A stretch of DNA of 64,000 bases from the NCBI RefSeq assembly GCF_002931055.1, contig NZ_PSXX01000008.1, positions 62,001 through 126,000 of the forward strand, read 5' to 3'. The notes beneath the pieces were generated by a model. It saw only the letters and a program-made list of their open reading frames with translations. It was not told the origin of the DNA and did no database searches. Both the position numbers and the translations under genes were made by a program. Source of the stretch: Pseudoclavibacter sp. AY1H1 (GTDB lineage: Bacteria > Actinomycetota > Actinomycetes > Actinomycetales > Microbacteriaceae). Shown one piece after another: positions 1-64,000 of the stretch; the stretch's first letter is position 1; every line of letters starts with the position of its first letter.

Positions 1-722
1 GAGCCGCCGAGCTCGAGGACCACCTTCTTGAGGTTGCGGCCCGCGATCTCGGCGACCGCGGCGCCCGCGCGCTCCGAGCCGGTCAGTGAGACGCCGTGGA
101 TGCGGTCGTCGGCGATGATGTCGGCGATCTGCTCGTTGGTGGCGAAGATGTTGACGTAGGCACCCTCGGGGAACCCGGCGTCGGCGAAGATCTGCTGGAG
201 CGCTGTCGCCGACTCGGGGCACTGGCCGGCGTGCTTCAGCAGGATCGGGTTGCCGAGCACGAGGTTCGGGCCGGCGAAGCGAGCGACCTGGTAGAACGGG
301 AAGTTCCAGGGCATGATGCCGAGGAGGGGACCGAGGGCGGAGCGGCGGATGAGGGCGGTGCCTTCGCCTCCGAGCAGCTCGATCGGGGCGTCCTTCAGGA
401 AGTTCTCCGCGTTGTCGGCGTAGTACTGCAGGATGTCGGCGCTGAAGTCGACCTCCCCGTAGGACTGCTCGATGGGCTTGCCCATCTCCTTCGTGATGAT
501 CTCGGCGAGGGCCTCGCGGCGCTCGCGGTGCAGCTCGGCTGCCCGGCTCATGAGGGCGGCGCGCTCTGCGACGGTGCTCGGCTTCGACCAGGTCCGGTAG
601 GCGCCGTCGAGGCTCTGCAGGGCGGTCTCGATGCCCTCGGATGCGACGAGCGGGAATTCCTGTCCCTGCTCGCCGGTGGCTGGGTTCACGACTACGTAGG
701 TGCTCAAACTCACTCCAGACAT
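1..722 (-). CDS. Succinate-semialdehyde dehydrogenase-type aldehyde dehydrogenase (N-terminal part, cut by window edge)
   Basis: The reverse strand encodes about 240 residues of an NAD(P)-dependent aldehyde dehydrogenase that runs off the left edge. Visible landmarks are the MPWNFPFYQ segment, the LTGSERAG cofactor-binding stretch and the LELGGS motif holding the general-base Glu; the catalytic Cys lies outside the window. The FPFYQVARFAGPNL stretch resembles the succinate-semialdehyde dehydrogenase (GabD) subgroup, which oxidises succinate semialdehyde to succinate in the cytosol. The ATG at 722 is used; an in-frame GTG at 713 is an alternative. It diverges from the AAA ATPase gene. Family assignment is firm, substrate is inferred. 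Confidence 0.85.
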   Translation of the reverse strand, partial: MSGVSLSTYVVVNPATGEQGQEFPLVASEGIETALQSLDGAYRTWSKPSTVAERAALMSRAAELHRERREALAEIITKEMGKPIEQSYGEVDFSADILQYYADNAENFLKDAPIELLGGEGTALIRRSALGPLLGIMPWNFPFYQVARFAGPNLVLGNPILLKHAGQCPESATALQQIFADAGFPEGAYVNIFATNEQIADIIADDRIHGVSLTGSERAGAAVAEIAGRNLKKVVLELGG

Positions 723-799
723 TGGATGCGTGCGCGCAGCATCGCGCGATTGGGTGAAGCCTAGGAGATGGGGCCTTGGAAACCCAGGGTTCGGGCCGA

Positions 800-823
800 T
801 TTAACTGAATATCGTTTATTTAC
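800..823. promoter_or_regulatory. AT-rich divergent promoter stretch
   Basis: About 24 bases that are strikingly AT-rich against the surrounding DNA lie between the divergent aldehyde dehydrogenase and AAA ATPase genes. They contain several possible -10 hexamers on both strands. Function as a promoter is inferred from position and composition only. Confidence 0.3.
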
Positions 824-892
824 AGGGTGCCTCTCCGGCGATGCGGCTCTAGGCTCTGGAGCGGCGGGATTCGCCCGCAGGCAGGGGATGGC

Positions 893-2509
893 ATGAGCGA
901 GCAGTCACACGACGATGTCCAGTTCTTCCGTGCGTTCAAGCGGTTCCTCGAACGCGTCAACGAGACGCCGGCCGAGGTCCAAGTCGTGCGCACGCCCTTC
1001 GGCGGCGAGCTGAGCGATTTCCTCGGCGCCGACGCCGAGGCGCTCCCGGTTGTCGTCGAGGAGTTTGCGAGCTACCGGATCGTCGACGCGGATATCGCAC
1101 TTGAGGAGATCGCCGCCCGCGGCGAAGCGAGGCTCGTCGGTGTCGCCGGTGGCTCCGCCCACGCGCACGCCGGCCTCGCGGAGCTCATCTCGAGCCCGCA
1201 CATGCCGTTCAGGTCGGGGCCCGCCGAGTTCGCCGAGAAGGCGACAGGGCCCAGGTCGACACGACAGGTCGTGAGCTTCGGTGCACGACTCTTCACCTAC
1301 CGTGGTGCCCGAGTTGTGGTCATGCAGCGCGCATCCCGCCCCGACATGGGCCGACCGCAGGGGCAGCTCGAGGTGCTCACCGCCGCAGACCCCTCGCTCG
1401 TCTCCGATCTCCTCGGCGAGGTTCGAGCCCTCATGATCGAGCGCAGCGTGCTGCGCGGCAAGGTGCTCGCGTTCGAGAACAGCGACTACCGGATGGACGC
1501 TGGCGCGTCCTTCCTGGAGCGCCCGAACGTCGCCGAGACCGACGTGATCCTGCCGTACGGCGTCCTCGAATCAGTGGTGGCGCACGTGATCGAGATCGGG
1601 CGGCAGCGTGAGGTCCTGCTCGCCGCGGGCCAGCACCTGAAGAGAGGCGTGCTGCTGTACGGCCCGCCTGGGACCGGGAAGACGCTCACGGTCAGGCATC
1701 TCCTGAGCCGCACGGAGGGGGTGACGGCCGTGCTGCTGACCGGGTCGAGCATCCAGCACATCGGCGCGGCCGCCGAACTGGCCCGCACCCTGCAGCCGTC
1801 GATCGTGGTGCTCGAGGACATCGACCTCGTTGCCATGGAACGCCACGCGTCCCCGCAGCCGTTGCTCTTCGAGGTGCTCGACGCGCTTGATGGCCTCGAC
1901 GGCGATGCCGACGTCGCCTTCATCATGACCACCAACCGGGTGCAGGTGCTCGAGCGGGCGCTCGTCTCGCGTCCCGGTCGCGTCGACCTGGCCGTGGAGA
2001 TCGCGCTGCCAGGCGGGCCGGAGCGCTACCGTCTGCTCGAGAAGTACGCCGCGGGCCTGCCGTTCAGCGACGAAGCGCTCCTGGAGGCGTCGGGTCGTGC
2101 CGAGCAGACCACCGGGTCGTTCGCCAAGGAGCTCATCCGCCGTGCGGTGCTCGCGGCGGCACGGCATGGCGTCGAGCCGGACGACGAGATCCTGCTGTTC
2201 GAGCTCGACGAGCTGATGTCGGCGCAGTCCGCGCTCACGAGGCGCCTCCTCGGCGACGGCACGGAGCCGAGCGGCGACGAAGCCACTGAGGGCGGGGTGG
2301 AGATCATCTCCACAGCGGAAGGCGACCGCACGGGGTCCGTCACCTACGGGGCTCTGGGTGCAGAGGCTGACCCCGGCTGGACGGCGTACGTTCCGGCCTC
2401 GGACGCGGTCTACCCGCCTGGTGTGCCTGGCGCCCCGCCTGAGCCAGGTGTCGGTTCCGCGGGGGAGGCGAACGGCTCTGGCCCCGTGCATCAGGCGGAC
2501 CAGCGATGA
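893..2509 (+). CDS. AAA family ATPase
   Basis: This encodes a 538-residue protein. A roughly 230-residue N-terminal region without a recognised domain is followed by one AAA module: Walker A GPPGTGKT at about 257-264, Walker B with the LEDID core near 304-311, sensor-1 TTNR near 346 and an arginine-finger SRPGR segment near 358. The Asp/Glu-rich C-terminal tail is probably disordered. The ATG at 893 is preferred over an in-frame upstream start at 827 because AGGGG precedes it and the upstream residues look non-coding. It probably remodels a protein substrate; the partner is unknown. It overlaps the next lipoprotein gene by 4 nt (ATGA), so the two are likely co-translated. Confidence 0.85.
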   Translation: MSEQSHDDVQFFRAFKRFLERVNETPAEVQVVRTPFGGELSDFLGADAEALPVVVEEFASYRIVDADIALEEIAARGEARLVGVAGGSAHAHAGLAELISSPHMPFRSGPAEFAEKATGPRSTRQVVSFGARLFTYRGARVVVMQRASRPDMGRPQGQLEVLTAADPSLVSDLLGEVRALMIERSVLRGKVLAFENSDYRMDAGASFLERPNVAETDVILPYGVLESVVAHVIEIGRQREVLLAAGQHLKRGVLLYGPPGTGKTLTVRHLLSRTEGVTAVLLTGSSIQHIGAAAELARTLQPSIVVLEDIDLVAMERHASPQPLLFEVLDALDGLDGDADVAFIMTTNRVQVLERALVSRPGRVDLAVEIALPGGPERYRLLEKYAAGLPFSDEALLEASGRAEQTTGSFAKELIRRAVLAAARHGVEPDDEILLFELDELMSAQSALTRRLLGDGTEPSGDEATEGGVEIISTAEGDRTGSVTYGALGAEADPGWTAYVPASDAVYPPGVPGAPPEPGVGSAGEANGSGPVHQADQR

Positions 2510-2925
2510 AAACGCGCGCACTTCGCGCGGGTCTGATCTCCGGCCTCTGCGCAGCCGCGTTGCTCTCGACGAGCGGATGCTCAATCTTCATCCCACAATA
2601 CGGACTCACGATCAGGGAAGCGGTGGTCGACGCGGAGTACACGGGCCCCGACTACGCCAGCGACCCCGTGGAGATCACGGAGTCGGCCTGCGGCGAAGAG
2701 ATCGACTGTCTTGAGGCCTGGTCGACGGATCAGGCTGACTACTACCGTTTCGCGACGCGCGACGAGGCCGCCGAGTTCGCTGATGGGCTTGCAGACGGGG
2801 CGCAGTCGAACTTTATCGTCATGGACTTCGCCGGAAAGGCGGGCGTAGACCGCAGTGATCAAGAAGCGGCCTCATGCCAGCTCCGTGGCACCCACTTCGA
2901 TCATGAGGGCCCCTGCATCGACTGA
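2506..2925 (+). CDS. Small predicted lipoprotein
   Basis: A 139-residue protein with a positively charged start, a hydrophobic stretch and a lipobox ending LSTSGC, which predicts lipidation on Cys25 and anchoring outside the membrane. The mature part has several Cys residues (CGEEIDC, ASC, PCID) that could form disulphides. I do not recognise a family. Its ATG overlaps the stop of the AAA ATPase gene, so a joint function with that ATPase is possible but unproven. Confidence 0.75.
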   Translation: MKTRALRAGLISGLCAAALLSTSGCSIFIPQYGLTIREAVVDAEYTGPDYASDPVEITESACGEEIDCLEAWSTDQADYYRFATRDEAAEFADGLADGAQSNFIVMDFAGKAGVDRSDQEAASCQLRGTHFDHEGPCID

Positions 2926-2958
2926 TATTGGCGCCGCGCTCCGTGTCCCGCGACTTTC

Positions 2959-3432
2959 TCAGCTGACCACTGACAGCCAGCGCTCCGACGAGAAGGTGCG
3001 AGTCGAAGCGCCGCCCGGGTCGCTCGGCGGGCGTGAGCCGCGGCTCACGTCGCGCACCCTGATGCGCCAGCCGTCTGCAGTGCGGACGAAGGTGTCGATG
3101 TAGTCGCCGCTCGCCGTCGTGCCGTCCGTTCGCACGAGGAGGAACTTCGACCAGGACGTGATGGTGTCGGCGTCGACCCGATGGAGGACGGTGTCGGTGG
3201 TGTAATGCGGGTGGTACGGCTGCACGGTGTTGATGACCCGGGCGAGCGCCTCGTCACCGCGCACCGCGTTCGGGCCCGTGCCGAAGGAGAAGTCCTCCGT
3301 GAATACCTTGCGCAGGTGATCCCAGTCGCGGTTGTCGATGACCTGCCCGTAGCGGGCGAGCACGTCGAGGACCTCGGCGGCGTCGGCGGCAGGCACTTGC
3401 GCTGCCACGGCGCTCGGGCTCTGCGCTGTCAT
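2959..3432 (-). CDS. NTF2/SnoaL-like family protein (second of tandem pair)
   Basis: This 157-residue protein has the alpha+beta cone pattern of SnoaL_4 / nuclear transport factor 2-like proteins: an early LARYGQVIDNRDWDHL helix, a VFTEDF segment, the HHYTTDTVLH-type beta region and a closing GWRIRVRDVSR strand. Such proteins are small ligand-binding proteins or enzymes (isomerases, dehydratases, dioxygenase small subunits), so function cannot be fixed. The start at 3432 overlaps the stop of the upstream paralogue (ATGA), so the two are translationally coupled. The pair faces away from a MarR regulator, which probably controls them. Confidence 0.75.
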   Translation of the reverse strand: MTAQSPSAVAAQVPAADAAEVLDVLARYGQVIDNRDWDHLRKVFTEDFSFGTGPNAVRGDEALARVINTVQPYHPHYTTDTVLHRVDADTITSWSKFLLVRTDGTTASGDYIDTFVRTADGWRIRVRDVSRGSRPPSDPGGASTRTFSSERWLSVVS

Positions 3433-3902
3433 CGCGACGACTCGAAGCTCGCGAAGGACTCCGCGCCCTCGGCCGAGTACTGTCCGCTCGGGCGCTCGCG
3501 GTTTCGCTCCGTGATGCGGCGGCTCGTGATGACCCACGTGCCGTCGCGTTCCTCGAGGGTGTCGAGGTAGTCGCCGCCTGCGGCGGATGCCTCGTAGGTG
3601 ACGAGCACGTAGCGACTCCAGGCGACGGCCGACCCGGCGGCCTCGCCAGCCCGGATGACCGTGTTGATGGTGTGGTGGGAGGGCAGGTGCCCGCCGAGCG
3701 AGGCCGCGAGCTGCTGCTCGAAGGCTCTCGCTCCTGATGCGCCAGTGAACTCGCCAGCAGGGCTCTCGATGCGCGCATCCGGAGCGAGGACCGAGTCGAG
3801 CAGGGTCCATTCGCCGTTGTCGACGAAGTGCCCGTAGAGCGCGAGGGTCTGCTGGATGCCCCAGCGGTCGTCGGCGGTGAGTGTGGTCACGTTCAGCCCC
3901 AT
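3429..3902 (-). CDS. NTF2/SnoaL-like family protein (first of tandem pair)
   Basis: A 157-residue relative of the following gene, sharing the LALYGHFVDNGEW opening, the central HHTINTVI strand and a C-terminal ITSRRITERN segment. The ATG at 3902 was chosen because GGAAACG lies just upstream and the family fold begins directly after it; a longer reading frame to 4049 crosses the promoter and operator region. Equal length and shared layout suggest a duplication that may give a heterodimer or two steps on related ligands. It is divergent from marR with a shared regulatory region. Confidence 0.75.
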   Translation of the reverse strand: MGLNVTTLTADDRWGIQQTLALYGHFVDNGEWTLLDSVLAPDARIESPAGEFTGASGARAFEQQLAASLGGHLPSHHTINTVIRAGEAAGSAVAWSRYVLVTYEASAAGGDYLDTLEERDGTWVITSRRITERNRERPSGQYSAEGAESFASFESSR

Positions 3903-4058
3903 TTCGTTTCCGTTCAGGAACAGTCTCACCAGCCACCGACATCCGCGTGCTCTCCGCGGTCGCGGAACTTCCGCGGGCGTCACGAGCGGAAATCTCGGGC
4001 AAAACCTGCCAGCGGGGGCTCTGTCTGTCGTTTCCGCACCGGGGCGCACCCATTTTTG

Positions 4059-4075
4059 CTAGTTTGTTGAACTAG
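4059..4075. promoter_or_regulatory. MarR-type operator (CTAGTT-N5-AACTAG)
   Basis: A perfect 6-bp inverted repeat with 5-nt spacer lies 36 nt before the marR start and in the gap to the divergent NTF2-like genes. Length, symmetry and position fit a MarR-family dimer site; binding is inferred. Confidence 0.6.
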
Positions 4076-4111
4076 TTTCATGGCGTCGACGGCGCCACCA
4101 CGAGGAGGACC

Positions 4112-4630
4112 ATGGCGCACACGCCCGCTGAGCGCTCGTCCGGGTACTGGTACCCGACCGGCGGAGAGCATGCGACCTCGGTCGACGTGCTCAACCTGCT
4201 GCGCGACTACCGCGAAGCGGAGGCGAAGATGCGAGCGCGGACGCGCTCGTCGATGCGGATGAACGAGAACGACCTCCTCGCGCTTCGCTTCCTGCTCCAG
4301 CAGCAGCGCCAGGGCAAGGTCGTCGTGCAGAAGGACCTGGGGGAGCGGCTCAAGATCTCCTCCGCATCTGTCACCGGCCTCGTCGATCGCCTCGTGAAGA
4401 GCGGTCACGTCGAGCGGCGGCCGCACCCCACCGATCGGCGGGCCTCGATCATCGCGTCGACCGCGGAGTCCGACCGTGAGGTGCGGGAGACGCTCGGCCT
4501 CATGCACCAGCGCATGATCGCGGTCGTCGACTCGCTCACGACCGAGGAGCTCGACGGGGTGGCGAAGTTCCTCTCCGGCATGGTCGGCTCGGTCGAGGCG
4601 GCCGAGCCGCAGGGCGCTCCGCAGCACTAG
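4112..4630 (+). CDS. MarR family transcriptional regulator
   Basis: This 172-residue protein carries a winged helix-turn-helix at about residues 50-115: NENDLLALRFLL, then QKDLGERLKISSASVTGLVDRLVKSG as recognition helices, and an RRPHPTDRRAS wing. Helical termini would form the dimer interface. GAGGAGG at 4102-4108 sets the ATG at 4112. It most likely represses itself and the divergent NTF2-like pair through the inverted repeat at 4059-4075, with release by a small, often phenolic, ligand as is usual in the family. The true ligand is unknown. Confidence 0.88.
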   Translation: MAHTPAERSSGYWYPTGGEHATSVDVLNLLRDYREAEAKMRARTRSSMRMNENDLLALRFLLQQQRQGKVVVQKDLGERLKISSASVTGLVDRLVKSGHVERRPHPTDRRASIIASTAESDREVRETLGLMHQRMIAVVDSLTTEELDGVAKFLSGMVGSVEAAEPQGAPQH

Positions 4631-4672
4631 TGGGTGCCTCCTCGAGAGTCAACCCCCGTCTTCGGCTTTGTT

Positions 4673-4687
4673 TAGTTAAATAAGCTA
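4673..4687. promoter_or_regulatory. Degenerate second MarR-like site (TAGTT-N5-AGCTA)
   Basis: This 15-bp near-palindrome matches the core of the marR operator (TAGTT-N5-AACTA) with one changed half-site base. It lies just after marR and directly before the GTG of the small membrane ORF, in an unusually AT-rich patch. A role in extending the MarR regulon to the downstream genes is inferred. Confidence 0.35.
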
Positions 4688-4692
4688 CCTAT

Positions 4693-4878
4693 GTGCTCAA
4701 ACAACGACGCAGGCTCAACCGCAGTGCCGTAGCCGCCGCTCGACGACGGGCAGAAGAGCGCTACTGGGACGTCTACCAGCGCACCATCATGCCCGGGGAG
4801 CTTCTTGCGCTCTGCTTCGTGGGTGCCACTATCTCGATCGGAATCGCGGTCTCGTTCTTCGCCTTCCTCCCCTGGTAG
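4693..4878 (+). CDS. Possible small membrane protein (61 aa)
   Basis: The frame begins at a GTG and encodes an Arg-rich N-terminus (LKQRRRLNRSAVAAARRR) followed by one strongly hydrophobic segment near the C-terminus, the layout of a single-span small membrane protein. No Shine-Dalgarno is visible; an AT-rich stretch ends just before the start, so leaderless expression is possible. I recognise no family. It could also be a chance frame. It sits between marR and a thioesterase gene, under a putative MarR site. Confidence 0.4.
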   Translation: MLKQRRRLNRSAVAAARRRAEERYWDVYQRTIMPGELLALCFVGATISIGIAVSFFAFLPW

Positions 4879-4988
4879 CGCGAGCGGCCACTTGGATGGT
4901 CGCCACAAGGCTCTCGAAGTGCCAGCCGATGGGTGCGAGGCTCTTCGGTGCGCATCCATCTCCGGATGCCATGGCGCAAAGGAGCGAC

Positions 4989-5432
4989 ATGACCGACCCG
5001 ACTTCGATGACCGGCCTCGAGCAGCTGAGGGCTCACCTCGCGAACGGTGCAGAGATCGCTCCGATCGCGCAGCACTTCGGCATGACCATCGTGAGCTTCG
5101 CCGAGGGCGAGGTGATCTTCGAGGGTGTTCCCGACCGGTCGCACTACAACCCCATCGGAACCGTGCACGGCGGATTCGCGGCGACGCTCCTCGACTCGGC
5201 GTGCGGCACGGCAGTCCACACGACGCTCCGCCCGGGGCAGGCCTACACATCCCTCGAGATCAAGGTCAGCTTCCTGCGCCCCATGACCGTGGAGACGGGC
5301 CCCGTCCGGGTGCGCGGTCGCGTCGTGAAGTCAGGGGCGAGGGCGGCGTTCGTCGAAGCCGAGCTCAGGGACTCCGCCGACGTGCTCCTCGCTACGGCGA
5401 CCAGCACGTGCGCGATCTTCCCAGCGCGCTGA
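4989..5432 (+). CDS. PaaI-type hotdog thioesterase
   Basis: A 147-residue hotdog-fold protein of the PaaI/YdiI group. The helix-start motif NPIGTVHGGFAATLLDSACG contains the HGG signature (His60), followed by the KVSFLRPM strand and a closing VEAELRDSADVLLATATSTCAI sheet. Such enzymes hydrolyse acyl- or aryl-CoA thioesters, in this subgroup often phenylacetyl- or hydroxybenzoyl-CoA. The ATG at 4989 has AAAGGAG seven bases upstream; a longer frame from 4896 lacks this and has no family similarity. Co-regulation with the MarR locus is possible. Confidence 0.85.
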   Translation: MTDPTSMTGLEQLRAHLANGAEIAPIAQHFGMTIVSFAEGEVIFEGVPDRSHYNPIGTVHGGFAATLLDSACGTAVHTTLRPGQAYTSLEIKVSFLRPMTVETGPVRVRGRVVKSGARAAFVEAELRDSADVLLATATSTCAIFPAR

Positions 5433-5513
5433 CCCGGTCTTCTGAGTCGCGCTTCTCCACAGCTTCACTTCTCGAGCGCGCCCCGAAACGAGCACAGGAT
5501 AGAATCGGCTCCC

Positions 5514-5951
5514 GTGACCGGAACGAATCTCCTCGGCATCCCCGAGACGCGCCTTGCGGCTGAGCCAGAGGTCGTCGACGACCTGTCCAACCTGCCCCAC
5601 GACCAGGCCGCGCTTGCAGCCATCGTCGAGAAGCACCCGGCCTCATCGCTGGCGTGGGCGACCCTCGCAGACGCCGCGCACGCCGACGGCAACACGATCG
5701 GCGCGTACGCCTACGCACGCGTCGGCTACCACCGGGGGCTCGACGCCCTTCGCAAGGCCGGGTGGCGAGGCCAGGGCCCCGTGCCGTGGTCGCACGACCC
5801 CAACAAGGGAGTCCTGCGCGCGTTCTACGCGCTCCGACGAAGCGCAGCAGAGATCGGCGAGGAGGGCGAGCCCGAGCGCCTCGCCAGCCTGCTCCACGAC
5901 GCCGACCCGCAGGCGATCACCGAGATCGAGCGGATGCACGCGGCGAGCTAG
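5514..5951 (+). CDS. DUF3151 family protein
   Basis: This 145-residue cytosolic protein matches the actinobacterial DUF3151 family: the MTGTNLLGIPETRL opening, the HPASSLAWATLADAA helix and the highly characteristic YAYARVGYHRGLDALRKAGW and GPVPWSHDPNKG blocks. Function is unknown. The GTG start lies 8 nt after a TAGAAT hexamer and has no Shine-Dalgarno, which points to a leaderless or nearly leaderless mRNA. It precedes purA by 129 nt. Confidence 0.88.
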   Translation: MTGTNLLGIPETRLAAEPEVVDDLSNLPHDQAALAAIVEKHPASSLAWATLADAAHADGNTIGAYAYARVGYHRGLDALRKAGWRGQGPVPWSHDPNKGVLRAFYALRRSAAEIGEEGEPERLASLLHDADPQAITEIERMHAAS

Positions 5952-6080
5952 CGGCGCATCCGCACCAGCAGACAAGCAGGGAACAAGGCAGGGCCGCCGA
6001 GTCGGTCCGCCGACCGCGCGGCTCACGCCACGCACACGACAGGCGCGAGCTGCGCCGATCCGACAGAACAGGGGCGACAC

Positions 6081-7367
6081 ATGCCAGGCGTAGCAATCAT
6101 CGGCGGCCAGTGGGGCGACGAAGGCAAGGGCAAGGCAACCGACCTCCTCGGCGACCGCATCGACTACGTCGTGAAGTTCAACGGCGGCAACAACGCCGGC
6201 CACACGGTCGTGATCGGTAACGAGAAGTACGCGCTGCACCTGCTGCCCTCCGGAATCCTCACCCCAGGCGTGACCCCCGTCATCGGCAACGGTGTCGTCA
6301 TCGACCTCGACGTGCTCTTCCACGAGATCGACCACCTCGAGGCGCGCGGCGTCGACACCTCGAAGCTGCGCGTCTCCGCGAACGCGCACCTCATCACCGG
6401 GTACCACACCACGCTCGACAAGGTCACCGAGCGGTTCCTCGGGAAGCGCCAGATCGGCACCACCGGACGCGGCATCGGCCCCGCCTACGCCGACAAGATC
6501 AACCGCATCGGCATCCGCGTGCAGGACCTCTTCGACGAGAACATCCTCCGCCAGAAGGTCGAAGCAGCGCTCTTCGGCAAGAACCACCTCCTCGTGAAGG
6601 TCTACAACCGTCGCGCGATCACGGTCAACGAGATCGTCGACGCGCTCCTCCTCCACGCCGAGCGCCTGCGTCCCATGGTCGGCGACACCTCGCTCGAGCT
6701 CTACGACGCCCTCAACGCGGGCCGCAACGTCGTCTTCGAGGGCGGCCAGGCGACCATGCTCGACGTCGACCACGGCACCTACCCGTACGTGACGTCCTCG
6801 TCCTCGACCGCGGGAGGCGCATCCACGGGCGCCGGTGTCGGCCCGACCCAGATCAACCGCATCATCGGCATCGTCAAGGCCTACATCACGCGCGTCGGAG
6901 CCGGCCCCTTCCCGACCGAGCTGTTCGACGAGTGGGGTGAGCTGTTGCGCACTCGCGGCGGCGAGTTCGGCACCACCACCGGACGCCCGCGCCGCACCGG
7001 CTGGTACGACGTTCCCGTCGCCCGCTACACGGCCCGCATCAACGGGGTCACCGACTTGGTCATGACGAAGCTCGACGTGCTCAGCGGCATCGAGCGCATC
7101 CCCGTCTGCGTCGCCTACGACGTCGACGGCGTCCGCTTCGACGAGATGCCCGTCTCGCAGTCGGACATCCACCACGCGAAGCCCATCTACGAGTACTTCG
7201 ACGGCTGGACCGAGGACCTCTCCGGCTGCCGCACCTTCGAGGAGCTGCCCGAGAACGCGCAGCTTTACGTGCAGGCACTCGAGCGCCTCTCCGGTGCCCG
7301 CATCTCCGCGATCGGCGTCGGCCCGAAGCGCGACGAGATCATCCAGATCCACGACCTGATCGACTGA
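6081..7367 (+). CDS. purA: Adenylosuccinate synthetase
   Basis: This 428-residue enzyme joins IMP and aspartate with GTP hydrolysis to make adenylosuccinate, the first committed step from IMP to AMP. The N-terminal GDEGKGK motif at 12-18 contains the catalytic Asp and the GTP phosphate-binding loop; NNAGHT, the [16 protein letters not shown] segment and the [22 protein letters not shown] block are all intact. Length is normal for bacterial PurA. AGGGG lies upstream of the ATG at 6081. No purine operon partners are adjacent. Confidence 0.97.
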
Positions 7368-7440
7368 CCGCGGGCAGCGCGGGCAGCGCCGTCAGCGCCC
7401 GTGTGCGGGCAAGCGCTCAACGCCTGAGACAATCGACGAC

Positions 7441-8253
7441 GTGAATAGCGCCCCCGCAGCCCTGACCGTCCTCCCAGACCCCCAGTTCGTGATGGTCGGC
7501 GACGGTCACCGCATCGCCACGTACACGTGGGGAGATGTGGACGCGCCGACGGTGATCGTCGTGCACGGCTTCGCGTCGAGCACGAAGGACAACTGGGTGG
7601 CGACGGGCTGGGTGCGCGACCTGCTGCGCGCCGGCTACCGCGTGCTCGGCCTCGACCAGCGCGGGCACGGGCAGAGCGACAAGCCCTACGAGGGGCGCGA
7701 CTACGACATCCGCACGCTGGCCTCCGACGTCGAGGCCGTGCTCGACGCGTACCTCGTCGACACCGCGCTGTACGTCGGCTACTCGCTCGGCGCGCGCGTC
7801 GGCTGGGAGGTCGCACAGGACTTCGCCGACCGCATCCCGCGGGTCGTGCTCGGGGGAGTCCCGGATGGCGTGCCGCTCGGGCGCCTCGATATCGATCAGG
7901 TGCGCGAGCTCATCGACCACGGCACCCCGGTGCAGGACCCGGTGACGCAGAACTACCTCGCCCTCACGGAGCGCGTCGGAGGCAACGACCTGCGGGCGCT
8001 GCTCGCGATCGCCGAAGGGATGCGCGCGTCCGGCAAGGCCGACCCCGACCTCGGCCGTGTGCCGCAGCAGCCGGTGCTCTTCGCGACCGGGTCCCGCGAC
8101 GGCATCATCGAGGGGTCCAAGGCACTCTCCGCGGCGACGCCCAAGGCCCGCTTCTTCGAGATCCCGGACCGCCACCATTTCAACGCTCCAGGCTCGCGTG
8201 ACTTCCGTGCCGCAGCCCTCGCCTTCCTCGCCGAGGAAGTCCAAGAGGGCTAG
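7441..8253 (+). CDS. Alpha/beta hydrolase
   Basis: A 270-residue alpha/beta-hydrolase fold protein. The VVHGFASS oxyanion-hole strand is followed by DQRGHGQSDKP, the nucleophile elbow GYSLG with Ser115, and a C-terminal RHHFNAPGS stretch giving the catalytic His (245 or 246); the acid is probably the Asp in TGSRDG. The substrate is not predictable; esterase, lactonase or haloalkane-type activities all occur in this fold. The GTG start lies 7 nt after GACAAT without a Shine-Dalgarno. It is followed by a DoxX-like membrane protein gene in the same direction. Confidence 0.88.
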   Translation: MNSAPAALTVLPDPQFVMVGDGHRIATYTWGDVDAPTVIVVHGFASSTKDNWVATGWVRDLLRAGYRVLGLDQRGHGQSDKPYEGRDYDIRTLASDVEAVLDAYLVDTALYVGYSLGARVGWEVAQDFADRIPRVVLGGVPDGVPLGRLDIDQVRELIDHGTPVQDPVTQNYLALTERVGGNDLRALLAIAEGMRASGKADPDLGRVPQQPVLFATGSRDGIIEGSKALSAATPKARFFEIPDRHHFNAPGSRDFRAAALAFLAEEVQEG

Positions 8254-8310
8254 CGGACCCCGGAGGGTGGCGACTGGGTGACGTTCGGGAGCGCCGGGCA
8301 AGATGCTTCC

Positions 8311-8727
8311 ATGTCGTCCAGAACACTCGAACGCCGCTCCCGCGGACACGGCGGGGCCATCCCGTGGATCGTCGTCCTTCCCTTCGCCGTCTCCGGCGTC
8401 ATCCACCTCGTGAAGCCCGCCGTCTTCGAACCGATCATCCCCAAACCGCTGCGGGGGCACAGCCGCGAGCTGGTGGTCGCTTCCGGCGTCGCCGAGCTGG
8501 CGTGCGCGGCGGGGCTCGTGCGCCCGTCGACACGGTCGATCGCGGGGCTCGCGAGCGCGGCCGTGCTGCTCGCGGTCTGGCCCGCCAACGCCCAGATGAG
8601 CGTCGACCTGGGCCGCCGGGCGTGGCGGAAGCGCACCGCCTCGTCGGTCGTCGCGTTTGTCGTCTCCGTTGCTCGCCTGCCGATGCAGCTCCCGCTCATG
8701 AGGGCCGCGCTGGGCTCCGGGAGCTAG
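8311..8727 (+). CDS. DoxX-like integral membrane protein
   Basis: This 138-residue protein has about four hydrophobic segments and the pattern of DoxX-like proteins: an IHLVKPAVFEPIIP segment after the first span, the ASGVAELACAAGLV helix and a VWPANAQMS motif. Relatives are small membrane subunits linked to quinone or redox chemistry, but this one is uncharacterised. The ATG at 8311 is chosen because CAAGAT lies 6 nt upstream, matching the leaderless pattern of neighbours; an in-frame GTG at 8278 with a distant GGAGG is the alternative. Confidence 0.7.
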   Translation: MSSRTLERRSRGHGGAIPWIVVLPFAVSGVIHLVKPAVFEPIIPKPLRGHSRELVVASGVAELACAAGLVRPSTRSIAGLASAAVLLAVWPANAQMSVDLGRRAWRKRTASSVVAFVVSVARLPMQLPLMRAALGSGS

Positions 8728-8736
8728 CCTTTCCGA

Positions 8737-10329
8737 ATGAGCATCGAGTCGAAGAACGATCAGGTTCGGACGACCTCCGAGCAGCGCGAGATCGAGCGGA
8801 AGTACGACATTCCCGAGGGGGCGGGGGAGCCCGAGCTCTCGAAGCTCGGCGCGGGGCTCCGAGCAGGGGAGCCGGTCACGGAGACCCTCGTCGCCGAGTA
8901 TGTCGACACTCCCGAGCTAGCGATCCTCGACGCCCGCTGCGTGCTGCGTCGCCGCACGGGTGGCGACGACGAGGGGTGGCACCTGAAGCGTCCGCGCAGC
9001 GGCGACGAGCGCATCGAGGTCCACGCGCCCGTGGGCGCCCCGCGGCGGATCCCGCCGGAGCTGCGCGCCGAGTTCGCGGACATCATCGGCGAGCGCCCCG
9101 TGCTTCCGCTCGTGGAGCTCACGACGACGCGCACGACCACTGAGGTGCGTGGCGGCGGCGCGTGGTCGGCCGGCGGGGCGCGGGATGACGACGACGCGCT
9201 CGCCGCGCTCATCTGCGACGACGTCGTGCACGCCAGGGTCGTCCGCATCGGCGAGGAGCGCACGCTCGAGTGGCGGGAGTTCGAGGTCGAGCTGGCGGAC
9301 GGCGCATCGATCCGGGTCTTCGACGAGATCGAGGCGGTGCTCTTCGACGCCGGCCTCACCCCGTCCATCCACCGTTCCAAGCTCGTTCGCAGCCTCGACG
9401 GGGTCCAGCCCGCGCAGGCGCCGACGGGGCAGGGGACGGCCGGCGACGCGGTCGTCTTCGCCATCGCGTCGCGGTTCGGCGAGTTCCAGGAGCAGGAGGC
9501 CGCGGCCCGCATCGATGCGCCGGACGCGGTGCACCAGGCGAGGGTCGCCCTGCGCAGGCTGCGGAGCCTCCTCAAGGTCTTCGGCGCCCTGTTCGAGGCG
9601 GATGCGGTCGCGTCGCTCGCCGGGGAGCTCAAGTGGGCTGGGGGCGTGCTGGGGGCTCCCCGTGATGCGGAGGTCCTCCGCGAGCTCGTGCTCGCCGAAC
9701 TCGACTCGGCGGGACACCTCGAGGCGGGCGCGGGGGCCGTCGACGTCGCCAGAGCGCGGATCGAGGCGCTCATCGGCGACCGGCACGCAGCCACCCTCGC
9801 GTCCTTCCGGACGGAACTCGATGGGGAGCGCTGGGACGCGCTGCACGACAGCCTCGTCTCCTTCGTCACCGCGCCCCCGTTCGCAGGGCTCGCCGATCGG
9901 CGCGCCCTCGGCACCATGCGGAGCCTGACCCGCACCGCCATCGCCACGGTCGAGAAGCGGACGGAACGCGCCCGCAAGAAGCCGAAGAAGCTCGAACGCT
10001 GGCACGACGTGCGCAAGGCCGCGAAGTCGGTTCGCTACGGCTACGAGGCCATCGACGAGCTGCCGGACGCGACGGCGAAGAAGCAGCGCAAGGAGTGGAA
10101 GCGCCTCGCGCAGGCCTTCGGCGAGTTGCAGGACTCGTCGATGCTCGACGAGGAGCTCGGCGTGCTGAGCGAGCAGCTCGGTCAGTCCGCGCAGGAGGAA
10201 GAGCGCGGAGAGACGGGTGCAGAGGACCGCGACGCCGTCGCCGTGCTCGGGGAGCTCCGGACGCGCATCCGCGCCCGCCAGAACGACGCGCTGCGAGTCG
10301 CCCGCGACGCCCTCGACGACCTGGCCTGA
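8737..10329 (+). CDS. CYTH and CHAD domain protein
   Basis: A 530-residue two-domain protein. Residues 15-210 form a CYTH tunnel domain starting with the diagnostic EIERKY motif, with alternating charged strand residues suited to triphosphate and metal binding. Residues 240-525 form a helical, Arg/Lys/His-rich CHAD domain with the HQARVALRRLRSLLKVF signature. CYTH domains hydrolyse inorganic or thiamine triphosphate and CHAD domains bind polyphosphate, so a role in polyphosphate metabolism is likely. The ATG lies exactly 6 nt after TAGCCT, which overlaps the stop of the DoxX-like gene, indicating leaderless expression from its own promoter. Confidence 0.92.
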   Translation: MSIESKNDQVRTTSEQREIERKYDIPEGAGEPELSKLGAGLRAGEPVTETLVAEYVDTPELAILDARCVLRRRTGGDDEGWHLKRPRSGDERIEVHAPVGAPRRIPPELRAEFADIIGERPVLPLVELTTTRTTTEVRGGGAWSAGGARDDDDALAALICDDVVHARVVRIGEERTLEWREFEVELADGASIRVFDEIEAVLFDAGLTPSIHRSKLVRSLDGVQPAQAPTGQGTAGDAVVFAIASRFGEFQEQEAAARIDAPDAVHQARVALRRLRSLLKVFGALFEADAVASLAGELKWAGGVLGAPRDAEVLRELVLAELDSAGHLEAGAGAVDVARARIEALIGDRHAATLASFRTELDGERWDALHDSLVSFVTAPPFAGLADRRALGTMRSLTRTAIATVEKRTERARKKPKKLERWHDVRKAAKSVRYGYEAIDELPDATAKKQRKEWKRLAQAFGELQDSSMLDEELGVLSEQLGQSAQEEERGETGAEDRDAVAVLGELRTRIRARQNDALRVARDALDDLA

Positions 10330-10382
10330 CCGGCCGGCGAGATCTGCACGGACCGGTCAGGCGGTGGTGCCAGGATCGGCGC

Positions 10383-11177
10383 ATGCACATCGATCTCTCG
10401 GGCCGTACGGCCCTCGTCACGGGTTCCACGCAGGGTATCGGCCTTGCGATCGCCGCGGATCTCGCCGCCGCTGGCGCGCACGTCATCGTGAACGGGCGCG
10501 GAGCCGCCAGCGTGGAGTCGGCCGTCGCCGAGCTGCGCGGGCGCGTGCCAGACGCGACGATCGAGGGGGTGCCCGCCGACCTCGCGACGGCGGAGGGCGC
10601 GGCCGTCGTCCGCTCTGCGTTCCCTGACCTCGACATCCTCGTCAACAACCTCGGCATCTACGGCAGCACGCCCGCTCTCGAGATCAGCGACGAGGAGTGG
10701 CTGCGCTACTTCGAGGTGAACGTGCTGTCGGCCGCCCGTCTCATGCGCGAGTACCTCCCGGGCATGACGTCGCGCGGCTGGGGGCGGGTGATCTCCATCG
10801 CGAGCGACTCAGCCGTCGTGATTCCCGAGGAGATGATCCACTACGGCATGACCAAGACGGCGCTGCTCGCGGTCTCGCGCGGCTACGCGAAGGCGGTCAA
10901 GGGCACCGGGGTGACCGTCAACGCCGTCATCGCGGGGCCGACGCACACCGGCGGCGTCGAGGCGTTCGTGGCGGAGCTCGTGGGCGACGACCTCGCCTGG
11001 GACGACGCGCAGCGGGAGTTCATGCGACGGCACCGGCCGCAGTCGCTCATCGAGCGTCTCATCGAGCCGGAGGAGATCGCGCACCTGGTCACCTACCTGG
11101 CATCGCCGCTGGCCTCGGCGACGACCGGAGGCGCCCTGCGCGTCGACGGCGGCTACGTCGATTCGATCCTGCCGTGA
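10383..11177 (+). CDS. Short-chain dehydrogenase/reductase
   Basis: A 264-residue classical SDR. The Rossmann motif TGSTQGIG is at 13-20, NNLG follows the fourth strand, and the catalytic YGMTK (Tyr154, Lys158) is present with a Ser in the preceding IASDSAVV strand. The closing DGGYVDS segment is typical. The substrate, a ketone or alcohol, is unknown. The ATG lies 6 nt after CAGGAT without a Shine-Dalgarno. Its TGA overlaps the GTG of the following flavin-fold gene, so the two are co-translated. Confidence 0.9.
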   Translation: MHIDLSGRTALVTGSTQGIGLAIAADLAAAGAHVIVNGRGAASVESAVAELRGRVPDATIEGVPADLATAEGAAVVRSAFPDLDILVNNLGIYGSTPALEISDEEWLRYFEVNVLSAARLMREYLPGMTSRGWGRVISIASDSAVVIPEEMIHYGMTKTALLAVSRGYAKAVKGTGVTVNAVIAGPTHTGGVEAFVAELVGDDLAWDDAQREFMRRHRPQSLIERLIEPEEIAHLVTYLASPLASATTGGALRVDGGYVDSILP

Positions 11178-11749
11178 GCGTCGAGCGCAGCCTCGATGTT
11201 GGCGACATGGGTGAGGTGTGGGCGTCGCTCGTCGCAGCCACGACGGGGCGCACGCCGTTCACGCTCGGCTACCTCGGCACCGTGGCGTCGGGCGGCGAGC
11301 CCCGCGTCCGTGCCGTGATCCTGAGAGCCGTGGATGAGCGGCGCGGCGTCGTGGCGTTCGCGACGGACAGTCGGACGGCGAAGGTCGGGGAGCTGGCCGA
11401 GAACCAGCGAGCGGCCCTCACGTTCTACGATCCGGAGCGCGACGTGCAGCTGCGCCTGGGCGGCCGCGCGGAGGTCGTCGCCGACACTGCCGTCCGGCGC
11501 GAGATCTGGGACGGGCTCGGGGCGGGGTCGAAGCGGCTCTACGACAAGCCTGAGGTGCCCGGGACTCGGCTGGCAGAGGGGGACTCCGATGCTCGGGGGA
11601 CGGGCGATGAGGCTGCGTTCGAGCGCTTCGCGTGGGTCCGGGTCACGGTCGACGCGATCGACGCGGTCGACCTCTCCGGCGCTGAGCACATCCGCTGCCG
11701 CCACACACGAGGAGTCGACTCCTGGGCAAGCGATCGGCTGGTTCCCTAG
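11174..11749 (+). CDS. Pyridoxamine 5'-phosphate oxidase-like flavoprotein
   Basis: This 191-residue protein has the split beta-barrel of the PNPOx/FMN-binding group: FTLGYLGTVASGGEPRVRAV, a VAFATDSRTAKVGEL segment and the ALTFYDPERDVQLRLGGRAEVV strand pair typical of general stress and FMN-dependent members. It most likely binds FMN or a deazaflavin; a true PdxH role is unlikely because the C-terminal signature is absent. The GTG at 11174 overlaps the SDR stop, making a two-gene operon, possibly two redox steps on one metabolite. It converges with the zincin gene with only 5 nt between stops. Confidence 0.8.
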   Translation: MSVERSLDVGDMGEVWASLVAATTGRTPFTLGYLGTVASGGEPRVRAVILRAVDERRGVVAFATDSRTAKVGELAENQRAALTFYDPERDVQLRLGGRAEVVADTAVRREIWDGLGAGSKRLYDKPEVPGTRLAEGDSDARGTGDEAAFERFAWVRVTVDAIDAVDLSGAEHIRCRHTRGVDSWASDRLVP

Positions 11750-11754
11750 GCGCG

Positions 11755-12894
11755 CTACTGCATGGGCGCGTTCAGGTTCGACGCCCAGGTTCGAATCGCT
11801 GAACGCTCGTTCTCGTCGCACACGTAGCCGTAGCCGATGGTCGTGTCGCCGTTCGTGAGCGACCACTCACCGTAGTAGGTCAAGGCGTAGCAGTCGGCCA
11901 TGGCTTCGGCACTGCCCTGGAACAGGCCCTGCGCGAGCAGGTCGTTGTACTCGCCGCGATAGTCGAAGACGCTGGCGTTGTCGGCACGCTGGTAGACGTG
12001 GGCCAGCTCGTGCACGACGGTGAACTTGCTCGACCACTCGCCGAGCTCGCTCTCCGGGAGCAGGTGCACGGTGAGCGAGTCCTCCTTCGTGATGCACCCT
12101 GTCGTGCGCCAGTCCTCCCGATCGTCGGCCGTGCACGCGGTTGCCGCATCCCACTGCACGTCGATAAACCCTTTGCCTGCCGTGTCCACGATGCTCTCCG
12201 TGACCAAGCCGCTGGTGTTCACGCGCCGGGCTTGAGCCTCAGCGACGCTGACCTCGAGTCCCTCTCGGAAGGTCTTCGCCTGCGCTGCGATCGTCTGCGC
12301 GGTGTACTCGAGCAGGTTCGGATCAGCCATCTTCTCGTCCTGCCGGAACAACCACTCGAATTCAGCGACGAGCCAGGCGACGGGAGACTCTTCGAACTCG
12401 AGGGACAGCTCGTCGATCTTGGCGCGTTCGTCCGCGTAGAGCGCGCGCTGGGTGTCGATCTCGGAGTCTGCCGTGGGGGCAGCATCGGGTGTCGCCACGC
12501 TGGAGGAGCCGCCCGTCTCATCACCCCCGGAAAAGAGCAGCGCGCCGAAACCGGCGAAGACGACGACGGCCACGATGGCCACGACGGCCAGGCATCCGCA
12601 CCCGGCGAGCCAGCCGCCGACTCCGCGGCTTCGGCGAGACACGTGCGGTGCTGTCGCCGGTGCGAGTGCTGGACCTGCTGCTGACGCCGCTGGTTGGTGA
12701 CCGGGCGTTCGTCCGGTCGACAGCGTCGGGTTGACGCCTCGGATCCAGCGGATGAGCTCGGGGGAAGCGGCTGGGTTCGCGGCGATGAGCGCATGGAGGT
12801 CCCAGCGCTGGGCGGCGAGATCGACGAGGACCTGCAACGGTGTGCTCGGATCGCAGGCGATTGCGTGCGCTGCCCTTGGCTGCCGGTCGTTCAT
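11755..12894 (-). CDS. Membrane-anchored zincin-like protein with N-terminal LRV domain
   Basis: This encodes 379 residues. A short N-terminal region (CDPSTPLQVLVDLAAQRWDLHALIAANP) resembles leucine-rich-variant repeats. A proline/alanine linker, one strong transmembrane helix (about 115-140) and an extracytoplasmic domain follow. Near the C-terminus lies VVHELAHVYQ, an HExxH zinc site at about 295-299, with an EAMAD segment about 30 residues later that could supply the third ligand (Glu330). Three extracellular Cys could pair. GGGGAG sets the ATG at 12894. It is probably an extracellular metallopeptidase, although loss of activity in the family cannot be excluded. I do not recognise a named family. 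Confidence 0.75.
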   Translation of the reverse strand: MNDRQPRAAHAIACDPSTPLQVLVDLAAQRWDLHALIAANPAASPELIRWIRGVNPTLSTGRTPGHQPAASAAGPALAPATAPHVSRRSRGVGGWLAGCGCLAVVAIVAVVVFAGFGALLFSGGDETGGSSSVATPDAAPTADSEIDTQRALYADERAKIDELSLEFEESPVAWLVAEFEWLFRQDEKMADPNLLEYTAQTIAAQAKTFREGLEVSVAEAQARRVNTSGLVTESIVDTAGKGFIDVQWDAATACTADDREDWRTTGCITKEDSLTVHLLPESELGEWSSKFTVVHELAHVYQRADNASVFDYRGEYNDLLAQGLFQGSAEAMADCYALTYYGEWSLTNGDTTIGYGYVCDENERSAIRTWASNLNAPMQ

Positions 12895-13095
12895 GCACTC
12901 CCCTTGCTGTTCTGGCTCACCGCTCGGGAGAGATGCGGTGCTGTCTGCTCCAGGAAAGGACTCTCCCGCGGCGATTCTGGCACCGGTCCAGCGTAGTCCG
13001 CGGTGCGCTGCTGGCCGCTGCACCGCGTCCGTCTGTCCGAGAGTCGACGATCTGTGTCGCTCGATGGCGTCGCCGGGGCACGCCGGTGGGAGCGG

Positions 13096-14283
13096 CTAGG
13101 CGAGGGCGGCGTCGATGGCGTCGGCCGAGAGCACGTGGTCGATGGCGAGGGCGCTGGCGCCGAGGATCGCGGCGTCGCCTCGGGCTCGCGACGCCACGAC
13201 CCGAAGGTGCTGCGTCGCGAGCGGCAGTGAGCGCGAGTAGACGACTTCGCGGATGCCGGCCATGAGCTGCTCGCCCGCCTCCGCGATGCTCCCGCCGATG
13301 ACGATCATCGACGGGTTGAGCATGCTGACACAGGCGGCGAGCACGGTGCCGACATCGCGGCCGGCCTGACGGAGGGCCCGGGCTGCGCTCAGGTCTCCCG
13401 AGCGCACGAGCGCCACGATCTGCCCGCTGCCCGACACCTCGATGCCCTCCTCGCGGAGCCTTCGGGCTATTGCGTCGCTCCCGGCGACGGCTTCGAGGCA
13501 GCCGAGGTTGCCGCACCTGCAGGGGATGCTCTCGGCGCCGGGCACGGCGATGTGCCCGATGTCGCCAGCGGCACCTCTGGCGCCGCGTCGCAGCGAGCCG
13601 TCCGCGATGATGCCGGAGCCGATTCCGGTCGCGACCTTGACGAAGAGCAGGTCGGAGACCTCGGGCCACTCGCTCCGGTGCTCGCCGAGGGCCATGATGT
13701 TGACGTCGTTGTCGACCAGCACAGGAGCGTCGAAGTGGGCGCCGAGCCTGCCGGCGACGTCGGCGTCGTCCCAGCCGGGCATGATGGGCGGGTTGATGGG
13801 TCGGCCGGAGCTGAACTCGACGGGCCCGGGGAGGCCGACGCCGACGCTCACGAGCTCGCGGCGCCCGCGGTTCGACGCGGCGAGCATCTCGTCGCCCTTC
13901 GTGCACACCCAGGCCAGCACCGCGTCCGGCCCGAGGTCGATGGGCAGCTTGTCCTCCGAGTCGGCGATGATGTTCGAGGCGAGGTCGGTGAGGGCCATTC
14001 TCGCGTGGGTCGCACCGAGGTCGACGGCGAGGACAACTCTGCTCTCGGGGGAGAAGGCGAAGACGGCGGGGGGCCTGCCGCCCGTCGAGTGGGCCTCGCC
14101 GACGGTCACGATGAGGCCCGCCGTCATGAGCATGTCGATGCGGGTCGCGACCGTGGAGCGGGCCTGGCCGGTGACGGATGCGAGTTCAGCGCGCGTGCGG
14201 GGGGCGCCGTCGCGGAGCATCTGGAAGAGCTCTCCGGGGCCAGGCTGGCGCGACGCCGGCTTCGGCAGCTGCTCGATGACCAT
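13096..14283 (-). CDS. ROK family transcriptional repressor
   Basis: A 395-residue ROK protein of the NagC/XylR layout. Residues 15-75 form a winged helix-turn-helix (TRAELASVTGQARSTVATRIDMLMTAG), then a sugar-kinase fold with the DLGATHARMALTD phosphate loop, VDNDVN and the zinc motif CRCGNLGC near residue 254. The DNA-binding domain makes a repressor, not a kinase, the likely role. It is divergent from the sugar ABC transporter genes and most likely controls them through the CACTTTTG inverted repeat at 14408-14435. The ATG at 14283 was taken; upstream frame extensions run antisense through the ATPase gene. Confidence 0.9.
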   Translation of the reverse strand: MVIEQLPKPASRQPGPGELFQMLRDGAPRTRAELASVTGQARSTVATRIDMLMTAGLIVTVGEAHSTGGRPPAVFAFSPESRVVLAVDLGATHARMALTDLASNIIADSEDKLPIDLGPDAVLAWVCTKGDEMLAASNRGRRELVSVGVGLPGPVEFSSGRPINPPIMPGWDDADVAGRLGAHFDAPVLVDNDVNIMALGEHRSEWPEVSDLLFVKVATGIGSGIIADGSLRRGARGAAGDIGHIAVPGAESIPCRCGNLGCLEAVAGSDAIARRLREEGIEVSGSGQIVALVRSGDLSAARALRQAGRDVGTVLAACVSMLNPSMIVIGGSIAEAGEQLMAGIREVVYSRSLPLATQHLRVVASRARGDAAILGASALAIDHVLSADAIDAALA

Positions 14284-14407
14284 GCGCGTCTTCTCTCTCG
14301 GGTCGGGGGTCGGCGGGAGCCGACTTCGCCACGTTACCGCTCTGCCCGTCTTCGGTGACTGCGACGCTTCTGTGTGGCGGCGTATCTCAATTGTGCAACA
14401 GGCAAGA

Positions 14408-14452
14408 CACTTTTGCTTGACCGTCGACAAAAGTGACGGTAGCTTTCGACAC
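14408..14452 (+). promoter_or_regulatory. Sugar ABC operon promoter with ROK operator
   Basis: CACTTTTG (14408-14415) and CAAAAGTG (14428-14435) form a perfect 8-bp inverted repeat with a 12-bp spacer. Inside it lies a -35 box TTGACC (14417-14422), followed after 17 bp by a -10 box TAGCTT (14440-14445) and, 7 bp later, the ATG of the ATPase gene. Repressor binding would cover the -35 box. Identification of the ROK protein as binder is inferred from divergence. Confidence 0.65.
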
Positions 14453-15982
14453 ATGGTCAACGAAGACCCCACATCGGGTCCCTCCCCCCTCCTGCAGATG
14501 CGTGGCATCGTCAAGCAGTTCCCAGGTGCTCGGGCGCTCGACGGCGTCGACCTCGACGTCCTCCCCGGCGAAGTCCACTGCCTCCTCGGCCAGAACGGCG
14601 CAGGCAAGTCGACGCTCATCAAGGTGCTCGCAGGCGCACACCAGCCCACCGAGGGCCAGCTGCTCCTGGACGGCGAGCCCATCACCATCCCCAACCCAGT
14701 CGCTGCACTCGGGCTCGGCATCGCCACGATGTACCAGGAGCTCGACGTCGTCGACGGCCTGACCGTCGCGGAGAACGTGTACCTCGGGCACGAACTCGAC
14801 ACCGCGGGCGTCTCCAGGCGTGCCGAGGCGAAGCAGCGGACGAAGGAGATCCTGGCGCGGCTCGGGCACTCCGAGATCTCACCCACGACCGAGGTCGGCG
14901 AGCTCTCCGCCGCTGGCAAGCAGATCGTCTCCATGGCTCGGGCGCTTTCGCACGAGGCCCGCATCATCGTCATGGACGAGCCCTCCGCGGTGCTCGACTC
15001 CGAGGAGGTCGCGAACCTCTTCCGCGTGGTCGAGGAGCTCACGAAGGCGGGCGTCGCGATCATCTACATCTCGCACCGGCTCGAGGAGATCCGCACGATC
15101 GGCGATCGCATCACGGTGCTCAAGGACGGCCGCACGGTCGCCCAGAACCTGCCGGTCAGCGAGACTCCGACCTCGGAGCTCATCACCCTCATGACCGGCC
15201 GCAAGGTCGAGTACCTGTTCCCCGATTCCCCTGAGCTCCCATCGGATGCGCCCGTGCTGCTCGACGTGCAGGACCTCGCGCTCGCTGACACGTTCTCGGA
15301 CGTCTCGTTCACCGTCTCCGCTGGCGAGATCGTCGGATTCGCGGGGCTCGTCGGTGCCGGCCGGAGCGAGATCATGGAGACCATCTACGGCGCACGCAAG
15401 GCGACGGGCGGCACGGTCACGGTCGAGGGCAAGACGCTCGCGCGCGGTTCGGTCACGGCTGCCGTGAACGCGGGCATCGGCCTCGCGCCGGAAGAGCGCA
15501 AGAGCCAGGGGCTCCTGCTCGACGAGCCCGTCTACCGGAACATCACGCTCTCCACGTTCCAGCGCTTCGCCTCGTTCTCGTGGCTGAAGGAAGGCGACGA
15601 GCGCCGCGCTGCGAAGGAGCAGGCGGAGTACCTCGACCTGCGGCCGGCTGGCGTCGATCGCGACATCCGCACGCTCTCGGGTGGCAACCAGCAGAAGGCG
15701 ATGCTCGCCCGCTGGCTCGTGCACGGCTGCCGCGTGCTGCTGCTCGACGAGCCGACCCGAGGCGTCGATGTCGGCGCGCGGGCGGAGATCTACGCCCTCA
15801 TACGCAAGCTCGCCGACGAAGGCGCGGCGGTTGTCGTCGTCTCCAGCGAGATCCCGGAGGTCCTCGGCCTCGCCGACCGGGTGCTCGTCGTCTCCGAAGG
15901 GCGAGTCGTCCACCAAGGCCCAGCATCCGCTCTCGATGAGCACGCCGTACTCGACATGGTTATGGAAAGCAGCGCAGCATGA
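14453..15982 (+). CDS. Sugar ABC transporter ATP-binding protein (two fused ATPase domains)
   Basis: This 509-residue protein contains two ABC modules as in RbsA, MglA and XylG. The first has Walker A GQNGAGKST at 46-54, the LSAAGKQIVSMARAL signature and VMDEPSAVLD; the second has a degenerate P-loop (GLVGAGRSE) but an intact LSGGNQQKAMLARWL signature and LLLDEPTRG, the usual asymmetry of the family. It powers import of a monosaccharide or polyol with the downstream permease and binding protein. The ATG is 7 nt after TAGCTT, so the mRNA is probably leaderless. Its stop overlaps the permease ATG. Confidence 0.95.
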   Translation: MVNEDPTSGPSPLLQMRGIVKQFPGARALDGVDLDVLPGEVHCLLGQNGAGKSTLIKVLAGAHQPTEGQLLLDGEPITIPNPVAALGLGIATMYQELDVVDGLTVAENVYLGHELDTAGVSRRAEAKQRTKEILARLGHSEISPTTEVGELSAAGKQIVSMARALSHEARIIVMDEPSAVLDSEEVANLFRVVEELTKAGVAIIYISHRLEEIRTIGDRITVLKDGRTVAQNLPVSETPTSELITLMTGRKVEYLFPDSPELPSDAPVLLDVQDLALADTFSDVSFTVSAGEIVGFAGLVGAGRSEIMETIYGARKATGGTVTVEGKTLARGSVTAAVNAGIGLAPEERKSQGLLLDEPVYRNITLSTFQRFASFSWLKEGDERRAAKEQAEYLDLRPAGVDRDIRTLSGGNQQKAMLARWLVHGCRVLLLDEPTRGVDVGARAEIYALIRKLADEGAAVVVVSSEIPEVLGLADRVLVVSEGRVVHQGPASALDEHAVLDMVMESSAA

Positions 15983-17073
15983 GCACTCAGACTCCCCAGT
16001 CCTCCGCCCCGAGCGGCGGCTCGCCATCCCAGGACGGCACGATCATCGCCCCCGCCGCCGACGAGAGCTCCCGCGTGGAGCACGAGGTCGCCAGCGACAA
16101 CGCCAAGCGCGGCGGTTTCTTCCGTGGCAGCTCTGCCCGCAACTTCGGCCTCATCCTGGCGCTCGTCGTGCTCTGCATCGCGGGCACGGTCTCGGCGGGT
16201 GAGCGCTTCGCGAGCGTCGACAACCTCATGGTGGTGCTGAGCCAGGCGTCCATCATCGGCGTCCTCTCGATCGGCATGACGTTCGTCATCACGGCGGGCG
16301 GCATCGACCTGTCCGTCGGCTCCGTGCTCGGGCTCGCCTCGGTCTGGGCGACGACGCTCTCCACGCAGGCCTACGCGGAAGCGTGGGGATGGTGGGTCAT
16401 CGTGCTCACCTCGCTGCTCGTCGGGCTCGGCGCCGGTGTCGTCAACGGTGTCCTCATCGCCTACGGCAAGGTGGTGGCGTTCATCGCGACGCTCGCCATG
16501 ATGGTCGCCGCCCGTGGGTTCGCGGAGCTCATCGCCGGTCGTCGCACGCAGATCGTCAACGTCGACTCGTTCCTCGAGACCTTCCGCGGCGACCTCCTCG
16601 GCATCCCGGTCATCGTGTGGATCTTCGTGCTCGTCGCGATCGGCGGCTGGTTCCTCCTGAACCGCACCACCTTCGGGCGCCGTACGGTCGCCGTCGGCGG
16701 CAACCCGGAGGCCGCGCGCCTCGCCGGCATCAAGGTGAAGCGCCACACGATGTACCTCTACGCGCTGGTCGGTCTGACCGCCGGCATCGCGTCCATCATG
16801 ATGCTCGCCCGCACGACGGCGGGCTCGTCCACCAACGGCATGCTCTACGAGCTGGATGCGATCGCGGCGGTCGTCGTCGGCGGCACCCTGCTCGTCGGCG
16901 GTCGCGGCACGATCGTCGGCACCGTCCTCGGCGTCCTCATCTTCGCCACCCTCACGAACATCTTCATCCAGGCGAACCTCGACAGCTCCGTGCAGGCCAT
17001 TGCGAAGGGCGCGATCATCGTGATCGCCGTCCTCCTCCAGCAGCGCTTCTCGTCGCGGGCCAAGACGTCCTAG
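15979..17073 (+). CDS. Sugar ABC transporter permease (RbsC-like)
   Basis: A 364-residue integral membrane protein of the BPD_transp_2 group. After a hydrophilic, Ser/Pro-rich N-terminal tail of about 50 residues come roughly eight to ten hydrophobic helices, with the family blocks GMTFVITAGGIDLSVGSVLG and AVGGNPEAARLAGI (the loop that contacts the ATPase). It forms the membrane channel for the sugar. The ATG overlaps the ATPase stop (ATGA). The long polar N-terminus is somewhat unusual. Confidence 0.94.
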   Translation: MSTQTPQSSAPSGGSPSQDGTIIAPAADESSRVEHEVASDNAKRGGFFRGSSARNFGLILALVVLCIAGTVSAGERFASVDNLMVVLSQASIIGVLSIGMTFVITAGGIDLSVGSVLGLASVWATTLSTQAYAEAWGWWVIVLTSLLVGLGAGVVNGVLIAYGKVVAFIATLAMMVAARGFAELIAGRRTQIVNVDSFLETFRGDLLGIPVIVWIFVLVAIGGWFLLNRTTFGRRTVAVGGNPEAARLAGIKVKRHTMYLYALVGLTAGIASIMMLARTTAGSSTNGMLYELDAIAAVVVGGTLLVGGRGTIVGTVLGVLIFATLTNIFIQANLDSSVQAIAKGAIIVIAVLLQQRFSSRAKTS

Positions 17074-17195
17074 CCGCGGGACGGGGCGCGAGGCAGGCCC
17101 TCCAGCCCGATCCTCTCCAGACCCATCCTCTCCAGACCCACCGAACCCCACCAGACCCAAACCCCATCACCATGGCAGCATCAAAGGAGATCCCC

Positions 17196-18269
17196 ATGTC
17201 CACGAGTTCCTTCAGGAAGACAGCTTCCCGAAAGCGCCGGATCCTCGCAGCAGGCGCAACGGCCGCTTCGGCGCTGCTGCTGCTCACCGGCTGCCTCTCG
17301 AACACCCCGCCGGCGGCGGAGGGCGAGGCGCCAGCAGGCGGCAACGCCACGGCGTCCGACAACGACGCGGCCGGCGAGCCGCTGGTCATCGGCTTCTCGG
17401 CCCCGGCGGCCGACCACGGCTGGATGGGCGCAATCACGTCTGCCGCCGAGGCTGAGGCCGCGAAGTACGAGGACGTCGAGCTTCGGGTCGCAGAGGGCAC
17501 GAATGACGTGAACCTCCAGATCAGCCAGATCGAGGGCTTCATCAACGACGGTGTCGACGCCATCGTGCTGCTGCCCTTCGACGGCGCCGCCCTCACCGAG
17601 GTCGCGACCAAGGCGATGGAGGCGGGCATCCCGGTCATCAACGTCGACCGCGAGTTCACGAGCCCCTTCGCAGCCCGCACGACGGTGCTCGGCGACAACT
17701 ACGGCATGGGCGTCAGCGCCGGCACGTACATGTGCGAGCAGCTCGCGGACAAGCCAGACGCCGTGGTCGCCGAGATCGCCGGCATCGACTCCCTGCCGCT
17801 CACCCAGGAGCGCAGCCAGGGCTTCGCGGATGCGCTCGGCGACTGCGGTCTCGAGGTCTCGAACCGTGTCGCTGCCGACTTCACGGTGCAGGGCGGTGAG
17901 CAGGCGGCCACGAACCTCCTGCAGGCCGCTCCGCAGATCGACGCGATGTGGAACCACGACGACGACCAGGGTGTCGGTGTCCTCTCTGCCATCGAGAACG
18001 CCAACCGCGACGAGTTCTTCCTCGTCGGCGGCGCGGGCTCGGCGAACGTGATGCGCGAGATCCAGGAGGGTGACAGCGTCGTCAAGGCGACCGTCGTCTA
18101 CCCGTCGACGCAGGCGGCCGACGGCATCAAGCTGGCCCGCCTCATCGCGCACGACCGCTCGCTCGGCGACCTCACGTCGCAGAGCGTCCCGCGTCTTGTG
18201 CAGCTCTACGCTCCCGTCGTGACGAGCGAGAACGTCGGCGACTACATCGACGCGGCGTTCGAGTCGTAA
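17196..18269 (+). CDS. Sugar ABC transporter substrate-binding lipoprotein
   Basis: This 357-residue periplasmic-binding protein of the ribose/galactose type (Peripla_BP_4) has a basic signal region and lipobox LLTGC, giving lipidated Cys33, then a Gly/Ala/Asn linker and the two-lobe domain: FSAPAADHGWMGAI at the first strand, QIEGFINDGVDAIVLLPFD and PVINVDREF. The preceding AAAGGAGA places the start at 17196; a nearby ATG at 17172 lacks it. It captures the sugar outside the cell for the two upstream components. The 122-nt gap before it holds a short tandem repeat (ATCCTCTCCAGACCC twice). Confidence 0.94.
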   Translation: MSTSSFRKTASRKRRILAAGATAASALLLLTGCLSNTPPAAEGEAPAGGNATASDNDAAGEPLVIGFSAPAADHGWMGAITSAAEAEAAKYEDVELRVAEGTNDVNLQISQIEGFINDGVDAIVLLPFDGAALTEVATKAMEAGIPVINVDREFTSPFAARTTVLGDNYGMGVSAGTYMCEQLADKPDAVVAEIAGIDSLPLTQERSQGFADALGDCGLEVSNRVAADFTVQGGEQAATNLLQAAPQIDAMWNHDDDQGVGVLSAIENANRDEFFLVGGAGSANVMREIQEGDSVVKATVVYPSTQAADGIKLARLIAHDRSLGDLTSQSVPRLVQLYAPVVTSENVGDYIDAAFES

Positions 18270-18289
18270 CCAGCTGCTCACACTGTCCG

Positions 18290-18329
18290 CGCGGGGCGGG
18301 GCTCTCCTCCTCTCTGACTCCGCCCCGCG
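18290..18329 (+). terminator. GC-rich hairpin between binding protein and dehydrogenase genes
   Basis: CGCGGGGCGG (18290-18299) and CCGCCCCGCG (18320-18329) form a perfect 10-bp stem with a 20-nt pyrimidine-rich loop and no T-tract. Its location after the binding-protein gene suggests a partial terminator or an mRNA-stabilising stem that keeps binding-protein levels above those of the downstream enzymes. Confidence 0.55.
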
Positions 18330-18356
18330 TTGGCCTCCTGAACGAAAGAGTGAACA

Positions 18357-19589
18357 ATGAGTCAAGACGCACAGCCGGACCTGGGCATCGGCATGGTCGG
18401 CTACGCCTTCATGGGGGCCGCGCACTCGCAGGCGTGGCGGAACGCTCCCCGCTTCTTCGACCTGCCGCTCGCGCCCAAGATGCGCGTCGTGGCTGGCCGG
18501 AACGCCGCGAAGGCGGCGCAGGCCGCTGACAAGCTCGGCTGGGCATCGAGCACCTCGGATTGGCGGGAGCTGCTGACTCGCGACGACGTGCAGCTCATCG
18601 ACATCTGCTCGCCGGGCGACACGCACGCCGAGATCGCCATCGCGGCGCTCGAGGCGGGCAAGCACGTGCTCTGCGAGAAGCCGCTCGCCAACACGGTCGA
18701 GGAGGCCGAGCGGATGAACGCGGCGGCGATCGCCGCCGAGGCCCACGGCGTGCGCGCCATGGTCGGCTTCACGTATCGGCGAGTGCCGGCGATCCGACTC
18801 GCGCAGCAGCTCGTCGCGGAGGGTCGCATCGGCGACATCCGTCAGGTGCGAGCCCAATACCTGCAGGACTGGCTCGCTGACGAGAACGCGCCGCTCTCCT
18901 GGCGTCTCGACAAGGAGAAGGCCGGCTCGGGTGCGCTCGGCGACATCGGGGCGCACATCGTCGACCTCACCCACTTCATCACCGGCCAGCAGCTGAGCGG
19001 AGTCTCGGGTCTCGTGGAGACGTTCGTGAAGGAGCGACCCGTCGCCGAGGACTTCGCGGGGCTCTCCGGAACCGGCGGCACCGAGCGCGGCCCCGTCACG
19101 GTCGACGATGCCGCAGTCTTCTTCGGTCGCCTGCAGGGCGGCGCCATCGCCGTGTTCGAGGCCACGCGCTTCGCGTACGGTCGGAAGAACGCGATCAGGC
19201 TCGAGATCAACGGAACGACAGGATCGATCGCCTTCGACTTCGAGGACATGAACGTGCTCGAGTACTTCGACGCGAGCGGCGATCCCACCACGGCCGGGTA
19301 CACGCGCATCATCGTCACCGAGCCAGAGCACCATCCATTCATCAAGGCGTGGTGGCCGGCCGGCCACGGGCTCGGCTACGAGCACGCCTTCACGCACCAG
19401 GCGGTCGAGCTGGTCGAGGACATCGCGGCTCGCCGCGCTCCGGCGCCCTCGTTCGCCGACGGCCTCGCCGTCCAGCGGGTGCTCGCCGCCGTCGAGGAGA
19501 GCTCGGCAAACGGCAGCTCGTGGGTCTCGATCCCCGTGCCGAGCGATGCCCCGCACACCTCAGTCGAACCAGAACTCCAGAGGAGCTAG
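18357..19589 (+). CDS. Gfo/Idh/MocA family NAD(P)-dependent oxidoreductase
   Basis: A 410-residue dehydrogenase with an N-terminal Rossmann domain (GIGMVGYAFMGAAHSQAW, then IDICSPGDTHAEIAIAALEAGKHVLCEKP with the conserved EKP lysine) and a C-terminal alpha/beta domain including GDIGAHIVDLTHFITG, where Asp and His act in hydride transfer. It probably oxidises a sugar, inositol or sugar acid brought in by the ABC transporter. GAAAGAG lies upstream of the ATG. The isomerase gene starts 3 nt after its stop. Confidence 0.92.
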   Translation: MSQDAQPDLGIGMVGYAFMGAAHSQAWRNAPRFFDLPLAPKMRVVAGRNAAKAAQAADKLGWASSTSDWRELLTRDDVQLIDICSPGDTHAEIAIAALEAGKHVLCEKPLANTVEEAERMNAAAIAAEAHGVRAMVGFTYRRVPAIRLAQQLVAEGRIGDIRQVRAQYLQDWLADENAPLSWRLDKEKAGSGALGDIGAHIVDLTHFITGQQLSGVSGLVETFVKERPVAEDFAGLSGTGGTERGPVTVDDAAVFFGRLQGGAIAVFEATRFAYGRKNAIRLEINGTTGSIAFDFEDMNVLEYFDASGDPTTAGYTRIIVTEPEHHPFIKAWWPAGHGLGYEHAFTHQAVELVEDIAARRAPAPSFADGLAVQRVLAAVEESSANGSSWVSIPVPSDAPHTSVEPELQRS

Positions 19590-19592
19590 TCC

Positions 19593-20603
19593 ATGTCTCG
19601 TCCTGTCACGTTGTTCACCGGTCAGTGGGCCGATCTGCCGTTCGAGGAGGTCGCTCGCCTCGCGGGGGAGTGGGGGTATGACGGCTTGGAGATCGCCTGC
19701 TGGGGTGATCATCTGGATCCGTGGCGGTGGGATGACGCCGAGTACGTCCAGGGCAAGCTCGACGTTCTCGAGCGCAACGGTCTCAAAGTGTGGACGATCT
19801 CGAACCATCTCAAGGGGCAGGTGGTGTGTGATGACCCGATCGATCAGCGCCATCGGGACATCGTGTCCGACCGGGTGTGGGGCGACGGTGAGCCGGAAGG
19901 GGTGCGGCAGCGTGCTGCGGAGGAGCTGAAGAACACGGCCCGCCTGGCCGCGGCGCTGGGTGTGAAGACCGTCACGGGCTTCACGGGGTCGAGCATCTGG
20001 AAGTACGTGGCGATGTTCCCTCCCGCGACGGAGGCGATGGTGGATGCCGGCTACCAGGACTTCGCGGATCGGTGGAACCCGATCCTGGATGTGTTCGAGG
20101 AGGTCGGGGTCCGGTTCGCGCACGAGGTGCACCCGTCCGAGATCGCGTATGACTACTGGACCACGAAGCGTGCGTTGGAGGCGATCGGGCATCGGGAGTC
20201 GTTCGGGTTGAACTGGGATCCCTCGCACATGGTGTGGCAGGACATCGACCCGGTGGGGTTCTTGTGGGACTTCCAGGACCGCATCTATCACGTGCATTGC
20301 AAGGACACGAAGAAGCGCCTCAGCAATGGTCGGAATGGGCGGTTGTCGTCGCATCTGCCGTGGGCGGATCCGCGGCGGGGGTGGGACTTCATCTCGACCG
20401 GGCACGGGGACGTGCCGTGGGAGGACTGCTTCCGCATGTTGAACGCGATCGGGTACGAGGGGCCGTTGTCGGTGGAGTGGGAGGACGCGGGTATGGACCG
20501 TCTCGTGGGTGCTCCGGAGGCGTTGGGGTTCGTGCGCACGCTGTCCACGTACCGCCCGTCGGAAGCGGCGTTCGACTCGGCGTTCTCCACGAAGCAGGAC
20601 TAG
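19593..20603 (+). CDS. Sugar phosphate isomerase/epimerase (TIM barrel)
   Basis: This 336-residue xylose-isomerase-like TIM barrel shows [13 protein letters not shown] near the start, [36 protein letters not shown] and LSVEWED, supplying the Glu/Asp/His metal ligands of AP-endonuclease-2-type sugar isomerases. It likely converts the product of the adjacent Gfo/Idh dehydrogenase, for example a keto-inositol or keto-sugar. AGGAG precedes the ATG. Codon choice differs from its neighbours, with many TTG, GAT, CAT and TGT codons, hinting at separate origin or different selection. Confidence 0.9.
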
Positions 20604-20642
20604 CCCCGAAGCAGGACGAGCCCACGAAGCAGGACGAGCCGG
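20591..20642. repeat. Three tandem copies of the isomerase gene's 3' end
   Basis: The 10-mer GAAGCAGGAC occurs at 20591, 20608 and 20626 in a 17-18 bp repeat. The first copy contains the isomerase stop codon (GACTAG); the others read GACGAG at that place. Non-coding, located between convergent genes. Confidence 0.8.
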
Positions 20643-20648
20643 CGCGGA

Positions 20649-21128
20649 TCAGCCCTCTGCGAGGTCGTCGAGGATGAGCGCCAGCCGGTACGGCACGACC
20701 TCGGAGAGCGAGACGGTGGTGCTCGTCCGTGTGACGCCGGGCAGCTCGAGCATGGCGCGCGTCACTCGATGCAGGTCGCTCGTGTCCTTGGCGACGACAC
20801 GCGCCAGCAGGTCGGCATCACCGGTCGTCGAGTGCACCTCCACGACCTGGGCCATCTCGCCGAGTCGCTCGTAGGCCTCGTCGGCGGCATTCTGGCTGAG
20901 GGAGAGCGCGACGAAGGCGGTCAGCGGATAGCCGAGGGCGGCGGCACTGAGGCGGGTGCTCTCCGGCGAGAGCATCCCCTCGTCGGCGAGCCGCGACAGG
21001 CGAGCGTGCACAGTGTTCCGGGCGACGCCGAGCTCTCTCGAGAGGGCGAGCACGGACGCGCCGGGGAGTCGGTCGAGCGTCCGGATGATGCGGGCGTCAA
21101 GGGCGTCGAAGCCGCGATGATTGGGCAA
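20649..21128 (-). CDS. Lrp/AsnC family transcriptional regulator
   Basis: A 159-residue Lrp-type protein with an N-terminal winged helix (LDARIIRTLDRLPGASVLALSRELGVARNTVHARLSRL) and a C-terminal RAM ligand-binding domain (VVEVHSTTGDADLLARVVAKDTSDL). Such proteins form octamers and sense amino acids. The start is a TTG at 21128, supported by GAGGAGGA just upstream. It is divergent from the YitT-family gene, its most likely target. Confidence 0.9.
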   Translation of the reverse strand: MPNHRGFDALDARIIRTLDRLPGASVLALSRELGVARNTVHARLSRLADEGMLSPESTRLSAAALGYPLTAFVALSLSQNAADEAYERLGEMAQVVEVHSTTGDADLLARVVAKDTSDLHRVTRAMLELPGVTRTSTTVSLSEVVPYRLALILDDLAEG

Positions 21129-21217
21129 ATCTCCTCCTCAGGTGCGGAGAGCGTGCAAACTGCTCAGTCCGCGCAGCTTGTCTTGCGCAGACTACCCCCG
21201 GGCGACATGCTCGGCGC

Positions 21218-21835
21218 ATGCCTGAACTCGTCGCGCCTCCACGCCACCGCGCTCTCGACGACATCGCCGGCCTCGCCGTCGGAGTTCTGGTCATCTCGTT
21301 CGGGCTCTTCCTCCTCAAGTCGGGCGGCCTCGTCACCGGAGGGACCGCCGGCCTGGCGCTGCTGCTCGGGTACGTGCTGCCCGTTCCATTCGGAGTCATC
21401 TTCGTCGTCGTGAACCTGCCGTTCTTCGCGCTCGCCGCTCGAGGCAAGGGCTGGCGGTTCGTCGTGAGGAGCCTCGTCTCGATCGCGCTCGTCTCCGTGC
21501 TGACCTCGCTGCATGCATCCGTCGCGGGGGTTGGGCCTCTCGAGCTGCCTCCCGTCTACGCGGCGGTGCTCGGCAACGTCCTGTGCGGCGTCGGGCTGCT
21601 CATCCTGTTCCGACACAACTCGAGTCTCGGCGGATTCACCGTCGTCGCACTCGTGGCGCAGGAGAAGTTCGGCGTGCGGGCCGGCTACGTGCTGCTCGCG
21701 CTCGACCTGCTGGTGGTGCTTGCCTCCTTCACCGTCCTCGACCCGTCGCAGGTGCTCATCTCGGCGCTCGGTGCCGGCGTGCTGAGTCTCATCATCATGC
21801 TCAATCATCGGCCGGGCAGGTACCGAGCCTCCTGA
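21218..21835 (+). CDS. YitT family membrane protein
   Basis: A 205-residue integral membrane protein with five hydrophobic segments and the YitT hallmarks SGGLVTGGTAGLALLLGY and RHNSSLGGFTVVALVAQEKFG. This family is uncharacterised biochemically and often proposed to be transporters. The ATG lies 6 nt after CATGCT and has no Shine-Dalgarno. A strong hairpin terminator follows. Divergence from an Lrp regulator suggests a link to amino-acid export or uptake, which is inference only. Confidence 0.85.
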   Translation: MPELVAPPRHRALDDIAGLAVGVLVISFGLFLLKSGGLVTGGTAGLALLLGYVLPVPFGVIFVVVNLPFFALAARGKGWRFVVRSLVSIALVSVLTSLHASVAGVGPLELPPVYAAVLGNVLCGVGLLILFRHNSSLGGFTVVALVAQEKFGVRAGYVLLALDLLVVLASFTVLDPSQVLISALGAGVLSLIIMLNHRPGRYRAS

Positions 21836-21868
21836 CCTCAGGCGCCCGTCACCGCCCGCGCATGCAGT

Positions 21869-21904
21869 GATGGGCACCAACCTCCCCCGAGGTTGGTGCC
21901 CATC
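21869..21904 (+). terminator. Perfect 15-bp hairpin terminator
   Basis: GATGGGCACCAACCT and its exact complement flank a 6-nt C-rich loop 34 nt after the YitT-family stop codon. There is no T-tract, as is common for actinobacterial terminators. Confidence 0.75.
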
Positions 21905-22427
21905 GTCCCCTGCCGCGGTCGCCAGGTGAGGAGTGCAGTCGGGCGTCGTCCCCCGATGACGCCCACCCCGTGTTGATGCGGGCTGCAGTTTCTCGAACCC
22001 GGCGTTACGCGCCGGCGAGGGGAGTATTTGGTTGCTCTCTGTTCCGTTCGCCGCCTCGAGCCGCAGCTCGAGATCTCACGGATGTGGTGGCTGTGCCGCC
22101 GAAGGCTGCTTCACTTTCGTGGGGTTGCCCGGGCGGTGCCGTTTCGCTCACCACATGGAGGAAGCTAACACGGTGGTGGCGGGCCGACGCGCGCGTCTGG
22201 TGTCGCTAATGAACCGTTTAGTCCATTCGGATCGTCCACATGTCTTTTGGTCGGTGTGCTCGTGAATCCATGCCTGATCTGGCGATTCGCGGGGTCTGCG
22301 ACGGGCCGATCCAGGCTGCGAAAGCGGAATCGGCATTCCGTGCCGCTGTGCCCGAACCCGCAGCGCGCCTCCCGGCGCTGGACGCGTCGCTGTCGATCGG
22401 CGCGCTCGGATCGTGTTTCATGAGGGT
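21905..22427. other. 520-nt intergenic region without a supported protein gene
   Basis: Frames here are short and conflict with each other. The region is rich in hairpins: CCGGCG/CGCCGG near 22003-22019, a 7-bp CTCGAGC/GCTCGAG stem with a 4-nt loop around 22055-22072, and the multi-helix structure at 22082-22156. It may hold a small RNA gene or a long 5' leader for the GNAT gene. Confidence 0.5.
22082..22156 (+). ncRNA. Candidate structured RNA
   Basis: Four nested or adjacent helices can be drawn by eye: an outer 8-bp stem ATGTGGTG/CACCACAT (22082-22089 with 22149-22156), an inner 8-pair stem with two G-U pairs (22093-22100 with 22132-22139), a GAAG/CTTC hairpin with 4-nt loop (22101-22112) and a GGG/CCC hairpin (22122-22130). 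This compact multibranch layout is more than expected from random GC-rich sequence. It does not match tmRNA, RNase P, SRP RNA or a riboswitch I know. Strand is assumed. Confidence 0.3.
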
Positions 22428-23078
22428 ATGCATCTCGAACCCTCGCAGGTACTCGAAGGCCGGCACGTCTCGCTGCATCCGGCGAGCGCGGCAGGCTGGG
22501 CGGAGCTGGGCGATGTCCTCTGCGTGCCAGAGGTGTTCGCCTCCGGATGGGGTGGGGGTCCCGCTGGGATGCCCGACCGTCGAGACTGGGGCGACTGGGT
22601 GGAGAACTACACGCCTGGGCCCCGAAATGGATGCACCTACGTCGTCAGAGTCAACGGCGGGCCGCAGCACGGGCGGGCTGTCGGCACGACCTCGATCGGT
22701 CGCGTCGACCTGGCCAGGGAGTCGGCGGAGATCGGGTGGACCGCCTACACGCCAGCGGTGTGGGGGACCGTCGTGAACCCGGCCACGAAGCTGGTGCTCC
22801 TCGACCACCTCTTCCGGGTGGGCTTCGGGAGAGTCGAGTTCAGCGTCGACAACCGCAACGAACGCTCGCAGGCGGCGCTCGCCAAGCTCGGCGCTGCCCG
22901 GGAGGGGGTGCTGCGGCGTCATCAGCTCCGTGCGGACGGCACCTGGCGAGACACGGTCCGCTTCTCCGTCATCGAGCCAGAGTGGTCGACCGTCCGCGAA
23001 CGGCTGCGTGCACGTGTCGAGGCCGGGCAGGCGCTGGTGGGCGAGGCGGGTCCCGTCGACGGAAGATCAGCCCGCTGA
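22428..23078 (+). CDS. GNAT family N-acetyltransferase (RimJ-like)
   Basis: This 216-residue protein fits the RimJ/RimL-type GNAT fold: LEGRHVSLHPASAAGWAEL at the first strand and helix, then AVGTTSIGRVDLARESAEIGWTAYTP and a C-terminal FSVDNRNERSQAALAKLGAAREGVLRRHQ block typical of the family. It transfers an acyl group from acyl-CoA to an amine of unknown identity. The ATG at 22428 was chosen because the fold starts right after it; an in-frame GTG at 22413 is possible. No strong Shine-Dalgarno is visible. Confidence 0.82.
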   Translation: MHLEPSQVLEGRHVSLHPASAAGWAELGDVLCVPEVFASGWGGGPAGMPDRRDWGDWVENYTPGPRNGCTYVVRVNGGPQHGRAVGTTSIGRVDLARESAEIGWTAYTPAVWGTVVNPATKLVLLDHLFRVGFGRVEFSVDNRNERSQAALAKLGAAREGVLRRHQLRADGTWRDTVRFSVIEPEWSTVRERLRARVEAGQALVGEAGPVDGRSAR

Positions 23079-23135
23079 AGGAGAACGCGGAGCTCGGCTC
23101 AGCGTGTCCGTCAGCAGACGTGGTTCCATGGACCC

Positions 23136-23561
23136 ATGACGACTCCTGTGTACACCGCAATTGCCCACGCTTCCGGTGGTGGCCGCGACGGCCACGTGCG
23201 TTCGGAAGACGACCGCATCGATCTCGACACGCGTCCCCCGAAGGAGATGGGTGGCAGCGGAGAGGGCACCAACCCTGAAGAGCTCTTCGCCGCCGGATAC
23301 TCGGCCTGCTTCCTCGGCGCATTCCACGCGGCAGGAAAGCAGCTCGGCAAGGACACGAAGGACGCCGCCGTCTCCACCTCGGTGGGAATCGGCAAGCGCG
23401 AGCCCACTGGCTTCGAGCTCTCGGTGGTCCACGACGTCTACGCGCCGAACCTGTCGAGCGAGGAGACCCAAGAGGTCGCTCGCATCGCGCACGAAGACAT
23501 CTGCCCCTACTCGCACGCCACCCGCGGCAACGTCGACGTGCAGATCAACATCGTCAGCTGA
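23136..23561 (+). CDS. ohr: Organic hydroperoxide resistance protein (Ohr)
   Basis: A 141-residue OsmC/Ohr-fold thiol peroxidase. It has the Ohr-specific [20 protein letters not shown] block with peroxidatic Cys58 and the C-terminal [11 protein letters not shown] motif with resolving Cys123; an Arg at about 33 and a Glu at about 49 complete the active site. It reduces organic and fatty-acid hydroperoxides using lipoyl-dependent thiols in the cytosol. No OhrR regulator is adjacent. Its stop shares a base with the deoC ATG (TGATG), so they are co-translated, an unusual pairing. Confidence 0.93.
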
Positions 23562-24253
23562 TGGCGGAGGTGAACGAACAGTCGCATCCGGATGACCGGG
23601 TCACGCGAGCCGAGCTCGCGGGCATCGTCGACCACACGCTGCTGAAGACCGACGCGACCCCTGGGCAGGTGGCTGCCCTCCTCGAGGAGGCCAAGGCCCT
23701 GAAGGCGTTCTCCATCTGCGTCTCGCCCAACATGCTCCCCGTGCAGGGAGACCCGGGCGAGGTGAAGATCGCGACCGTGGTCGGCTTCCCCTCCGGGAAG
23801 CACCACTCCGCGATCAAGGCCGCAGAGGCGGCGCGGGCCGTCGCCGACGGCGCCGACGAGCTCGACATGGTCATCGACATCGGCATGCTGAAGGCTGGCC
23901 GGGCCGACCTCGTGCAGGCGGACGTCGCCGCGGTCCGCGAGGCCGCCCCGTCCGCACTCCTCAAGGTCATCATCGAGTCTGCCGCGCTGACGGACGACGA
24001 GATCGTCGCCGCCTGCCAGGCTTCCGAAGCCGCGGGGGCCGACTACGTGAAGACGTCGACGGGCTTCTCGGCCGCTGGCGGAGCATCCACCCATGCCGTG
24101 GCGCTCATGCGTGCCACGGTCGGCGAACGGCTCGGCGTGAAGGCGTCCGGCGGTATCCGCTCGACGGCGGATGCGCTTGCCATGGTCGAAGCCGGCGCCT
24201 CACGCCTCGGCCTCTCCGGAACGGCAGCTGTGCTGGACGGCCTCAGCGGCTAG
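23561..24253 (+). CDS. deoC: Deoxyribose-phosphate aldolase
   Basis: A 230-residue class I aldolase that splits 2-deoxyribose 5-phosphate into acetaldehyde and glyceraldehyde 3-phosphate during deoxynucleoside breakdown. The [12 protein letters not shown] start, [21 protein letters not shown] and the Schiff-base segment DYVKTSTGF (Lys164), with a second lysine in VKASGGIR, are all present. Length is normal. It overlaps the ohr stop by one base and is followed by a very strong terminator. No other deo genes are nearby. Confidence 0.96.
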
Positions 24254-24302
24254 AAGTCCCGCATTCCGGGTTCCCATTCGGCGGCCCGGAACGCTGAACG
24301 TG

Positions 24303-24338
24303 CGAAGAGCGCATGCCCTCAGGGGCATGCGCTCTTCG
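24303..24338 (+). terminator. Perfect 16-bp hairpin terminator
   Basis: CGAAGAGCGCATGCCC and its exact complement flank a TCAG loop, followed by TCGTTGT. It lies between the convergent deoC and GntR genes and can serve both strands. Confidence 0.85.
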
Positions 24339-24378
24339 TCGTTGTGCCTCGAGCTCGCGCGCCGGTCGCGGTGCCCGT

Positions 24379-25029
24379 TCAGGCGGTGCGCGGTGTGAGG
24401 TGCCGGTGCACGGCCTCGTGGATGCCCTCGATGTCGCCCTGCTCGGTGAGGCGGACGAGTTCCTCGTGATGGGTGCTGAAGTCGCCGAGCGCGGGGTGCG
24501 CGCCGATTGCGTGCGAGGTGCAGATGAGCGACTCGGTCGCGATGGTCGAGTACGCCCGGGAGAGGCGCGAGTTGCCTGCACTCTCGACGAATCTCCGGTG
24601 GAAGGCGTGGTCGATGCGGAGTGCCCGGATCTCGTCGCCGGCATGGGCGGCTTCGTGCAGCTCCGCCACGACGGCGGACAGGGCCGAGGCGATGCTCGCC
24701 CGCTCGGCGGGGGACTTGGCCGCGATGACGGCGGCGGCCGCGCACTCGAGCACTTCCCTGGCCGCGAAGATCTCCGCGGCGTCCTCGTCGGTGAGTTCTC
24801 GGACGAAGACGCCACGATTGCGGCGGCTCTCGAGCAGGCCCTCCTGGACGAGCCGCTGCAGCGCCTCACGAACCGGCCCGCGCGAGACCTCGTAGTCAGC
24901 GGCGATGCGCGCTTCGTTCAGCTGCGCGCCTGGTGCGAACGAGCCGTCGATGACCTGCTCGCGGAGATGGTCGGCGATGATCGCCGAGGTCTGCTGGCTC
25001 TGGAGGCCAAGCGTGGCTGCTGCGCTCAT
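24379..25029 (-). CDS. GntR family regulator, FadR-like (FCD) subgroup
   Basis: This 216-residue protein has an N-terminal winged helix (HLREQVIDGSFAPGAQLNEARIAADYEVSRGPVREALQRL) and an all-helical FCD effector domain whose RIDHAFHRRFVE, SHAIG and HHEELVRL segments supply the Asp/His metal and ligand site. The ATG at 25029 has AGGAC upstream; a longer frame runs antisense to the exporter gene. It lies 11 nt after the CDF exporter gene and is probably co-transcribed with it, controlling the promoter through ATTGTTGACAAT at 26127-26138. Confidence 0.88.
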   Translation of the reverse strand: MSAAATLGLQSQQTSAIIADHLREQVIDGSFAPGAQLNEARIAADYEVSRGPVREALQRLVQEGLLESRRNRGVFVRELTDEDAAEIFAAREVLECAAAAVIAAKSPAERASIASALSAVVAELHEAAHAGDEIRALRIDHAFHRRFVESAGNSRLSRAYSTIATESLICTSHAIGAHPALGDFSTHHEELVRLTEQGDIEGIHEAVHRHLTPRTA

Positions 25030-25040
25030 GGGATGCGTCC

Positions 25041-26102
25041 TCAGCTGTGGAGCTGACCCGAGTGGGCCGCGTGGTCGACATGGGTGGCGGGCTCGACCTG
25101 GAAGGTGCTGTGGCTCGTCTCGAAATGCTCCTTGAGGCACGCGTCGAGCTCGCAGAGCACGGCGTCGAGGCCCCGCTCGTCGAGCGTCTCCGGGGCGACG
25201 ACGACGTGGGCGGAGAACATGGGCACGCCGGACGTGATGGTCCACGCATGCACGTCGTGCACATCCACGACCCCGGGCACGGACCGCAGGTGCCTGCGAG
25301 TGGCGTCGAGGTCGACGTTCTTCGGGGTGGCTTCCATGAGCACGTCCACCACCTCGCGGAGCAGGCTGATGGCCCTTGGGAAGATGAGGACGGCGATGAG
25401 GATCGACGCGATCTGGTCGGCGACCATCCACCCCGTCACCCAGATGACGATGGCCGCGATGATGACGGCCACCGAGCCGAGCAGGTCGCCGAGGACCTCA
25501 AGGTACGCGCCGCGCACGTTCAGGCTCTCCTTCTGGCCCGATCGCAGCACGAGGAGCGAGACGAGGTTCGCGACGGCTCCGATGACCGCCGCGGCGAGCA
25601 TGATGCCGGACTCGACCTCCACCTCCTGCCCGAATCGGCGGATCGCCTCGATGAAGATCGTGACGGCGATGACGCCGAGGATGAGTCCGTTGATGAGTGC
25701 CGCCAGCACCTCCGCTCGCTGGAAGCCGAAGGTGCGGCGGGAGGATGCGGGGAGCGTCGCCACGTAGCTGGCGAGGAGCGCGACGGTGACGCCGGCCGCA
25801 TCCGTGAGCATGTGGCCGGCGTCGGCGAGCAGGGAGAGCGAGTTCGAGGCGAAGGCTCCGACGATCTGCACGAGGAAGACGCTCGCCGTGATGGCGAGGA
25901 CGATGATGAGCTTCTTGCGGTGCTTGCCCGTGGCCGTCGTGTGGTCGCCGAGCCCGTGGCTGTGCCCGTGGTCCTCGTGGAGCTCGGAGGAGCGTTCGAC
26001 GCACGGATGCGTCGGGCTGAAGGCCTCGCCGCCGTCGTGGTCGTGCGCCGGCTGATCGCCGTCGTGGCGGTGGCCGTCGGCAGGCTCGGTGGGGTTCGAC
26101 AT
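25041..26102 (-). CDS. Cation diffusion facilitator (CzcD/ZitB-like metal exporter)
   Basis: A 353-residue six-span CDF transporter. The cytosolic N-terminus is very His/Asp-rich (HRHDGD, HDHDGG, HEDHGHSHGLGDH), followed by helix II with DAGHMLTDAAG (HxxxD) and helix V with LEVLGDLLGS, where Glu stands in place of the His usual four residues before Asp. A C-terminal cytoplasmic dimer domain and a His-rich tail follow. It exports Zn2+, Co2+ or a related ion against the proton gradient. The ATG is 6 nt after TAGCCT, so translation is probably leaderless. GntR follows in the operon. Confidence 0.92.
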   Translation of the reverse strand: MSNPTEPADGHRHDGDQPAHDHDGGEAFSPTHPCVERSSELHEDHGHSHGLGDHTTATGKHRKKLIIVLAITASVFLVQIVGAFASNSLSLLADAGHMLTDAAGVTVALLASYVATLPASSRRTFGFQRAEVLAALINGLILGVIAVTIFIEAIRRFGQEVEVESGIMLAAAVIGAVANLVSLLVLRSGQKESLNVRGAYLEVLGDLLGSVAVIIAAIVIWVTGWMVADQIASILIAVLIFPRAISLLREVVDVLMEATPKNVDLDATRRHLRSVPGVVDVHDVHAWTITSGVPMFSAHVVVAPETLDERGLDAVLCELDACLKEHFETSHSTFQVEPATHVDHAAHSGQLHS

Positions 26103-26108
26103 GCGTCC

Positions 26109-26138
26109 AGGCTAGCCCTGCTGTCTATTGTTGACAAT
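26109..26138 (-). promoter_or_regulatory. CDF-gntR promoter with palindromic operator
   Basis: On the reverse strand a -35 TTGTCA and a -10 TAGCCT (26109-26114) are spaced 17 bp apart, with the ATG 6 nt further. The perfect palindrome ATTGTTGACAAT (26127-26138) covers the -35 box. FadR-type GntR proteins often bind TTGT-N-ACAA-like sites, so autorepression by the co-transcribed GntR protein is inferred. Confidence 0.6.
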
Positions 26139-26230
26139 CTCCAATCCTGGGACGGTTGCGGGGAGTATCGGTCCCGTGCCGCGCCTGGCGCGTATTTCTC
26201 GCGACACGGAGCCAGCGCTAGGCTCCTGGC

Positions 26231-26620
26231 ATGTCCTCATCGAGCGAAGCCCCCGCAGTCAGGAACGAGCACGTCGATGGCGTCGAGGCCCCCGCATCCG
26301 CTCGCGACGCGCAGGTCCAGCACACGTCGGACGATGCAGCGCTGCGCCGGCTGACCTCGATCCGCGGCAGCATCGACAACATCGATGCCGCGCTGGTGCA
26401 CATGCTCGCCGAGCGCTTCAAGTTCACGACCCTCGTCGGTGAGCTGAAGGCGGAGCACGGCCTGCCGCCCGCAGACCCCGACCGTGAGCGACGCCAGATC
26501 CTCCGCCTCCGCCAGCTCGCGGAGGAGGCGCACCTCGACCCCGAGTTCGCGGAGACGTTCATCAACTTCGTCATCGCCGAGGTGATCCGCCACCACGAGC
26601 GCATCGCCGAGCAGAACTAG
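26231..26620 (+). CDS. Chorismate mutase, AroQ type
   Basis: A 129-residue all-helical chorismate mutase. After a polar N-terminal tail of about 35 residues come LRRLTSIRGSIDNIDAALVHMLAERFKFTTLVGELKAEHGLPPADPDRE, including the conserved Arg, Lys and Asp/Glu residues that hold chorismate, and a last helix FINFVIAEVIRHHERIA. It turns chorismate into prephenate for Phe and Tyr synthesis. The ATG sits 6 nt after TAGGCT, with no Shine-Dalgarno. It converges on the PatB-like gene. Confidence 0.9.
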   Translation: MSSSSEAPAVRNEHVDGVEAPASARDAQVQHTSDDAALRRLTSIRGSIDNIDAALVHMLAERFKFTTLVGELKAEHGLPPADPDRERRQILRLRQLAEEAHLDPEFAETFINFVIAEVIRHHERIAEQN

Positions 26621-26637
26621 GCGATCGGTCTCGGCGA

Positions 26638-26653
26638 GCGGGCCTAGGCCCGC
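26638..26653. terminator. Short palindrome between convergent genes
   Basis: GCGGGCCTAGGCCCGC is a perfect 16-bp palindrome between the stops of the chorismate mutase and the PatB-like gene. It could act as a weak bidirectional terminator. Confidence 0.35.
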
Positions 26654-26686
26654 CCGCCTGCCGCTCCGTTGGGAGGGTGCGGTGCC

Positions 26687-27874
26687 CTAGCGGGCCGCGA
26701 GAGCGTCGGCCATGCGCCGGATGATCTCCTCGATCACCGGCTTCGGGGTGGCGAACACGATGCGCACGTACTGCTCGAAATCGGCCCCGCAGGACGCGCC
26801 TGCGGTCAGGGTGACGCCGGCGTTGTCGAGGAAGAACTTCGCGGGTGGGCCATCGATGCCGAGGGCTGACACGTCGAGCCAGGCCACGTAGGTCGATTCG
26901 GGCACGATGGCGCGCACGCCGGGCAGGAGCTCGGCAACCAGCCGGAAGAGCAGGTCGCGGTTCTCGACGAGCGCCGCGTTCACCTCGTCGAGCCAGCCGT
27001 CGCTGTCGCTGTACGCGGCCTCGGCAGCGAACGCACCCAGGATCGACGAGCCCCACACGACTCCGAAGCCGAACGTGCGGTAGTGCTCGAGGTCGGCGTC
27101 GTTCGTGAAGATGATCTGCGCGGACTTCAGGCCCGCGACGTTCCACGCCTTCGAGGCCGCCGTCGATGTCACCGAGTGGCGGGCCGCTTCGGCCGAGACG
27201 GACGCGTACGGGATGTGCTGCGGCCCGTCGAGGGTGAGTGGCGCCCAGATCTCGTCCGCGAAGACGCGGCCGCCGCCGCGCTCGACGATGTCGGCGAGGC
27301 GGAGCAGCTCCTCTCTCGTGTAGACGGCGCCCGTCGGGTTGTGCGGGTTGACGAGCACCACGTTGGCCGGCCCGTTCGCGAAGGCACGCTCGATGCCCTC
27401 GAAGTCGAGCGTCCAGCGCTCGTCTTCGATCACTCCCGCCACCTCGATCGTCTCGCGCCCCTGCAGCGCGTCGGTCACGAGGAACGGCATGTACGCGGGC
27501 GTCGGCACGATGATCGGGGAGTCCGGAGCCGTGAAGTGGCGCACGAACACGTCGAAGGCGCCCATGACATCGGCGATGTGGTGGATGCGCTCGGGCTCCA
27601 CCGCCCAGCCATAGCGTCGCTCGAAGAACGCGGATGCGGCCGTCGCCGTGCGCGCCCAGGTGGGTGGGGCGAGATAGCCGAGCTCGTCCTCCTCGACGGC
27701 TCCGAGGATCGCCTGCCGCACGTTCGACGCCGTCCCGAAATCCATCTCCGCGACCCACGCGCCGATGGTGCCCTCGTTGAGGCTCCACTTTCGGCTGTCG
27801 GGGCGGGCCAGCTCCGCGCGGGTGACGGCGTCGAAGCGCCTCGTGGTCTCGGTGCTGCTTGTCGGCGAGGGCAT
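26687..27874 (-). CDS. PatB/MalY-type PLP-dependent C-S lyase (aminotransferase class I/II)
   Basis: This 395-residue fold-type I PLP enzyme matches the MalY/PatB group: AWVAEMDFGTA near the start, PTPAYMPF, NPHNPTGAVYTREEL, VFADEIWAPL and the PLP-lysine motif STAASKAWNVAGLK near residue 242. Members cleave cystathionine or cysteine S-conjugates with release of thiol, ammonia and keto acid. Divergence from metY places it in sulfur amino-acid metabolism. The ATG at 27874 lies 6 nt after TACGTT, so the transcript is probably leaderless; longer frames read antisense through metY. Confidence 0.88.
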   Translation of the reverse strand: MPSPTSSTETTRRFDAVTRAELARPDSRKWSLNEGTIGAWVAEMDFGTASNVRQAILGAVEEDELGYLAPPTWARTATAASAFFERRYGWAVEPERIHHIADVMGAFDVFVRHFTAPDSPIIVPTPAYMPFLVTDALQGRETIEVAGVIEDERWTLDFEGIERAFANGPANVVLVNPHNPTGAVYTREELLRLADIVERGGGRVFADEIWAPLTLDGPQHIPYASVSAEAARHSVTSTAASKAWNVAGLKSAQIIFTNDADLEHYRTFGFGVVWGSSILGAFAAEAAYSDSDGWLDEVNAALVENRDLLFRLVAELLPGVRAIVPESTYVAWLDVSALGIDGPPAKFFLDNAGVTLTAGASCGADFEQYVRIVFATPKPVIEEIIRRMADALAAR

Positions 27875-27973
27875 GTGGGAAACGTAACCACGCAAACGCT
27901 CGAGGCCCCTCGCGTATTTCCAAAGGTTTCGCCGCGGCTCCACAAGCTGACGCGAGTTCCGTACGTTGACCCT

Positions 27974-29275
27974 GTGGCCATTGAAGAGCGAAACGAACAG
28001 ACCTTTGCGACCAGGCAGATCCACGCCGGCGCGGTCGTCGACAGCGACGTCGGCGCACGCGTGACCCCGATCTACCAGAGCGCCGGGTACGTCTTCCCGT
28101 CCTACGACGAGGCCGAGGCCCGATTCTCCGGCGAGAGCGTCGGGCGCGCCTATTCGCGCGGCGACAACCCGACGAACGTCGTCGCGGGGAAGCGCATCGC
28201 GAACCTGGAAGGTGGGCGGAACGGGCTCGTCGTGTCGAGCGGGCAGGCGGCCATCGCCATGACCCTGTTCTCGCTGGCCGCCTCCGGTGACCACATCCTC
28301 TCGACGGCGAGCCTCTACGGGGGCACCCGGCAGCTGTTCGACGGCAGCCTCACCCGGCAGGGCCTGAACTTCGAATTCCTCCGCGCGGATGCGAGCGAGG
28401 AGGAGTGGCTCGCGCGCATCCGCCCCGAGACTCGGGCCGTGTACACGGAGTCGATCCCCAACCCGAAGAACGACGTCGTCGACCTCGAGCTGCTCGGGCG
28501 CGTAGCCGCCAAGGCCGGGGTGCCGCTCATCGTCGACAACACGGTCGCGACCCCTTACCTCTGTCGTCCCATCGAGTGGGGCGCCGACATCGTCATCCAT
28601 TCCACCTCGAAGTGGCTCTCGGGTCATGGCTCAGTCATCGGCGGTGTCATCGTCGACGCTGGGAAGTTCGACTGGGCCGCCAACTCCGAGCGGTTCCCGC
28701 ACTTCACGAAGGGGTCGTTCGAGGGGGCCCCTTCCTTCATCGAGCGGTACGGCGCCGACACGTTCATGAGCTACGTGAAGTCGGTCACGGTCCTCGACTA
28801 CGGACCCACGGTGCCGCCGACCAGCACGTTCCTGTTGCTGCACGGCATCGAGACGCTGTCGCTGCGCATGGAGCGCCATGTCGCGAACGCGCAGCGCGTC
28901 GCCGAATGGCTCGAGGCCCGACCCGAGGTCGCCTCGGTCGATTACTCGGGACTGCCGTCGAACGAGTACCACGCCCTCGCCCAGAAGTACCTGCCGGACG
29001 GTGCTGGTTCCGTCGTCTCGTTCGACCTTCCCGGCGGCCCGGATGCGGCGCGCAAGTTCGTGGAGGCCCTCGACCTGGTCAGCCACATGACGCACATCGG
29101 CGACGTGCGATCGCTCGCGCTGCACATGGAATCGACGATCTTCAAGCGCTCCTCGCAGGAGCAGCGCGACGAGGCCGGTGTGACTCCAGGACTCATCCGC
29201 CTGTCGATCGGCATCGAGGGGATCGAGGACATCCTCGCCGACCTCGAGCGCGGCCTCGAGGCGACGCGGTCCTAG
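27974..29275 (+). CDS. metY: O-acetylhomoserine sulfhydrylase / aminocarboxypropyltransferase
   Basis: A 433-residue enzyme of the Cys/Met metabolism PLP family, of MetY length. TRQIHAGAVVDSDVGARVTPIYQSAGY, the SSGQAAIAMTL helix, IVDNTVATPYLCRP and the PLP-lysine block HSTSKWLSGHG (Lys near 212) are diagnostic, as is the late GLIRLSIGIEGIEDILADLE. It makes homocysteine from O-acetylhomoserine and sulfide. The GTG at 27974 is 6 nt after TACGTT and the N-terminus then matches the family, so the long upstream frame is not used. It shares a 99-nt divergent promoter region with the PatB-like gene. No SAM riboswitch was seen. Confidence 0.92.
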   Translation: MAIEERNEQTFATRQIHAGAVVDSDVGARVTPIYQSAGYVFPSYDEAEARFSGESVGRAYSRGDNPTNVVAGKRIANLEGGRNGLVVSSGQAAIAMTLFSLAASGDHILSTASLYGGTRQLFDGSLTRQGLNFEFLRADASEEEWLARIRPETRAVYTESIPNPKNDVVDLELLGRVAAKAGVPLIVDNTVATPYLCRPIEWGADIVIHSTSKWLSGHGSVIGGVIVDAGKFDWAANSERFPHFTKGSFEGAPSFIERYGADTFMSYVKSVTVLDYGPTVPPTSTFLLLHGIETLSLRMERHVANAQRVAEWLEARPEVASVDYSGLPSNEYHALAQKYLPDGAGSVVSFDLPGGPDAARKFVEALDLVSHMTHIGDVRSLALHMESTIFKRSSQEQRDEAGVTPGLIRLSIGIEGIEDILADLERGLEATRS

Positions 29276-29316
29276 CAGGCGCGGCCCCTGCCTGGCGCGG
29301 CCCTGCCTGGCAAAGC
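29271..29316. repeat. Degenerate tandem copies of the metY 3' end
   Basis: CCTAGCAGGCGCGGCC, which contains the metY stop codon, is followed directly by CCTGCCTGGCGCGGC and CCTGCCTGGCAAAGC. The copies share most positions; the stop codon itself is changed in the later copies. This resembles the gene-end repeats at 20591, 37931, 51227 and 54803. Confidence 0.55.
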
Positions 29317-29381
29317 TCCGGGATGTCGGCGTCGCGCGCGTGCGACTCGCGCCGGGTGAGCTTGCAGGGTTTCTGCATCCC

Positions 29382-29462
29382 TGATGGGTTTCGGCGTTGG
29401 GCGTGATGGGTTTCGGTGACTGGTCATGGGTTTCTTCCCATCACGGTCGCGGAAACCCATCA
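29382..29462. repeat. Cluster of direct and inverted GATGGGTTTC motifs
   Basis: TGATGGGTTTCGG occurs at 29382 and 29404, a variant CATGGGTTTC near 29425, and the inverse GAAACCCATCA at 29452-29462. The arms can form a long imperfect hairpin between metY and the convergent CGNR gene. It may act as a terminator or belong to the palindromic intergenic elements of this genome. Confidence 0.55.
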
Positions 29463-29522
29463 CGCGCATCCGGGGCACCTCGCAGGTGCCCTCGGCGAGG
29501 AGCGTGCTGGGTGCGGATGCGC

Positions 29523-30059
29523 TCACCTCGTCGCGCGAGCCCGGTGTCGGCGAACGGCGGCCCGGTTCGCGCAACGCACCGAGCAGTAGCGCTGGCGCCC
29601 GTTCCGGGTGACGTCGACGACCACGTTGCGGCACTCGTCGCCCTCGTCGAGGCCGGCCGCGCACCGGCCGAGGCGGTGCATGCCTCGCGTCGTGAGGTGC
29701 AGGGCGGTGCCGACGGTGATGACGGCGAGCAGGATGTCCGGCAGGGACATGTTCCAGTCGCGGTAGTGGAGGTGCCAGCCTTCGTTGTCGTGGTTGGTGA
29801 GGCGCGGATATGCCGTCGCCGAGGCCATGAGGGTGTTGAGGACCTCGGCGCGCTGTTCGTCACTCGGGGCATCCACGACGCGGAGCCACTCGTCGATCAC
29901 GGCTCGGGTGCGCGCGTGGTCCTCGGCCTCCGGCGGAAATGGCATGGTCATCCCGTGCTCGCGGGTGCGAGCGAGGAGCGCGGGGCGGTCCGCTGGCCAG
30001 TCGTTGGCCAGCGAAGCGGCCAGGATGACGGCGTACTCACCGTAAGGGTTGAGATGCAT
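29523..30059 (-). CDS. CGNR zinc finger domain protein
   Basis: This 178-residue protein starts with HLNPYGEYAVILAASLANDWP, the typical opening of the ABATE/CGNR family, and ends with a treble-clef-like zinc site: RCAAGLDEGDECRNVVVDVTRNG then RQRYCSVRCANRAAVRRHRAR, here CANR instead of CGNR. The basic C-terminal end suits nucleic-acid binding. Family members are thought to be stress-related transcription regulators. The ATG at 30059 suits the family start. It diverges from a small Cys-containing ORF. Confidence 0.85.
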   Translation of the reverse strand: MHLNPYGEYAVILAASLANDWPADRPALLARTREHGMTMPFPPEAEDHARTRAVIDEWLRVVDAPSDEQRAEVLNTLMASATAYPRLTNHDNEGWHLHYRDWNMSLPDILLAVITVGTALHLTTRGMHRLGRCAAGLDEGDECRNVVVDVTRNGRQRYCSVRCANRAAVRRHRARATR

Positions 30060-30085
30060 AAGGCTATTACACCAGGCTCGATGGC

Positions 30086-30361
30086 ATGAAGAGACTCACG
30101 CCAGCAGATGACTTCGCCACGCGCCCTATCGCCCTGCCTGCCGCCGCGCAGGCGCCCGTTCCAGCAGTCGCCGACGCCGGGCCGACGTGCGTCGAGCACG
30201 GATGGGTCACCGCATCCCGACACGCGACGTCGCTCGGCACGATCATCTACAGCGCCTGTGCGAGCTGTGGCACGCACCGGGCGGAGCTCCTCGAGTCGCG
30301 CGCCTTCTTTCCCACACCCATCTCTCACGCGGTCGGCGTGCGCTCCGCAGATCGCTCCTAG
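30086..30361 (+). CDS. Small hypothetical protein with CxxC motif
   Basis: This 91-residue protein has three Cys (about 35, 58 and 61), including a CASCGTHR knuckle, and an HGWVTASRHATSLGTIIYSACASC segment that looks like a one-sided zinc ribbon. CAGGCT lies 7 nt before the ATG. I do not recognise a family. It is divergent from the CGNR zinc-finger gene with a 26-nt gap, so shared regulation is likely. Coding status is probable from codon bias and the spaced Cys residues. Confidence 0.55.
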   Translation: MKRLTPADDFATRPIALPAAAQAPVPAVADAGPTCVEHGWVTASRHATSLGTIIYSACASCGTHRAELLESRAFFPTPISHAVGVRSADRS

Positions 30362-30528
30362 GTTCGGGGGAGGTGCCGCGGGGGCTGGTTCCGCCCGCAG
30401 GCCCGCAGGCGCGGAAGGCTGGAAGTCCGCATGCACGGCCACGGATGCGTCACATCCATCTCTCGGATGACGAAGTTCACCACTTCGGATGACGCGATAG
30501 ACCCGGTCCAACAAGTAGGGTCACTCCT

Positions 30529-30996
30529 GTGCACCCCCGTCGAGCAGTGACCTTCGTCGCCCTCAGCGTGCTCTCCGTGACCTCGCTGTCGGCCTGCGCG
30601 ACCCCCGATCCGGTGCGCCTGGTCGATCACCTCAAGGTCAACGAGCTCTCGGCGACGATGGAGATCGATGAGCTGCTCCCCGAGGACGCGAGCGCGTTTG
30701 TGCTCGGCTGCCCGTACAGCGATGTCGATGCGCTCGCTGCGAGCTCCGGCATCGATCGCGAGCTGTTCCGCGTCGGCGACCGCGACCTGCCGGGCCTGAC
30801 GACCGACGGCCCGGTTGCGCTGCTGCCCGTCATCGACGGCAAGGTGCGCCCCGGCGTTTCCTACGACACGCAGCACGTGTCGATGTGCGGAACCCACAAC
30901 GAGGCGACCATCGACCGCGGATCGACGCTCACCTTCGCGCAGGACGGCTACGGGCAGTGGTTCGCCGTATCGGTGCTGCCGAGCGAGCAGGCGTAG
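30529..30996 (+). CDS. Predicted lipoprotein
   Basis: A 155-residue exported protein with a short signal peptide and lipobox LSAC (Cys23). The mature part carries two more Cys (in VLGCPYSD and SMCGTHNE) that may form a disulphide, and ends without a recognised domain. The GTG lies 7 nt after TAGGGT, so the mRNA is probably leaderless. Similar in size and architecture to other actinobacterial surface lipoproteins of unknown role. Confidence 0.75.
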   Translation: MHPRRAVTFVALSVLSVTSLSACATPDPVRLVDHLKVNELSATMEIDELLPEDASAFVLGCPYSDVDALAASSGIDRELFRVGDRDLPGLTTDGPVALLPVIDGKVRPGVSYDTQHVSMCGTHNEATIDRGSTLTFAQDGYGQWFAVSVLPSEQA

Positions 30997-31288
30997 CGCG
31001 CACAAGGCGCCGCCGAACCCCGCGGGCACGCAGAAGGCGCTGACCGTCGTTCTCGGTGCGGTGAGGTCCCCGATCCCGCCCTCGGCGTCCGGCCAGCACA
31101 TGGTGATGAGGTGTCCTACGTGCGCGGTTCCCGGTGAGGGATGCTGGGCTGAGGTGTGACGGCCGAAGCCGAGACGCTGCCCACCGCGTCGACAGGTGGA
31201 CTGGAAACCGCCAGCCCTCGGTGTGTGCTCGCGCCGTTCGCCTACCGACTCACCGCGACAGTCTTCCCCGTGTTCGCCCCGTCGACGG

Positions 31289-31753
31289 CTACGCCTCGAG
31301 GAGCTCCACCTCCCAGTTCGTGCGCTGGATGACGACGTCCAATTCGCGGAGCGCCTGCGCGACCCCGTCGGCCTTGGCACGCACGTCGCGCACCGGCAGT
31401 GCGGACATCTGCCGCAGCTCGCTGCGCATCTGCCGCTGCCCCCACGACCCGGCCGCCGCATCCGCTGCCCGCACCAGGATGCTGTGCTGCGTGCGCAGCG
31501 TCTCCCGCGCCGCGAGCAGCGCCGTGATGGTGCGCCCATCTTCCGTGGGTGCGGTCGCGTTGGTGATGTTGATCGACGTCACGAGACGCTCCAGCTGCAG
31601 GAGGCGAGTCGCGCACTCCTCGAGCAGCTCACTCGCGTCTTCGGTCGGCTGCTCACCCTCCTGATAGGAGGCGTTCGCGACGATGCGAGCCTGCAACGAC
31701 TCGACGCGCTTCTGCAGATCAGCGCGCTCCAGGAGCGCTTCGGCGAGTTTCAT
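31289..31753 (-). CDS. DIP1984 family protein
   Basis: A 154-residue helical protein with the family's MKLAEALLERADLQKRVESLQARI opening, the EECATRLLQLERLVTSINITNA centre and the RSELRQMSALPVRDVRAKADGVAQALRELDVVIQRTNWEVEL ending. The long amphipathic helices suggest coiled coils. Function is unknown; the family is widespread in corynebacteria and relatives. It begins 12 nt after the lipoprotein gene at 31766 and is probably its co-transcribed partner. Confidence 0.85.
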   Translation of the reverse strand: MKLAEALLERADLQKRVESLQARIVANASYQEGEQPTEDASELLEECATRLLQLERLVTSINITNATAPTEDGRTITALLAARETLRTQHSILVRAADAAAGSWGQRQMRSELRQMSALPVRDVRAKADGVAQALRELDVVIQRTNWEVELLEA

Positions 31754-31765
31754 GTGCTCACGATC

Positions 31766-32689
31766 TCACGTCGTAGCTGGCTCGATGATGATGGGGCCGA
31801 GCGGGGAACTCTCGTGCGTGATCGAGACGGAGACATTCCCGGCGACGCCCGCAGGGATGGCGAACACGTCGGCGCGGTCGATCGATTCGACGCTGCAGCT
31901 GGCACCGTCACCGTCTTTCGCGAGGTACCGGTAATTGATCGAGATCTCGGATGCGCTCAATGTGATGAGTTCGCTCGGCACGTGGCTGCACGGCTCAGCG
32001 CCGTCTGGGCGGATGACGGTGAAGGTCCCGTCGTCATTGGCGACGACCACGGGCCGACGCTGCGTGATGTCCGTTCCGGGGATGAGGGCCGACTGCTCGG
32101 CTGTCGCGACGGGTGCCACAGCGCCGTCCAGCGTGGTGAAAGCTGGGGCGACCGCCTCCGTCGTCGCCCCGGACGGGGTCTCCACGGTCGGGTCGTCGGT
32201 CTGCACGTACTCACTCGTCATGCGCACCTCGACACCCTCCGGGTCGATCCCGGGCGGGACCTGGAACTCGTCGACCCTCGTCATCCCGGTCAGTGTGCAG
32301 GCCTGTTCAGGATCGCCCAGGTAGGCGTACGTGATGAGGATCGTCGTGCTGTCGAGCACCATGAGCCGCGACGGCGCCTCACTGCAGGTGTCCACCCCGT
32401 TGTCGCTGCGAACGACGCGGAACGTCTCCCGGTCCTCGCTCAGCACGGCGGCTTCGACCCGGAAGTTGTCCTCCTGGCGGAGCAGCTCTTCTTCCTCCTG
32501 GGTCGCAGCTCTGGCCACCGCGAGATCGAACTCCTCGACGTAGACGCCTCCGTCAGCCCCGGGCGTCTCGCTCGGGTTCCCGACTCGCGGGTCCGTGGGC
32601 GCGCATCCGACGAGCGTCGCGAGAGCCAGCGCGGCAAGAGCCGCGGCGAGGGGCGTCTTCGAACGGCGCAGCGCTGTCGTCTCGGTCAT
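31766..32689 (-). CDS. Lipoprotein with duplicated domain (paralogue A)
   Basis: This 307-residue lipoprotein has lipobox LVGC (Cys29). The mature part contains two copies of a roughly 75-residue unit with the pattern F-x-V-x-R-x-D...C-S-x-x-P-S-x-L...I-x-Y-x-Y-L...C...R-x-D-x-F-x-x-P-x-G, separated by a linker. Each unit has two Cys that could pair. The first 11 residues and the upstream DNA are almost identical to the neighbouring paralogue. TAGCCT lies 6 nt before the ATG, indicating leaderless translation. No named family is recognised. Confidence 0.8.
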   Translation of the reverse strand: MTETTALRRSKTPLAAALAALALATLVGCAPTDPRVGNPSETPGADGGVYVEEFDLAVARAATQEEEELLRQEDNFRVEAAVLSEDRETFRVVRSDNGVDTCSEAPSRLMVLDSTTILITYAYLGDPEQACTLTGMTRVDEFQVPPGIDPEGVEVRMTSEYVQTDDPTVETPSGATTEAVAPAFTTLDGAVAPVATAEQSALIPGTDITQRRPVVVANDDGTFTVIRPDGAEPCSHVPSELITLSASEISINYRYLAKDGDGASCSVESIDRADVFAIPAGVAGNVSVSITHESSPLGPIIIEPATT

Positions 32690-32836
32690 GCTCGAAGGCT
32701 ACAGAGTGGGGCGGTCCCGGGGAAGGCTCCGGCTGTGCGACACGGCGCTGCCGGGTGGGCTGCGGGAGGGCGAGTTCAACTCGCGATGAGGAGTCGAGGC
32801 GCCTGTCCTGGAATCACGCAGCTGCCTTCTCCCGTC

Positions 32837-33751
32837 TCACGTCGGGAGCTGCTCGATGACGATGGGGCGGTACTTCGGGTACTCGAAGGCGATCGAGACG
32901 GCGACCGCACCGGTGACGCCCGCCGGGGCAGAGAAGGTGTCGGTGCGATCGATCTGCTCGAGGCCGCAGTCCTGACCGGGTTCGCCGAGGAAGCGGTAGT
33001 GCACGGCGACCTCGGAGGCGCTCAGTGCGACGAGCTCTGCTGGCATCCGGCCGCACGGATCGGCGGAGTCCGTGCGGACAACGGAGAACGAGCCGTCCGG
33101 GTGCGAGATGACGGCAGGCACTGGGCCGTAGGGGTCGGTGCTGACGACCGTGGCCGATTCCTCGGGCGTAGAAATCGCCGAGCTCAGCAGCTCGAACGCG
33201 TTCAGGCTCGGGAACTCGACGTTCGCACCCCCACCGCCGTCCGTGGCCGGTGCCGCATCGAACGCGAGTGGCGCGGGTAGCGTCGCCTCGTTCGCGGTGC
33301 GCACCTCGACGCCGCGCGGTTCGATTCCCGGCGGGACCTCGAACTCGTCGACGCGGGTCGTCCCCACGGCGCTGCACAATTGGCCAGGTTCGCCGAGGAA
33401 GCGGTAGGTCACGAGGATGGTCGTCGGGTCGACGACCATCAGGCGGATGGGGGCTTCGCTGCAGGAGTCATCCGGACTGTCCGTGCGGATCACCGTGAAG
33501 CGGGTGCCGTCCTCGCTGAGGACCGCCGCCCCGTTGACACGATCCGGCGAGCTCAACAGCTCGCCCTCCGTGGGCGTGGCAGACCGGGCGGGTTCTGGTT
33601 CGAACTCGACGAGGTACGGCTCGTCACCCGGGGACCGGTCTCCGGTCTGCGGATCGGCGGGCGCGCATCCCACGAGCCCTGCGACGGCGAGGGCGAGGAC
33701 CGCCGCGCAGAGGGGCATCTTCGAACGGCGCAGCGCTGTCGTCTCGGTCAT
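32837..33751 (-). CDS. Lipoprotein with duplicated domain (paralogue B)
   Basis: A 304-residue paralogue of the neighbouring lipoprotein, with lipobox LVGC (Cys29) and the same two internal repeat units: one around RFTVIRTDSPDDSCSEAP to RVDEFEVPPGIEPRG and one around SFSVVRTDSADPCGRMP to RTDTFSAPAGVTGAV. TACCCT lies 6 nt before the ATG. A 43-nt stretch around the start (33718-33760) is identical to 32656-32698, evidence of recent duplication or gene conversion. The repeated module may bind a surface ligand; function is unknown. Confidence 0.8.
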   Translation of the reverse strand: MTETTALRRSKMPLCAAVLALAVAGLVGCAPADPQTGDRSPGDEPYLVEFEPEPARSATPTEGELLSSPDRVNGAAVLSEDGTRFTVIRTDSPDDSCSEAPIRLMVVDPTTILVTYRFLGEPGQLCSAVGTTRVDEFEVPPGIEPRGVEVRTANEATLPAPLAFDAAPATDGGGGANVEFPSLNAFELLSSAISTPEESATVVSTDPYGPVPAVISHPDGSFSVVRTDSADPCGRMPAELVALSASEVAVHYRFLGEPGQDCGLEQIDRTDTFSAPAGVTGAVAVSIAFEYPKYRPIVIEQLPT

Positions 33752-33838
33752 GCTCGAAGGGTACCGAGCGGTGCGGCCGTCGGGAAGACGTGATCGCGCG
33801 ACCGCGGAACGGCAGACTCAGGCTGGGGAACTGGTCGG

Positions 33839-33952
33839 TCACGACACGATGTGGCGCTGTCGCACCTCGTCGATGAGCTCCACGGTGATGGGTCCCGCGG
33901 TCACCTCGAGCGGAAGACCGAACTCGTCGACGACGGAGACGCCCACCGCCAT
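33839..33952 (-). pseudogene. Possible remnant of a third lipoprotein paralogue (37 codons)
   Basis: A short open frame reads MAVGVSVVDEFGLPLEV...ITVELIDEVRQRHIVS. Its VDEF-x-x-P core and following VE-type strand resemble the end of the repeat unit in the two neighbouring lipoproteins (VDEFEVPPGIEPRGVEV). There is no signal peptide, and a stop codon directly precedes the ATG. It is best seen as a leftover fragment, but a chance frame is possible. Confidence 0.3.
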
Positions 33953-34015
33953 TCAGTCCGACATGGCCTCGCGCTCGGAGATGATCGCCCCACCACCGGT
34001 CGCTAGCCTGGCCTC

Positions 34016-35089
34016 ATGTCCTGGATCCACGCAGCCTCCTTCACGGCGGAGCCCCTCTACTTGAACACCGCGTCGATGGGCCTGCCGCCGAAGGCGACAA
34101 CGGATGCGCTCACGCGGGAGATCGCAGGCTGGAGCGCGGGGCGCCGACAGGCGAACGACTACGACGCCACGGTCACTCGATCGCGGCAGCTCTACGCGGA
34201 GCTCGTACACGTGCCCGCCGCCTGGGTGGCGATCGGCAACCAGGTCTCGCCCCTCGTCGGACTCATCGCAGCCTCGGTCCCGGACGGCGCCGAGGTGCTC
34301 TTCGCGGAGAACGACTTCACGAGCGTCAGCTTCCCGTTCGCGGCCCACGCCGACCGTGGCCTGAGGCTGCGCGAGGTGCCCATGCACACCCTCGCCGAGG
34401 AGATCGGCTCGGACACGGCCTGGGTCGTCGTCTCGGCGGTGCAGTCCTCGACGGGCACCCTCGCCGACCTCGACGCCATCGAAGCGGCGGCGAAGAAGCA
34501 CGGGGCGCGCACCCTCATCGACCTCACGCAGTCCGCCGGGTGGAACGACGTCGACGCGAGCCGCTTCGACGCGACCGTCTGCGCCGCCTACAAGTGGCTG
34601 CTGTGCCCGCGAGGTACCGCCTTCCTGACGCTCGATCCGGAACTGCACGACAGCATCCGCCCGCTCGCCGCGAACTGGTACGCAGGTGAGGACCCGTGGT
34701 CGAGCATCTACGGGCTGCCGCTCCGGCTTGCAGCGGATGCGCGACGCTTCGACGTCTCGCCCGCCTGGCAGGCATGGGTCGGCACGGAGGCCTCGCTCGA
34801 GTTCCTCCTCGGGGTGGGAGCGCCACAACTGGAAGCGCACGCGCTCGAGGTGAGCGCCGCATTCGCGTCGGCGGCGGGACTCCCGGATGCTCGCTCCGCG
34901 ATCCTCGCGCTCGCCCCCGTCGAGGGCGCAACCCAGCAGATCAAGGACACGCTCGAGCACCTCGACGTGATGGCCGCCAACCGCGCCGGTAACTTGCGGC
35001 TGTCCTTCCACGCGCACAACACCGCCGACGAAGTCGAGCCGCTCGGAGAGGCACTGAGAGGCCTCGTGCACATCGTCTCCGGACGCTGA
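34016..35089 (+). CDS. Aminotransferase class V family PLP enzyme
   Basis: This 357-residue fold-type I PLP enzyme of the class V / kynureninase / NifS-like group shows LNTASMGLPPKAT near the start, VVSAVQSSTGTLADLD, TLIDLTQSAGWNDVD (cofactor Asp) and the PLP-lysine segment CAAYKWLLCPRG with Lys193. It has no cysteine-desulfurase active-site loop, so a desulfurase role is unlikely; a lyase or epimerase on an amino acid is possible. The ATG lies 6 nt after TAGCCT, so the transcript is probably leaderless. An exporter gene follows. Confidence 0.87.
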   Translation: MSWIHAASFTAEPLYLNTASMGLPPKATTDALTREIAGWSAGRRQANDYDATVTRSRQLYAELVHVPAAWVAIGNQVSPLVGLIAASVPDGAEVLFAENDFTSVSFPFAAHADRGLRLREVPMHTLAEEIGSDTAWVVVSAVQSSTGTLADLDAIEAAAKKHGARTLIDLTQSAGWNDVDASRFDATVCAAYKWLLCPRGTAFLTLDPELHDSIRPLAANWYAGEDPWSSIYGLPLRLAADARRFDVSPAWQAWVGTEASLEFLLGVGAPQLEAHALEVSAAFASAAGLPDARSAILALAPVEGATQQIKDTLEHLDVMAANRAGNLRLSFHAHNTADEVEPLGEALRGLVHIVSGR

Positions 35090-35121
35090 CGCGGCCTCTC
35101 CCGCGCAATTAGACTCCGGCC

Positions 35122-36807
35122 GTGCGCGGTAAGAACTTCTTCGACAACCTGGCCAGGAAGGTCGGCGGAAAAACCCCGTCGACGACCATCGGGCGCCGCG
35201 CGCAGCGTGCCCTGCTCGCCGAACGCAGCATCCGCGAGGTGCTCGAGCTGGCCGTGCGGGTCGGCGAGACGATGCTCGCGCTCGGTGCCTCCGCGACGGA
35301 CGTGACGGATGCGATCCGCCGCACCACGAAGGCGTTCGGCGTCGACTGCCAGATCGACCTCACCTTCACGTCGATCCTCGTCGTGCACGATGGCGCGAAC
35401 GACGGCGCGGGCATCAGCCTGCTGCGCGTCGTCAACAGCCGCCTCCCCGACTACGACCGCCTCACCCGGGTCATGGAGCTGTCGCGCGAGATCGCGGCCG
35501 ACCCCAACGATATCGACGTCGCCGAGACGATCGACGACCCGGCGAAGCTGGAAGAGGCCCTGAAGCAGCTCGAGTCGTTCCACCAGCGCCTCGACGAGAT
35601 CCTCGTCGCCCCGCAGCGCTTCCGCCGCTCGATGGTCACCGTGTGGCTCGCGCTCATGGCCGGCGGCGTCGGCTTCCTGCTCGGTGGCGGACCGCTCGTC
35701 TGCCTGCTCTCGGCGGCGACGACCGTGATCGTCGACCTCGTCCTCCAAGCTCTGGGCCGCTGGGGGCTCCCCGCCTTCTTCCTGCAGATCGCTGGTGCCG
35801 CTATCGCGACGGGGGTGGCCGTTGGCCTGCTCGCGTTGCTCCCGGTGCTGCCAGTGGAGTTCGCCGCGCTCCCGCCGGCGCTTGTCGTCGCATCCGGGCT
35901 TGTCGTCCTGCTCGCCGGGATGTCATTCGTGGGTGCAGCGGACGACGCCATCAACGGCTTCCCCATCACGGCGATGGGGCGGCTGCTCGAAGTGGTGCTG
36001 CTCACGCTCGGCCTCATCGTCGGCATCGCCGTCGTTCTCGATGTCGCGCGGGGCCTCGGCATCGACCTTCGCCTCGTCGAACGATCCGTGCAGCCGTGGC
36101 CCTCGGCCGTGCAGGTGGTCGGCGCCGCCATCGCAGCCGCGGCGTGGGCGCTCGCGTCCTACGCGACCGTGCGCACCGCCCTGGTCGCCATGGTGTTCGG
36201 CGGAATCGCGTACCTCGGCTACGACATCCTCGTGACAGCCGGAACAGAGCCGCTCGTCGCGACCGCTGTGCCCGCCCTCATCATCGGCGTCCTCGGCGAA
36301 GGCCTCTCACGCAAGCTGCACATCCCCGCCACCATCACCACCGTCTGCGGCACCGTGCCCCTGCTTCCAGGATTGGCCATCTACCAGGGGATGCTCGACA
36401 TCACGTCGAGCTCCTCCTCGGACGACGGCGTGCTGCGACTCGTGCAGGCGGGCTCCATCGGCATCGGCATCGCCGGCGGCGTCACCCTGGGGCGGTTCCT
36501 CGCCCGGCAGTTCCGGCGTCGTCGTCGTGGCGCGCCGCGCGAGGCGAGGGTCATGTCGAAGCGACAGTTCCGAGGAACCGCGACCGCCGGCCCTGAGACA
36601 CGCGCCATGTACGTCATCCCCGACGAGGTCGCCGTCGGCCTCGAGACAGGAATGCTGCGCATCGTCTCGGTCGACGAGGTCGTGGATGCGGTGACCGGCG
36701 CCGCCGCGAAGGGTCCAGATGCGCCAGCTCAGCCGGAGGCGACGGCGCGGCCGACGCATCCCAACGTCGCGCTCAAGCGTGGCGACCTGAACGCTCGCGG
36801 AGAGTGA
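35122..36807 (+). CDS. Threonine/serine exporter (ThrE family)
   Basis: A 561-residue membrane protein with both halves of the ThrE fold: an N-terminal cytosolic and membrane part ([31 protein letters not shown], then five hydrophobic helices) and a C-terminal ThrE_2 part with [15 protein letters not shown]. About ten membrane spans are visible, then a basic Arg-rich cytosolic tail of about 90 residues. Relatives export Thr and Ser. The GTG start is 6 nt after TAGACT, with no Shine-Dalgarno. Its upstream neighbour is an amino-acid-type PLP enzyme. Confidence 0.9.
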
Positions 36808-36905
36808 CGGTCGGGGCGAGGCATAGAGTCTCCTCGGTCCCGCCGTGCTCTGAGAACCGGAGCAGGCGAGCGAACGACCTCCACGCACATCCCGAAGGAG
36901 CACGA

Positions 36906-37946
36906 ATGACGACCGCGAAGGCCTACGCCGCCCCCTCAGCAACCGAACCGCTCGAGTCCATCACCATCGAGCGCCGCGACGTCGGAGCGAACGACGTGCT
37001 CATCGACATCGCATACTCGGGCATCTGCCACTCCGACATCCACACGGTGCGCGGCGAGTGGGGCCAGGTTCCCTACCCGCTCGCCCCCGGCCACGAGATC
37101 GTGGGCACGGTCGCCGAGGCCGGCTCCGACGTCACCAAGCACAAGGTCGGCGACCGCGTCGGCGTTGGCTGCATGGTCAACTCGTGCCGCGAGTGCGACA
37201 ACTGCAAGGCCGGCTCCGAGCAGTACTGCACCAACGGCAACGTCATGACGTACGGCGGCAAGGACCGCGACGGCAGCATCACGCAGGGCGGATACGCGAC
37301 GAACGTCGTCGTCGACGCCGACTTCGTGCTCAGCGTGCCTGAGAGCATCCCGTACGAGAAGGCCGCCCCGCTGCTCTGCGCCGGTGTCACGACGTACTCG
37401 CCGCTTGCCCACTGGAATGCAGGACCCGGCAAGAAGGTCGCCGTCGTCGGCATGGGCGGCCTCGGCCACATGGCCGTGAAGATCGCGGTCGCCATGGGCG
37501 CCGAAGTCACCGTGCTCTCGCAGACCCTCAGCAAGCAGGAAGACGGACTGCGCTTCGGAGCGAAGCACTACTACGCGACGAGCGACAAGGCCACGTTCTC
37601 GGAGCTGCGGAACACGTTCGACCTCATCATCAACACGGTGAGCGCGAACCTCGAGATCGACCAGTACCTCAACCTGCTGACACTCGACGGCACCATGGTC
37701 TACGTCGGTGCGCCGGCCGAGCCGATCCCCGTGCGCGCGTTCACGCTCTTCAACAACCGCCGCTCCTTCGCAGGATCGACGATCGGGAGCATCCGCGAGA
37801 CGCAGGAGATGCTCGACTTCTGCGCCGAGCACGACATCGCGCCGGAGATCGAGCTCATCGACGCCGCGCAGATCAACGAGGCCTACGAGCGCGTTCTCAA
37901 GTCGGACGTGCGCTACCGCTTCGTGATCGACGCCGCCACGTTCTAG
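36906..37946 (+). CDS. Zinc-dependent alcohol dehydrogenase (cinnamyl-alcohol / YahK-like)
   Basis: A 346-residue medium-chain dehydrogenase. The catalytic zinc site uses Cys41 (CHSD) with His63-Glu64 (GHE); the structural zinc site is Cys94, Cys97, Cys100 and Cys108. The cofactor-binding [15 protein letters not shown] loop and the [15 protein letters not shown] stretch are those of NADP-dependent cinnamyl-alcohol dehydrogenase-like enzymes that reduce aldehydes. AAGGAG precedes the ATG at 36906. The last 16 bases including the stop are repeated 21 bp downstream. Confidence 0.93.
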
Positions 37947-37967
37947 AGCGGCGCCGCCACGTTCTAG
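37931..37967. repeat. Tandem duplication of the alcohol dehydrogenase 3' end
   Basis: CGCCGCCACGTTCTAG, the last codons plus stop of the dehydrogenase, occurs at 37931-37946 and again without change at 37952-37967. The second copy is non-coding. Confidence 0.85.
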
Positions 37968-38011
37968 CGGCGCCGCGGCAGCTCTCCCGCCGGCGCCTGG
38001 CGCGCATCTTC

Positions 38012-38340
38012 AGTTTCGGGATGGCTTTCACGCCTCCGGATGGGTCGCAACCCATCCCGAGGCGTGGAACCCATCCCGAAACTCGTTGCGCGGTGGGCGT
38101 CGTGCCAGCGTTCGTCCTCGATGGACGCCTCCGCGGCCTCGGCGCTGAGTTTCGGGATGGCTTTCGCGCATGCGGGTGGGTTGTAAGTCATCCGGAGGCG
38201 TGGAACCCATCCCGAAACTCGTCGTGCGGCGGGCGTTCCGCAGGGCGTCCGGCCGTGATGCGACGCTGAGTTTCGGGATGGCTTTCGCGCATGCGGATGG
38301 GTTGCAACCCATCCCGAGGCGTGGAACCCATCCCGAATCT
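38012..38340. repeat. Three 72-bp inverted-repeat elements
   Basis: Copies at 38012-38083, 38148-38219 and 38269-38340 each run from AGTTTCGGGATGG to CCATCCCGAAACT (last copy with one change) and contain an inner palindrome, perfect in the third copy (GGATGGGTTGCAACCCATCC). A GCGCGG-GGGCG-like tail follows each. Spacer one (38099-38146) is a partial copy of the 3' end of the gene at 38381. The elements fill the 434-nt gap between the dehydrogenase and the Gfo/Idh gene; nothing else was seen in it. Confidence 0.9.
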
Positions 38341-38380
38341 CGTTGCGCGGTGGGCGTTGGGGCGCAAGCCGTGCCGGCGG

Positions 38381-39562
38381 CTACGCGCGGGCGGGCACGT
38401 CGTGCCAGCGGCCGTCCTCGATGGACGCCTCCGCGGCCTCGACGATCTGCGCGGCGACGAGCCCGTCGGCGACCGACGGAGCGACCTGCCTGCCCGTGAC
38501 GACGCTCTCCAGGAACCGCGCCGCCTCGATGGTCTTGAGGTCGTCGAAGCCCATGCCGGTTCCGCCGCCCGGCTGGAAGCGGTGGAACTCGCCGTGGCCG
38601 GGGGACATGTAGACGGTCGTGTAGCCGTACGGGTTCGACGAGTCGAGGCAGACCTCGAGCTCGTTGAGGCGCTGGAAGTCCCACCGCAGCGAGCCCTTCG
38701 TGCCGTACACCTCGAGGGCGTACTCGGCGCGGGGGCCGCGCATGATGCGGCTGGAGTCCATGATGCCGATCGCGCCGTTGTCGAAGCGCATGAGCAGGGC
38801 GGCGTAGTCCTCGTTCTCCACGGGCTTCAGCTCGCCGGTTCCGGGGGCGGAGCGGTCGACGATGCCCGTGCCCGGGGCTGGGCGCTCGGTGATGAAGGTC
38901 TCGGCGGTCGCGGAGACGCTGCCGATGCGGCCGACGACGTGCTGGGCGAGGTCGAGGCCGTGCGAGAGCAGGTCGCCGAGCACGCCGGATCCGGCGCGCT
39001 CGCGCTCGAATCGCCACGTGAGCGGTGCGAGGGCGTCGGACGAGTAGTCGGCGAGGAGCGCGCCGCGCACGTTCGTGACGCGGCCGATGGCGCCCTCCTC
39101 GATGAGCTGCTTCATGTGGTCGATCGCGGGTGCGTTGCGGTAGTTGAACCCGACAGCCGTGACGATGCCGGCGGCATCCACTGCGGATGCGATGCGCCGC
39201 GAGTCGGACGCATAGCGTCCCATGGGCTTCTCGATCCAGAACGGCTTCCCGGCTTCGGCTGCCGCGATGGCCATCTCGGCGTGCAGGAAGTTGGGGGAGC
39301 AGATCGAGACGACGTCGACCTCTGGGTCCGCGAGCACTTCGTGGTAGTCGGCGACGGTGCGCTCGAAGCCGAGTCGTTCCTCTGCCTGTGAGCGGGCTTC
39401 CGGCACGGGGTCGGCGGCGACGACGAGCCGCGTCTTGATGCCGAGCTCGGGGAAGTGGTCGGGGACGGCTCGGTAGGCGCGCGAGTGGAGGCGACCCATC
39501 CAGCCGACGCTGATGAGGCCGACGCCGATGGTGCGGGGCGTGGTGGTGGTCTGGTCGGTCAT
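38381..39562 (-). CDS. Gfo/Idh/MocA family oxidoreductase
   Basis: This 393-residue dehydrogenase has the Rossmann start GVGLISVGWMGRLHSRAY, the VSICSPNFLHAEMAIAAAEAGKPFWIEKP block with the conserved EKP lysine, AVGFNYRNAPAI, and GDLLSHGLDLAQHVVG holding the catalytic Asp/His pair. Substrate is probably a sugar, inositol or glycoside; no transporter is adjacent. AAAGGAG sets the ATG. The promoter region carries a TTGTCC/GGACAA inverted repeat. A 48-bp piece of its 3' end is found again between the palindromic elements downstream. Confidence 0.92.
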   Translation of the reverse strand: MTDQTTTTPRTIGVGLISVGWMGRLHSRAYRAVPDHFPELGIKTRLVVAADPVPEARSQAEERLGFERTVADYHEVLADPEVDVVSICSPNFLHAEMAIAAAEAGKPFWIEKPMGRYASDSRRIASAVDAAGIVTAVGFNYRNAPAIDHMKQLIEEGAIGRVTNVRGALLADYSSDALAPLTWRFERERAGSGVLGDLLSHGLDLAQHVVGRIGSVSATAETFITERPAPGTGIVDRSAPGTGELKPVENEDYAALLMRFDNGAIGIMDSSRIMRGPRAEYALEVYGTKGSLRWDFQRLNELEVCLDSSNPYGYTTVYMSPGHGEFHRFQPGGGTGMGFDDLKTIEAARFLESVVTGRQVAPSVADGLVAAQIVEAAEASIEDGRWHDVPARA

Positions 39563-39572
39563 GGGAACTCCT

Positions 39573-39606
39573 TTGTCCAGCTTGGAGCTGTCATATGTTC
39601 GGACAA
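39573..39606. promoter_or_regulatory. Candidate operator TTGTCC-N22-GGACAA
   Basis: Two 6-bp inverted half-sites lie just upstream of the Gfo/Idh start; the distal one sits in TGTTCGGACA, itself close to palindromic. Position between promoter and start codon fits a repressor site; the binding protein is unknown. Confidence 0.35.
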
Positions 39607-39707
39607 CGAGACATTTCTACCCGGTGTGGTCGTGTCGTAGCTCTGCGTAACCTTGCGTTACCTGAAGCGTTCAGTTTCGGGTCGAGAGCGCGAGTCATGC
39701 TGTTCCG

Positions 39708-42284
39708 ATGGGTTTCGCCGAAGGACACACATCAGTTGCAGCGCCGGACCGGGTGGTGGTCCGAGGCGCCCGAGAGCACAATCTGCGGGACGTCGATGTC
39801 GATATCCCGCGGGATGCCCTCGTCGCGTTCACGGGGGTCTCGGGCTCGGGGAAGAGCTCGCTCGCGTTCGGGACGCTGTACGCCGAGGCGCAGCGGCGGT
39901 ACTTCGAGTCGGTCGCACCCTACGCACGCCGCCTCATGAACCAGGTCTCGCCGCCCGACGTGGATTCGGTCGAGGGCCTGCCGCCTGCGGTCGCGCTCCC
40001 GCAGCAACGCGGAGGCGGGAGCGCTCGTTCGACGGTCGGGAGCACGTCGACGATCGCGAATGTCGTGCGCATGCTGTTCTCGAGGGTCGGCGTGTATCCG
40101 GAGGGCGCGCCGATGCTGCTCGCGGAGGACTTCTCGGCGAACACCGTGCAGGGTGCCTGCCCGAACTGCCATGGGCTCGGCCGCGTCTACGAGGTGCCCG
40201 AGTCGCTCATGATCCCGGATGCGTCGCTGAGCATCCGCGACGGGGCGATCGCCGCGTGGCCGACGGCCTGGCACGGCAAGCAGCTCCGGGACAGCCTGGT
40301 CTCGCTCGGCTACGACATCGACATCCCGTGGCGCGAGGTTCCCAGCGAGCGCCGGTCGTGGCTGCTGAACACGACGGAGAAGCCGCAGGTGCCGGTGTTC
40401 ACGGGCAGGTCGCCCGCGCAGGTTCGCGCTGCGGTGGCGGCGGGCGACGAGCCCTCGTACATGAGCACGTTCGTCGGCGTGAAGCGGTACGTGCTCGATA
40501 CCTTTGCCAATTCGAAGAGCGAGCGGATGCGCGAGAAGGCGGCCGCGTTCATGGAGAGCGTGCAGTGCCCCTCGTGTCGGGGCACGCGGTTGAAGCCGGA
40601 TGCTCTCGCCGTGACGTTCGAGGGGCTCGACATCACGCAGCTCGCGGCGATGCCGCTGCGCGAGCTGGCCGTGCTGATGGAGCGTGTGCTCGAGCCCGGC
40701 TGGGTGCGGGAGGGGGAGGCGCTTGCCCCGGAGCAGGACCTCGCCGCGCGACGGCTGGCTGGTGAGCTGTGCGCGCGACTCGCGCCGCTCTCGGACCTCG
40801 GTCTGGGCTACCTCTCGCTCGACCGGCAGACGGGGACGCTCTCCGGCGGTGAGCTGCAGCGGCTTCGGCTCGCCAACCAGCTGCTCGCGGGGCTCTTCGG
40901 TGTCGTGTTCGTGCTCGATGAGCCGTCGGCGGGTCTGCATCCTGCCGACACGGAGGCGCTCCTCCGGATCCTGCGCGGGCTCCGCGATCGGGGCAACACG
41001 GTCTTCTACGTCGAGCATTCGCTCGACGTGATCCGCGAGGCGGACTGGATCGTCGACATCGGCCCGGGGGCAGGAGCTTCCGGCGGCCGCATCGTCTACT
41101 CGGGCGCTCTCGAGGGGGTGCGGTCCGCCGAGGAATCGGTGACGCGCCGCTACCTGTTCGACTGCGAGGACTCGCCCAAGCCGAAGCTGCGTGAGGCTCG
41201 GCCCAGGGAGCAGCAGGTGGCGCTCGAGGGTGTGGTGCGCAACAACATCCGCGGACTGTCCGTGGCGTTCCCGCTCGGCTGCCTGACCGCGGTCACGGGG
41301 GTCTCGGGCTCGGGGAAGACGACGCTGGTGAACCAGGCGCTGCCCGACCTGCTCCGCGCGAGTCTCGCGAGTGAGCTGGGCGAGGCCGTCGCCGATGAGG
41401 AGCCGGACGGGGCAGACCCCATGGTCGCCGTCGCGGCGGAGACCACGCGCGGTCGAGCCATCGGCCCGGCCGAGCGGCTCACGCGAATCGTGCAGGTCAG
41501 CCAGGCGCCGATCGGGCGCACGTCACGCTCGAACGTCGCGACCTACACGGGGCTGTTCGACCGCATCCGCTCGCTGTTCGCGGCGACGGATGAGGCGAAG
41601 CGCAGGCGGTACTCGGCGAGCCGATTCTCGTTCAACCTCCCCAGCGGCCGCTGCCCGACGTGCAAGGGCGAGGGGACGATGGAGGTCGAGCTGCTCTTCC
41701 TGCCAACGGTGCAGGCGCCGTGCTCGACCTGCGGCGGGAAGCGCTACAACGCGGAGACGCTGGAGATCGAGTACGAGGGATCGTCGATCGCGGACGTGCT
41801 CGCGATGAGCGTCACCGAGGCGCGGGAGAAGTTCGCCGGTCGGGCGGAGGTGCTCCAGCATCTGGATGCGCTCACCGATGTCGGGCTCGGCTACGTGTCG
41901 CTCGGCCAGCCCGCGCCGGAGCTCTCGGGCGGCGAGGCGCAGCGCGTGAAGCTCGCTGCCGAGCTGCGTCGGGCTCAGCAGGGCGACACCCTCTATCTGC
42001 TCGACGAGCCGACATCAGGGCTGCACCCCGCTGATTCCGATCGCCTCCTCGGGCATCTCCACGACCTCGTCGATCTGGGGAACACCGTCATCCTCGTCGA
42101 GCACGACATGCGCGTCGTCGCCGGCGCGGACTGGGTGATCGACATGGGGCCGGGTGCGGGGGACGAGGGCGGCGAGGTCGTCGCGCAGGGCACGCCGCAG
42201 GAGGTGGCGGCTGCCGACGGCAGCGCGACCGCCCCCTACTTGAAGCTCGCCGTGGAGCGGCTGGCGGCATCCGGGAAGCGCTGA
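39708..42284 (+). CDS. UvrA-like ABC ATPase (short UvrA paralogue)
   Basis: An 858-residue UvrA-family protein with two ABC modules: Walker A GVSGSGKS at 43-50 and GVSGSGKTT near 531, signatures LSGGELQRLRLA and LSGGEAQRVKLA, and CxxC zinc knuckles (CPNCHG, CPSCRG, CPTCKG, CSTCGG). At 858 residues it is about 90 short of classical UvrA, and the loop between the first Walker A and the first zinc knuckle is short, as in UvrA2-type proteins that lack the UvrB-binding domain. Such paralogues are tied to tolerance of DNA-binding drugs. The ATG lies 6 nt after CATGCT. Its last 49 nt overlap tatA on the other strand. Confidence 0.9.
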   Translation: MGFAEGHTSVAAPDRVVVRGAREHNLRDVDVDIPRDALVAFTGVSGSGKSSLAFGTLYAEAQRRYFESVAPYARRLMNQVSPPDVDSVEGLPPAVALPQQRGGGSARSTVGSTSTIANVVRMLFSRVGVYPEGAPMLLAEDFSANTVQGACPNCHGLGRVYEVPESLMIPDASLSIRDGAIAAWPTAWHGKQLRDSLVSLGYDIDIPWREVPSERRSWLLNTTEKPQVPVFTGRSPAQVRAAVAAGDEPSYMSTFVGVKRYVLDTFANSKSERMREKAAAFMESVQCPSCRGTRLKPDALAVTFEGLDITQLAAMPLRELAVLMERVLEPGWVREGEALAPEQDLAARRLAGELCARLAPLSDLGLGYLSLDRQTGTLSGGELQRLRLANQLLAGLFGVVFVLDEPSAGLHPADTEALLRILRGLRDRGNTVFYVEHSLDVIREADWIVDIGPGAGASGGRIVYSGALEGVRSAEESVTRRYLFDCEDSPKPKLREARPREQQVALEGVVRNNIRGLSVAFPLGCLTAVTGVSGSGKTTLVNQALPDLLRASLASELGEAVADEEPDGADPMVAVAAETTRGRAIGPAERLTRIVQVSQAPIGRTSRSNVATYTGLFDRIRSLFAATDEAKRRRYSASRFSFNLPSGRCPTCKGEGTMEVELLFLPTVQAPCSTCGGKRYNAETLEIEYEGSSIADVLAMSVTEAREKFAGRAEVLQHLDALTDVGLGYVSLGQPAPELSGGEAQRVKLAAELRRAQQGDTLYLLDEPTSGLHPADSDRLLGHLHDLVDLGNTVILVEHDMRVVAGADWVIDMGPGAGDEGGEVVAQGTPQEVAAADGSATAPYLKLAVERLAASGKR

Positions 42285-42529
42285 TCCGGGTCCGCTCCTC
42301 GCGGCTGGCTCGGCGTTCCTCCCTTGAGGTGGCCGTCGGTGCTGACCTCCGGAGCGGTCACCGGGGGTGCCTCGGTCGCCTCGGTGTCCAGGTCTCGCAC
42401 CTCAGTCTTGAGGATGCGCATCGACTGTCCGACGCTCTTCGCGAGGGCGGGCAGCTTGGACGCGCCGAAGATGAGCACGATGATGGCGAGCACGGCGAGG
42501 CCGTGCCAGCCGGTGAGATTCGCGAGCAT
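42236..42529 (-). CDS. tatA: Sec-independent translocase TatA/E component
   Basis: A 97-residue protein with one N-terminal membrane helix (GWHGLAVLAIIVLIFGASKLPALAKSVGQSMRILK), the conserved FG hinge and the amphipathic helix typical of TatA, then an acidic, Pro/Thr-rich tail. It would form or extend the pore for folded proteins. Upstream in the same direction is the Tat-signal dioxygenase-fold lipoprotein, so this may be a dedicated TatA copy. No tatB or tatC is nearby. Its 3' end overlaps the UvrA-like gene by 49 nt. Confidence 0.9.
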   Translation of the reverse strand: MLANLTGWHGLAVLAIIVLIFGASKLPALAKSVGQSMRILKTEVRDLDTEATEAPPVTAPEVSTDGHLKGGTPSQPRGADPDQRFPDAASRSTASFK

Positions 42530-42558
42530 GTCGGGATCCTTCGGTTGTCGGTGGTCGA

Positions 42559-43554
42559 TCAGTTCCCGGGTCCGCCGGAGCCGCCTGGCCCTCCGGCACC
42601 GCCACCGCTGGAGGGGGCCGCGCCTGCGGTCGGGGCGGTCGTGGTGTCGACGCGCACGGTGAGGGCGACGTTGTAGCCGCTCGTCGCATCGCCCGTGACG
42701 GTTGCGAGCTGCAGGGCTCCGCCGTCGTCACCGAACACGTTGTCGGAGTCGAGGCTGACCTGGGCAAGGTTCGAGGCGGAGCCCTCATAGCCCGCGAGCG
42801 CGTAGACGGCGTTCGAGGCGTACTCGGGCAGCGCGACCTGCGAGGTCGAGATCGCGTTGGTGGACTCGGTGATGTCGTCGACCGTCGGGTACACCTCGAA
42901 GTGGATGTGCGGCCAGCGGCCCGTGTAGCAGGCAGGGAAGATCGACGTGAAGGTGACGCTGCCGGAGCTGTCGGCGACCTGGACCCCGCGGAGGAAGGTC
43001 TCGTTCTCGATGCCCTCGGAGTACATGGAGTAGCCACCTGTGGCGTCGCAGTGCCAGACGTAGACGGCGACGTTCTCGAACGGCCGGTCGCCGTTCGCCA
43101 TGTCGAGGATCGTGAGCGTGAGCGTCATGGGCACGCCGGCAGCTGCGGTGCTGCTGCCGATGCTCGTGCGGATGTCGCTGCGCACGACCCCGGACTGCTC
43201 GAGCACATCCGCGCCGTTCGAGCCGTCGCCCGGATAGGGGCCGGCTGTCTCGTCGGGGATCTCGCTCGCTGGGAGGGCGCCGGCCGCTGCCGAAGCGCTC
43301 GAGGACGGGCTAGCCGTGGCAGCTGCCGTCGCCGCGGCGGTGCCCGCAGCACCCGACCCGGCAGGGGTGCACGCGGCGAGGGCGACCGTTCCGACGCCCA
43401 CTCCGAAGATGCTGAGCAGTCCGCGCCGCGACAGGAGCGTGCCGATGTCGAAGGCGACGCCCTGGTCGACGACCTCCTCGTCCGCTCGGTCGAGGAGCCT
43501 GCCCTCGTAGGCGGGTCCGTCAGGCGTGAGGTCGGGTTCGGGGATCTTGATCAT
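42559..43554 (-). CDS. Tat-exported intradiol dioxygenase-like lipoprotein
   Basis: This 331-residue protein begins with a 42-residue cytosolic leader, then LSRRGLLSIFGVGVGTVALAAC: a twin-arginine pair (43-44) and a lipobox with Cys62. After a low-complexity Ala/Ser/Thr linker comes a beta-rich domain of the protocatechuate/catechol intradiol dioxygenase fold, with VAVYVWHCDATGGYSMY and RWPHIHFEVYP giving Tyr and His candidates for the iron site. The Gly/Pro-rich C-terminus is disordered. CAGGAG favours the ATG at 43554. Secreted dioxygenase-like proteins are common, but their substrates are mostly unknown. Confidence 0.85.
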   Translation of the reverse strand: MIKIPEPDLTPDGPAYEGRLLDRADEEVVDQGVAFDIGTLLSRRGLLSIFGVGVGTVALAACTPAGSGAAGTAAATAAATASPSSSASAAAGALPASEIPDETAGPYPGDGSNGADVLEQSGVVRSDIRTSIGSSTAAAGVPMTLTLTILDMANGDRPFENVAVYVWHCDATGGYSMYSEGIENETFLRGVQVADSSGSVTFTSIFPACYTGRWPHIHFEVYPTVDDITESTNAISTSQVALPEYASNAVYALAGYEGSASNLAQVSLDSDNVFGDDGGALQLATVTGDATSGYNVALTVRVDTTTAPTAGAAPSSGGGAGGPGGSGGPGN

Positions 43555-43725
43555 GGCGGTGCTCCTGCTCTTCATCGTGGGATGAACGTCAGCATGAGTC
43601 GCCTGCCCAGGAGGGGGCTATGCCCTGCCTATGCCCGGGCTATGGCGTTGATCCCAGGCTGAATGTCCGTGGCTCGTGCTTAGCTATGCGCACACTTCGG
43701 CGGTGGCGAGAGGCGGGGGAGCGAC

Positions 43726-45345
43726 GTGACGCAGCAGATCGGTGTTCGGGAGTCGGGGACAGGCAGAGCGGCGAGCCCAGGGCCAGCCGGCTTGCAGCGT
43801 GCATCCAAGCTGCGGCAGACGCTGCTGCGCCTGGGTTCCGGTGCGCTCACGAAGACCTACGACCTCTACCACCTGCACCCCGCCGTCTGGCGGTGGACCG
43901 CCCGCCACTACGTGCCGGCCATGGGCGACTTCGCGAAGTTCAACGCCTGGATGATCTGCCAGCGCGCCAACCTCGACGTGCCCGCGTACCAGCGGTGGCT
44001 GCACGAGAACGACTTCACGTTCCGGTGGTGGCAGCTCTCGAGCTACCCCGAGACGAGCAAGGACGACTACGTCAAGCGCTACACGGAAGATGAGCGCTGC
44101 TGGGGCGGGGAGATCGACACGGTCGGCACCGTGGTCGATGAGTCGAGCGGGTCGAGCGGTTCTCCCTTCAACTGGATCCGCGGGCGGCACGAGCTGAAGA
44201 CGATCCACAACAACGTCGCCGGCTACATCACTCTGCTGTTCGGCACGAAGAAGCTCTTCGGCATCAACGCCTTCTCGATGGGGGCCTGGGCGACCGGCAC
44301 CAACACGGGCCACGCGCTGTCGAAGATCTCGATGGTCAAGAACACCGGCCCGGACATCGACAAGATCGTCGACACCATCCGTCACTTCGGCCCGAAGTAC
44401 CAGTACCTGGTGAGCGCCTACCCGCCGTTCCTGAAGCACCTGCGCGACCGGCTCGACGGCGAGGAGTGGTTCGACTGGTCGAAGCATCGACTCAACGGGT
44501 TCGTCGGCGGCGAGGCGATGACCGAGGGGCTGCGTGACTACCTGGAGGAGCGCTTCGGCCGCGTGTACTCGGGGTACGGGGCATCCGACCTCACGATCGG
44601 CATGGCGGGCGAGTCCGACGCGTGCGTGTGGCTGCGCCGGGCGATGTTCGCCGATGAGCGACTGAGGCGGGCGCTCCTCGGTGACGACGAGTCTCGCATT
44701 CCGATGGTCTTCCAGTACAACCCGCTCGAGACCTACCTCGAGACGAACGCGAGCAACGAGCTCGTCGTGACCCTCAACTCGTCTGCCGTGCTCAGCCCGA
44801 AGCTGCGCTACAACATCGGCGACGAGGCGAAGATCCTCTCATTCCCCGAGGTGCGGGAGAAGATCGCCGAGCTCGACCCGGCGTTGTCCAGGGCGTTCCA
44901 CCGCGCATTCGCGGTCCAGCGGATGAAGCTGCCGTTCCTCCTGCTCTTCGGCAGGAAGGACTCGACCATCTCGTACATGGGCGCGAACCTCTACCCGATC
45001 GACATCGAGAACGGGCTCTACCGCGACAACCCGCACGCTGGCGACATCGAGTCGTTCAAGCTCGGGCTGCTCGAGCTCGATGGCCACGAGCAGCGGCCCG
45101 TCGTGCATCTCCAGCTGCGCGAGGGCGCGGCGCTCTCGAGCGAGGAGCTCGCGACGCTCAGCGAGACGACGAGGGCGGGCATCGTCGACCACCTCGCCTC
45201 CGTCTCACGCGACTTCGCCCAGTCGCTCGACGAGGACCCGACGACGGGTGACCTCCGCATCGAGGTGCACTCCTTCGGCACGGGGCCGTTCACCGGGGGC
45301 AACGCGAAGATCAAGAACGTCTACGTCGTGAAGAACGCCGAGTAG
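43726..45345 (+). CDS. PaaK/CapK-like adenylate-forming enzyme
   Basis: This 539-residue protein has the ANL-superfamily phosphate loop DESSGSSGSPFNW near residue 138, the substrate-domain strand FVGGEAMTEGLRDYLEERFG with YSGYGASDLTIG, the RYNIGDEAKIL segment and a C-terminal lid, as in phenylacetate-CoA ligase and CapK relatives. It should activate a carboxylate as acyl-AMP, with CoA or an amine as acceptor. GGGGAGCG precedes the GTG. Three bases separate it from the next gene, so it heads a three-gene operon of unknown product. Confidence 0.82.
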   Translation: MTQQIGVRESGTGRAASPGPAGLQRASKLRQTLLRLGSGALTKTYDLYHLHPAVWRWTARHYVPAMGDFAKFNAWMICQRANLDVPAYQRWLHENDFTFRWWQLSSYPETSKDDYVKRYTEDERCWGGEIDTVGTVVDESSGSSGSPFNWIRGRHELKTIHNNVAGYITLLFGTKKLFGINAFSMGAWATGTNTGHALSKISMVKNTGPDIDKIVDTIRHFGPKYQYLVSAYPPFLKHLRDRLDGEEWFDWSKHRLNGFVGGEAMTEGLRDYLEERFGRVYSGYGASDLTIGMAGESDACVWLRRAMFADERLRRALLGDDESRIPMVFQYNPLETYLETNASNELVVTLNSSAVLSPKLRYNIGDEAKILSFPEVREKIAELDPALSRAFHRAFAVQRMKLPFLLLFGRKDSTISYMGANLYPIDIENGLYRDNPHAGDIESFKLGLLELDGHEQRPVVHLQLREGAALSSEELATLSETTRAGIVDHLASVSRDFAQSLDEDPTTGDLRIEVHSFGTGPFTGGNAKIKNVYVVKNAE

Positions 45346-45348
45346 GCC

Positions 45349-47310
45349 GTGTACACCACCGACTTCTCGAAGGCGCCCATCCAGGGAAGGGCGGAGGCCC
45401 TTGTCATCGTCGAGGGGCGCAGCGCCGAGCGGGAGGGCGTGATCTGGCGGCGGCGCCTCCGCGACCGCCGTGTCTCGGCGGAGCTGCTGCTCTTCGCGAG
45501 CGTCGAGCGCGCCCGCCAGGTCGCCGCTCGACACGACGGGCGCACGAAGCTCCTGCTCGCCGAGACCCGCGGCTACTCGAACGGCATCTGGCGGGCAGAC
45601 CCCGAGCCGCCACCCGGCGAGATGGCGCACAACCCCCACTTCGCCCCCGTCGCCAAGGAACGGGCCGAAGGGCGCACGCCACCGCTCGTCGCCGAGCCCA
45701 CGCGCAAGCCGAAGCGGCTCGCGACGCCCATCCCGCCGCCGTCGCACACGATCTTCGACACCGCATCGATGTTCGTGGGTGCGACCCGCTACACGACCCC
45801 GCTCGCCTGGGCAGTGACGAGTCGAATCTGGGGGCGGATGACCGGCAAGATGAGGCGTATGCCCGACTACTGCTGGCACGGCATCTACTGGGAGGCGCCG
45901 TGGACGCTCGGCACGCTGGCGAACTTCTCGACGCGCGATGCCCTCATCCGCTTCGCGAGGATGCCCGAGCACCGGCACCTCATGCAGTGGATCGTGAAGG
46001 ACACCAAGAACGCCGACGCCGGGTTCATCCGACTCTTCGCGAGCGAGGAGGAGCTGGCGGGTCTTGAGGAAGGCGCGACGCGTCGAGAGGCGGAAGCGGG
46101 TGACGTGGCGCGGCCTGTCATCGAGGTGAGGCGCGTCGAGTCCGAGCTGGAGTTCCTGGAGTTCGTGGAGCTTCCCGGGCGAGTGTCCGACCCCAGCCGT
46201 GAGGTGCCGGTGCTCGAGTCGACACTCCGCTCGTGGTGGAAGGACAAGCACGCGCACGAATCCGCGGTCGAGCTGCTGCTCGCCTATCGCGGGGGCGTGC
46301 CGGTTGCCCGCGCCGTCACGCACACGAGCAGCGCCCTCGACGCGAAGCTCGGATCGAGCCTGCAGCTGTTCGGCGCCGTCGCCGCGGCCGACGCGGAGGC
46401 GCTTGGAGCGATCGTCGGAGCCGTCGAGGAACGTGCCGCGATGGCAGGTCGGCACGAGCTCCTCGGACCTGTCACCCTGCTCCCCAACCAAGTGGGCGGC
46501 GTCATCACCTCGGGCTTCGGCGAGCGGGGATTCGTCGAGGGCGCCTGGAACCCGGATTGGGTGCCAGGCGCCTACGAGGGGCTGGGCTTCACGACGTGGA
46601 ACGAGTCGGCGACGTGGATCGCCCGGCTCGAGCAGGGCCGCCTCGGGCAGATCGAGAGCGACGCCTTCACGGCGCCGACCGAGGCCGAACTCGAGGCCGC
46701 CGGCATCGTCATCGAGCGGGCGTCGCGGTTGCGGTTCGCGCGCGATATCGCCCGCCAGCGGGAGCTCGTCAACGCCGCCTTCGCCGAGCTGCCCTACTAC
46801 ACGAAGATCTCGCCGGCGCAGATGCGCGAGGCGACCAGCGGGCTCGTCGCCATCATCGACCCCGCCATCTGGGTGTTCGCGCTCGACGCGAAGACGCGTG
46901 CACCACTTGGCTTCCTGCTCTGCGTGCCCGACGTGACTCGCATCGTGCAGCGTTCCTCCGGTCGCATCGGGGCGAGACAGCTGCTCGAGATCTGGCGCCA
47001 ACGGCGGGAGCCGCGGGAGGCGGTGCTCACCATCCAGGGCACGGCGCCCGAGGCTCGCGGTCGCGGGATCAGCACGCTGCTGGGGCGCACCGTCGGTGAG
47101 GCGCTCATCGAGGGCGGCTACACGGCACTGCGCTCAACCTACATCGGCCTCGACAACCCCGCCTCGGCGAGGCAGCTCAGCCGGATGGGCGGATCGGAGC
47201 TGCACAGCACGGTGTTCTACCGGCGGCCCGTGGGCGCTCCGGGCGGTCAGGCCGCAGACACGGCGATCGCGGGGCAGCAGCAGGCGACGAACCAGGGGGA
47301 GCAGCCATGA
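45349..47310 (+). CDS. Uncharacterised multidomain protein with C-terminal GNAT domain
   Basis: A 653-residue protein. Residues 1-90 form an unrecognised alpha/beta part; about 170-235 (DYCWHGIYWEAPWTLGTLANFSTRDALIRF and following) resembles a dimeric alpha+beta barrel of the monooxygenase/DUF3291 type; 255 to the end looks like tandem GNAT-like folds, the last with an acyl-CoA loop EARGRGIS near 570 and a typical NPASARQLSRMG helix. This combination suggests acyl transfer to an amine after activation by the upstream adenylating enzyme. Start GTG lies 3 nt after the preceding stop; the stop overlaps the next ATG. The domain order is not one I recognise. Confidence 0.7.
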   Translation: MYTTDFSKAPIQGRAEALVIVEGRSAEREGVIWRRRLRDRRVSAELLLFASVERARQVAARHDGRTKLLLAETRGYSNGIWRADPEPPPGEMAHNPHFAPVAKERAEGRTPPLVAEPTRKPKRLATPIPPPSHTIFDTASMFVGATRYTTPLAWAVTSRIWGRMTGKMRRMPDYCWHGIYWEAPWTLGTLANFSTRDALIRFARMPEHRHLMQWIVKDTKNADAGFIRLFASEEELAGLEEGATRREAEAGDVARPVIEVRRVESELEFLEFVELPGRVSDPSREVPVLESTLRSWWKDKHAHESAVELLLAYRGGVPVARAVTHTSSALDAKLGSSLQLFGAVAAADAEALGAIVGAVEERAAMAGRHELLGPVTLLPNQVGGVITSGFGERGFVEGAWNPDWVPGAYEGLGFTTWNESATWIARLEQGRLGQIESDAFTAPTEAELEAAGIVIERASRLRFARDIARQRELVNAAFAELPYYTKISPAQMREATSGLVAIIDPAIWVFALDAKTRAPLGFLLCVPDVTRIVQRSSGRIGARQLLEIWRQRREPREAVLTIQGTAPEARGRGISTLLGRTVGEALIEGGYTALRSTYIGLDNPASARQLSRMGGSELHSTVFYRRPVGAPGGQAADTAIAGQQQATNQGEQP

Positions 47311-48437
47311 CCGGCATCCACACGCTGAATCAGATCATCGCCGACGCAGCGTCGGCACCGTCAGCGCACAACACCCAACCGTGGTCGCCGCGCATGATCG
47401 GTGACGGGGTGGCCGTGGAGCTGAGGGTCTCGCGAAAGCGAACGCTTCCCGCCGCAGACCCGACCGGACGCGACACGCTGCTCGGCCTCGGCGCGTGGCT
47501 CGAGGCCTTCAGCGTCAGCGCGGCAGCGCACGGCGTGGCCTTCGATGTCGAGCTCCTCCCCGCGCTTGCCGACCCGGAAGCGATCGTGCAGGCCAGAAGC
47601 GACGAACCGGTGCTCCGCATCCAGCTGCACCACGACACCGTTTCTTCGGCCGGCGGCGACACGACACAGCCCGCCGAGTCCGCGTTCGACCCCGACTCCG
47701 AGCGACGGATGCTCGCCGCGCGCAAGACCGTGCGCAGCGGGCTCGAGCCAGCGCGTGGTCTTGTGCTCGAGCTCTCCGGCTCGCTCCCAGAGTGGCTGCG
47801 GCTCGTTCCCGTCGACGCCGACGACCTGCGGCACTTCTCGTCCCTCGGCACGGCCGACACCCTACGAGAGCCGGCTGTGGCGCGCGAGCTCGCGCACTGG
47901 CTCCGGCTCCACCCCTCGCATCCGCGCTACACGGTCGATGGGCTGAACGACAAGGCGCTCGGCATCCCCGCGTTCGCCACCCGGGTCGCTTCGGCGTTCA
48001 CCAGGAGGCGGCGCCTCCGAGACGTGGCAGTCGGCGTCACCGCACCGCTCGGCGAGCTGTGGCGTCGCGTGCTGCTCGAGGTGCCCGTGTCGGCCGCCGA
48101 CGAAGACGCCCCCGCCGAGGCGACGGCGTTCGTGCTCGTCGCCGACACCAAGCTGCTCGACCTAGGTTCCGGGGCGGAGATCACGCGGGTGCTCAACTCC
48201 CCGCTCGGGCTGCCACCCGCGCGAGTGCTCGAGGCCGGCCAGGCGCTCATGCGCCTTTGGGTGCGTGCGACCGCGCGCGGGGCGGCCCTCGCGCCAGCCT
48301 CGGAGGTCATCGACTCGTCGCTCGCGCAGGGCGAGCTGCGCTACCGGCTCGGCCTCTCCCGCCGCGACGTGCCGCTGTTCGTCACGCGCGTCGGAGTTCC
48401 GAGAGACCCACACCCGCCCCGGGCACCGCGACGCTGA
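47307..48437 (+). CDS. Nitroreductase-fold protein, Acg-like
   Basis: This 376-residue protein starts with LNQIIADAASAPSAHNTQPW, the hallmark of Acg-type (mycobacterial Rv2032-like) nitroreductase-fold proteins in which the fold is duplicated; RRMLAARKTVR and the late VLEAGQALMRLWVRATARGAALAPAS helix also fit. Acg-like members bind FMN but some lack activity. Its ATG overlaps the stop of the GNAT-containing gene, so the three genes are one translational unit. Oxidation or reduction of the acylated product is a plausible but unproven role. Confidence 0.8.
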   Translation: MTGIHTLNQIIADAASAPSAHNTQPWSPRMIGDGVAVELRVSRKRTLPAADPTGRDTLLGLGAWLEAFSVSAAAHGVAFDVELLPALADPEAIVQARSDEPVLRIQLHHDTVSSAGGDTTQPAESAFDPDSERRMLAARKTVRSGLEPARGLVLELSGSLPEWLRLVPVDADDLRHFSSLGTADTLREPAVARELAHWLRLHPSHPRYTVDGLNDKALGIPAFATRVASAFTRRRRLRDVAVGVTAPLGELWRRVLLEVPVSAADEDAPAEATAFVLVADTKLLDLGSGAEITRVLNSPLGLPPARVLEAGQALMRLWVRATARGAALAPASEVIDSSLAQGELRYRLGLSRRDVPLFVTRVGVPRDPHPPRAPRR

Positions 48438-48490
48438 ACAGCGCCCCGCTGCGCGGAACGCGTCGTCCGCGCGGGTCCGCTCGGGTCCGC

Positions 48491-49429
48491 TCAGTCGAGG
48501 CGCCGCATCCACTCGCTGATCAGGTCGATGCCGCGAGTGAAGGCGGGGTCGCGCGGCCGGTTGAGGAAGGCGTGCGCACTTCCGGGAATCACGCGGTACT
48601 CGGTGTCGACGCCGGCTGCGGCGAGCTCGCGCGCGAACGACGAACCGGATGCGCGCATCGCATCGCGGTCCGCGTCCACCACCAGCGACGGCGGGAGGCC
48701 CGTCAGGTCGTGCCCGCCGGGGAACGCGTCCGGACGTGAGAGCACGTCCTCGCTCCCCGCGTAGTTGAGGTTCATGGCTCCGATGAGCCAGGGAGTGTGG
48801 ACGTAGCGGCGGCTTCCGCGCAGTCGGCTCAGCAGCTCGGAGGACCGGGTCGGCAGCTGCGCGTGGAACGTCCCGTAGGTCAGGAACAGGCCCCGCACGG
48901 GAGAGCGCTCAGCTCGGGCGAGCCGGTACGCCGCCGCCGCAGCGAGGCAGGCACCGGCACTCGCCCCGCCGAGCACCACATCACGACCCGACCGGGAGGC
49001 GACCGCCTCGACGACCGCGAGCACGTCGTCGAGCGGCACCGGGAACCGCACGTCGGGGCGACGGTCGCGTTCCCACCGAGCTGAGCGTCCCGACTGTGGT
49101 GCGCGTCCAGACCGCTCCGGCCGCTGCGCGGACCCGGACGCCTCGCGTTGGGCCCGGTCGCGCCCGCCGAGCGTCACGAGCCGGTAGTCGACGGTCGTCA
49201 CCTCGAACCCCGCGCGCGCGAGCGCGAGCGCGACCTCGTGCGTCTCCGGCTGGTCGAGGCCGCCGGAATAGAAGCCGCCGCCGTGCAGCCAGATCACTGG
49301 CGAACTCGAGAGCCGGGCAGCGCTCGCGGCGGGCGCGTAGGACCGGACCGCCACCGGGCCGTTCGGGCCAGCGACGGCGGAACCCGTCGCATCCACCCCG
49401 TGCGGTGCAGTCGGCGAGCGTCTCGGCAT
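48491..49429 (-). CDS. Alpha/beta hydrolase, hormone-sensitive-lipase type
   Basis: A 312-residue esterase-like protein with the HSL-family oxyanion motif HGGGF, nucleophile elbow GASAG, an Asp in VDADRD and the catalytic His in SAHAF. A 40-residue Arg/Ser/Gly-rich insertion after VDYRLVTLGG is unusual and may be a disordered lid. The ATG at 49429 was chosen; an in-frame GTG at 49450 is possible. Substrate is unknown. The stop lies next to a duplicated 10-bp unit (CGGGTCCGCT twice at 48472-48491). Confidence 0.85.
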   Translation of the reverse strand: MPRRSPTAPHGVDATGSAVAGPNGPVAVRSYAPAASAARLSSSPVIWLHGGGFYSGGLDQPETHEVALALARAGFEVTTVDYRLVTLGGRDRAQREASGSAQRPERSGRAPQSGRSARWERDRRPDVRFPVPLDDVLAVVEAVASRSGRDVVLGGASAGACLAAAAAYRLARAERSPVRGLFLTYGTFHAQLPTRSSELLSRLRGSRRYVHTPWLIGAMNLNYAGSEDVLSRPDAFPGGHDLTGLPPSLVVDADRDAMRASGSSFARELAAAGVDTEYRVIPGSAHAFLNRPRDPAFTRGIDLISEWMRRLD

Positions 49430-49466
49430 CCGCCCACCATACGGGCACACGCTCTAGGCTCTTCGA

Positions 49467-50126
49467 ATGCACGAGCTACGCCTCTCCCCGGAAACCCAGC
49501 GCCGTGCCGTCGCGCTGAACATGCGGCAGTCCTGGATCAGCCTCGGGATGCTCGCCCCGCTCTTGCTGATCCTCACCGTCATCTTCTCGCTGCAGGATTT
49601 CTGGCTCGGCTTCGGCTACGGCGCACTGATCGTCGTCCTCCTCGGGGGCTCCGTGCCGCTCTCCATCTGGCTCGCGCGCAAGTCGATGCGCGAGACCTAC
49701 ATCCGCTTCGGCGACGGCTGGATCGAGCACAAGTGGATGTTCCGCACCCGCCGGTTCGCGGCGGCCGAGGCCACCAGCGTCGTCACCGTCGACCGGATGT
49801 CATTCGGCGGTTTCTCCGGACCCCCCACCCATCACCTCATCGTGACGGGCCACGACCGCCGCCTGCTGATCCTCGTCGGACAGATGTGGAGCACGCAGCA
49901 GCTCACGGCGATCATGCAGGACCTCGCGAGCCGGGGCGTGCCGTGGATGTCCGTCCCCGAGCTCGTCACGCCGCCGCAGCTGCGCCAGCGGGACCCTCGC
50001 CTCGTGCCGTGGTGGCAGGCGCACCCGGTCGCCCTCGCCCTGCTGATCGCCGGCGGCGTCTTCGTCTTCGTCATCCTGCTGCTCGTCGTCCTGGCCCTCG
50101 TCATCTTCACGGCGACCACGTCCTGA
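49467..50126 (+). CDS. Membrane protein with PH-like domain
   Basis: This 219-residue protein has two N-terminal membrane helices (about 25-45 and 50-70), a cytosolic beta-rich middle (RETYIRFGDGWIEHKWMFRTRRF through HHLIVTGHDRRLLILVGQ) resembling bacterial PH/YcxB-like domains, and one C-terminal membrane helix. Function is unknown. The ATG lies 6 nt after TAGGCT without a Shine-Dalgarno, so the transcript should be leaderless. It is followed by the FUSC-type gene, which has its own promoter. Confidence 0.75.
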   Translation: MHELRLSPETQRRAVALNMRQSWISLGMLAPLLLILTVIFSLQDFWLGFGYGALIVVLLGGSVPLSIWLARKSMRETYIRFGDGWIEHKWMFRTRRFAAAEATSVVTVDRMSFGGFSGPPTHHLIVTGHDRRLLILVGQMWSTQQLTAIMQDLASRGVPWMSVPELVTPPQLRQRDPRLVPWWQAHPVALALLIAGGVFVFVILLLVVLALVIFTATTS

Positions 50127-50183
50127 CCGAGGCTCCTGGCTCTCGCTGAGCATCGTCCCCGGCCCGCGGCCTACGCTGAGTCA

Positions 50184-51233
50184 GTGCGCTCCCTCTCCCG
50201 TCTCACCGGCCTCGACCGGATTCAGGCGAGCAAGCGCGTGCCCGCGCTGCAGGTCGCGAAGACCGCCATCGCGGCCGTGGGTGCCTGGTTGCTCGCAGGG
50301 TGGCTCATCCCTGGCCCGCTGCCGGTGTTCGCCGCCGTCGCCGCGCTGCTCGTCGTGCAGCCGAGCGTCAACCAATCGTTCGCGAAGGCGCTCGAGCGAA
50401 GCGCCGGCGTTGTCATCGGCGTCGCCGTCGCGAGCGCCATCTCGCTCGTGCTCGGCCCCCAGTCGTGGGTGATCCTCCTCGCGATCGTCGTCGCCATGAT
50501 CGTCGCCTGGCTGCTGCGCATGACCGCAACGACCAGCAACCAGGTCGCCATCAGCGCCATGCTCGTGCTCGCGCTCGGCGCATCCACGCCCGAGTACGCG
50601 CTCGATCGCATCCTCGAGACCCTCATCGGCGCGGCCTTCGGGCTGCTCGTCAACGCCATCATCCTGCCGCCAGTGCTCGTCGGGCCTGCGCAGCGCGACA
50701 CCGCGATGCTCGGCAACGAGATCGCCGCGTCGCTGGAGCGACTCGCCGACGCCATCGAGCAGCCGCAGACCGCCGCGAGCCTCACCGAGATGCTCCTCAA
50801 GGCGCGCCTGCTGCGCCCCATGGCGGGCGCCGCAGAGAACTCCATCGCCGACGGCCTGGAGTCCCTCGCCTTCAACCCGCGCAAGTCGAGCCACCACGAG
50901 GAGCTCGTCGAGTGCCGGCAGCTCCTCGACCGCTTCCGCCCGATCGTCACACAGCTCACCGGCATGACCCGCGCCGTCGCAGAGCACTGGGAGCCGACCC
51001 TCGCGGACGAGCCGCAGGCCATCGCGATCGCCGAGCAGCTCCGACGGGCAGCCCACGACACGCGCATCCTCATCCCGAGCGAGCCCGGAGAGCCCCGTGG
51101 GTTCATCCTCGAACCGCCCGCCCTCACCGCCCCGCTGGTCGTCTCGGCACCAAAGGGCGGCAGCTGGGTGCTCATCGGCTCCCTCATCGAAGACCTCCGC
51201 CGCATCCACGAGGGGCTCACCGCCGACGCGTAG
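50184..51233 (+). CDS. FUSC/aromatic acid exporter family membrane protein
   Basis: A 349-residue protein with six closely packed hydrophobic segments in the first 165 residues (ALQVAKTAIAAVGAWLLAGW, VFAAVAALLVVQPSV and following) and a long cytosolic helical region, the layout of FUSC/ArAE half-size exporters. Relatives export aromatic carboxylates such as hydroxybenzoates. The GTG lies 6 nt after TACGCT, so translation is probably leaderless. Downstream the CGCGTAGCGG segment holding its stop is repeated 36 bp later. Confidence 0.85.
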   Translation: MRSLSRLTGLDRIQASKRVPALQVAKTAIAAVGAWLLAGWLIPGPLPVFAAVAALLVVQPSVNQSFAKALERSAGVVIGVAVASAISLVLGPQSWVILLAIVVAMIVAWLLRMTATTSNQVAISAMLVLALGASTPEYALDRILETLIGAAFGLLVNAIILPPVLVGPAQRDTAMLGNEIAASLERLADAIEQPQTAASLTEMLLKARLLRPMAGAAENSIADGLESLAFNPRKSSHHEELVECRQLLDRFRPIVTQLTGMTRAVAEHWEPTLADEPQAIAIAEQLRRAAHDTRILIPSEPGEPRGFILEPPALTAPLVVSAPKGGSWVLIGSLIEDLRRIHEGLTADA

Positions 51234-51300
51234 CGGCAGGGCACGCCCGCCCCCTCCGCCTTCGCGTAGCGGCGGTGCACCCCCTCTTCCTTCGCGCAGT
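51227..51300. repeat. Tandem copies of the FUSC gene 3' end
   Basis: CGCGTAGCGGCAGGGCAC, containing the stop codon at 51231-51233, is followed by a near copy starting at 51263 (CGCGTAGCGGCGGTGCAC) and a more degenerate one at 51293. Periods are 36 and 30 bp. Confidence 0.65.
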
Positions 51301-51400
51301 CGGTCGCCCTGTCTCGCTGGGCGGAGGCTCTCGCCCTGCGCGCCTGCATCGGCCGTTCGCCTGTGTTGGCGCGCGCCCTTGCCGCCCGTGCCCCACCTGG

Positions 51401-51472
51401 CCAACTTTCGTGATGAGGCGGCCGGGGATGCGCTCTCAGGGGCCCGGCAGCGGTTCTCGTCACGCAAGTTGG
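51401..51472. repeat. 72-bp inverted-repeat element, CCAACTT type, copy 1
   Basis: CCAACTTTCGTGATGAG at the left and TTCTCGTCACGCAAGTTGG at the right are complementary at 15 of 17 positions. It lies in a 597-nt gene-free gap (51234-51830) before a zinc alcohol dehydrogenase gene; the rest of the gap holds copy 2 and C-rich, CCCCTGTCC-like degenerate repeats. Confidence 0.8.
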
Positions 51473-51581
51473 TCGCCGCCGAGAGGGGCTGCCCTGCTGT
51501 CCAGCCCCAGGAATCCCCTATCCCGTCCAGGGGCCCCTGTCCCGTCCTCGAGTCCCCTGCCCCGCCGTCGGAATCCCCTGT

Positions 51582-51654
51582 CCAACTCGCGGGATGGATG
51601 GGCCCGGAATGTGCCCTTCGGGCCCCGGTGCGCCGTTCTCGTCACGCAAGTTGG
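51582..51654. repeat. 73-bp inverted-repeat element, CCAACTT type, copy 2
   Basis: The right arm TTCTCGTCACGCAAGTTGG is identical to that of copy 1, while the left arm (CCAACTCGCGGGATGG) is more diverged. The inner part GGGCCCCGG-GTTCTC is also shared with copy 1, showing common descent. Confidence 0.75.
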
Positions 51655-51830
51655 CCGCGCTGCACGCCGCAGGCCCGCCGCGCGCCGTGGCAGGGCATGC
51701 CAGTACCTGGCACACCTGCCCCTCCCGGGCGCAGGCTGGTAGCGATCCAATGGAGGAACGGCGGCGGCCGGTGCTCTCGACGAGGGCGGCTGGCGCGCTG
51801 CCGTACCCGGAAGCGCAACGAGAGGCACCC

Positions 51831-52892
51831 ATGAAGGCCACATTCATGTACGCGGCAGGCGACGTCCGAGTCGAGACCGTCGCCGACCCGACCATCCAGC
51901 AGCCCACGGACGCGATCGTGCGCGTCACGCAGGCGTGCATCTGCGGCTCGGACCTGCATCCGTATCACTCGATGCAGGCGAGCGAAGAGGGGTCCCCGAT
52001 GGGACACGAGCTCATCGGCATCGTCGAGGAGCTCGGCGCCGCCGTCACGACCCTGAAGGTCGGCGACTTCGTCATCGCGCCGTTCGCGTTCCAGGACAAC
52101 ACGTGCGTGTTCTGCCGCGAGGGTGTGCAGACGTCGTGCCCCCACGGCGGCTTCTACGGCAGCCGCGAGGTCGGCGGCCTGCAGGCGGAGTTCGCCCGCA
52201 TCCCACAGGCCGACGGCAGCCTGGTCGTCGTGCCCGGCGTCGACGCCGCAGCGCTCGGCCGTGGGGAGAGCGCTGAGCTCACCGCCAGCCTGCTGACGCT
52301 GTCCGACGTGTATCTGACCGGCTACCACGCAGCCCACATGGGCCGCGTGGAGGCGGGCAAGACCGTCACGGTGATCGGTGACGGCGCCGTCGGGCTCTCG
52401 GCTGTGCTCGCCGCCAGGCAGCTCGGCGCCGAGCGCATCATCCTCATGGGTCGGCACACCTCGCGCACCGACCTCGGCATCGAGTTCGGCGCAACCGACG
52501 TCGTCGCCGAGCGCGGTGACGACGGCATCGCGCAGGTCATGGACCTCACGAACGGCGAAGGCAGCCACGTCGTCCTCGAAGCAGTCGGCCACATGCCCGC
52601 CTACGAGCAGGCCTACGGCATCGTGCGCCCCGGCGGCGTCATCTCCCGGGTCGGCGTGCCCCAGTACGAGGATGCGCCCATCGGCTTCGGCTCGCTCTTC
52701 GGCAAGAACGTCACCCTCACCGGTGGGCCCGCCCCTGTCCGTGCCTACATGGAACCGGCCATCCAGCAGGTCCTGAACGGCGACATCAACCCCGGCCGCG
52801 TCTTCGACCGCACGATCGGCATCGACGAGGTGCCGGCCGGCTACGCCGCCATGGATGCGCGCGAAGCCCTCAAGGTGCTCGTCCAGATGTAG
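51831..52892 (+). CDS. Zinc-dependent alcohol dehydrogenase
   Basis: This 353-residue medium-chain dehydrogenase has the catalytic-zinc CGSD (Cys38) and GHE motifs, and a Rossmann GDGAVGLSAVLAARQLGAERIILMGRH. The structural-zinc lobe reads DNTCVFCREGVQTSC, so the first of the usual four Cys is replaced by Asp. The RHTSRTDLGIEFGATDVVAERG segment suggests NADP preference, as in putative glutathione-independent or threonine-type dehydrogenases. AGAGG precedes the ATG at 51831. It is followed by a cupin gene 84 nt downstream, probably in one unit. Confidence 0.9.
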   Translation: MKATFMYAAGDVRVETVADPTIQQPTDAIVRVTQACICGSDLHPYHSMQASEEGSPMGHELIGIVEELGAAVTTLKVGDFVIAPFAFQDNTCVFCREGVQTSCPHGGFYGSREVGGLQAEFARIPQADGSLVVVPGVDAAALGRGESAELTASLLTLSDVYLTGYHAAHMGRVEAGKTVTVIGDGAVGLSAVLAARQLGAERIILMGRHTSRTDLGIEFGATDVVAERGDDGIAQVMDLTNGEGSHVVLEAVGHMPAYEQAYGIVRPGGVISRVGVPQYEDAPIGFGSLFGKNVTLTGGPAPVRAYMEPAIQQVLNGDINPGRVFDRTIGIDEVPAGYAAMDAREALKVLVQM

Positions 52893-52976
52893 GCGCGAGC
52901 GGCCGTGCACGCTCACCGCGTGCGCGGCCGCGCACGAACCTGAAATGCGTGATCGATTGTCGGGAGGAACACCCTC

Positions 52977-53393
52977 ATGAGCACAGAACTCCAGCCGAAG
53001 AGCGCGACCAGCAAGGGTCCAGCCGAGTGGTTCACCGGTGACGTCTACTTCAACGCCTACTACGCGGGTACTGAGCCGTCGCGCACCCGCCTCAACCTGG
53101 TGCGCTTCACGCCGGGCGCGCACACCGCCTGGCACCGCCACGCGGTCGGTCAGACCCTGCATGTCACCGAGGGGTACGGCTACGTGCAGTCGCGTGGTGA
53201 GGAGCTCATCGAGCTGCGCCCGGGCGACACCGTCCACACCCCGGCCGGCGAGTGGCACTGGCACGGCGCATCCGCCGACGACTTCATGTGCCACCTCGCG
53301 CTCTGGGAAGCTCCAGGCGCTGACTCCGACGAGCCCGAGACGGTCTGGGGTGAGCTGCTCACGCCGGAGGAATACCCGCAGCGCGGGTGGTGA
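52977..53393 (+). CDS. Cupin domain protein
   Basis: A 138-residue single-domain cupin. The first cupin motif is GAHTAWHRHAVGQTLHVTEGYG with His residues for a metal, and the second is PGDTVHTPAGEWHWHGAS; together they give a typical 3-His/1-Glu-like site. Close relatives are carboxymuconolactone-type and aldehyde-detoxification partners annotated only as cupins. GGGAGGA lies upstream of the ATG. Adjacent to a zinc ADH, it may act in quinone, lactone or aldehyde metabolism, which is inference from position. Confidence 0.85.
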   Translation: MSTELQPKSATSKGPAEWFTGDVYFNAYYAGTEPSRTRLNLVRFTPGAHTAWHRHAVGQTLHVTEGYGYVQSRGEELIELRPGDTVHTPAGEWHWHGASADDFMCHLALWEAPGADSDEPETVWGELLTPEEYPQRGW

Positions 53394-53476
53394 GCGGGCG
53401 CACGCGAGACGGTCGGCAGGGCCTCACGCGCCGCTCGGCCACCAGCTGACCCTGCACGCCTCGCGCCTTTGAAGTG

Positions 53477-53523
53477 TGAGCCAGACGCATCCAGAACCCT
53501 TGTGGGCGGATGCGTCTGGCTCA
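53477..53523. terminator. Perfect 16-bp hairpin between convergent genes
   Basis: TGAGCCAGACGCATCC and its exact complement flank a 15-nt loop, with ATTT after the right arm. It separates the cupin gene from the convergent XRE regulator gene and can stop transcription from both sides. Confidence 0.8.
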
Positions 53524-53587
53524 ATTTCGCGTGCGTACGAGGGGCGTGCAGCAGGGCGGCAACAGGCAACAGGCAGCGAGCTCGCGC

Positions 53588-54472
53588 CTACTGCTGCTGG
53601 AAGGCTGCCTGCGCTTCGACGGGGAACTCCGTCGCCGCCCAGGATGCGAGCATCCGCAAGCCGTCGGCGCTGGGGCTTCCCTCGGCGGCCGTGTAGACGT
53701 TCATCGTGAGGCCGGGCTCGCTCGGCAGCGGCAGGGACTCGAAGTTCAGCTCGAGCAAGCCGACGACCGGGTGGTTCAGGCGCTTCACGCCGCTGCGGTG
53801 GAACTTCACGTCCTTCGCCGCCCACATCTCGCGGAACAGCTCGCTCTGCGTCGACAGCTCTCCGATGAGCTGGTGCAGCTGGGGGTCGTGGGGGTTCCGA
53901 CCCGCTTCCATCCGCAGCATGGATGCCGCGTCGGCGGCGATGCGGTCGAAGTCCGGCCAGAAGTCGCGGGCCGCCGGATTCAGGTAGATGTACCTCGTCG
54001 TGTTGACGGGCCGGCGAGGATCGTCGAAGACGGGGGAGTAGAGCGCCCGGCCGAGGCGGTTGGCCGCGAGGACGTCGTGTCGGTCGTTGCGCACCCACGC
54101 GGGAGCCTCGGAGAACGCGTCGAGCATCTGCCGGACCGAGGCGCGCAGCTCGCCGCCGCCCCGCTTCCTCGACACTCGCCTGGGTGGAGCGCTCGCCCGT
54201 GCGAGGTTGAACAGGTGCTCGCGCTCGGCCTCGTCGAGCTGCAGCGTCGACGCGATGGCATCGAGCACGCTCTCCGATGCGCCCGACAGGTTGCCGCGCT
54301 CGAGCCGCACGTAGTAGTCAACGGAGACGCCGGCGAGCATCGCGACCTCTTCGCGCCGCAGTCCCGCGACGCGGCGGTTCCCTCCGTAGGCCGGCAGCCC
54401 AGCCTGCTCGGGGGTGATCTTCGCCCGGCGGGAGCTGAGGAACTCCTTCACCTGCTCGCGCACATCGTTCAT
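53588..54472 (-). CDS. XRE family regulator with MmyB-like ligand-binding domain
   Basis: This 294-residue protein starts with a helix-turn-helix (RRVAGLRREEVAMLAGVSVDYYVRLERGN, the typical MmyB-type HTH) and has a PAS-like MmyB domain after residue 100, with APAWVRNDRHDVLAANRLGRALY and an FWPDFDRIAADAASMLR helix. Such regulators usually control a nearby oxidoreductase and sense a hydrophobic ligand. The ATG lies 6 nt after TAGCTT. Likely targets are the convergent cupin/ADH unit or the aldo/keto reductase upstream; both are guesses. Confidence 0.9.
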   Translation of the reverse strand: MNDVREQVKEFLSSRRAKITPEQAGLPAYGGNRRVAGLRREEVAMLAGVSVDYYVRLERGNLSGASESVLDAIASTLQLDEAEREHLFNLARASAPPRRVSRKRGGGELRASVRQMLDAFSEAPAWVRNDRHDVLAANRLGRALYSPVFDDPRRPVNTTRYIYLNPAARDFWPDFDRIAADAASMLRMEAGRNPHDPQLHQLIGELSTQSELFREMWAAKDVKFHRSGVKRLNHPVVGLLELNFESLPLPSEPGLTMNVYTAAEGSPSADGLRMLASWAATEFPVEAQAAFQQQ

Positions 54473-54549
54473 GTGTCCAAGCTACGCCCGCGGGCTCGAG
54501 CGAGGGAGGCCCCGCGAGTACCTGGTGGCGGATGCAGACGCGCCGCTGT

Positions 54550-54621
54550 CCAACTTCAGTGCAGATTCCGACGGGAACGCGAGCGAAGCGCCCGGTGGAG
54601 CTGATTCTGCACTGAAGTTGG
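54550..54621. repeat. 72-bp inverted-repeat element, CCAACTT type, copy 3
   Basis: Arms CTGTCCAACTTCAGTGCAGA (54546-54565) and its exact 20-bp complement (54606-54625) form the best-preserved hairpin of the family. Measured from CCAACTT to AAGTTGG it is 72 bp. It lies in the 418-nt gene-free gap 54473-54890, which holds only repeats. Confidence 0.85.
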
Positions 54622-54677
54622 ACAGGGGCGGAGGCAAGCCAGGCGGGCCCCGACTCGGTTGACGACGGGGTGGCTGG

Positions 54678-54749
54678 CCAACTTCCCGGAGTAGATCGGC
54701 TCAGGCGCGCGGTTCGGGCCTGCGCGGGCGTTCTCGTCCCGGAAGTTGG
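54678..54749. repeat. 72-bp inverted-repeat element, CCAACTT type, copy 4
   Basis: CCAACTTCC at the left and GGAAGTTGG at the right frame a 72-bp unit whose right half (GGGCCTGCGCGGGCGTTCTCG) resembles copies 1 and 2. Confidence 0.8.
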
Positions 54750-54802
54750 ACACCCGCGAGGGGGAGAACCGCCGCGAGGTGGGGTCAGCGCTGAGAGGCG
54801 CG

Positions 54803-54896
54803 CGGCCGCGCGGATCAGGCCGCACCGGTCAGGCCGCGGGCGGCCGCGCGGATCAGGCCGCACCGGTCAGGCCGCGGGCGGCCGCGCGGATCAGGC
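54803..54896. repeat. 38-bp tandem repeat built from the aldo/keto reductase 3' end
   Basis: Two identical 38-bp units (54803-54840 and 54841-54878) are followed by an 18-bp partial unit that contains the stop codon of the aldo/keto reductase gene (reverse strand, 54891-54893). Each full unit therefore carries a copy of the same terminal bases and stop. Confidence 0.9.
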
Positions 54897-55775
54897 CTCG
54901 GGGATGGGCATGCCGTAGGCCTCCAGCGTCAGCGACTCGGGCTCGGGCCCGCGGCGCACGCCCTTGTCGAGGGCGTCGATCTGGGCGACCTCGTCGGGCG
55001 TGAGCTCGAAGCCGAAGATGTCGAAGTTCTCGGCGATGCGGTGCGGCTTGACCGACTTGGGGATCACCGAGCGGCCCTCCTGCACGTGCCAGCGCAGCAT
55101 GACCTGCGCAGGGCTCTTGCCGTGGGCGTCCGCGATGGCTCGGATCGTCGCGTCTTCCAGCGTGCTTCCGCCGTCACCTTCCCGGTAGAACGTGATTCCG
55201 CCGATGGGTGACCAGGCCTGGTCGAGGATGCCGTGGCGCGCATCCGCTTCCTGCACGTCCTTCTGCTGGAAGTAGGGGTGCAGCTCGACCTGGTTGAGGG
55301 CCGGAACGATGTCGGTCGCGTCGAGCAGCCGGTCGAGGTGGTCTGGCATGAAGTTGCTCACGCCGATGGCGCGCACCTTGCCGTCGGCGGAGAGCCGTTC
55401 GAGGGCACGGTAGGCGCCGATCGTCTTCTCCCAGTCTGTGGGGAGCGGCTGGTGGAGGATGAGCAGGTCCAGCTGCTCGAGGCCGAGCTTGCGGGCCGAC
55501 TTGTCGAAGGCGTGGAGGGTCTCGTCGAAGCCGTAGTCGCTGATCCAGACCTTGGTCTCGACGAAGATCTCGTCGCGGGGCACTCCGGATGCGGCGATCG
55601 CCTGGCCGACTTCCCGCTCGTTGCCGTAGGCGGCGGCGGTGTCGATGTGGCGGTAGCCGACGCGCAGGGCTTCGGCGACGGCGGCTGCGGTCTCCTCGGG
55701 GGCGGACTGGTAGACGCCGAAGCCGATGCTGGGCAGTTCGACGCCGTTGTTCAGGGTGAGGTTCGCGGTGCTCAT
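54891..55775 (-). CDS. Aldo/keto reductase
   Basis: A 294-residue AKR with the complete catalytic tetrad: Asp45 and Tyr50 (DTAAAYGNE), Lys75 (ETKVWI) and His108 (LILHQPLP). The late VIPKSVKPHRIAENFDIFGFEL block binds NADPH. It fits the AKR5/2,5-diketo-D-gluconate reductase-like group, broad carbonyl reductases. The ATG lies 7 nt after TAGCGT, so translation is probably leaderless. A 25-bp perfect palindrome overlaps its -35 region. It is divergent from the PTS operon. Confidence 0.93.
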   Translation of the reverse strand: MSTANLTLNNGVELPSIGFGVYQSAPEETAAAVAEALRVGYRHIDTAAAYGNEREVGQAIAASGVPRDEIFVETKVWISDYGFDETLHAFDKSARKLGLEQLDLLILHQPLPTDWEKTIGAYRALERLSADGKVRAIGVSNFMPDHLDRLLDATDIVPALNQVELHPYFQQKDVQEADARHGILDQAWSPIGGITFYREGDGGSTLEDATIRAIADAHGKSPAQVMLRWHVQEGRSVIPKSVKPHRIAENFDIFGFELTPDEVAQIDALDKGVRRGPEPESLTLEAYGMPIPEA

Positions 55776-55806
55776 GCTGAAAACGCTACGTCTGGCGGCT
55801 GAGCGG

Positions 55807-55831
55807 TGACAGGTTCTGACAGAACCTGTCA
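55807..55831. promoter_or_regulatory. 25-bp perfect palindromic operator
   Basis: TGACAGGTTCTG and its complement flank a single A. The site lies 19 bp upstream of the AKR -10 box TAGCGT and so covers the -35 region, as expected for a repressor such as a TetR-type protein. The binding protein is not identified. Confidence 0.6.
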
Positions 55832-55870
55832 GTCGAACCGAAGCCGTTTCGGATGGGTGAAAACCCGCAC

Positions 55871-55944
55871 TTGCGCACGGGGTCCCGCATGCCTACACTT
55901 TCGGCAGGTGCACAAACGATCATATCTATTTGCAACTTCGTGCA
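55871..55944 (+). promoter_or_regulatory. PTS operon promoter with two SorC-type operator candidates
   Basis: A -35 TTGCGC (55871-55876) and -10 TACACT (55894-55899) are 17 bp apart. Just downstream of the expected start point lie TGCACAAACGATCA (55909-55922) and TGCAACTTCGTGCA (55931-55944), 22 bp apart; the second is the reverse of the TGCACRAAGTTGCA site in the promoter at 63.8 kb. The local SorC regulator is the obvious binder. Confidence 0.6.
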
Positions 55945-55967
55945 CACCCCGACAAAGGAGTCAGAAC

Positions 55968-56060
55968 ATGCGGTTTACGTCGCCGCTCGCCGCCCCCGCG
56001 GCCAGCACAGTCGAGCACAGCTCGACGACCACGTCGGGAGGGCAGCCGGCATGGAAGTAA
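55968..56060 (+). CDS. 30-aa leader ORF overlapping the PTS IIC gene
   Basis: AAAGGAG sits 8 nt before an ATG that opens a 30-codon frame (starting MRFTSPLAAPAAS) ending with TAA at 56058-56060. This stop lies 7 nt inside the IIC gene, so ribosomes finishing the leader are placed at the IIC start. It is Ser/Thr/Ala-rich with no membrane segment. It may be a leader peptide for translational coupling. Confidence 0.5.
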   Translation: MRFTSPLAAPAASTVEHSSTTTSGGQPAWK

Positions 56061-56653
56061 TCACCTGGATCGCCGAGAACTTCATCGGCCTCTTCAACGC
56101 CTCCGCCGAGAGCCTCATGGGCCTCATCACGGGCATCCTCCCCCTGCTTCTCGTGCTGCTCACGGCAATGTACGCCGTCACCACGTGGATCGGCGAGGAG
56201 CGCGTCACGCGCGCCGTCCGCTGGGCGGGCAAGTACGCGATCACGCGCTACACGGTCATGCCGATCATCGCGGTCATCATGCTGACGAACCCCATGGCCT
56301 ACACATTCGGCCGCTTCCTCCCAGAGCGCTACAAGCCGGCCTTCTACGACTCCGCAGTGTCGTTCGTGCACCCGGTCACGGCGTTCCTGCCTCACGCCAA
56401 CGCGGGTGAGCTCTTCGTCTGGACGGGCATCTCCGCCGGTGTCCTCTCCATCGCGCCGGACAAGTACGCGACCCTCGCGGCCCTGTACTTCATGGTCGGC
56501 ATCGTCGTCATCTTCATCCGCGGCATAACGACGCAGTGGATCACGAAGATCCTCATCAAGCGCGGCGGACACGAGGCGACGTTCGCTCGTTTCGACGAGA
56601 TGTATGCAGAGGGCCACCTCCAGGGCTCCAAGAGCGAAGGTGGTGTCCTGTGA
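56051..56653 (+). CDS. srlA: PTS glucitol/sorbitol-type transporter subunit IIC
   Basis: This 200-residue membrane protein matches the EIIC-Gut family: ITWIAENFIGLFNASAESLMGLITGILPLLLVLL, then RWAGKYAITRYTVMPIIAVIMLTNPMAYTFGRFLPE and SFVHPVTAFLPHANAGELFVWTGI. It forms part of the channel through which a polyol is imported and phosphorylated. The ATG at 56051 was chosen to match the family N-terminus; GGGAGGG is upstream. It overlaps the leader ORF by 10 nt and the IIBC gene by 4 nt. The true substrate may be a polyol other than glucitol. Confidence 0.92.
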   Translation: MEVITWIAENFIGLFNASAESLMGLITGILPLLLVLLTAMYAVTTWIGEERVTRAVRWAGKYAITRYTVMPIIAVIMLTNPMAYTFGRFLPERYKPAFYDSAVSFVHPVTAFLPHANAGELFVWTGISAGVLSIAPDKYATLAALYFMVGIVVIFIRGITTQWITKILIKRGGHEATFARFDEMYAEGHLQGSKSEGGVL

Positions 56654-57726
56654 GCACAGACGCTGAGAACACGAACGCCAACTCGGCCGACGGCGGCGCG
56701 AGCACCGCGGACTACAAGGGCGTCAAGGTCAACCGCGGTCGCGGCGGCTGGGGCGACGGGCTGACGCTCGTCCCCAACGCCGAGAAGAACATCGTCCTGT
56801 CGGTCACGGGTGGTGGCATCCACCCGGTCGCCCAGAAGATCGCAGAGCTCACGGGCGCTGAGGCCGTCGACGGCTTCAAGAACAACGTGCCGGACGCGAA
56901 CGTGCTCTGCGCGGTCATCAACTGCGGTGGCACGGCGCGCATCGGCGTGTACCCGAAGAAGCGCATCCCGACGGTGGATGTGTACCCCGGCGAACCGGGC
57001 GGCCCGCTCGCCCAGTTCATCACCGAGGACATCTTCGTCTCCGACGTCGCCCCTCGTGACGTGGTCGCGCTCGACGCGGCGGCAACGGCAGCAGCTGGTG
57101 CCCCGGCCGCAGCCGAGGCGCCCAGCCTGAGCCCGGAAGAGGTCGCCGCGAAGGCCAAGGCGGATGCACGCGCCAGGGTCGCAGCGCAGGGAAGCGGATT
57201 CACGGGCTTCGTCGTGAAGTTCGGAAACGCCATCGGCTACTTCATCAACACGCTGCTCTCCTCGGGCCGCCAGGCGATCAAGCTGACCCTCAACACGATC
57301 CTGCCGTTCATGGCGTACGTCTCGCTCCTCATCGGAGTCGTCACGTACACGGGCGCTTCGGACTTCATCGCCAACGCGGTGTCGCCGCTGGCCTCGAACC
57401 CGATCGGCCTGATCCTGCTCGGCGTCATCACGGGTCTCCCCTTCCTGTCGCCGATCCTCGGCCCAGGTGCCGCGATCGCCCAGGTCGTCGGCGTGCTCAT
57501 GGGAACGCAGATCGCGGCAGGCGCGCTGCCGGTGCAGTACGCACTGCCGACGCTCTTCGCGGTGAACGGCCAGGTCGGCTGTGACTTCATCCCCGTCGGT
57601 CTCTCCCTCGGTGAGGCTGAGCCGGAGACGGTCGCGGTCGGTGTCCCAGCCGTGCTGTTCTCCAGGCAGATCACGTCGCCCCTCGCGGTTGTGCTCGCCT
57701 ACTTCGCCTCCTTCCTCCTCATCTAG
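56650..57726 (+). CDS. srlE: PTS glucitol/sorbitol-type transporter subunit IIBC
   Basis: A 358-residue fusion. The cytosolic IIB part contains LVPNAEKNIVLSVTGGGIHPVAQKIAELTG and INCGGTARIGVYPKKRIPT, with Cys92 the likely phosphorylated residue. After an Ala/Glu-rich linker (about 140-180) the membrane part has TLNTILPFMAYVSLLIGV, SNPIGLILLGVITGLPFLSPILGPGAAIAQVVG and FAVNGQVGCDFIPVGLSLGEAEPET, all Gut-type signatures. The GTG overlaps the IIC stop (GTGA). It passes phosphate from IIA to the incoming polyol. Confidence 0.93.
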   Translation: MSTDAENTNANSADGGASTADYKGVKVNRGRGGWGDGLTLVPNAEKNIVLSVTGGGIHPVAQKIAELTGAEAVDGFKNNVPDANVLCAVINCGGTARIGVYPKKRIPTVDVYPGEPGGPLAQFITEDIFVSDVAPRDVVALDAAATAAAGAPAAAEAPSLSPEEVAAKAKADARARVAAQGSGFTGFVVKFGNAIGYFINTLLSSGRQAIKLTLNTILPFMAYVSLLIGVVTYTGASDFIANAVSPLASNPIGLILLGVITGLPFLSPILGPGAAIAQVVGVLMGTQIAAGALPVQYALPTLFAVNGQVGCDFIPVGLSLGEAEPETVAVGVPAVLFSRQITSPLAVVLAYFASFLLI

Positions 57727-57812
57727 TGGACGCCGGGCGGGCCGCACCGGCCCGCCCGCGCATCCACCCCTGAACTTCGCTTCAACCTCTCGCCTCAAGA
57801 AAGGACCACCAC

Positions 57813-58187
57813 GTGTCCACGACCATCTGGCAGTCAGAAATCGCACGCATCGGACCCGACGCGAACGACATGTTCGAGGGCGGCGTCTACATCCTCTTCG
57901 GCGAACCCGTTCCGGATGCGCTCGCCGAGGTCAGCCTCGTGCACAAGGGCCACTCGGGTGAGTTCGTCCCCGTGCAGGCCGGCGACGAGTTCGTGATCGG
58001 CGACGAGGCCGTCACGGTCACCGCGGTCGGGGATCTCGCCAACCCGAACCTGCAGGAACTGGGTCACGTGGTGCTCTACCTGAACGCGGAGGACACCGCG
58101 CTCCTCCCGGGCGCCATCCAGGCATCCGGCACCCTCACGACTCCCGCCGAGGGCGCACTCATCAGCGTGCGCCGGAACGAGGTGTAG
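57813..58187 (+). CDS. srlB: PTS glucitol/sorbitol-type transporter subunit IIA
   Basis: A 124-residue cytosolic IIA-Gut protein: FEGGVYILFGEPVPDALAEVSLVHKGHSGE, where His44 (or His47) is the phosphorylation site, then the VQAGDEFVIGDEAVTVTAVGDLANPNLQELGHVVLYLN core. It takes phosphate from HPr. AAAGGA lies before the GTG start. It lies 86 nt after the IIBC gene and 3 nt before gutM. Confidence 0.92.
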   Translation: MSTTIWQSEIARIGPDANDMFEGGVYILFGEPVPDALAEVSLVHKGHSGEFVPVQAGDEFVIGDEAVTVTAVGDLANPNLQELGHVVLYLNAEDTALLPGAIQASGTLTTPAEGALISVRRNEV

Positions 58188-58190
58188 ATC

Positions 58191-58676
58191 ATGGACTGGA
58201 GATTCCCCGCCGTTCTGGTCCTCGCGCTCGTCCTGAGCATGTTCATGACGGTCGTGCAGATGCGCGCCTACATGAGCCAGGTCAACGAGATCGCGAAGGC
58301 GAACGCCGGCAAGAACCTCAACCTCGTCAGCGGTCGAGGCAAGGGCGCCTTCCGCGGCGCGATCGCCGTGCTGCTCGTCGACCCGACCACGCTCGAGGTC
58401 GTCGAGGCGCGCGCGCTCCTCGGGTTCAGCGTCTTCGGACGCCTGAAGCCCGCACCCGACCTCGAGGGCCCGCTCACGACCGTCTACGACCGCGCGGAGG
58501 CCCGCCACAAGCACCTCGGAACCGCCGTCCGCCAGGCGATCAGCATGCTGCCGCACACGGTGCGCGCCCAGGTCACGCTGCCGCCGGTCAAGGGCAAGAC
58601 GAAGCGCGCGCAGCCCAACGCTGTCAAGGGCGCGGCCCCGAAGCAGTTCGCCGGCCTCTCCCGCGTCAGCAACTAG
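58191..58676 (+). CDS. GutM family membrane-anchored regulator
   Basis: This 161-residue protein has one N-terminal membrane helix and the GutM pattern: QMRAYMSQVNEIAKAN, GRGKGAFRGAIAVLLVDPTTLEVVEARALLGFSVFGRLKPAP. The C-terminal 40 residues are Lys/Pro/Ala-rich. GutM was named as an activator of the E. coli glucitol operon, but its mechanism is unclear. It lies between IIA and the oxidoreductase. The PTS gene set with GutM confirms the Gut family even though the dehydrogenase differs. Confidence 0.8.
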   Translation: MDWRFPAVLVLALVLSMFMTVVQMRAYMSQVNEIAKANAGKNLNLVSGRGKGAFRGAIAVLLVDPTTLEVVEARALLGFSVFGRLKPAPDLEGPLTTVYDRAEARHKHLGTAVRQAISMLPHTVRAQVTLPPVKGKTKRAQPNAVKGAAPKQFAGLSRVSN

Positions 58677-58720
58677 CCCCTGATCAGCACCCCACCCCAC
58701 GAACTCAGCAAGGAACGCAC

Positions 58721-60022
58721 ATGAACTACACCCAGCGCCTCATCCAGCGTGAAGCAGAACTCGGCCGACCCATCCGCGTCGGCGTCGTGGGGGCAGGTCA
58801 GATGGGCTCAGGCCTCATCGCCCAGATCGAGCGAGCCAAGGGCATGGAGGTCGCCGTCGTCGCCGACATCGCCGTCGAGCGCGGCGTGGATGCGTACACT
58901 CGCGCCGGCCGCAGCGACGTCCAGGTCGAGACCGACCTCGCCGTGGTCGCCGAGCACATCGAGGCTCGCCGCCCGGTGGTCATCAACGACGGCCTCCTCA
59001 TCCCGAAGCTGCCCGTCGACGTCGTGCTGGAGGTCTCGGGTGTCACCGAGATCGCAGCGCAGGTCGCCTACGCGTCGCTCCTCGGAAAGAAGGACGTCGC
59101 TCTCATGACCGTCGAGGCCGACGTGACGGTGGGGCTCTTCCTGGCCAGCATCGCCAACGCAGGACAGCAGATCTACACGATCTGCCGCGGTGACGAGCCC
59201 GTCGAGGCGCTCAAGCTCGTCGAGCACGCCACCGACCTCGGCCTCACCGTCGTCGCGGCCGGCAAGGGCAAGAACAACCCGAACCGCCCGACGGACGTGC
59301 CGGAGGACGTCATGGAGGAGGCGAAGGCCAAGAACATGAACCCGCGCATCCTGTGCGAGTTCACCGACGGAACGAAGACGCAGATCGAGATGGCCTCCCT
59401 CTCGAACGCGACCGGCTTCCCCGTCAACAAGCCGGGCATGCACGGCCCGGCCGCCGACATCGCGACGCTCGCGACCACGCTCATCCCCGTCGAGGACGGC
59501 GGAGTCCTCACCTCGACCCCGGCCGTCGAGTACACGGTCGAGGGCGATGTCGCGCCAGGCGTGTTCGTCGTCGTGAAGTCGGAAGACGATGTCGTCACGC
59601 ACGAGCTCGACTACCTGAAGCTCGGCAAGGGGCCGTACTACGCCCTCTACCGCCCGTACCACCTCGCCTCGGTCGAGGCGATCCTCTCGATCAGCGAGGC
59701 CGTGCTCGAGCGTCGCGCCGACTTCCAGACCACCACGTGGCGCACCGAGGTCGCCTCGAAGGCGAAGTTCGACCTCGCCGCCGGCACGAAGCTCGAGGGC
59801 ATGGGCGGGCACCACGTGCACGGCTGGGCCGTGGACGCCGACGAGGCACGCGCCGACAACTCGATCCCGATCGGGCTCATCTCCGGCGGCATCCTGAAGC
59901 GCGACATCAAGGCGGGCGAGATCGTCTCCTACGACGACGTCGAGCTCGACGAGACGCGTCCGCTCATCGCGATGCGCCGCCTGCAGGACTCGCTGGTCGC
60001 GGCTGGCGTCATCGGCGCCTGA
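58721..60022 (+). CDS. DRL-like NAD(P)-dependent oxidoreductase (Rossmann + SAF domain)
   Basis: A 433-residue protein: Rossmann start RVGVVGAGQMGSGLIAQI, then VMLEVSGVTEIA-type strand, MTVEADVTVG, CRGDEPVEALKLVEHATDLGL, AGKGKNNP, EMASLSNATGFPVNKPGMHGP, and KLGKGPYYALYRPYHLASVE, with a C-terminal SAF-like domain (IPIGLISGGILKRDIKAGEIV). These blocks match, from memory, the homoserine-dehydrogenase-like family that includes Brucella DRL, an alternative DXP reductoisomerase. Here, in a PTS operon, it probably oxidises or rearranges the imported polyol phosphate. AAGGAA precedes the ATG. A terminator follows. Confidence 0.75.
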   Translation: MNYTQRLIQREAELGRPIRVGVVGAGQMGSGLIAQIERAKGMEVAVVADIAVERGVDAYTRAGRSDVQVETDLAVVAEHIEARRPVVINDGLLIPKLPVDVVLEVSGVTEIAAQVAYASLLGKKDVALMTVEADVTVGLFLASIANAGQQIYTICRGDEPVEALKLVEHATDLGLTVVAAGKGKNNPNRPTDVPEDVMEEAKAKNMNPRILCEFTDGTKTQIEMASLSNATGFPVNKPGMHGPAADIATLATTLIPVEDGGVLTSTPAVEYTVEGDVAPGVFVVVKSEDDVVTHELDYLKLGKGPYYALYRPYHLASVEAILSISEAVLERRADFQTTTWRTEVASKAKFDLAAGTKLEGMGGHHVHGWAVDADEARADNSIPIGLISGGILKRDIKAGEIVSYDDVELDETRPLIAMRRLQDSLVAAGVIGA

Positions 60023-60042
60023 CCCCCGTCCGACACCCGTCG

Positions 60043-60065
60043 GGCGCCCGGCTGGACCGGGCGCC
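60043..60065 (+). terminator. Hairpin terminator after the PTS-oxidoreductase operon
   Basis: GGCGCCCGG and CCGGGCGCC form a perfect 9-bp stem (10 with a G-U pair) around CTGGA, 20 nt after the oxidoreductase stop. It would separate the PTS operon from the regulator gene. Confidence 0.7.
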
Positions 60066-60289
60066 TGATCGTCGGTCGATAGGATCATGTGAACCGGATC
60101 ACCGATGCCGCGCCCAGCGTGCGGCGTCGGGGCGGCTCCCGAACGGCGCGTGAGCGCGGTGAGGGAGCCGTCGCCATCTGGGAAAGACGTCCCGCACCGC
60201 AGGGCCACGCAGGAGTGAGCAGCGCTGCGCCTCCTGCCCAGCACAGCCTGCGCGTCGCTCTGCACCACCCACAGGAAGGAAGGCTCGGG

Positions 60290-61243
60290 ATGCCAGCACC
60301 CCGCAACGCCGAGACCCTCGTCCGAGCAGCGCGCCTCTACTACCTCGACGGCCTCTCCCAGAGCGACGTCGCGACAGCACTCGGCGTCTCGCGGGCGAGC
60401 GTCTCACGCATCCTGTCGGCGGCACGCGAGCAGGGGATCGTCGAGATCCGCATCCACGACCCTCACGTCGTCGGTCGTGTCGACGAGCTCGAACGGCAGA
60501 TCACGGATGCGTTCGGTGTCGGTGCCGCCGTCGTCGTCTCGGCGCTGCCGGGCAGGAACCCCCTCGACATCGTGGCCGGAGCGGCCGCCGACTACTTCGC
60601 GGAGCGTGTGCCCTCGGTCGGTTCGGTCGGCCTGAGCTGGGGCAAGTCGATCGACGCGTTCGTCGAGCAGATCCACGTCGAGTCCACGGGGCGCGCGCTG
60701 ACGCTGTGCCCGCTCGTCGGCGGCATGCCGTTCGACTCGGGGCCGGCCGGGAACACGGCCCTGGAGCGTCTCTCGCAGAAGTCGGGGGCGATGGCGTTCC
60801 GGTTCGAGTCGCCCGCCGTCGTCGAGTCGCCCCAGACCTGGGCTGCGCTTACCGGGGAATCGTCGATCTCCATGGCCATCAAGCGGGCGACGGATGTGCA
60901 GCTCGCGTTCGTGGGCATCGGTTCGTATGGGCTCCACGCGTCGAGGCACATCGTCTCCGCGATGCGGCTCAGCGATGCCGAACGCGCCGAGCTGGACGCG
61001 CAGCAGCCCGTCGGCGATATCTGCGGTCGCTTCTTCGACGCCCAGGGGCGCGCCCTTGGCGCACCGGTCTCCGAGCGGGTCATCGGCATCACCCTCGGCC
61101 AGCTGGCGAAGATCCCGGAAGTGGTGGGCTTCGCCGCTGGCGCCGAGAAGGCCCCTGGGGTCGCCGGTGCGCTCCGCACGGGGGCGCTCGACGGCGTGAT
61201 CCTCGACGAGGACCTCGCGCGCGCTCTCGTGGAGCTCGTGTAG
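60290..61243 (+). CDS. SorC/DeoR-type sugar-binding transcriptional regulator
   Basis: This 317-residue regulator has an N-terminal helix-turn-helix (RAARLYYLDGLSQSDVATALGVSRASVSRILSAARE) and a long sugar-phosphate-binding domain of the SorC/NagB-like type: SVGLSWGKSIDAFV, LCPLVGGMPFD, VGIGSYG and GDICGRFFDAQG. AGGAAGGAAGG before the ATG at 60290 sets the start; an upstream frame from 60089 has no family similarity. TAGGAT at 60080-60085 is a possible own -10 box, giving a leader of about 200 nt. It most likely binds the TGCA-N6-TGCA sites of both neighbouring operons and senses a phosphorylated intermediate. Confidence 0.9.
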   Translation: MPAPRNAETLVRAARLYYLDGLSQSDVATALGVSRASVSRILSAAREQGIVEIRIHDPHVVGRVDELERQITDAFGVGAAVVVSALPGRNPLDIVAGAAADYFAERVPSVGSVGLSWGKSIDAFVEQIHVESTGRALTLCPLVGGMPFDSGPAGNTALERLSQKSGAMAFRFESPAVVESPQTWAALTGESSISMAIKRATDVQLAFVGIGSYGLHASRHIVSAMRLSDAERAELDAQQPVGDICGRFFDAQGRALGAPVSERVIGITLGQLAKIPEVVGFAAGAEKAPGVAGALRTGALDGVILDEDLARALVELV

Positions 61244-61582
61244 GGCGCTGCCCGGGCCCGAAGAGTCAGGTTCCGCGGCGGATCTCCATGCCTCTGGCTG
61301 ACTCTTGCCGCGCTCAAGGGTTCGCCGGGAGGCGCGGGCTGTGCGGAGCGCAGCTGCCAGGGCAGGGGACTCTTGGATCGACACGCGACGATGCCTCCGC
61401 ATCCGCAGCCACGTCCCAAACCGCGGCCACGTCCAAACCGTCGCCACGGCTCAGAGACGCAGAACGCCGCCGGTCGATCGTGCCGCTGACGGGGAGTCAG
61501 GGTGCGATCGAACGGCGGCGTCGGTGCGCCGACGTCGTTGGCGGCGTCAGCGGAGGCGGATGCTCGGAGGGGGAGCGCGCGC
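61244..61582. other. 339-nt gap between convergent operons
   Basis: No supported gene was found. The left part holds an AAGAGTCAG/CTGACTCTT hairpin (61261-61306). Fragments of the same words recur further right (GACTCTTG near 61368, GAGTCAGG near 61495), suggesting decayed repeats. Confidence 0.6.
61261..61306. terminator. Hairpin between the convergent regulator and YjbQ genes
   Basis: AAGAGTCAG and CTGACTCTT are perfect 9-bp complements spaced by 28 nt, 18 nt after the regulator stop. It may be a bidirectional terminator. Confidence 0.45.
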
Positions 61583-62113
61583 CTACTCGCCCATGACGAC
61601 GACCTGGCACTTGCGCGAACGGGCGCGCGTGCGGTCGAAGTCGACGAAGTAGATGTACCCGGTGACGCCGACGCCGAGCTTGCCGTCGATGACCGCGAAC
61701 ACCTCGCTCGAGCCGATGATCGTCGACTTGATGTGCGCCTCCGCGTTCAGCAGCGCCGTCTTGTCGCCGCCGGGCAGGTACACCTCGGCGTCCGGCCACG
61801 ACTCGACGTCGGCGTAGTGCTCCGGGCCCGGGTAGCGGTACTCGCCCTCGGGCGGCACGGCCGTCTGGTTCGGGGCGACGCGGTTCAGCACGTCGTCGAG
61901 GTCGGCCTGCAGGAACTCGGTGCCGTCCTCGAGGCGGTCGTGCACGAACTCCTCGAAGAACACGGCGCAGGTCGTGTGAGGAGAGATGACGGTGACCGTG
62001 CCCGCCGTGATGCCGCTCGTCGCGATCGCCTCCTTCACCTCCGCCGTGACGTCGATGTAGCTGGGCGTGCCGCCGTGTGACTGCAGCTGGAGGGTGGTCT
62101 GGTAGACGGTCAT
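61583..62113 (-). CDS. YjbQ family protein (UPF0047)
   Basis: A 176-residue protein with the YjbQ signature: SPHTTCAVFFEEF (the usual H-T-T-x-A strand with conserved His) and the DLDDVLNRVAP helix, and a final VFAVIDGKLGVGVTGYIYFVDFD beta pair. E. coli YjbQ has weak thiamine-phosphate synthase activity and the family is otherwise of unknown function. GAAGGAA sets the ATG. It is the last gene of the TPI-aldolase-YjbQ operon. At 176 residues it is longer than the usual roughly 140, with an extra loop around YRYPGPEHYADVESWPDAE. Confidence 0.88.
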   Translation of the reverse strand: MTVYQTTLQLQSHGGTPSYIDVTAEVKEAIATSGITAGTVTVISPHTTCAVFFEEFVHDRLEDGTEFLQADLDDVLNRVAPNQTAVPPEGEYRYPGPEHYADVESWPDAEVYLPGGDKTALLNAEAHIKSTIIGSSEVFAVIDGKLGVGVTGYIYFVDFDRTRARSRKCQVVVMGE

Positions 62114-62187
62114 CGGTGTTCCTTCGTGGTCGTGGATGCGCGTGCTTCGGCGCGCGCGCAGATGTCGGTTGGTGTGGCTGGCTCGGC

Positions 62188-63036
62188 TCAGGCGCCCGGG
62201 CGCAGGGCCTGAATGAAGTCGGCCACGTCGGCCTCGACCTGCGCGGAGACCGCCTTCGCGACCTTCGGGAACAGGATGGTGTTGGGCTGCTCCGCGGCCC
62301 GGAGCGCCGCATCCAGTGCCGCCTTCGCCGCGTACGTGTAGTAGTTGATCTTGCGGACGCCGCGCGTGATGGAACGGTGGTACTCGTCGAGGCTGAGCCC
62401 GGAGCCGCCGTGCATGACGATGGGCACGCCCGTCGCATCCCGCAGCTGCTCGATGAGCTCGTAGTTGAGCTTCGGCTCCTGGTGGTACATGCCGTGCACC
62501 GTGCCGAAGGAGGCAGCGAGCGCGGTCACGCCGGTGCGCTCGACGAACTCCTTCGCCTGCGCTGGCTCCGTGTACAGGGTTTCGTCGGCGATGCCCTGGC
62601 TCGGGTCGCCGTTCTCGTTGCCCGTCATGACGCCGAGCTCGCCTTCGACCCCCACGCCGCGTTCCTTCGCGAGCTTCACGACCTCGGTCGTGCGGGCGAC
62701 GTTCTCCTCGTACGGCAGCGTCGAGCCGTCGATCATGACGGAGTTGAAGCCGATGTCGAGGCCGCGAGCGATGTACTCGATGTCCTCGCCGTGGTCGACG
62801 TGCAGCACGAACGGCGCTTCGCTGCGCGTCGCGAGGGCGAGCATCGCCGGCCCGATGTCGTCGATCGACAGGGTGCTCTCGTGCACCTGCGCGTGCTGCA
62901 GGATGACGGGAACGCCGGCCTTCTCGGCAGCGGAGATCGTGCCGAGCAGCCCCTCGAAGTAGGGGGTGTTGACCGCCGCGATGGCGATGTTGTTCTTCTG
63001 TGCGTAGCGGAGCGCTTCGTCGAGTCCGATGAGCAT
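62188..63036 (-). CDS. Class II ketose-bisphosphate-type aldolase
   Basis: This 282-residue zinc aldolase has the FBA-II/GatY fold: LHVDHGED with catalytic Asp81 and zinc His82, GSTLPYEENV, GVEGELGVMTG, AASFGTVHGMY (second zinc His) and IVMHGGSGL (third). The segment PVILQHAQVHE replaces the usual serine-containing loop, so substrate use may be unusual. It should split a ketose phosphate, giving a three-carbon unit for the TPI homologue next door. GAGAG precedes the ATG at 63036. The middle gene of the operon. Confidence 0.9.
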   Translation of the reverse strand: MLIGLDEALRYAQKNNIAIAAVNTPYFEGLLGTISAAEKAGVPVILQHAQVHESTLSIDDIGPAMLALATRSEAPFVLHVDHGEDIEYIARGLDIGFNSVMIDGSTLPYEENVARTTEVVKLAKERGVGVEGELGVMTGNENGDPSQGIADETLYTEPAQAKEFVERTGVTALAASFGTVHGMYHQEPKLNYELIEQLRDATGVPIVMHGGSGLSLDEYHRSITRGVRKINYYTYAAKAALDAALRAAEQPNTILFPKVAKAVSAQVEADVADFIQALRPGA

Positions 63037-63075
63037 GTGTTGGTCTTCTCTCTGGTGGCCCTGTGGGGGAGCGGG

Positions 63076-63792
63076 TCAGTTGGCGGGGGCGGCGCTCGCC
63101 TGCGCGTCGCGGTGGTCGGCGAGCGCCTGGAACATCTCGGTGAGGATCTCGCGCCAGTCGGGGTGCTTGATGATGCCGCTCGTGCCGCCTGAGCAGTCGG
63201 CGCCCTGCTGCAGGACGCGCGTGATGTCGGCGCCGCGGCTCACGCCGGCTGCCTGCACGACGAGGATCGCCGGGTCGACGTTCTTCACGATCTGGGTCGT
63301 GCGCTCGATGTAGTCGCCCGCGTCCATCTGCCCCGTGCCGATGTTGGCGGTCGGCTCGCAGATCATGCCGGAGGGGTCGAGGTCGGCAACCGCGCGGCAC
63401 TGCAGGTCCGAGTCGGCGCAGACGATGGTTGCAAGACCGACCTCTTCGCAACGGCGCATCGTCGCGTCGAGGTCGGCCAAGGTGAGGGGGTGCTCGGCGT
63501 GGTTGAGCACGACGGCCTTGACCCCGGCTTCGGCGAGGCCCTCGGCGAGGATGTGCCCCATGCCGCGGCCAGGCACGATCGGGTCGACGTGCTGGGCGGT
63601 GACGCAGAGGTTCGTCGTCTCGGCGACGACCGACCGGAGGTCGATGTGCTGCGCGGTGAACACGACGTCGATGTCGAACGCTCCAGCGAGCTCGTCGGTG
63701 AGGTGTGCCAGCTTCATGAGCTCGCTGCCCGTCAGGTACGCCTTCGGGTTGACGATCAGAAACGGGCTCCGTACAGGGATGGGGACAGCCAT
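63076..63792 (-). CDS. Triose-phosphate isomerase homologue (short, archaeal-like)
   Basis: This 238-residue TIM has the active-site residues of triose-phosphate isomerase: Asn15 and Lys17 (VNPKAYL), His98 (VVLNHAEHPL) and Glu146 (ICEPTANIGTG), followed by AGVSRGADI and the phosphate loop GGTSGIIK. The short length and NHAE/CEPTANIGTG wording are like archaeal TPIs and the TPI-like tetrulose-phosphate isomerases of erythritol and threitol pathways, not the housekeeping enzyme. AGGAG precedes the ATG. First gene of its operon, under paired TGCA-type operators. Confidence 0.85.
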   Translation of the reverse strand: MAVPIPVRSPFLIVNPKAYLTGSELMKLAHLTDELAGAFDIDVVFTAQHIDLRSVVAETTNLCVTAQHVDPIVPGRGMGHILAEGLAEAGVKAVVLNHAEHPLTLADLDATMRRCEEVGLATIVCADSDLQCRAVADLDPSGMICEPTANIGTGQMDAGDYIERTTQIVKNVDPAILVVQAAGVSRGADITRVLQQGADCSGGTSGIIKHPDWREILTEMFQALADHRDAQASAAPAN

Positions 63793-63816
63793 TGTCAGTT
63801 GCTCCTAGCGGATAAA

Positions 63817-63852
63817 TGCACAAAGTTGCACTAAAGAATGTACGAACGTGCA
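63817..63852 (-). promoter_or_regulatory. Paired SorC-type operators upstream of the TPI-aldolase operon
   Basis: TGCACAAAGTTGCA (63817-63830) and TGTACGAACGTGCA (63839-63852) lie 22 bp apart, the same distance as the pair in the PTS promoter. They overlap the probable promoter of the reverse-strand operon. Confidence 0.6.
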
Positions 63853-63990
63853 GTGTGGCAAGTATCGCATCTGTGGAGAGCACCTGGCAAGAGCACGGAT
63901 GCGCGTGCCCCGCCGACGTCCGCGTGCGCCCCGGAGTCGTCCCAGGTGCCCCGAATAAGGTGGCACCTCACACTTGGACCAGGGAGCCAC

Positions 63991-64000
63991 ATGACTCGCG
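63991..64000 (+). CDS. Start of a gene cut by the window edge
   Basis: An ATG at 63991 is preceded by AGGGAG seven bases earlier and opens M-T-R before the window ends. The good ribosome site and the divergent arrangement suggest a real start, but nothing can be said about the product. Confidence 0.35.

Follow-up and report, generated by a model that had tools for sequence, protein, structure and literature searches.

Two convergent operons of Pseudoclavibacter sp. AY1H1 probably form one regulon by which the bacterium grows on a 2-C-methyltetritol, presumably 2-C-methyl-D-erythritol (ME); as a whole, this is the best explanation of the locus, which lies in the 64,000-nucleotide stretch of DNA analysed here (the window). 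The exact substrate and its stereochemistry are beyond what sequence fixes, ME being the most likely candidate. In the proposed pathway, a Gut-type phosphotransferase system (PTS) would import ME (ME uptake by Salmonella is reportedly a precedent) and phosphorylate it to MEP, which a homologue of DRL/DXR-II would oxidise to DXP, a step of the MEP pathway run backwards. DXP, an acyloin like acetoin, would then be cleaved at its C2-C3 bond to give a C2 unit and a triose phosphate. Many relatives encode next to DRL a TPP-dependent E1-E2 complex, which would convert DXP to acetyl-CoA and glyceraldehyde 3-phosphate, in effect a reversal of DXS. The metabolites would thus be those of the DXS and DXR reactions, DXP and MEP, but the pathway would run in reverse, as catabolism, and with different proteins. 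As a biochemical precedent, pyruvate dehydrogenase makes 1-deoxy-D-xylulose, and a mutant E1 of this complex leads to DXP in vivo (PMC3424233). No description of a catabolic pathway for methylerythritol was found among the titles and abstract beginnings searched (mostly without subscription papers and preprints).

Gene content of the locus

The features of the locus are as follows.

55931..55944, plus strand: operator of the PTS-DRL operon, 106 bp upstream of the start of srlA (TGCAACTTCGTGCA)
56051..56653, plus strand: srlA, Gut-type PTS EIIC (PF03608, 6.1e-68)
56650..57726, plus strand: srlE, Gut-type PTS EIIBC (PF03612, 1.4e-61; PF07663, 7.5e-42)
57813..58187, plus strand: srlB, Gut-type PTS EIIA (PF03829, 6.2e-26)
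58191..58676, plus strand: gutM homologue (PF06923, 9.9e-10; 38.9 bits, cut-off 25)
58721..60022, plus strand: DRL/DXR-II homologue (PF21135 DRL_cat, 1.2e-59; SAF, 22.7 bits, cut-off 21)
60290..61243, plus strand: SorC-type regulator with a sugar-binding domain (PF04198, 2.5e-49)
61583..62113, minus strand: yjbQ, UPF0047 (PF01894, 1.5e-19, on a slightly shorter frame)
62188..63036, minus strand: class II (FBA-type) aldolase (PF01116, 1.5e-78)
63076..63792, minus strand: homologue of triose-phosphate isomerase (TPI), archaeal type (PF00121; PRK04302 over cut-off)
63817..63830, minus strand: operator of the tpi-fba-yjbQ operon, 24 bp upstream of the start of tpi (TGCAACTTTGTGCA)

Profile searches with Pfam and NCBIfam confirmed by family matches all genes named in the initial annotation, as open frames and in the order claimed, i.e., srlA-srlE-srlB-gutM-DRL-sorC convergent to tpi-fba-yjbQ; for the gutM homologue, the NCBIfam scan returned no match. 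The same gene order is conserved in all four other Pseudoclavibacter loci (L002-L005). EIIC, EIIBC and EIIA are all present, and the general Enzyme I of the PTS is encoded in the genome.

The locus shares SrlA, SrlE, SrlB and GutM homologues with the sorbitol (gut/srl) PTS operon, but has DRL in place of the SrlD-type SDR, plus a SorC-type regulator. No SDR sorbitol-6-phosphate dehydrogenase was found among the ten window proteins scanned, and the DRL-like protein found instead (PF21135, a match to Brucella DRL, conserved site residues) bears out the replacement proposed initially. SrlA and SrlE are nevertheless called sorbitol PTS proteins by NCBIfam, with scores over cut-off, as would suit ordinary catabolism of sorbitol or another linear hexitol, the DRL homologue being a hexitol-phosphate dehydrogenase. 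We consider this very improbable, as the protein belongs to the DRL_cat family and keeps the substrate-site residues of DXR-II, and such DRLs are closely linked to E1-E2 and IspD; on the same grounds of family, site residues and neighbourhood, its identity as a sorbitol-6-phosphate dehydrogenase is disfavoured.

The DRL homologue and its partners

The window protein matches Brucella DRL (3upl) with a phmmer value of 1.1e-89 and combines the DRL catalytic domain with a Rossmann N-terminus and a SAF C-terminus; profiles of NAD-binding families match it weakly, under cut-off. In the alignment, the substrate-site residues K191, K193 and T229 and the interface residue R320 (Brucella numbering) are all kept. 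K191, K193 and R320 are retained in all actinobacterial (41 of 41), Chloroflexi-clade (5 of 5) and Bacillota/alphaproteobacterial (13 of 13) rows; the 29 rows of low identity keep them in 12, 16 and 11 cases, respectively. At other positions reported for DXR-II the window protein differs, with A for G121, K for E174 and H for F178. It probably catalyses the same MEP/DXP interconversion as DXR-II. In 51 of 51 linked rows, that of the window included, beta-2 ends in D or E, whereas the residue at this position of Brucella DRL is A, with RR after it, an NADP-type site. Because of this difference the catabolic (oxidative) direction is favoured, and we propose that the window protein, with its NAD-type acidic residue, is an NAD-dependent MEP to DXP oxidoisomerase. 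A quick midpoint-rooted tree of 83 rows (after removal of short or near-identical rows and of those with stops; no named DLO row included) placed it within a supported actinobacterial clade, with the deep forks unresolved; its NGR234 row is presumably the DXR-II entry of PMC3847144.

The family (PF21135 plus SAF) and the residues K191, K193, T229 and R320 are thus those of the DXR-II or DRL proteins of Brucella and others (PMC3847144). In contrast to these, the window protein belongs to a PTS catabolic operon in a genome without the MEP pathway, has an NAD-type Rossmann residue and would act in the oxidative direction. Sorbitol, PTS and words beginning with "catabol" are absent from the text of PMC3847144. 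Its section 9 asks what makes bacteria keep DXR-II when they have a normal DXR or lack the MEP pathway.

The neighbourhood analysis of DRL-like proteins beside srlE, suggested initially, revealed a recurrent context: close DRLs of relatives adjoin Gut-PTS genes, an E1-E2 complex resembling acetoin or pyruvate dehydrogenase, and IspD. E1alpha, E1beta and E2 belong to the same families as in those dehydrogenases, but their genes adjoin DRL, and DXP is their proposed substrate for cleavage. In our genome survey, which covered groups other than Bacillota, 21 of 42 loci have E1alpha and E1beta close to DRL, not counting L039 and L040 with weaker E1 matches. Among 47 plasmid DRL records, E1alpha is found at most 1.5 kb from DRL in at least 32 and at 8.4 kb in one; 14 have no E1alpha among the matches listed (60 of 205 E1alpha records). 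A class-wide sample gave a PTS, E1 and/or IspD context for 13 of 13 close DRLs vs. 0 of 27 distant ones, several of the latter on short contigs; the p-values assume that related genomes are independent of each other, which makes them indicative only. Contexts were obtained for 40 of the 43 matches in this sample (the genome's own match and the weak G121 and G368 were left out).

The importers are interchangeable at DRL-E1 loci. In 10 of the 42 loci, namely L029 and L035-L043, several of them on short contigs, no srl gene was detected near DRL; contig ends truncate L022 and L036. In the class-wide sample, L100 and L105 were scored as lacking a PTS, with only srlE and srlB detected. In L029, DRL is 75% identical, yet none of the partners is nearby, and L010 possesses the PTS and neither E1 nor the TPI-aldolase-YjbQ trio. 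No E1 was found in the stretches examined of Listeria, Ligilactobacillus, Natronococcus and Phyllobacterium.

Since E1alpha and E1beta stand beside DRL in many relatives, DXP is the expected product of DRL, and the initial proposal that a branched polyol phosphate would be turned into a linear ketose phosphate by DRL gains support. Among the polyols listed at that time, methylerythritol accounts best for E1-E2 and IspD as neighbours. Another of them, apiitol (2-C-hydroxymethyl-tetritol), was demoted from leading substrate to rival once these neighbours were seen, and we now regard it as unlikely. The PTS would yield apiitol phosphate, a hydroxy analogue of MEP; an MEP-rearranging family could rearrange it in like manner, giving a pentulose 5-phosphate for the pentose phosphate pathway. 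Indeed, Ligilactobacillus pairs DRL and the Gut-PTS with fsa and transketolase (tkt) genes instead of E1. However, an acetoin-type E1-E2 would be superfluous for a pentulose phosphate, although this complex is a very common partner, and IspD, together with genomes whose only DXR candidate is DRL, points to MEP itself.

These genomes belong to family f33: eight of eight have IspG, no Dxr and an IspD near DRL, and no DXR candidate other than DRL was found in them. IspD lies within the DRL cluster in 22 of 28 genomes with the MEP pathway and in 0 of 8 mevalonate (MVA)-type genomes; as no full IspD is encoded anywhere in the latter, this zero carries no weight. Pathway typing covered 23 of 43 genomes (the window's own and those of 22 of 42 loci) and 13 of 41 of a second set. 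Together, the f33 genomes and the IspD genes beside DRL in MEP-pathway genomes argue for MEP as the metabolite, and MEP derived from uptake could in such relatives also enter isoprenoid synthesis via IspD. The window genome has no Dxr, no full IspD and no IspG (the three MEP-pathway proteins sought) and possesses mevalonate diphosphate decarboxylase; its DRL therefore should not serve isoprenoid synthesis, and such a role was rejected. This bears on the idea that 1-deoxy-D-xylulose is imported and phosphorylated by the PTS directly to DXP, DRL only making MEP for isoprenoids. It agrees with the partnership of DRL with E1-E2 and IspD where the MEP pathway is present, but leaves DRL useless in MVA-type genomes, the window's included, where it is nonetheless kept with the PTS; we give it very little credence.

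The shared operator and the TPI-aldolase-YjbQ operon

The 4.2-Mb genome holds exactly two perfect copies of the 14-bp operator, one ahead of srlA and one ahead of tpi (no match in 100 shuffled windows), and both sites are also present in L002-L005. Because of this shared operator, the two convergent operons look like one regulon, as claimed initially, which the SorC-type regulator would control. Nine loci combine the trio with DRL, and in eight of them (the window and L002-L008 but not L011) the loose form of the operator, TGCA-N6-TGCA, lies at each of the two promoter regions.

The TPI homologue matches 1hg3 (1.8e-37) and in alignments inspected by eye keeps the phosphate-binding loops and what we take to be the catalytic Lys, His and Glu; we propose that it is a ketose-phosphate isomerase. 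The closest solved structure to the aldolase is that of the YdjI aldolase (6ofu, 3.1e-47). For YjbQ, a sequence search retrieved structural-genomics YjbQ entries of unknown function above noise, and its predicted structure is poor (mean pLDDT 64). As YjbQ recurs with sugar-phosphate isomerases, pairing elsewhere with TPI, Rpe and HxlB, it may still provide a new enzyme step, and we propose that it is a sugar-phosphate isomerase or epimerase.

E1alpha, E1beta and E2 are absent beside DRL in L002-L005, and the window genome encodes no close relative of such an E1alpha (only 31-40% identical matches). In the window, DXP cleavage would fall to the trio, which may replace E1-E2. Two carbonyl shifts, by YjbQ and the TPI homologue, would turn DXP into a 5-deoxy-pentulose 1-phosphate, and the class II aldolase would cleave the latter to DHAP and acetaldehyde. 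This is the weakest step of the scheme and rather doubtful. The trio also occurs without DRL nearby, with Gat-type PTS genes or alone in Lactobacillales, and is therefore not specific to a methylerythritol pathway; the triose-phosphate route proposed initially, aldolase followed by TPI, was not borne out.

It is quite conceivable, though short of probable, that the trio serves another sugar phosphate of the same habitat, e.g., that of a tetrulose or pentulose, and has nothing but the regulator in common with the PTS-DRL operon. Its occurrence without DRL fits this, as does the coexistence of trio and E1-E2 in L006 and L007. In erythritol and threitol operons (EryH/LerI type), TPI homologues and kinases act on tetrulose phosphates, and a second operon of the same genome, also found in Shinella, has such a look (TPI, YjbQ, FGGY kinase and SDR); the operon of the own genome showed neither a PTS nor a DRL nor a class II aldolase. 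However, the loose operator links both promoter regions in nearly all trio and DRL loci, and the trio is present where the locus lacks E1 genes (L002-L005, L011), with no close E1alpha in the four such genomes examined (G000, G001, G002, G007).

Proposed catabolism of 2-C-methyltetritols

Returning to growth on ME, we tentatively suggest, as the boldest form of this proposal, that a widespread, undescribed bacterial pathway consumes 2-C-methyltetritols by reversed DXR and DXS chemistry, with a variant in which the trio route from DXP stands in for the thiamine complex, and that DXR-II is primarily catabolic and was secondarily recruited for isoprenoids. Should the proposed regulon prove true, methylerythritol would have a catabolic route and DXP a catabolic fate; methylerythritol occurs in the isoprenoid metabolism of plants and bacteria, and related compounds are also formed by atmospheric isoprene oxidation. 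YjbQ would receive its first testable task, and selectable strains or enzymes would become available for work on the MEP pathway. Moreover, such a route would explain why DXR-II is kept by bacteria that have a normal DXR or no MEP pathway at all.

The convergent operons and their promoter site

The gene set and the convergent layout proposed in the initial annotation are real, as judged from reading frames and family scans, and each operon is preceded by a putative operator:

55931-55944: putative operator, perfect match, upstream of srlA
56051-61243, + strand: srlA, srlE, srlB, gutM, the homologue of DXR-II-type (DXP reductoisomerase-like) oxidoreductase (DRL), SorC-type regulator
61583-63792, - strand: yjbQ, class II aldolase, TPI homologue
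63817-63830: putative operator, perfect match, upstream of tpi

The nearest loci are those of other Pseudoclavibacter (L002-L005; DRL identity 98-99%), and the entire two-operon arrangement is kept in all four. PTS Enzyme I is encoded in the genome. A divergent gene for a DkgA-like aldo/keto reductase (54891-55775) adjoins srlA, a position kept in L002-L005, and its product could reduce an aldehyde product. Downstream of the operator, a leader frame of 30 codons (55968-56060), with a good ribosome-binding site, overlaps the srlA start, possibly for translational coupling to srlA.

The srlA and tpi promoters have the sequence TGCAACTTYGTGCA in common, which the 4.2-Mb genome contains twice in perfect form and at two more sites with one mismatch; the reversed sequence, used as a control, has none in this genome, and shuffled window sequence gave no operator match. 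As the pattern was derived from its own two sites, the evidence lies in its rarity in the genome and not in its presence. The loose form TGCA-N6-TGCA is confined to the srlA and tpi promoters in the window and L002-L005. In L006-L008 it lies at the srlA promoter and between tpi and E1alpha, in L009 at srlA, and in L011 at srlA and one other site; among the loci scanned, it is absent from L010 and L012-L017. The shared promoter site suggests that both operons form one regulon.

The DRL homologue and isoprenoid synthesis

The homologue matches the DRL catalytic domain (PF21135, 1.2e-59) and Brucella DRL (3upl, 1.1e-89). It retains K191, K193, T229 and R320 (Brucella numbering), which the available text of PMC3847144 gives as substrate-binding/dimer-interface residues of DXR-II; G121, E174 and F178 are replaced. 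K191, K193 and R320 are invariant in actinobacterial (41/41), Chloroflexi-clade (5/5) and Bacillota/alphaproteobacterial (13/13) sequences, with T at position 229 in 32 of the 41 actinobacterial ones and A in the other 9; low-identity DRLs have K191 in 12/29, K193 in 16/29 and R320 in 11/29. The second Rossmann strand ends in D or E in all 51 DRLs linked by gene context (47 D, 4 E) and in 19 of 38 unlinked ones (3 of the 38 gapped), whereas in Brucella DRL this place is taken by A, with two arginines next. In Rossmann folds, such residues predict NAD dependence for the linked DRLs and NADP dependence for the Brucella enzyme.

An isoprenoid-biosynthetic role of DRL in the window was rejected: searches of the genome (98% complete) found neither Dxr (TIGR00243) nor full-length IspD nor IspG, and it encodes mevalonate diphosphate decarboxylase (303.8 bits). 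Dxr is present in 14 of 23 typed DRL-bearing genomes; eight of the nine Dxr-less ones have the mevalonate enzyme, and the ninth (G014, 1.3 Mb, metagenome-derived) has IspG. With Dxr in 5 of 13 further typed genomes, DRL is dispensable for isoprenoids in 27 of 36, since Dxr or the mevalonate enzyme is present; the remaining nine are instructive. In one actinobacterial family (f33; eight genomes, 96-100% complete), IspG is present, Dxr was not found and IspD lies near DRL in 8/8. These loci (L099, L100, L101, L105-L109) belong to small-genome actinobacteria. DRL is the only DXR candidate that our searches, which covered Dxr and IspG, found there, and this DRL type was apparently recruited into isoprenoid synthesis. 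The f33 DRLs nest in the actinobacterial clade of the window DRL in a tree whose deep forks are not separated; together with the f33 gene content, this ties the clade to MEP (2-C-methyl-D-erythritol phosphate) and DXP.

A proposed pathway from methylerythritol

The gene contexts fit a substrate with MEP as its phosphate. The Gut PTS would convert 2-C-methyl-D-erythritol (ME) to MEP on import, and DRL, working in the oxidative direction, would form DXP. Salmonella reportedly takes up ME through a system of the Gut-PTS kind (2006 study). As DXP, in common with acetoin, is an acyloin (CH3-CO-CH(OH)-R), the acetoin-type, TPP-dependent E1-E2 complex encoded near DRL in relatives would cleave it to acetyl-CoA and glyceraldehyde 3-phosphate. 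There is a precedent: according to the available text of PMC3424233, purified PDH makes 1-deoxy-D-xylulose and aceE mutants form DXP in vivo; work on pyruvate and acetoin dehydrogenases forming 1-deoxyketose is also cited there.

In the suggested neighbourhood check, srlA and srlE adjoin DRL in 31 of 42 loci. E1alpha and E1beta lie within ~10 kb of DRL in 21 of them (L008 and L023 end at contig edges; weaker matches in L039 and L040 were left out), IspD in 15, and the TPI-aldolase-YjbQ trio in 8. NCBIfam backs the identities of representative neighbours, several scores, including those of E1alpha and IspD, being below curated cut-offs. Of 47 plasmid records with DRL, at least 32 carry E1alpha within 1.5 kb of it (among the 60 of 205 E1alpha records listed). 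The importer varies:

L052, L055: Gut PTS
L051: ABC transporter and PfkB kinase
L049: MFS transporter and FGGY kinase

Linked actinobacterial and Chloroflexi E1 proteins are 50-62% (E1alpha) and 57-65% (E1beta) identical to the S. meliloti pair; in five genomes with an E1-less DRL locus (G000, G001, G002, G006, G007), the matches to a linked E1alpha show 30-40% identity. Among MEP-pathway genomes, 22 of 28 have IspD near DRL; the 0/8 among MVA-type (mevalonate pathway) genomes is no independent evidence. Two full IspD copies occur in 6 of 23 genomes; in some relatives, L007 (genome G004) being one, the cluster copy is the sole full one and thus the housekeeping gene.

A class-wide sample comprised 394 genomes, 41 of them with a DRL_cat match at 1e-15 (43 hits; 40 contexts examined). 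Gut-PTS, E1 and/or IspD genes lie within ~10 kb of 13/13 close DRLs (43-49% identical to the window DRL) vs 0/27 distant ones (28-37%; Fisher p 8e-11, rows not independent). At one of the distant DRLs, fsa and tkt genes lie at a distance of 7 kb.

Several loci speak against the ME pathway. L029, with a 75% identical DRL, has no partners within 10 kb, both E1 and the trio are missing from L010, and srl genes were not found near DRL in 10 of 42 loci. E1 was not found near DRL in the stretches examined from Listeria (SorC, GutM and Gut PTS genes present), Ligilactobacillus (fsa and transketolase), Natronococcus and Phyllobacterium (ABC importer). On Ligilactobacillus salivarius plasmids (L050, L056), genes for a fructose-6-phosphate aldolase-like protein and a transketolase come after those for DRL and the Gut PTS, possibly a third downstream route. 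An Enterococcus raffinosus plasmid (L066, 9017-9694) encodes a 225-residue protein without Pfam matches upstream of DRL and Gut-PTS genes.

The trio and YjbQ

The trio could offer another way of using DXP, via a 3-ketose and a 5-deoxy-pentulose 1-phosphate to DHAP and acetaldehyde. This scheme would give each gene one use and cut the same DXP bond as the E1 route. The window TPI and aldolase retain the usual catalytic positions. In L002-L005 and L011 (Pseudoclavibacter, Acidipropionibacterium) the trio is present and E1 genes were not found at the locus; both sets occur in L006 and L007, and in L008 the trio is accompanied by the start of an E1alpha gene. That the trio acts on a separate substrate is about as likely. 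Aldolase-TPI-YjbQ genes also follow Gat-type PTS genes on one Lacticaseibacillus and one Enterococcus plasmid, with no dehydrogenase among the annotations; they form a separate operon in E. raffinosus, where one of the five records with the TPI also belongs to the 47 with DRL.

At 4/4 other actinobacterial TPI loci (families confirmed for L058) and in Shinella, TPI lies in one stretch with YjbQ and an FGGY-kinase match, and YjbQ accompanies Rpe and HxlB genes at two more plasmid loci. We propose a sugar-phosphate isomerase or epimerase function for YjbQ. Gat-type PTS gene rows on plasmids of Enterococcus faecium (L142) and Lacticaseibacillus paracasei (L143) include yjbQ along with genes for ribulose-phosphate epimerase and 6-phospho-3-hexuloisomerase, a dehydrogenase not being among the annotations. 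The row YjbQ - FGGY kinase - xylose-isomerase-like TIM barrel - TPI - SDR in L058 (6618-10928, own genome, contig C23), with a second TPI homologue, resembles a tetritol pathway, YjbQ being an unassigned member here too. According to the available text of PMC7954711, overexpressing yjbQ in E. coli relieves a pdxB mutant.

In the available text of PMC3847144, DXR-II figures as an isoprenoid enzyme, the question is raised of how it arose in strains already possessing DXR-I, and the terms sorbitol, PTS and catabol- are absent. No account of methylerythritol catabolism was found in the open-access literature searched. The component families and this kind of PTS operon are already known; the pathway and its chemistry appear to be new.
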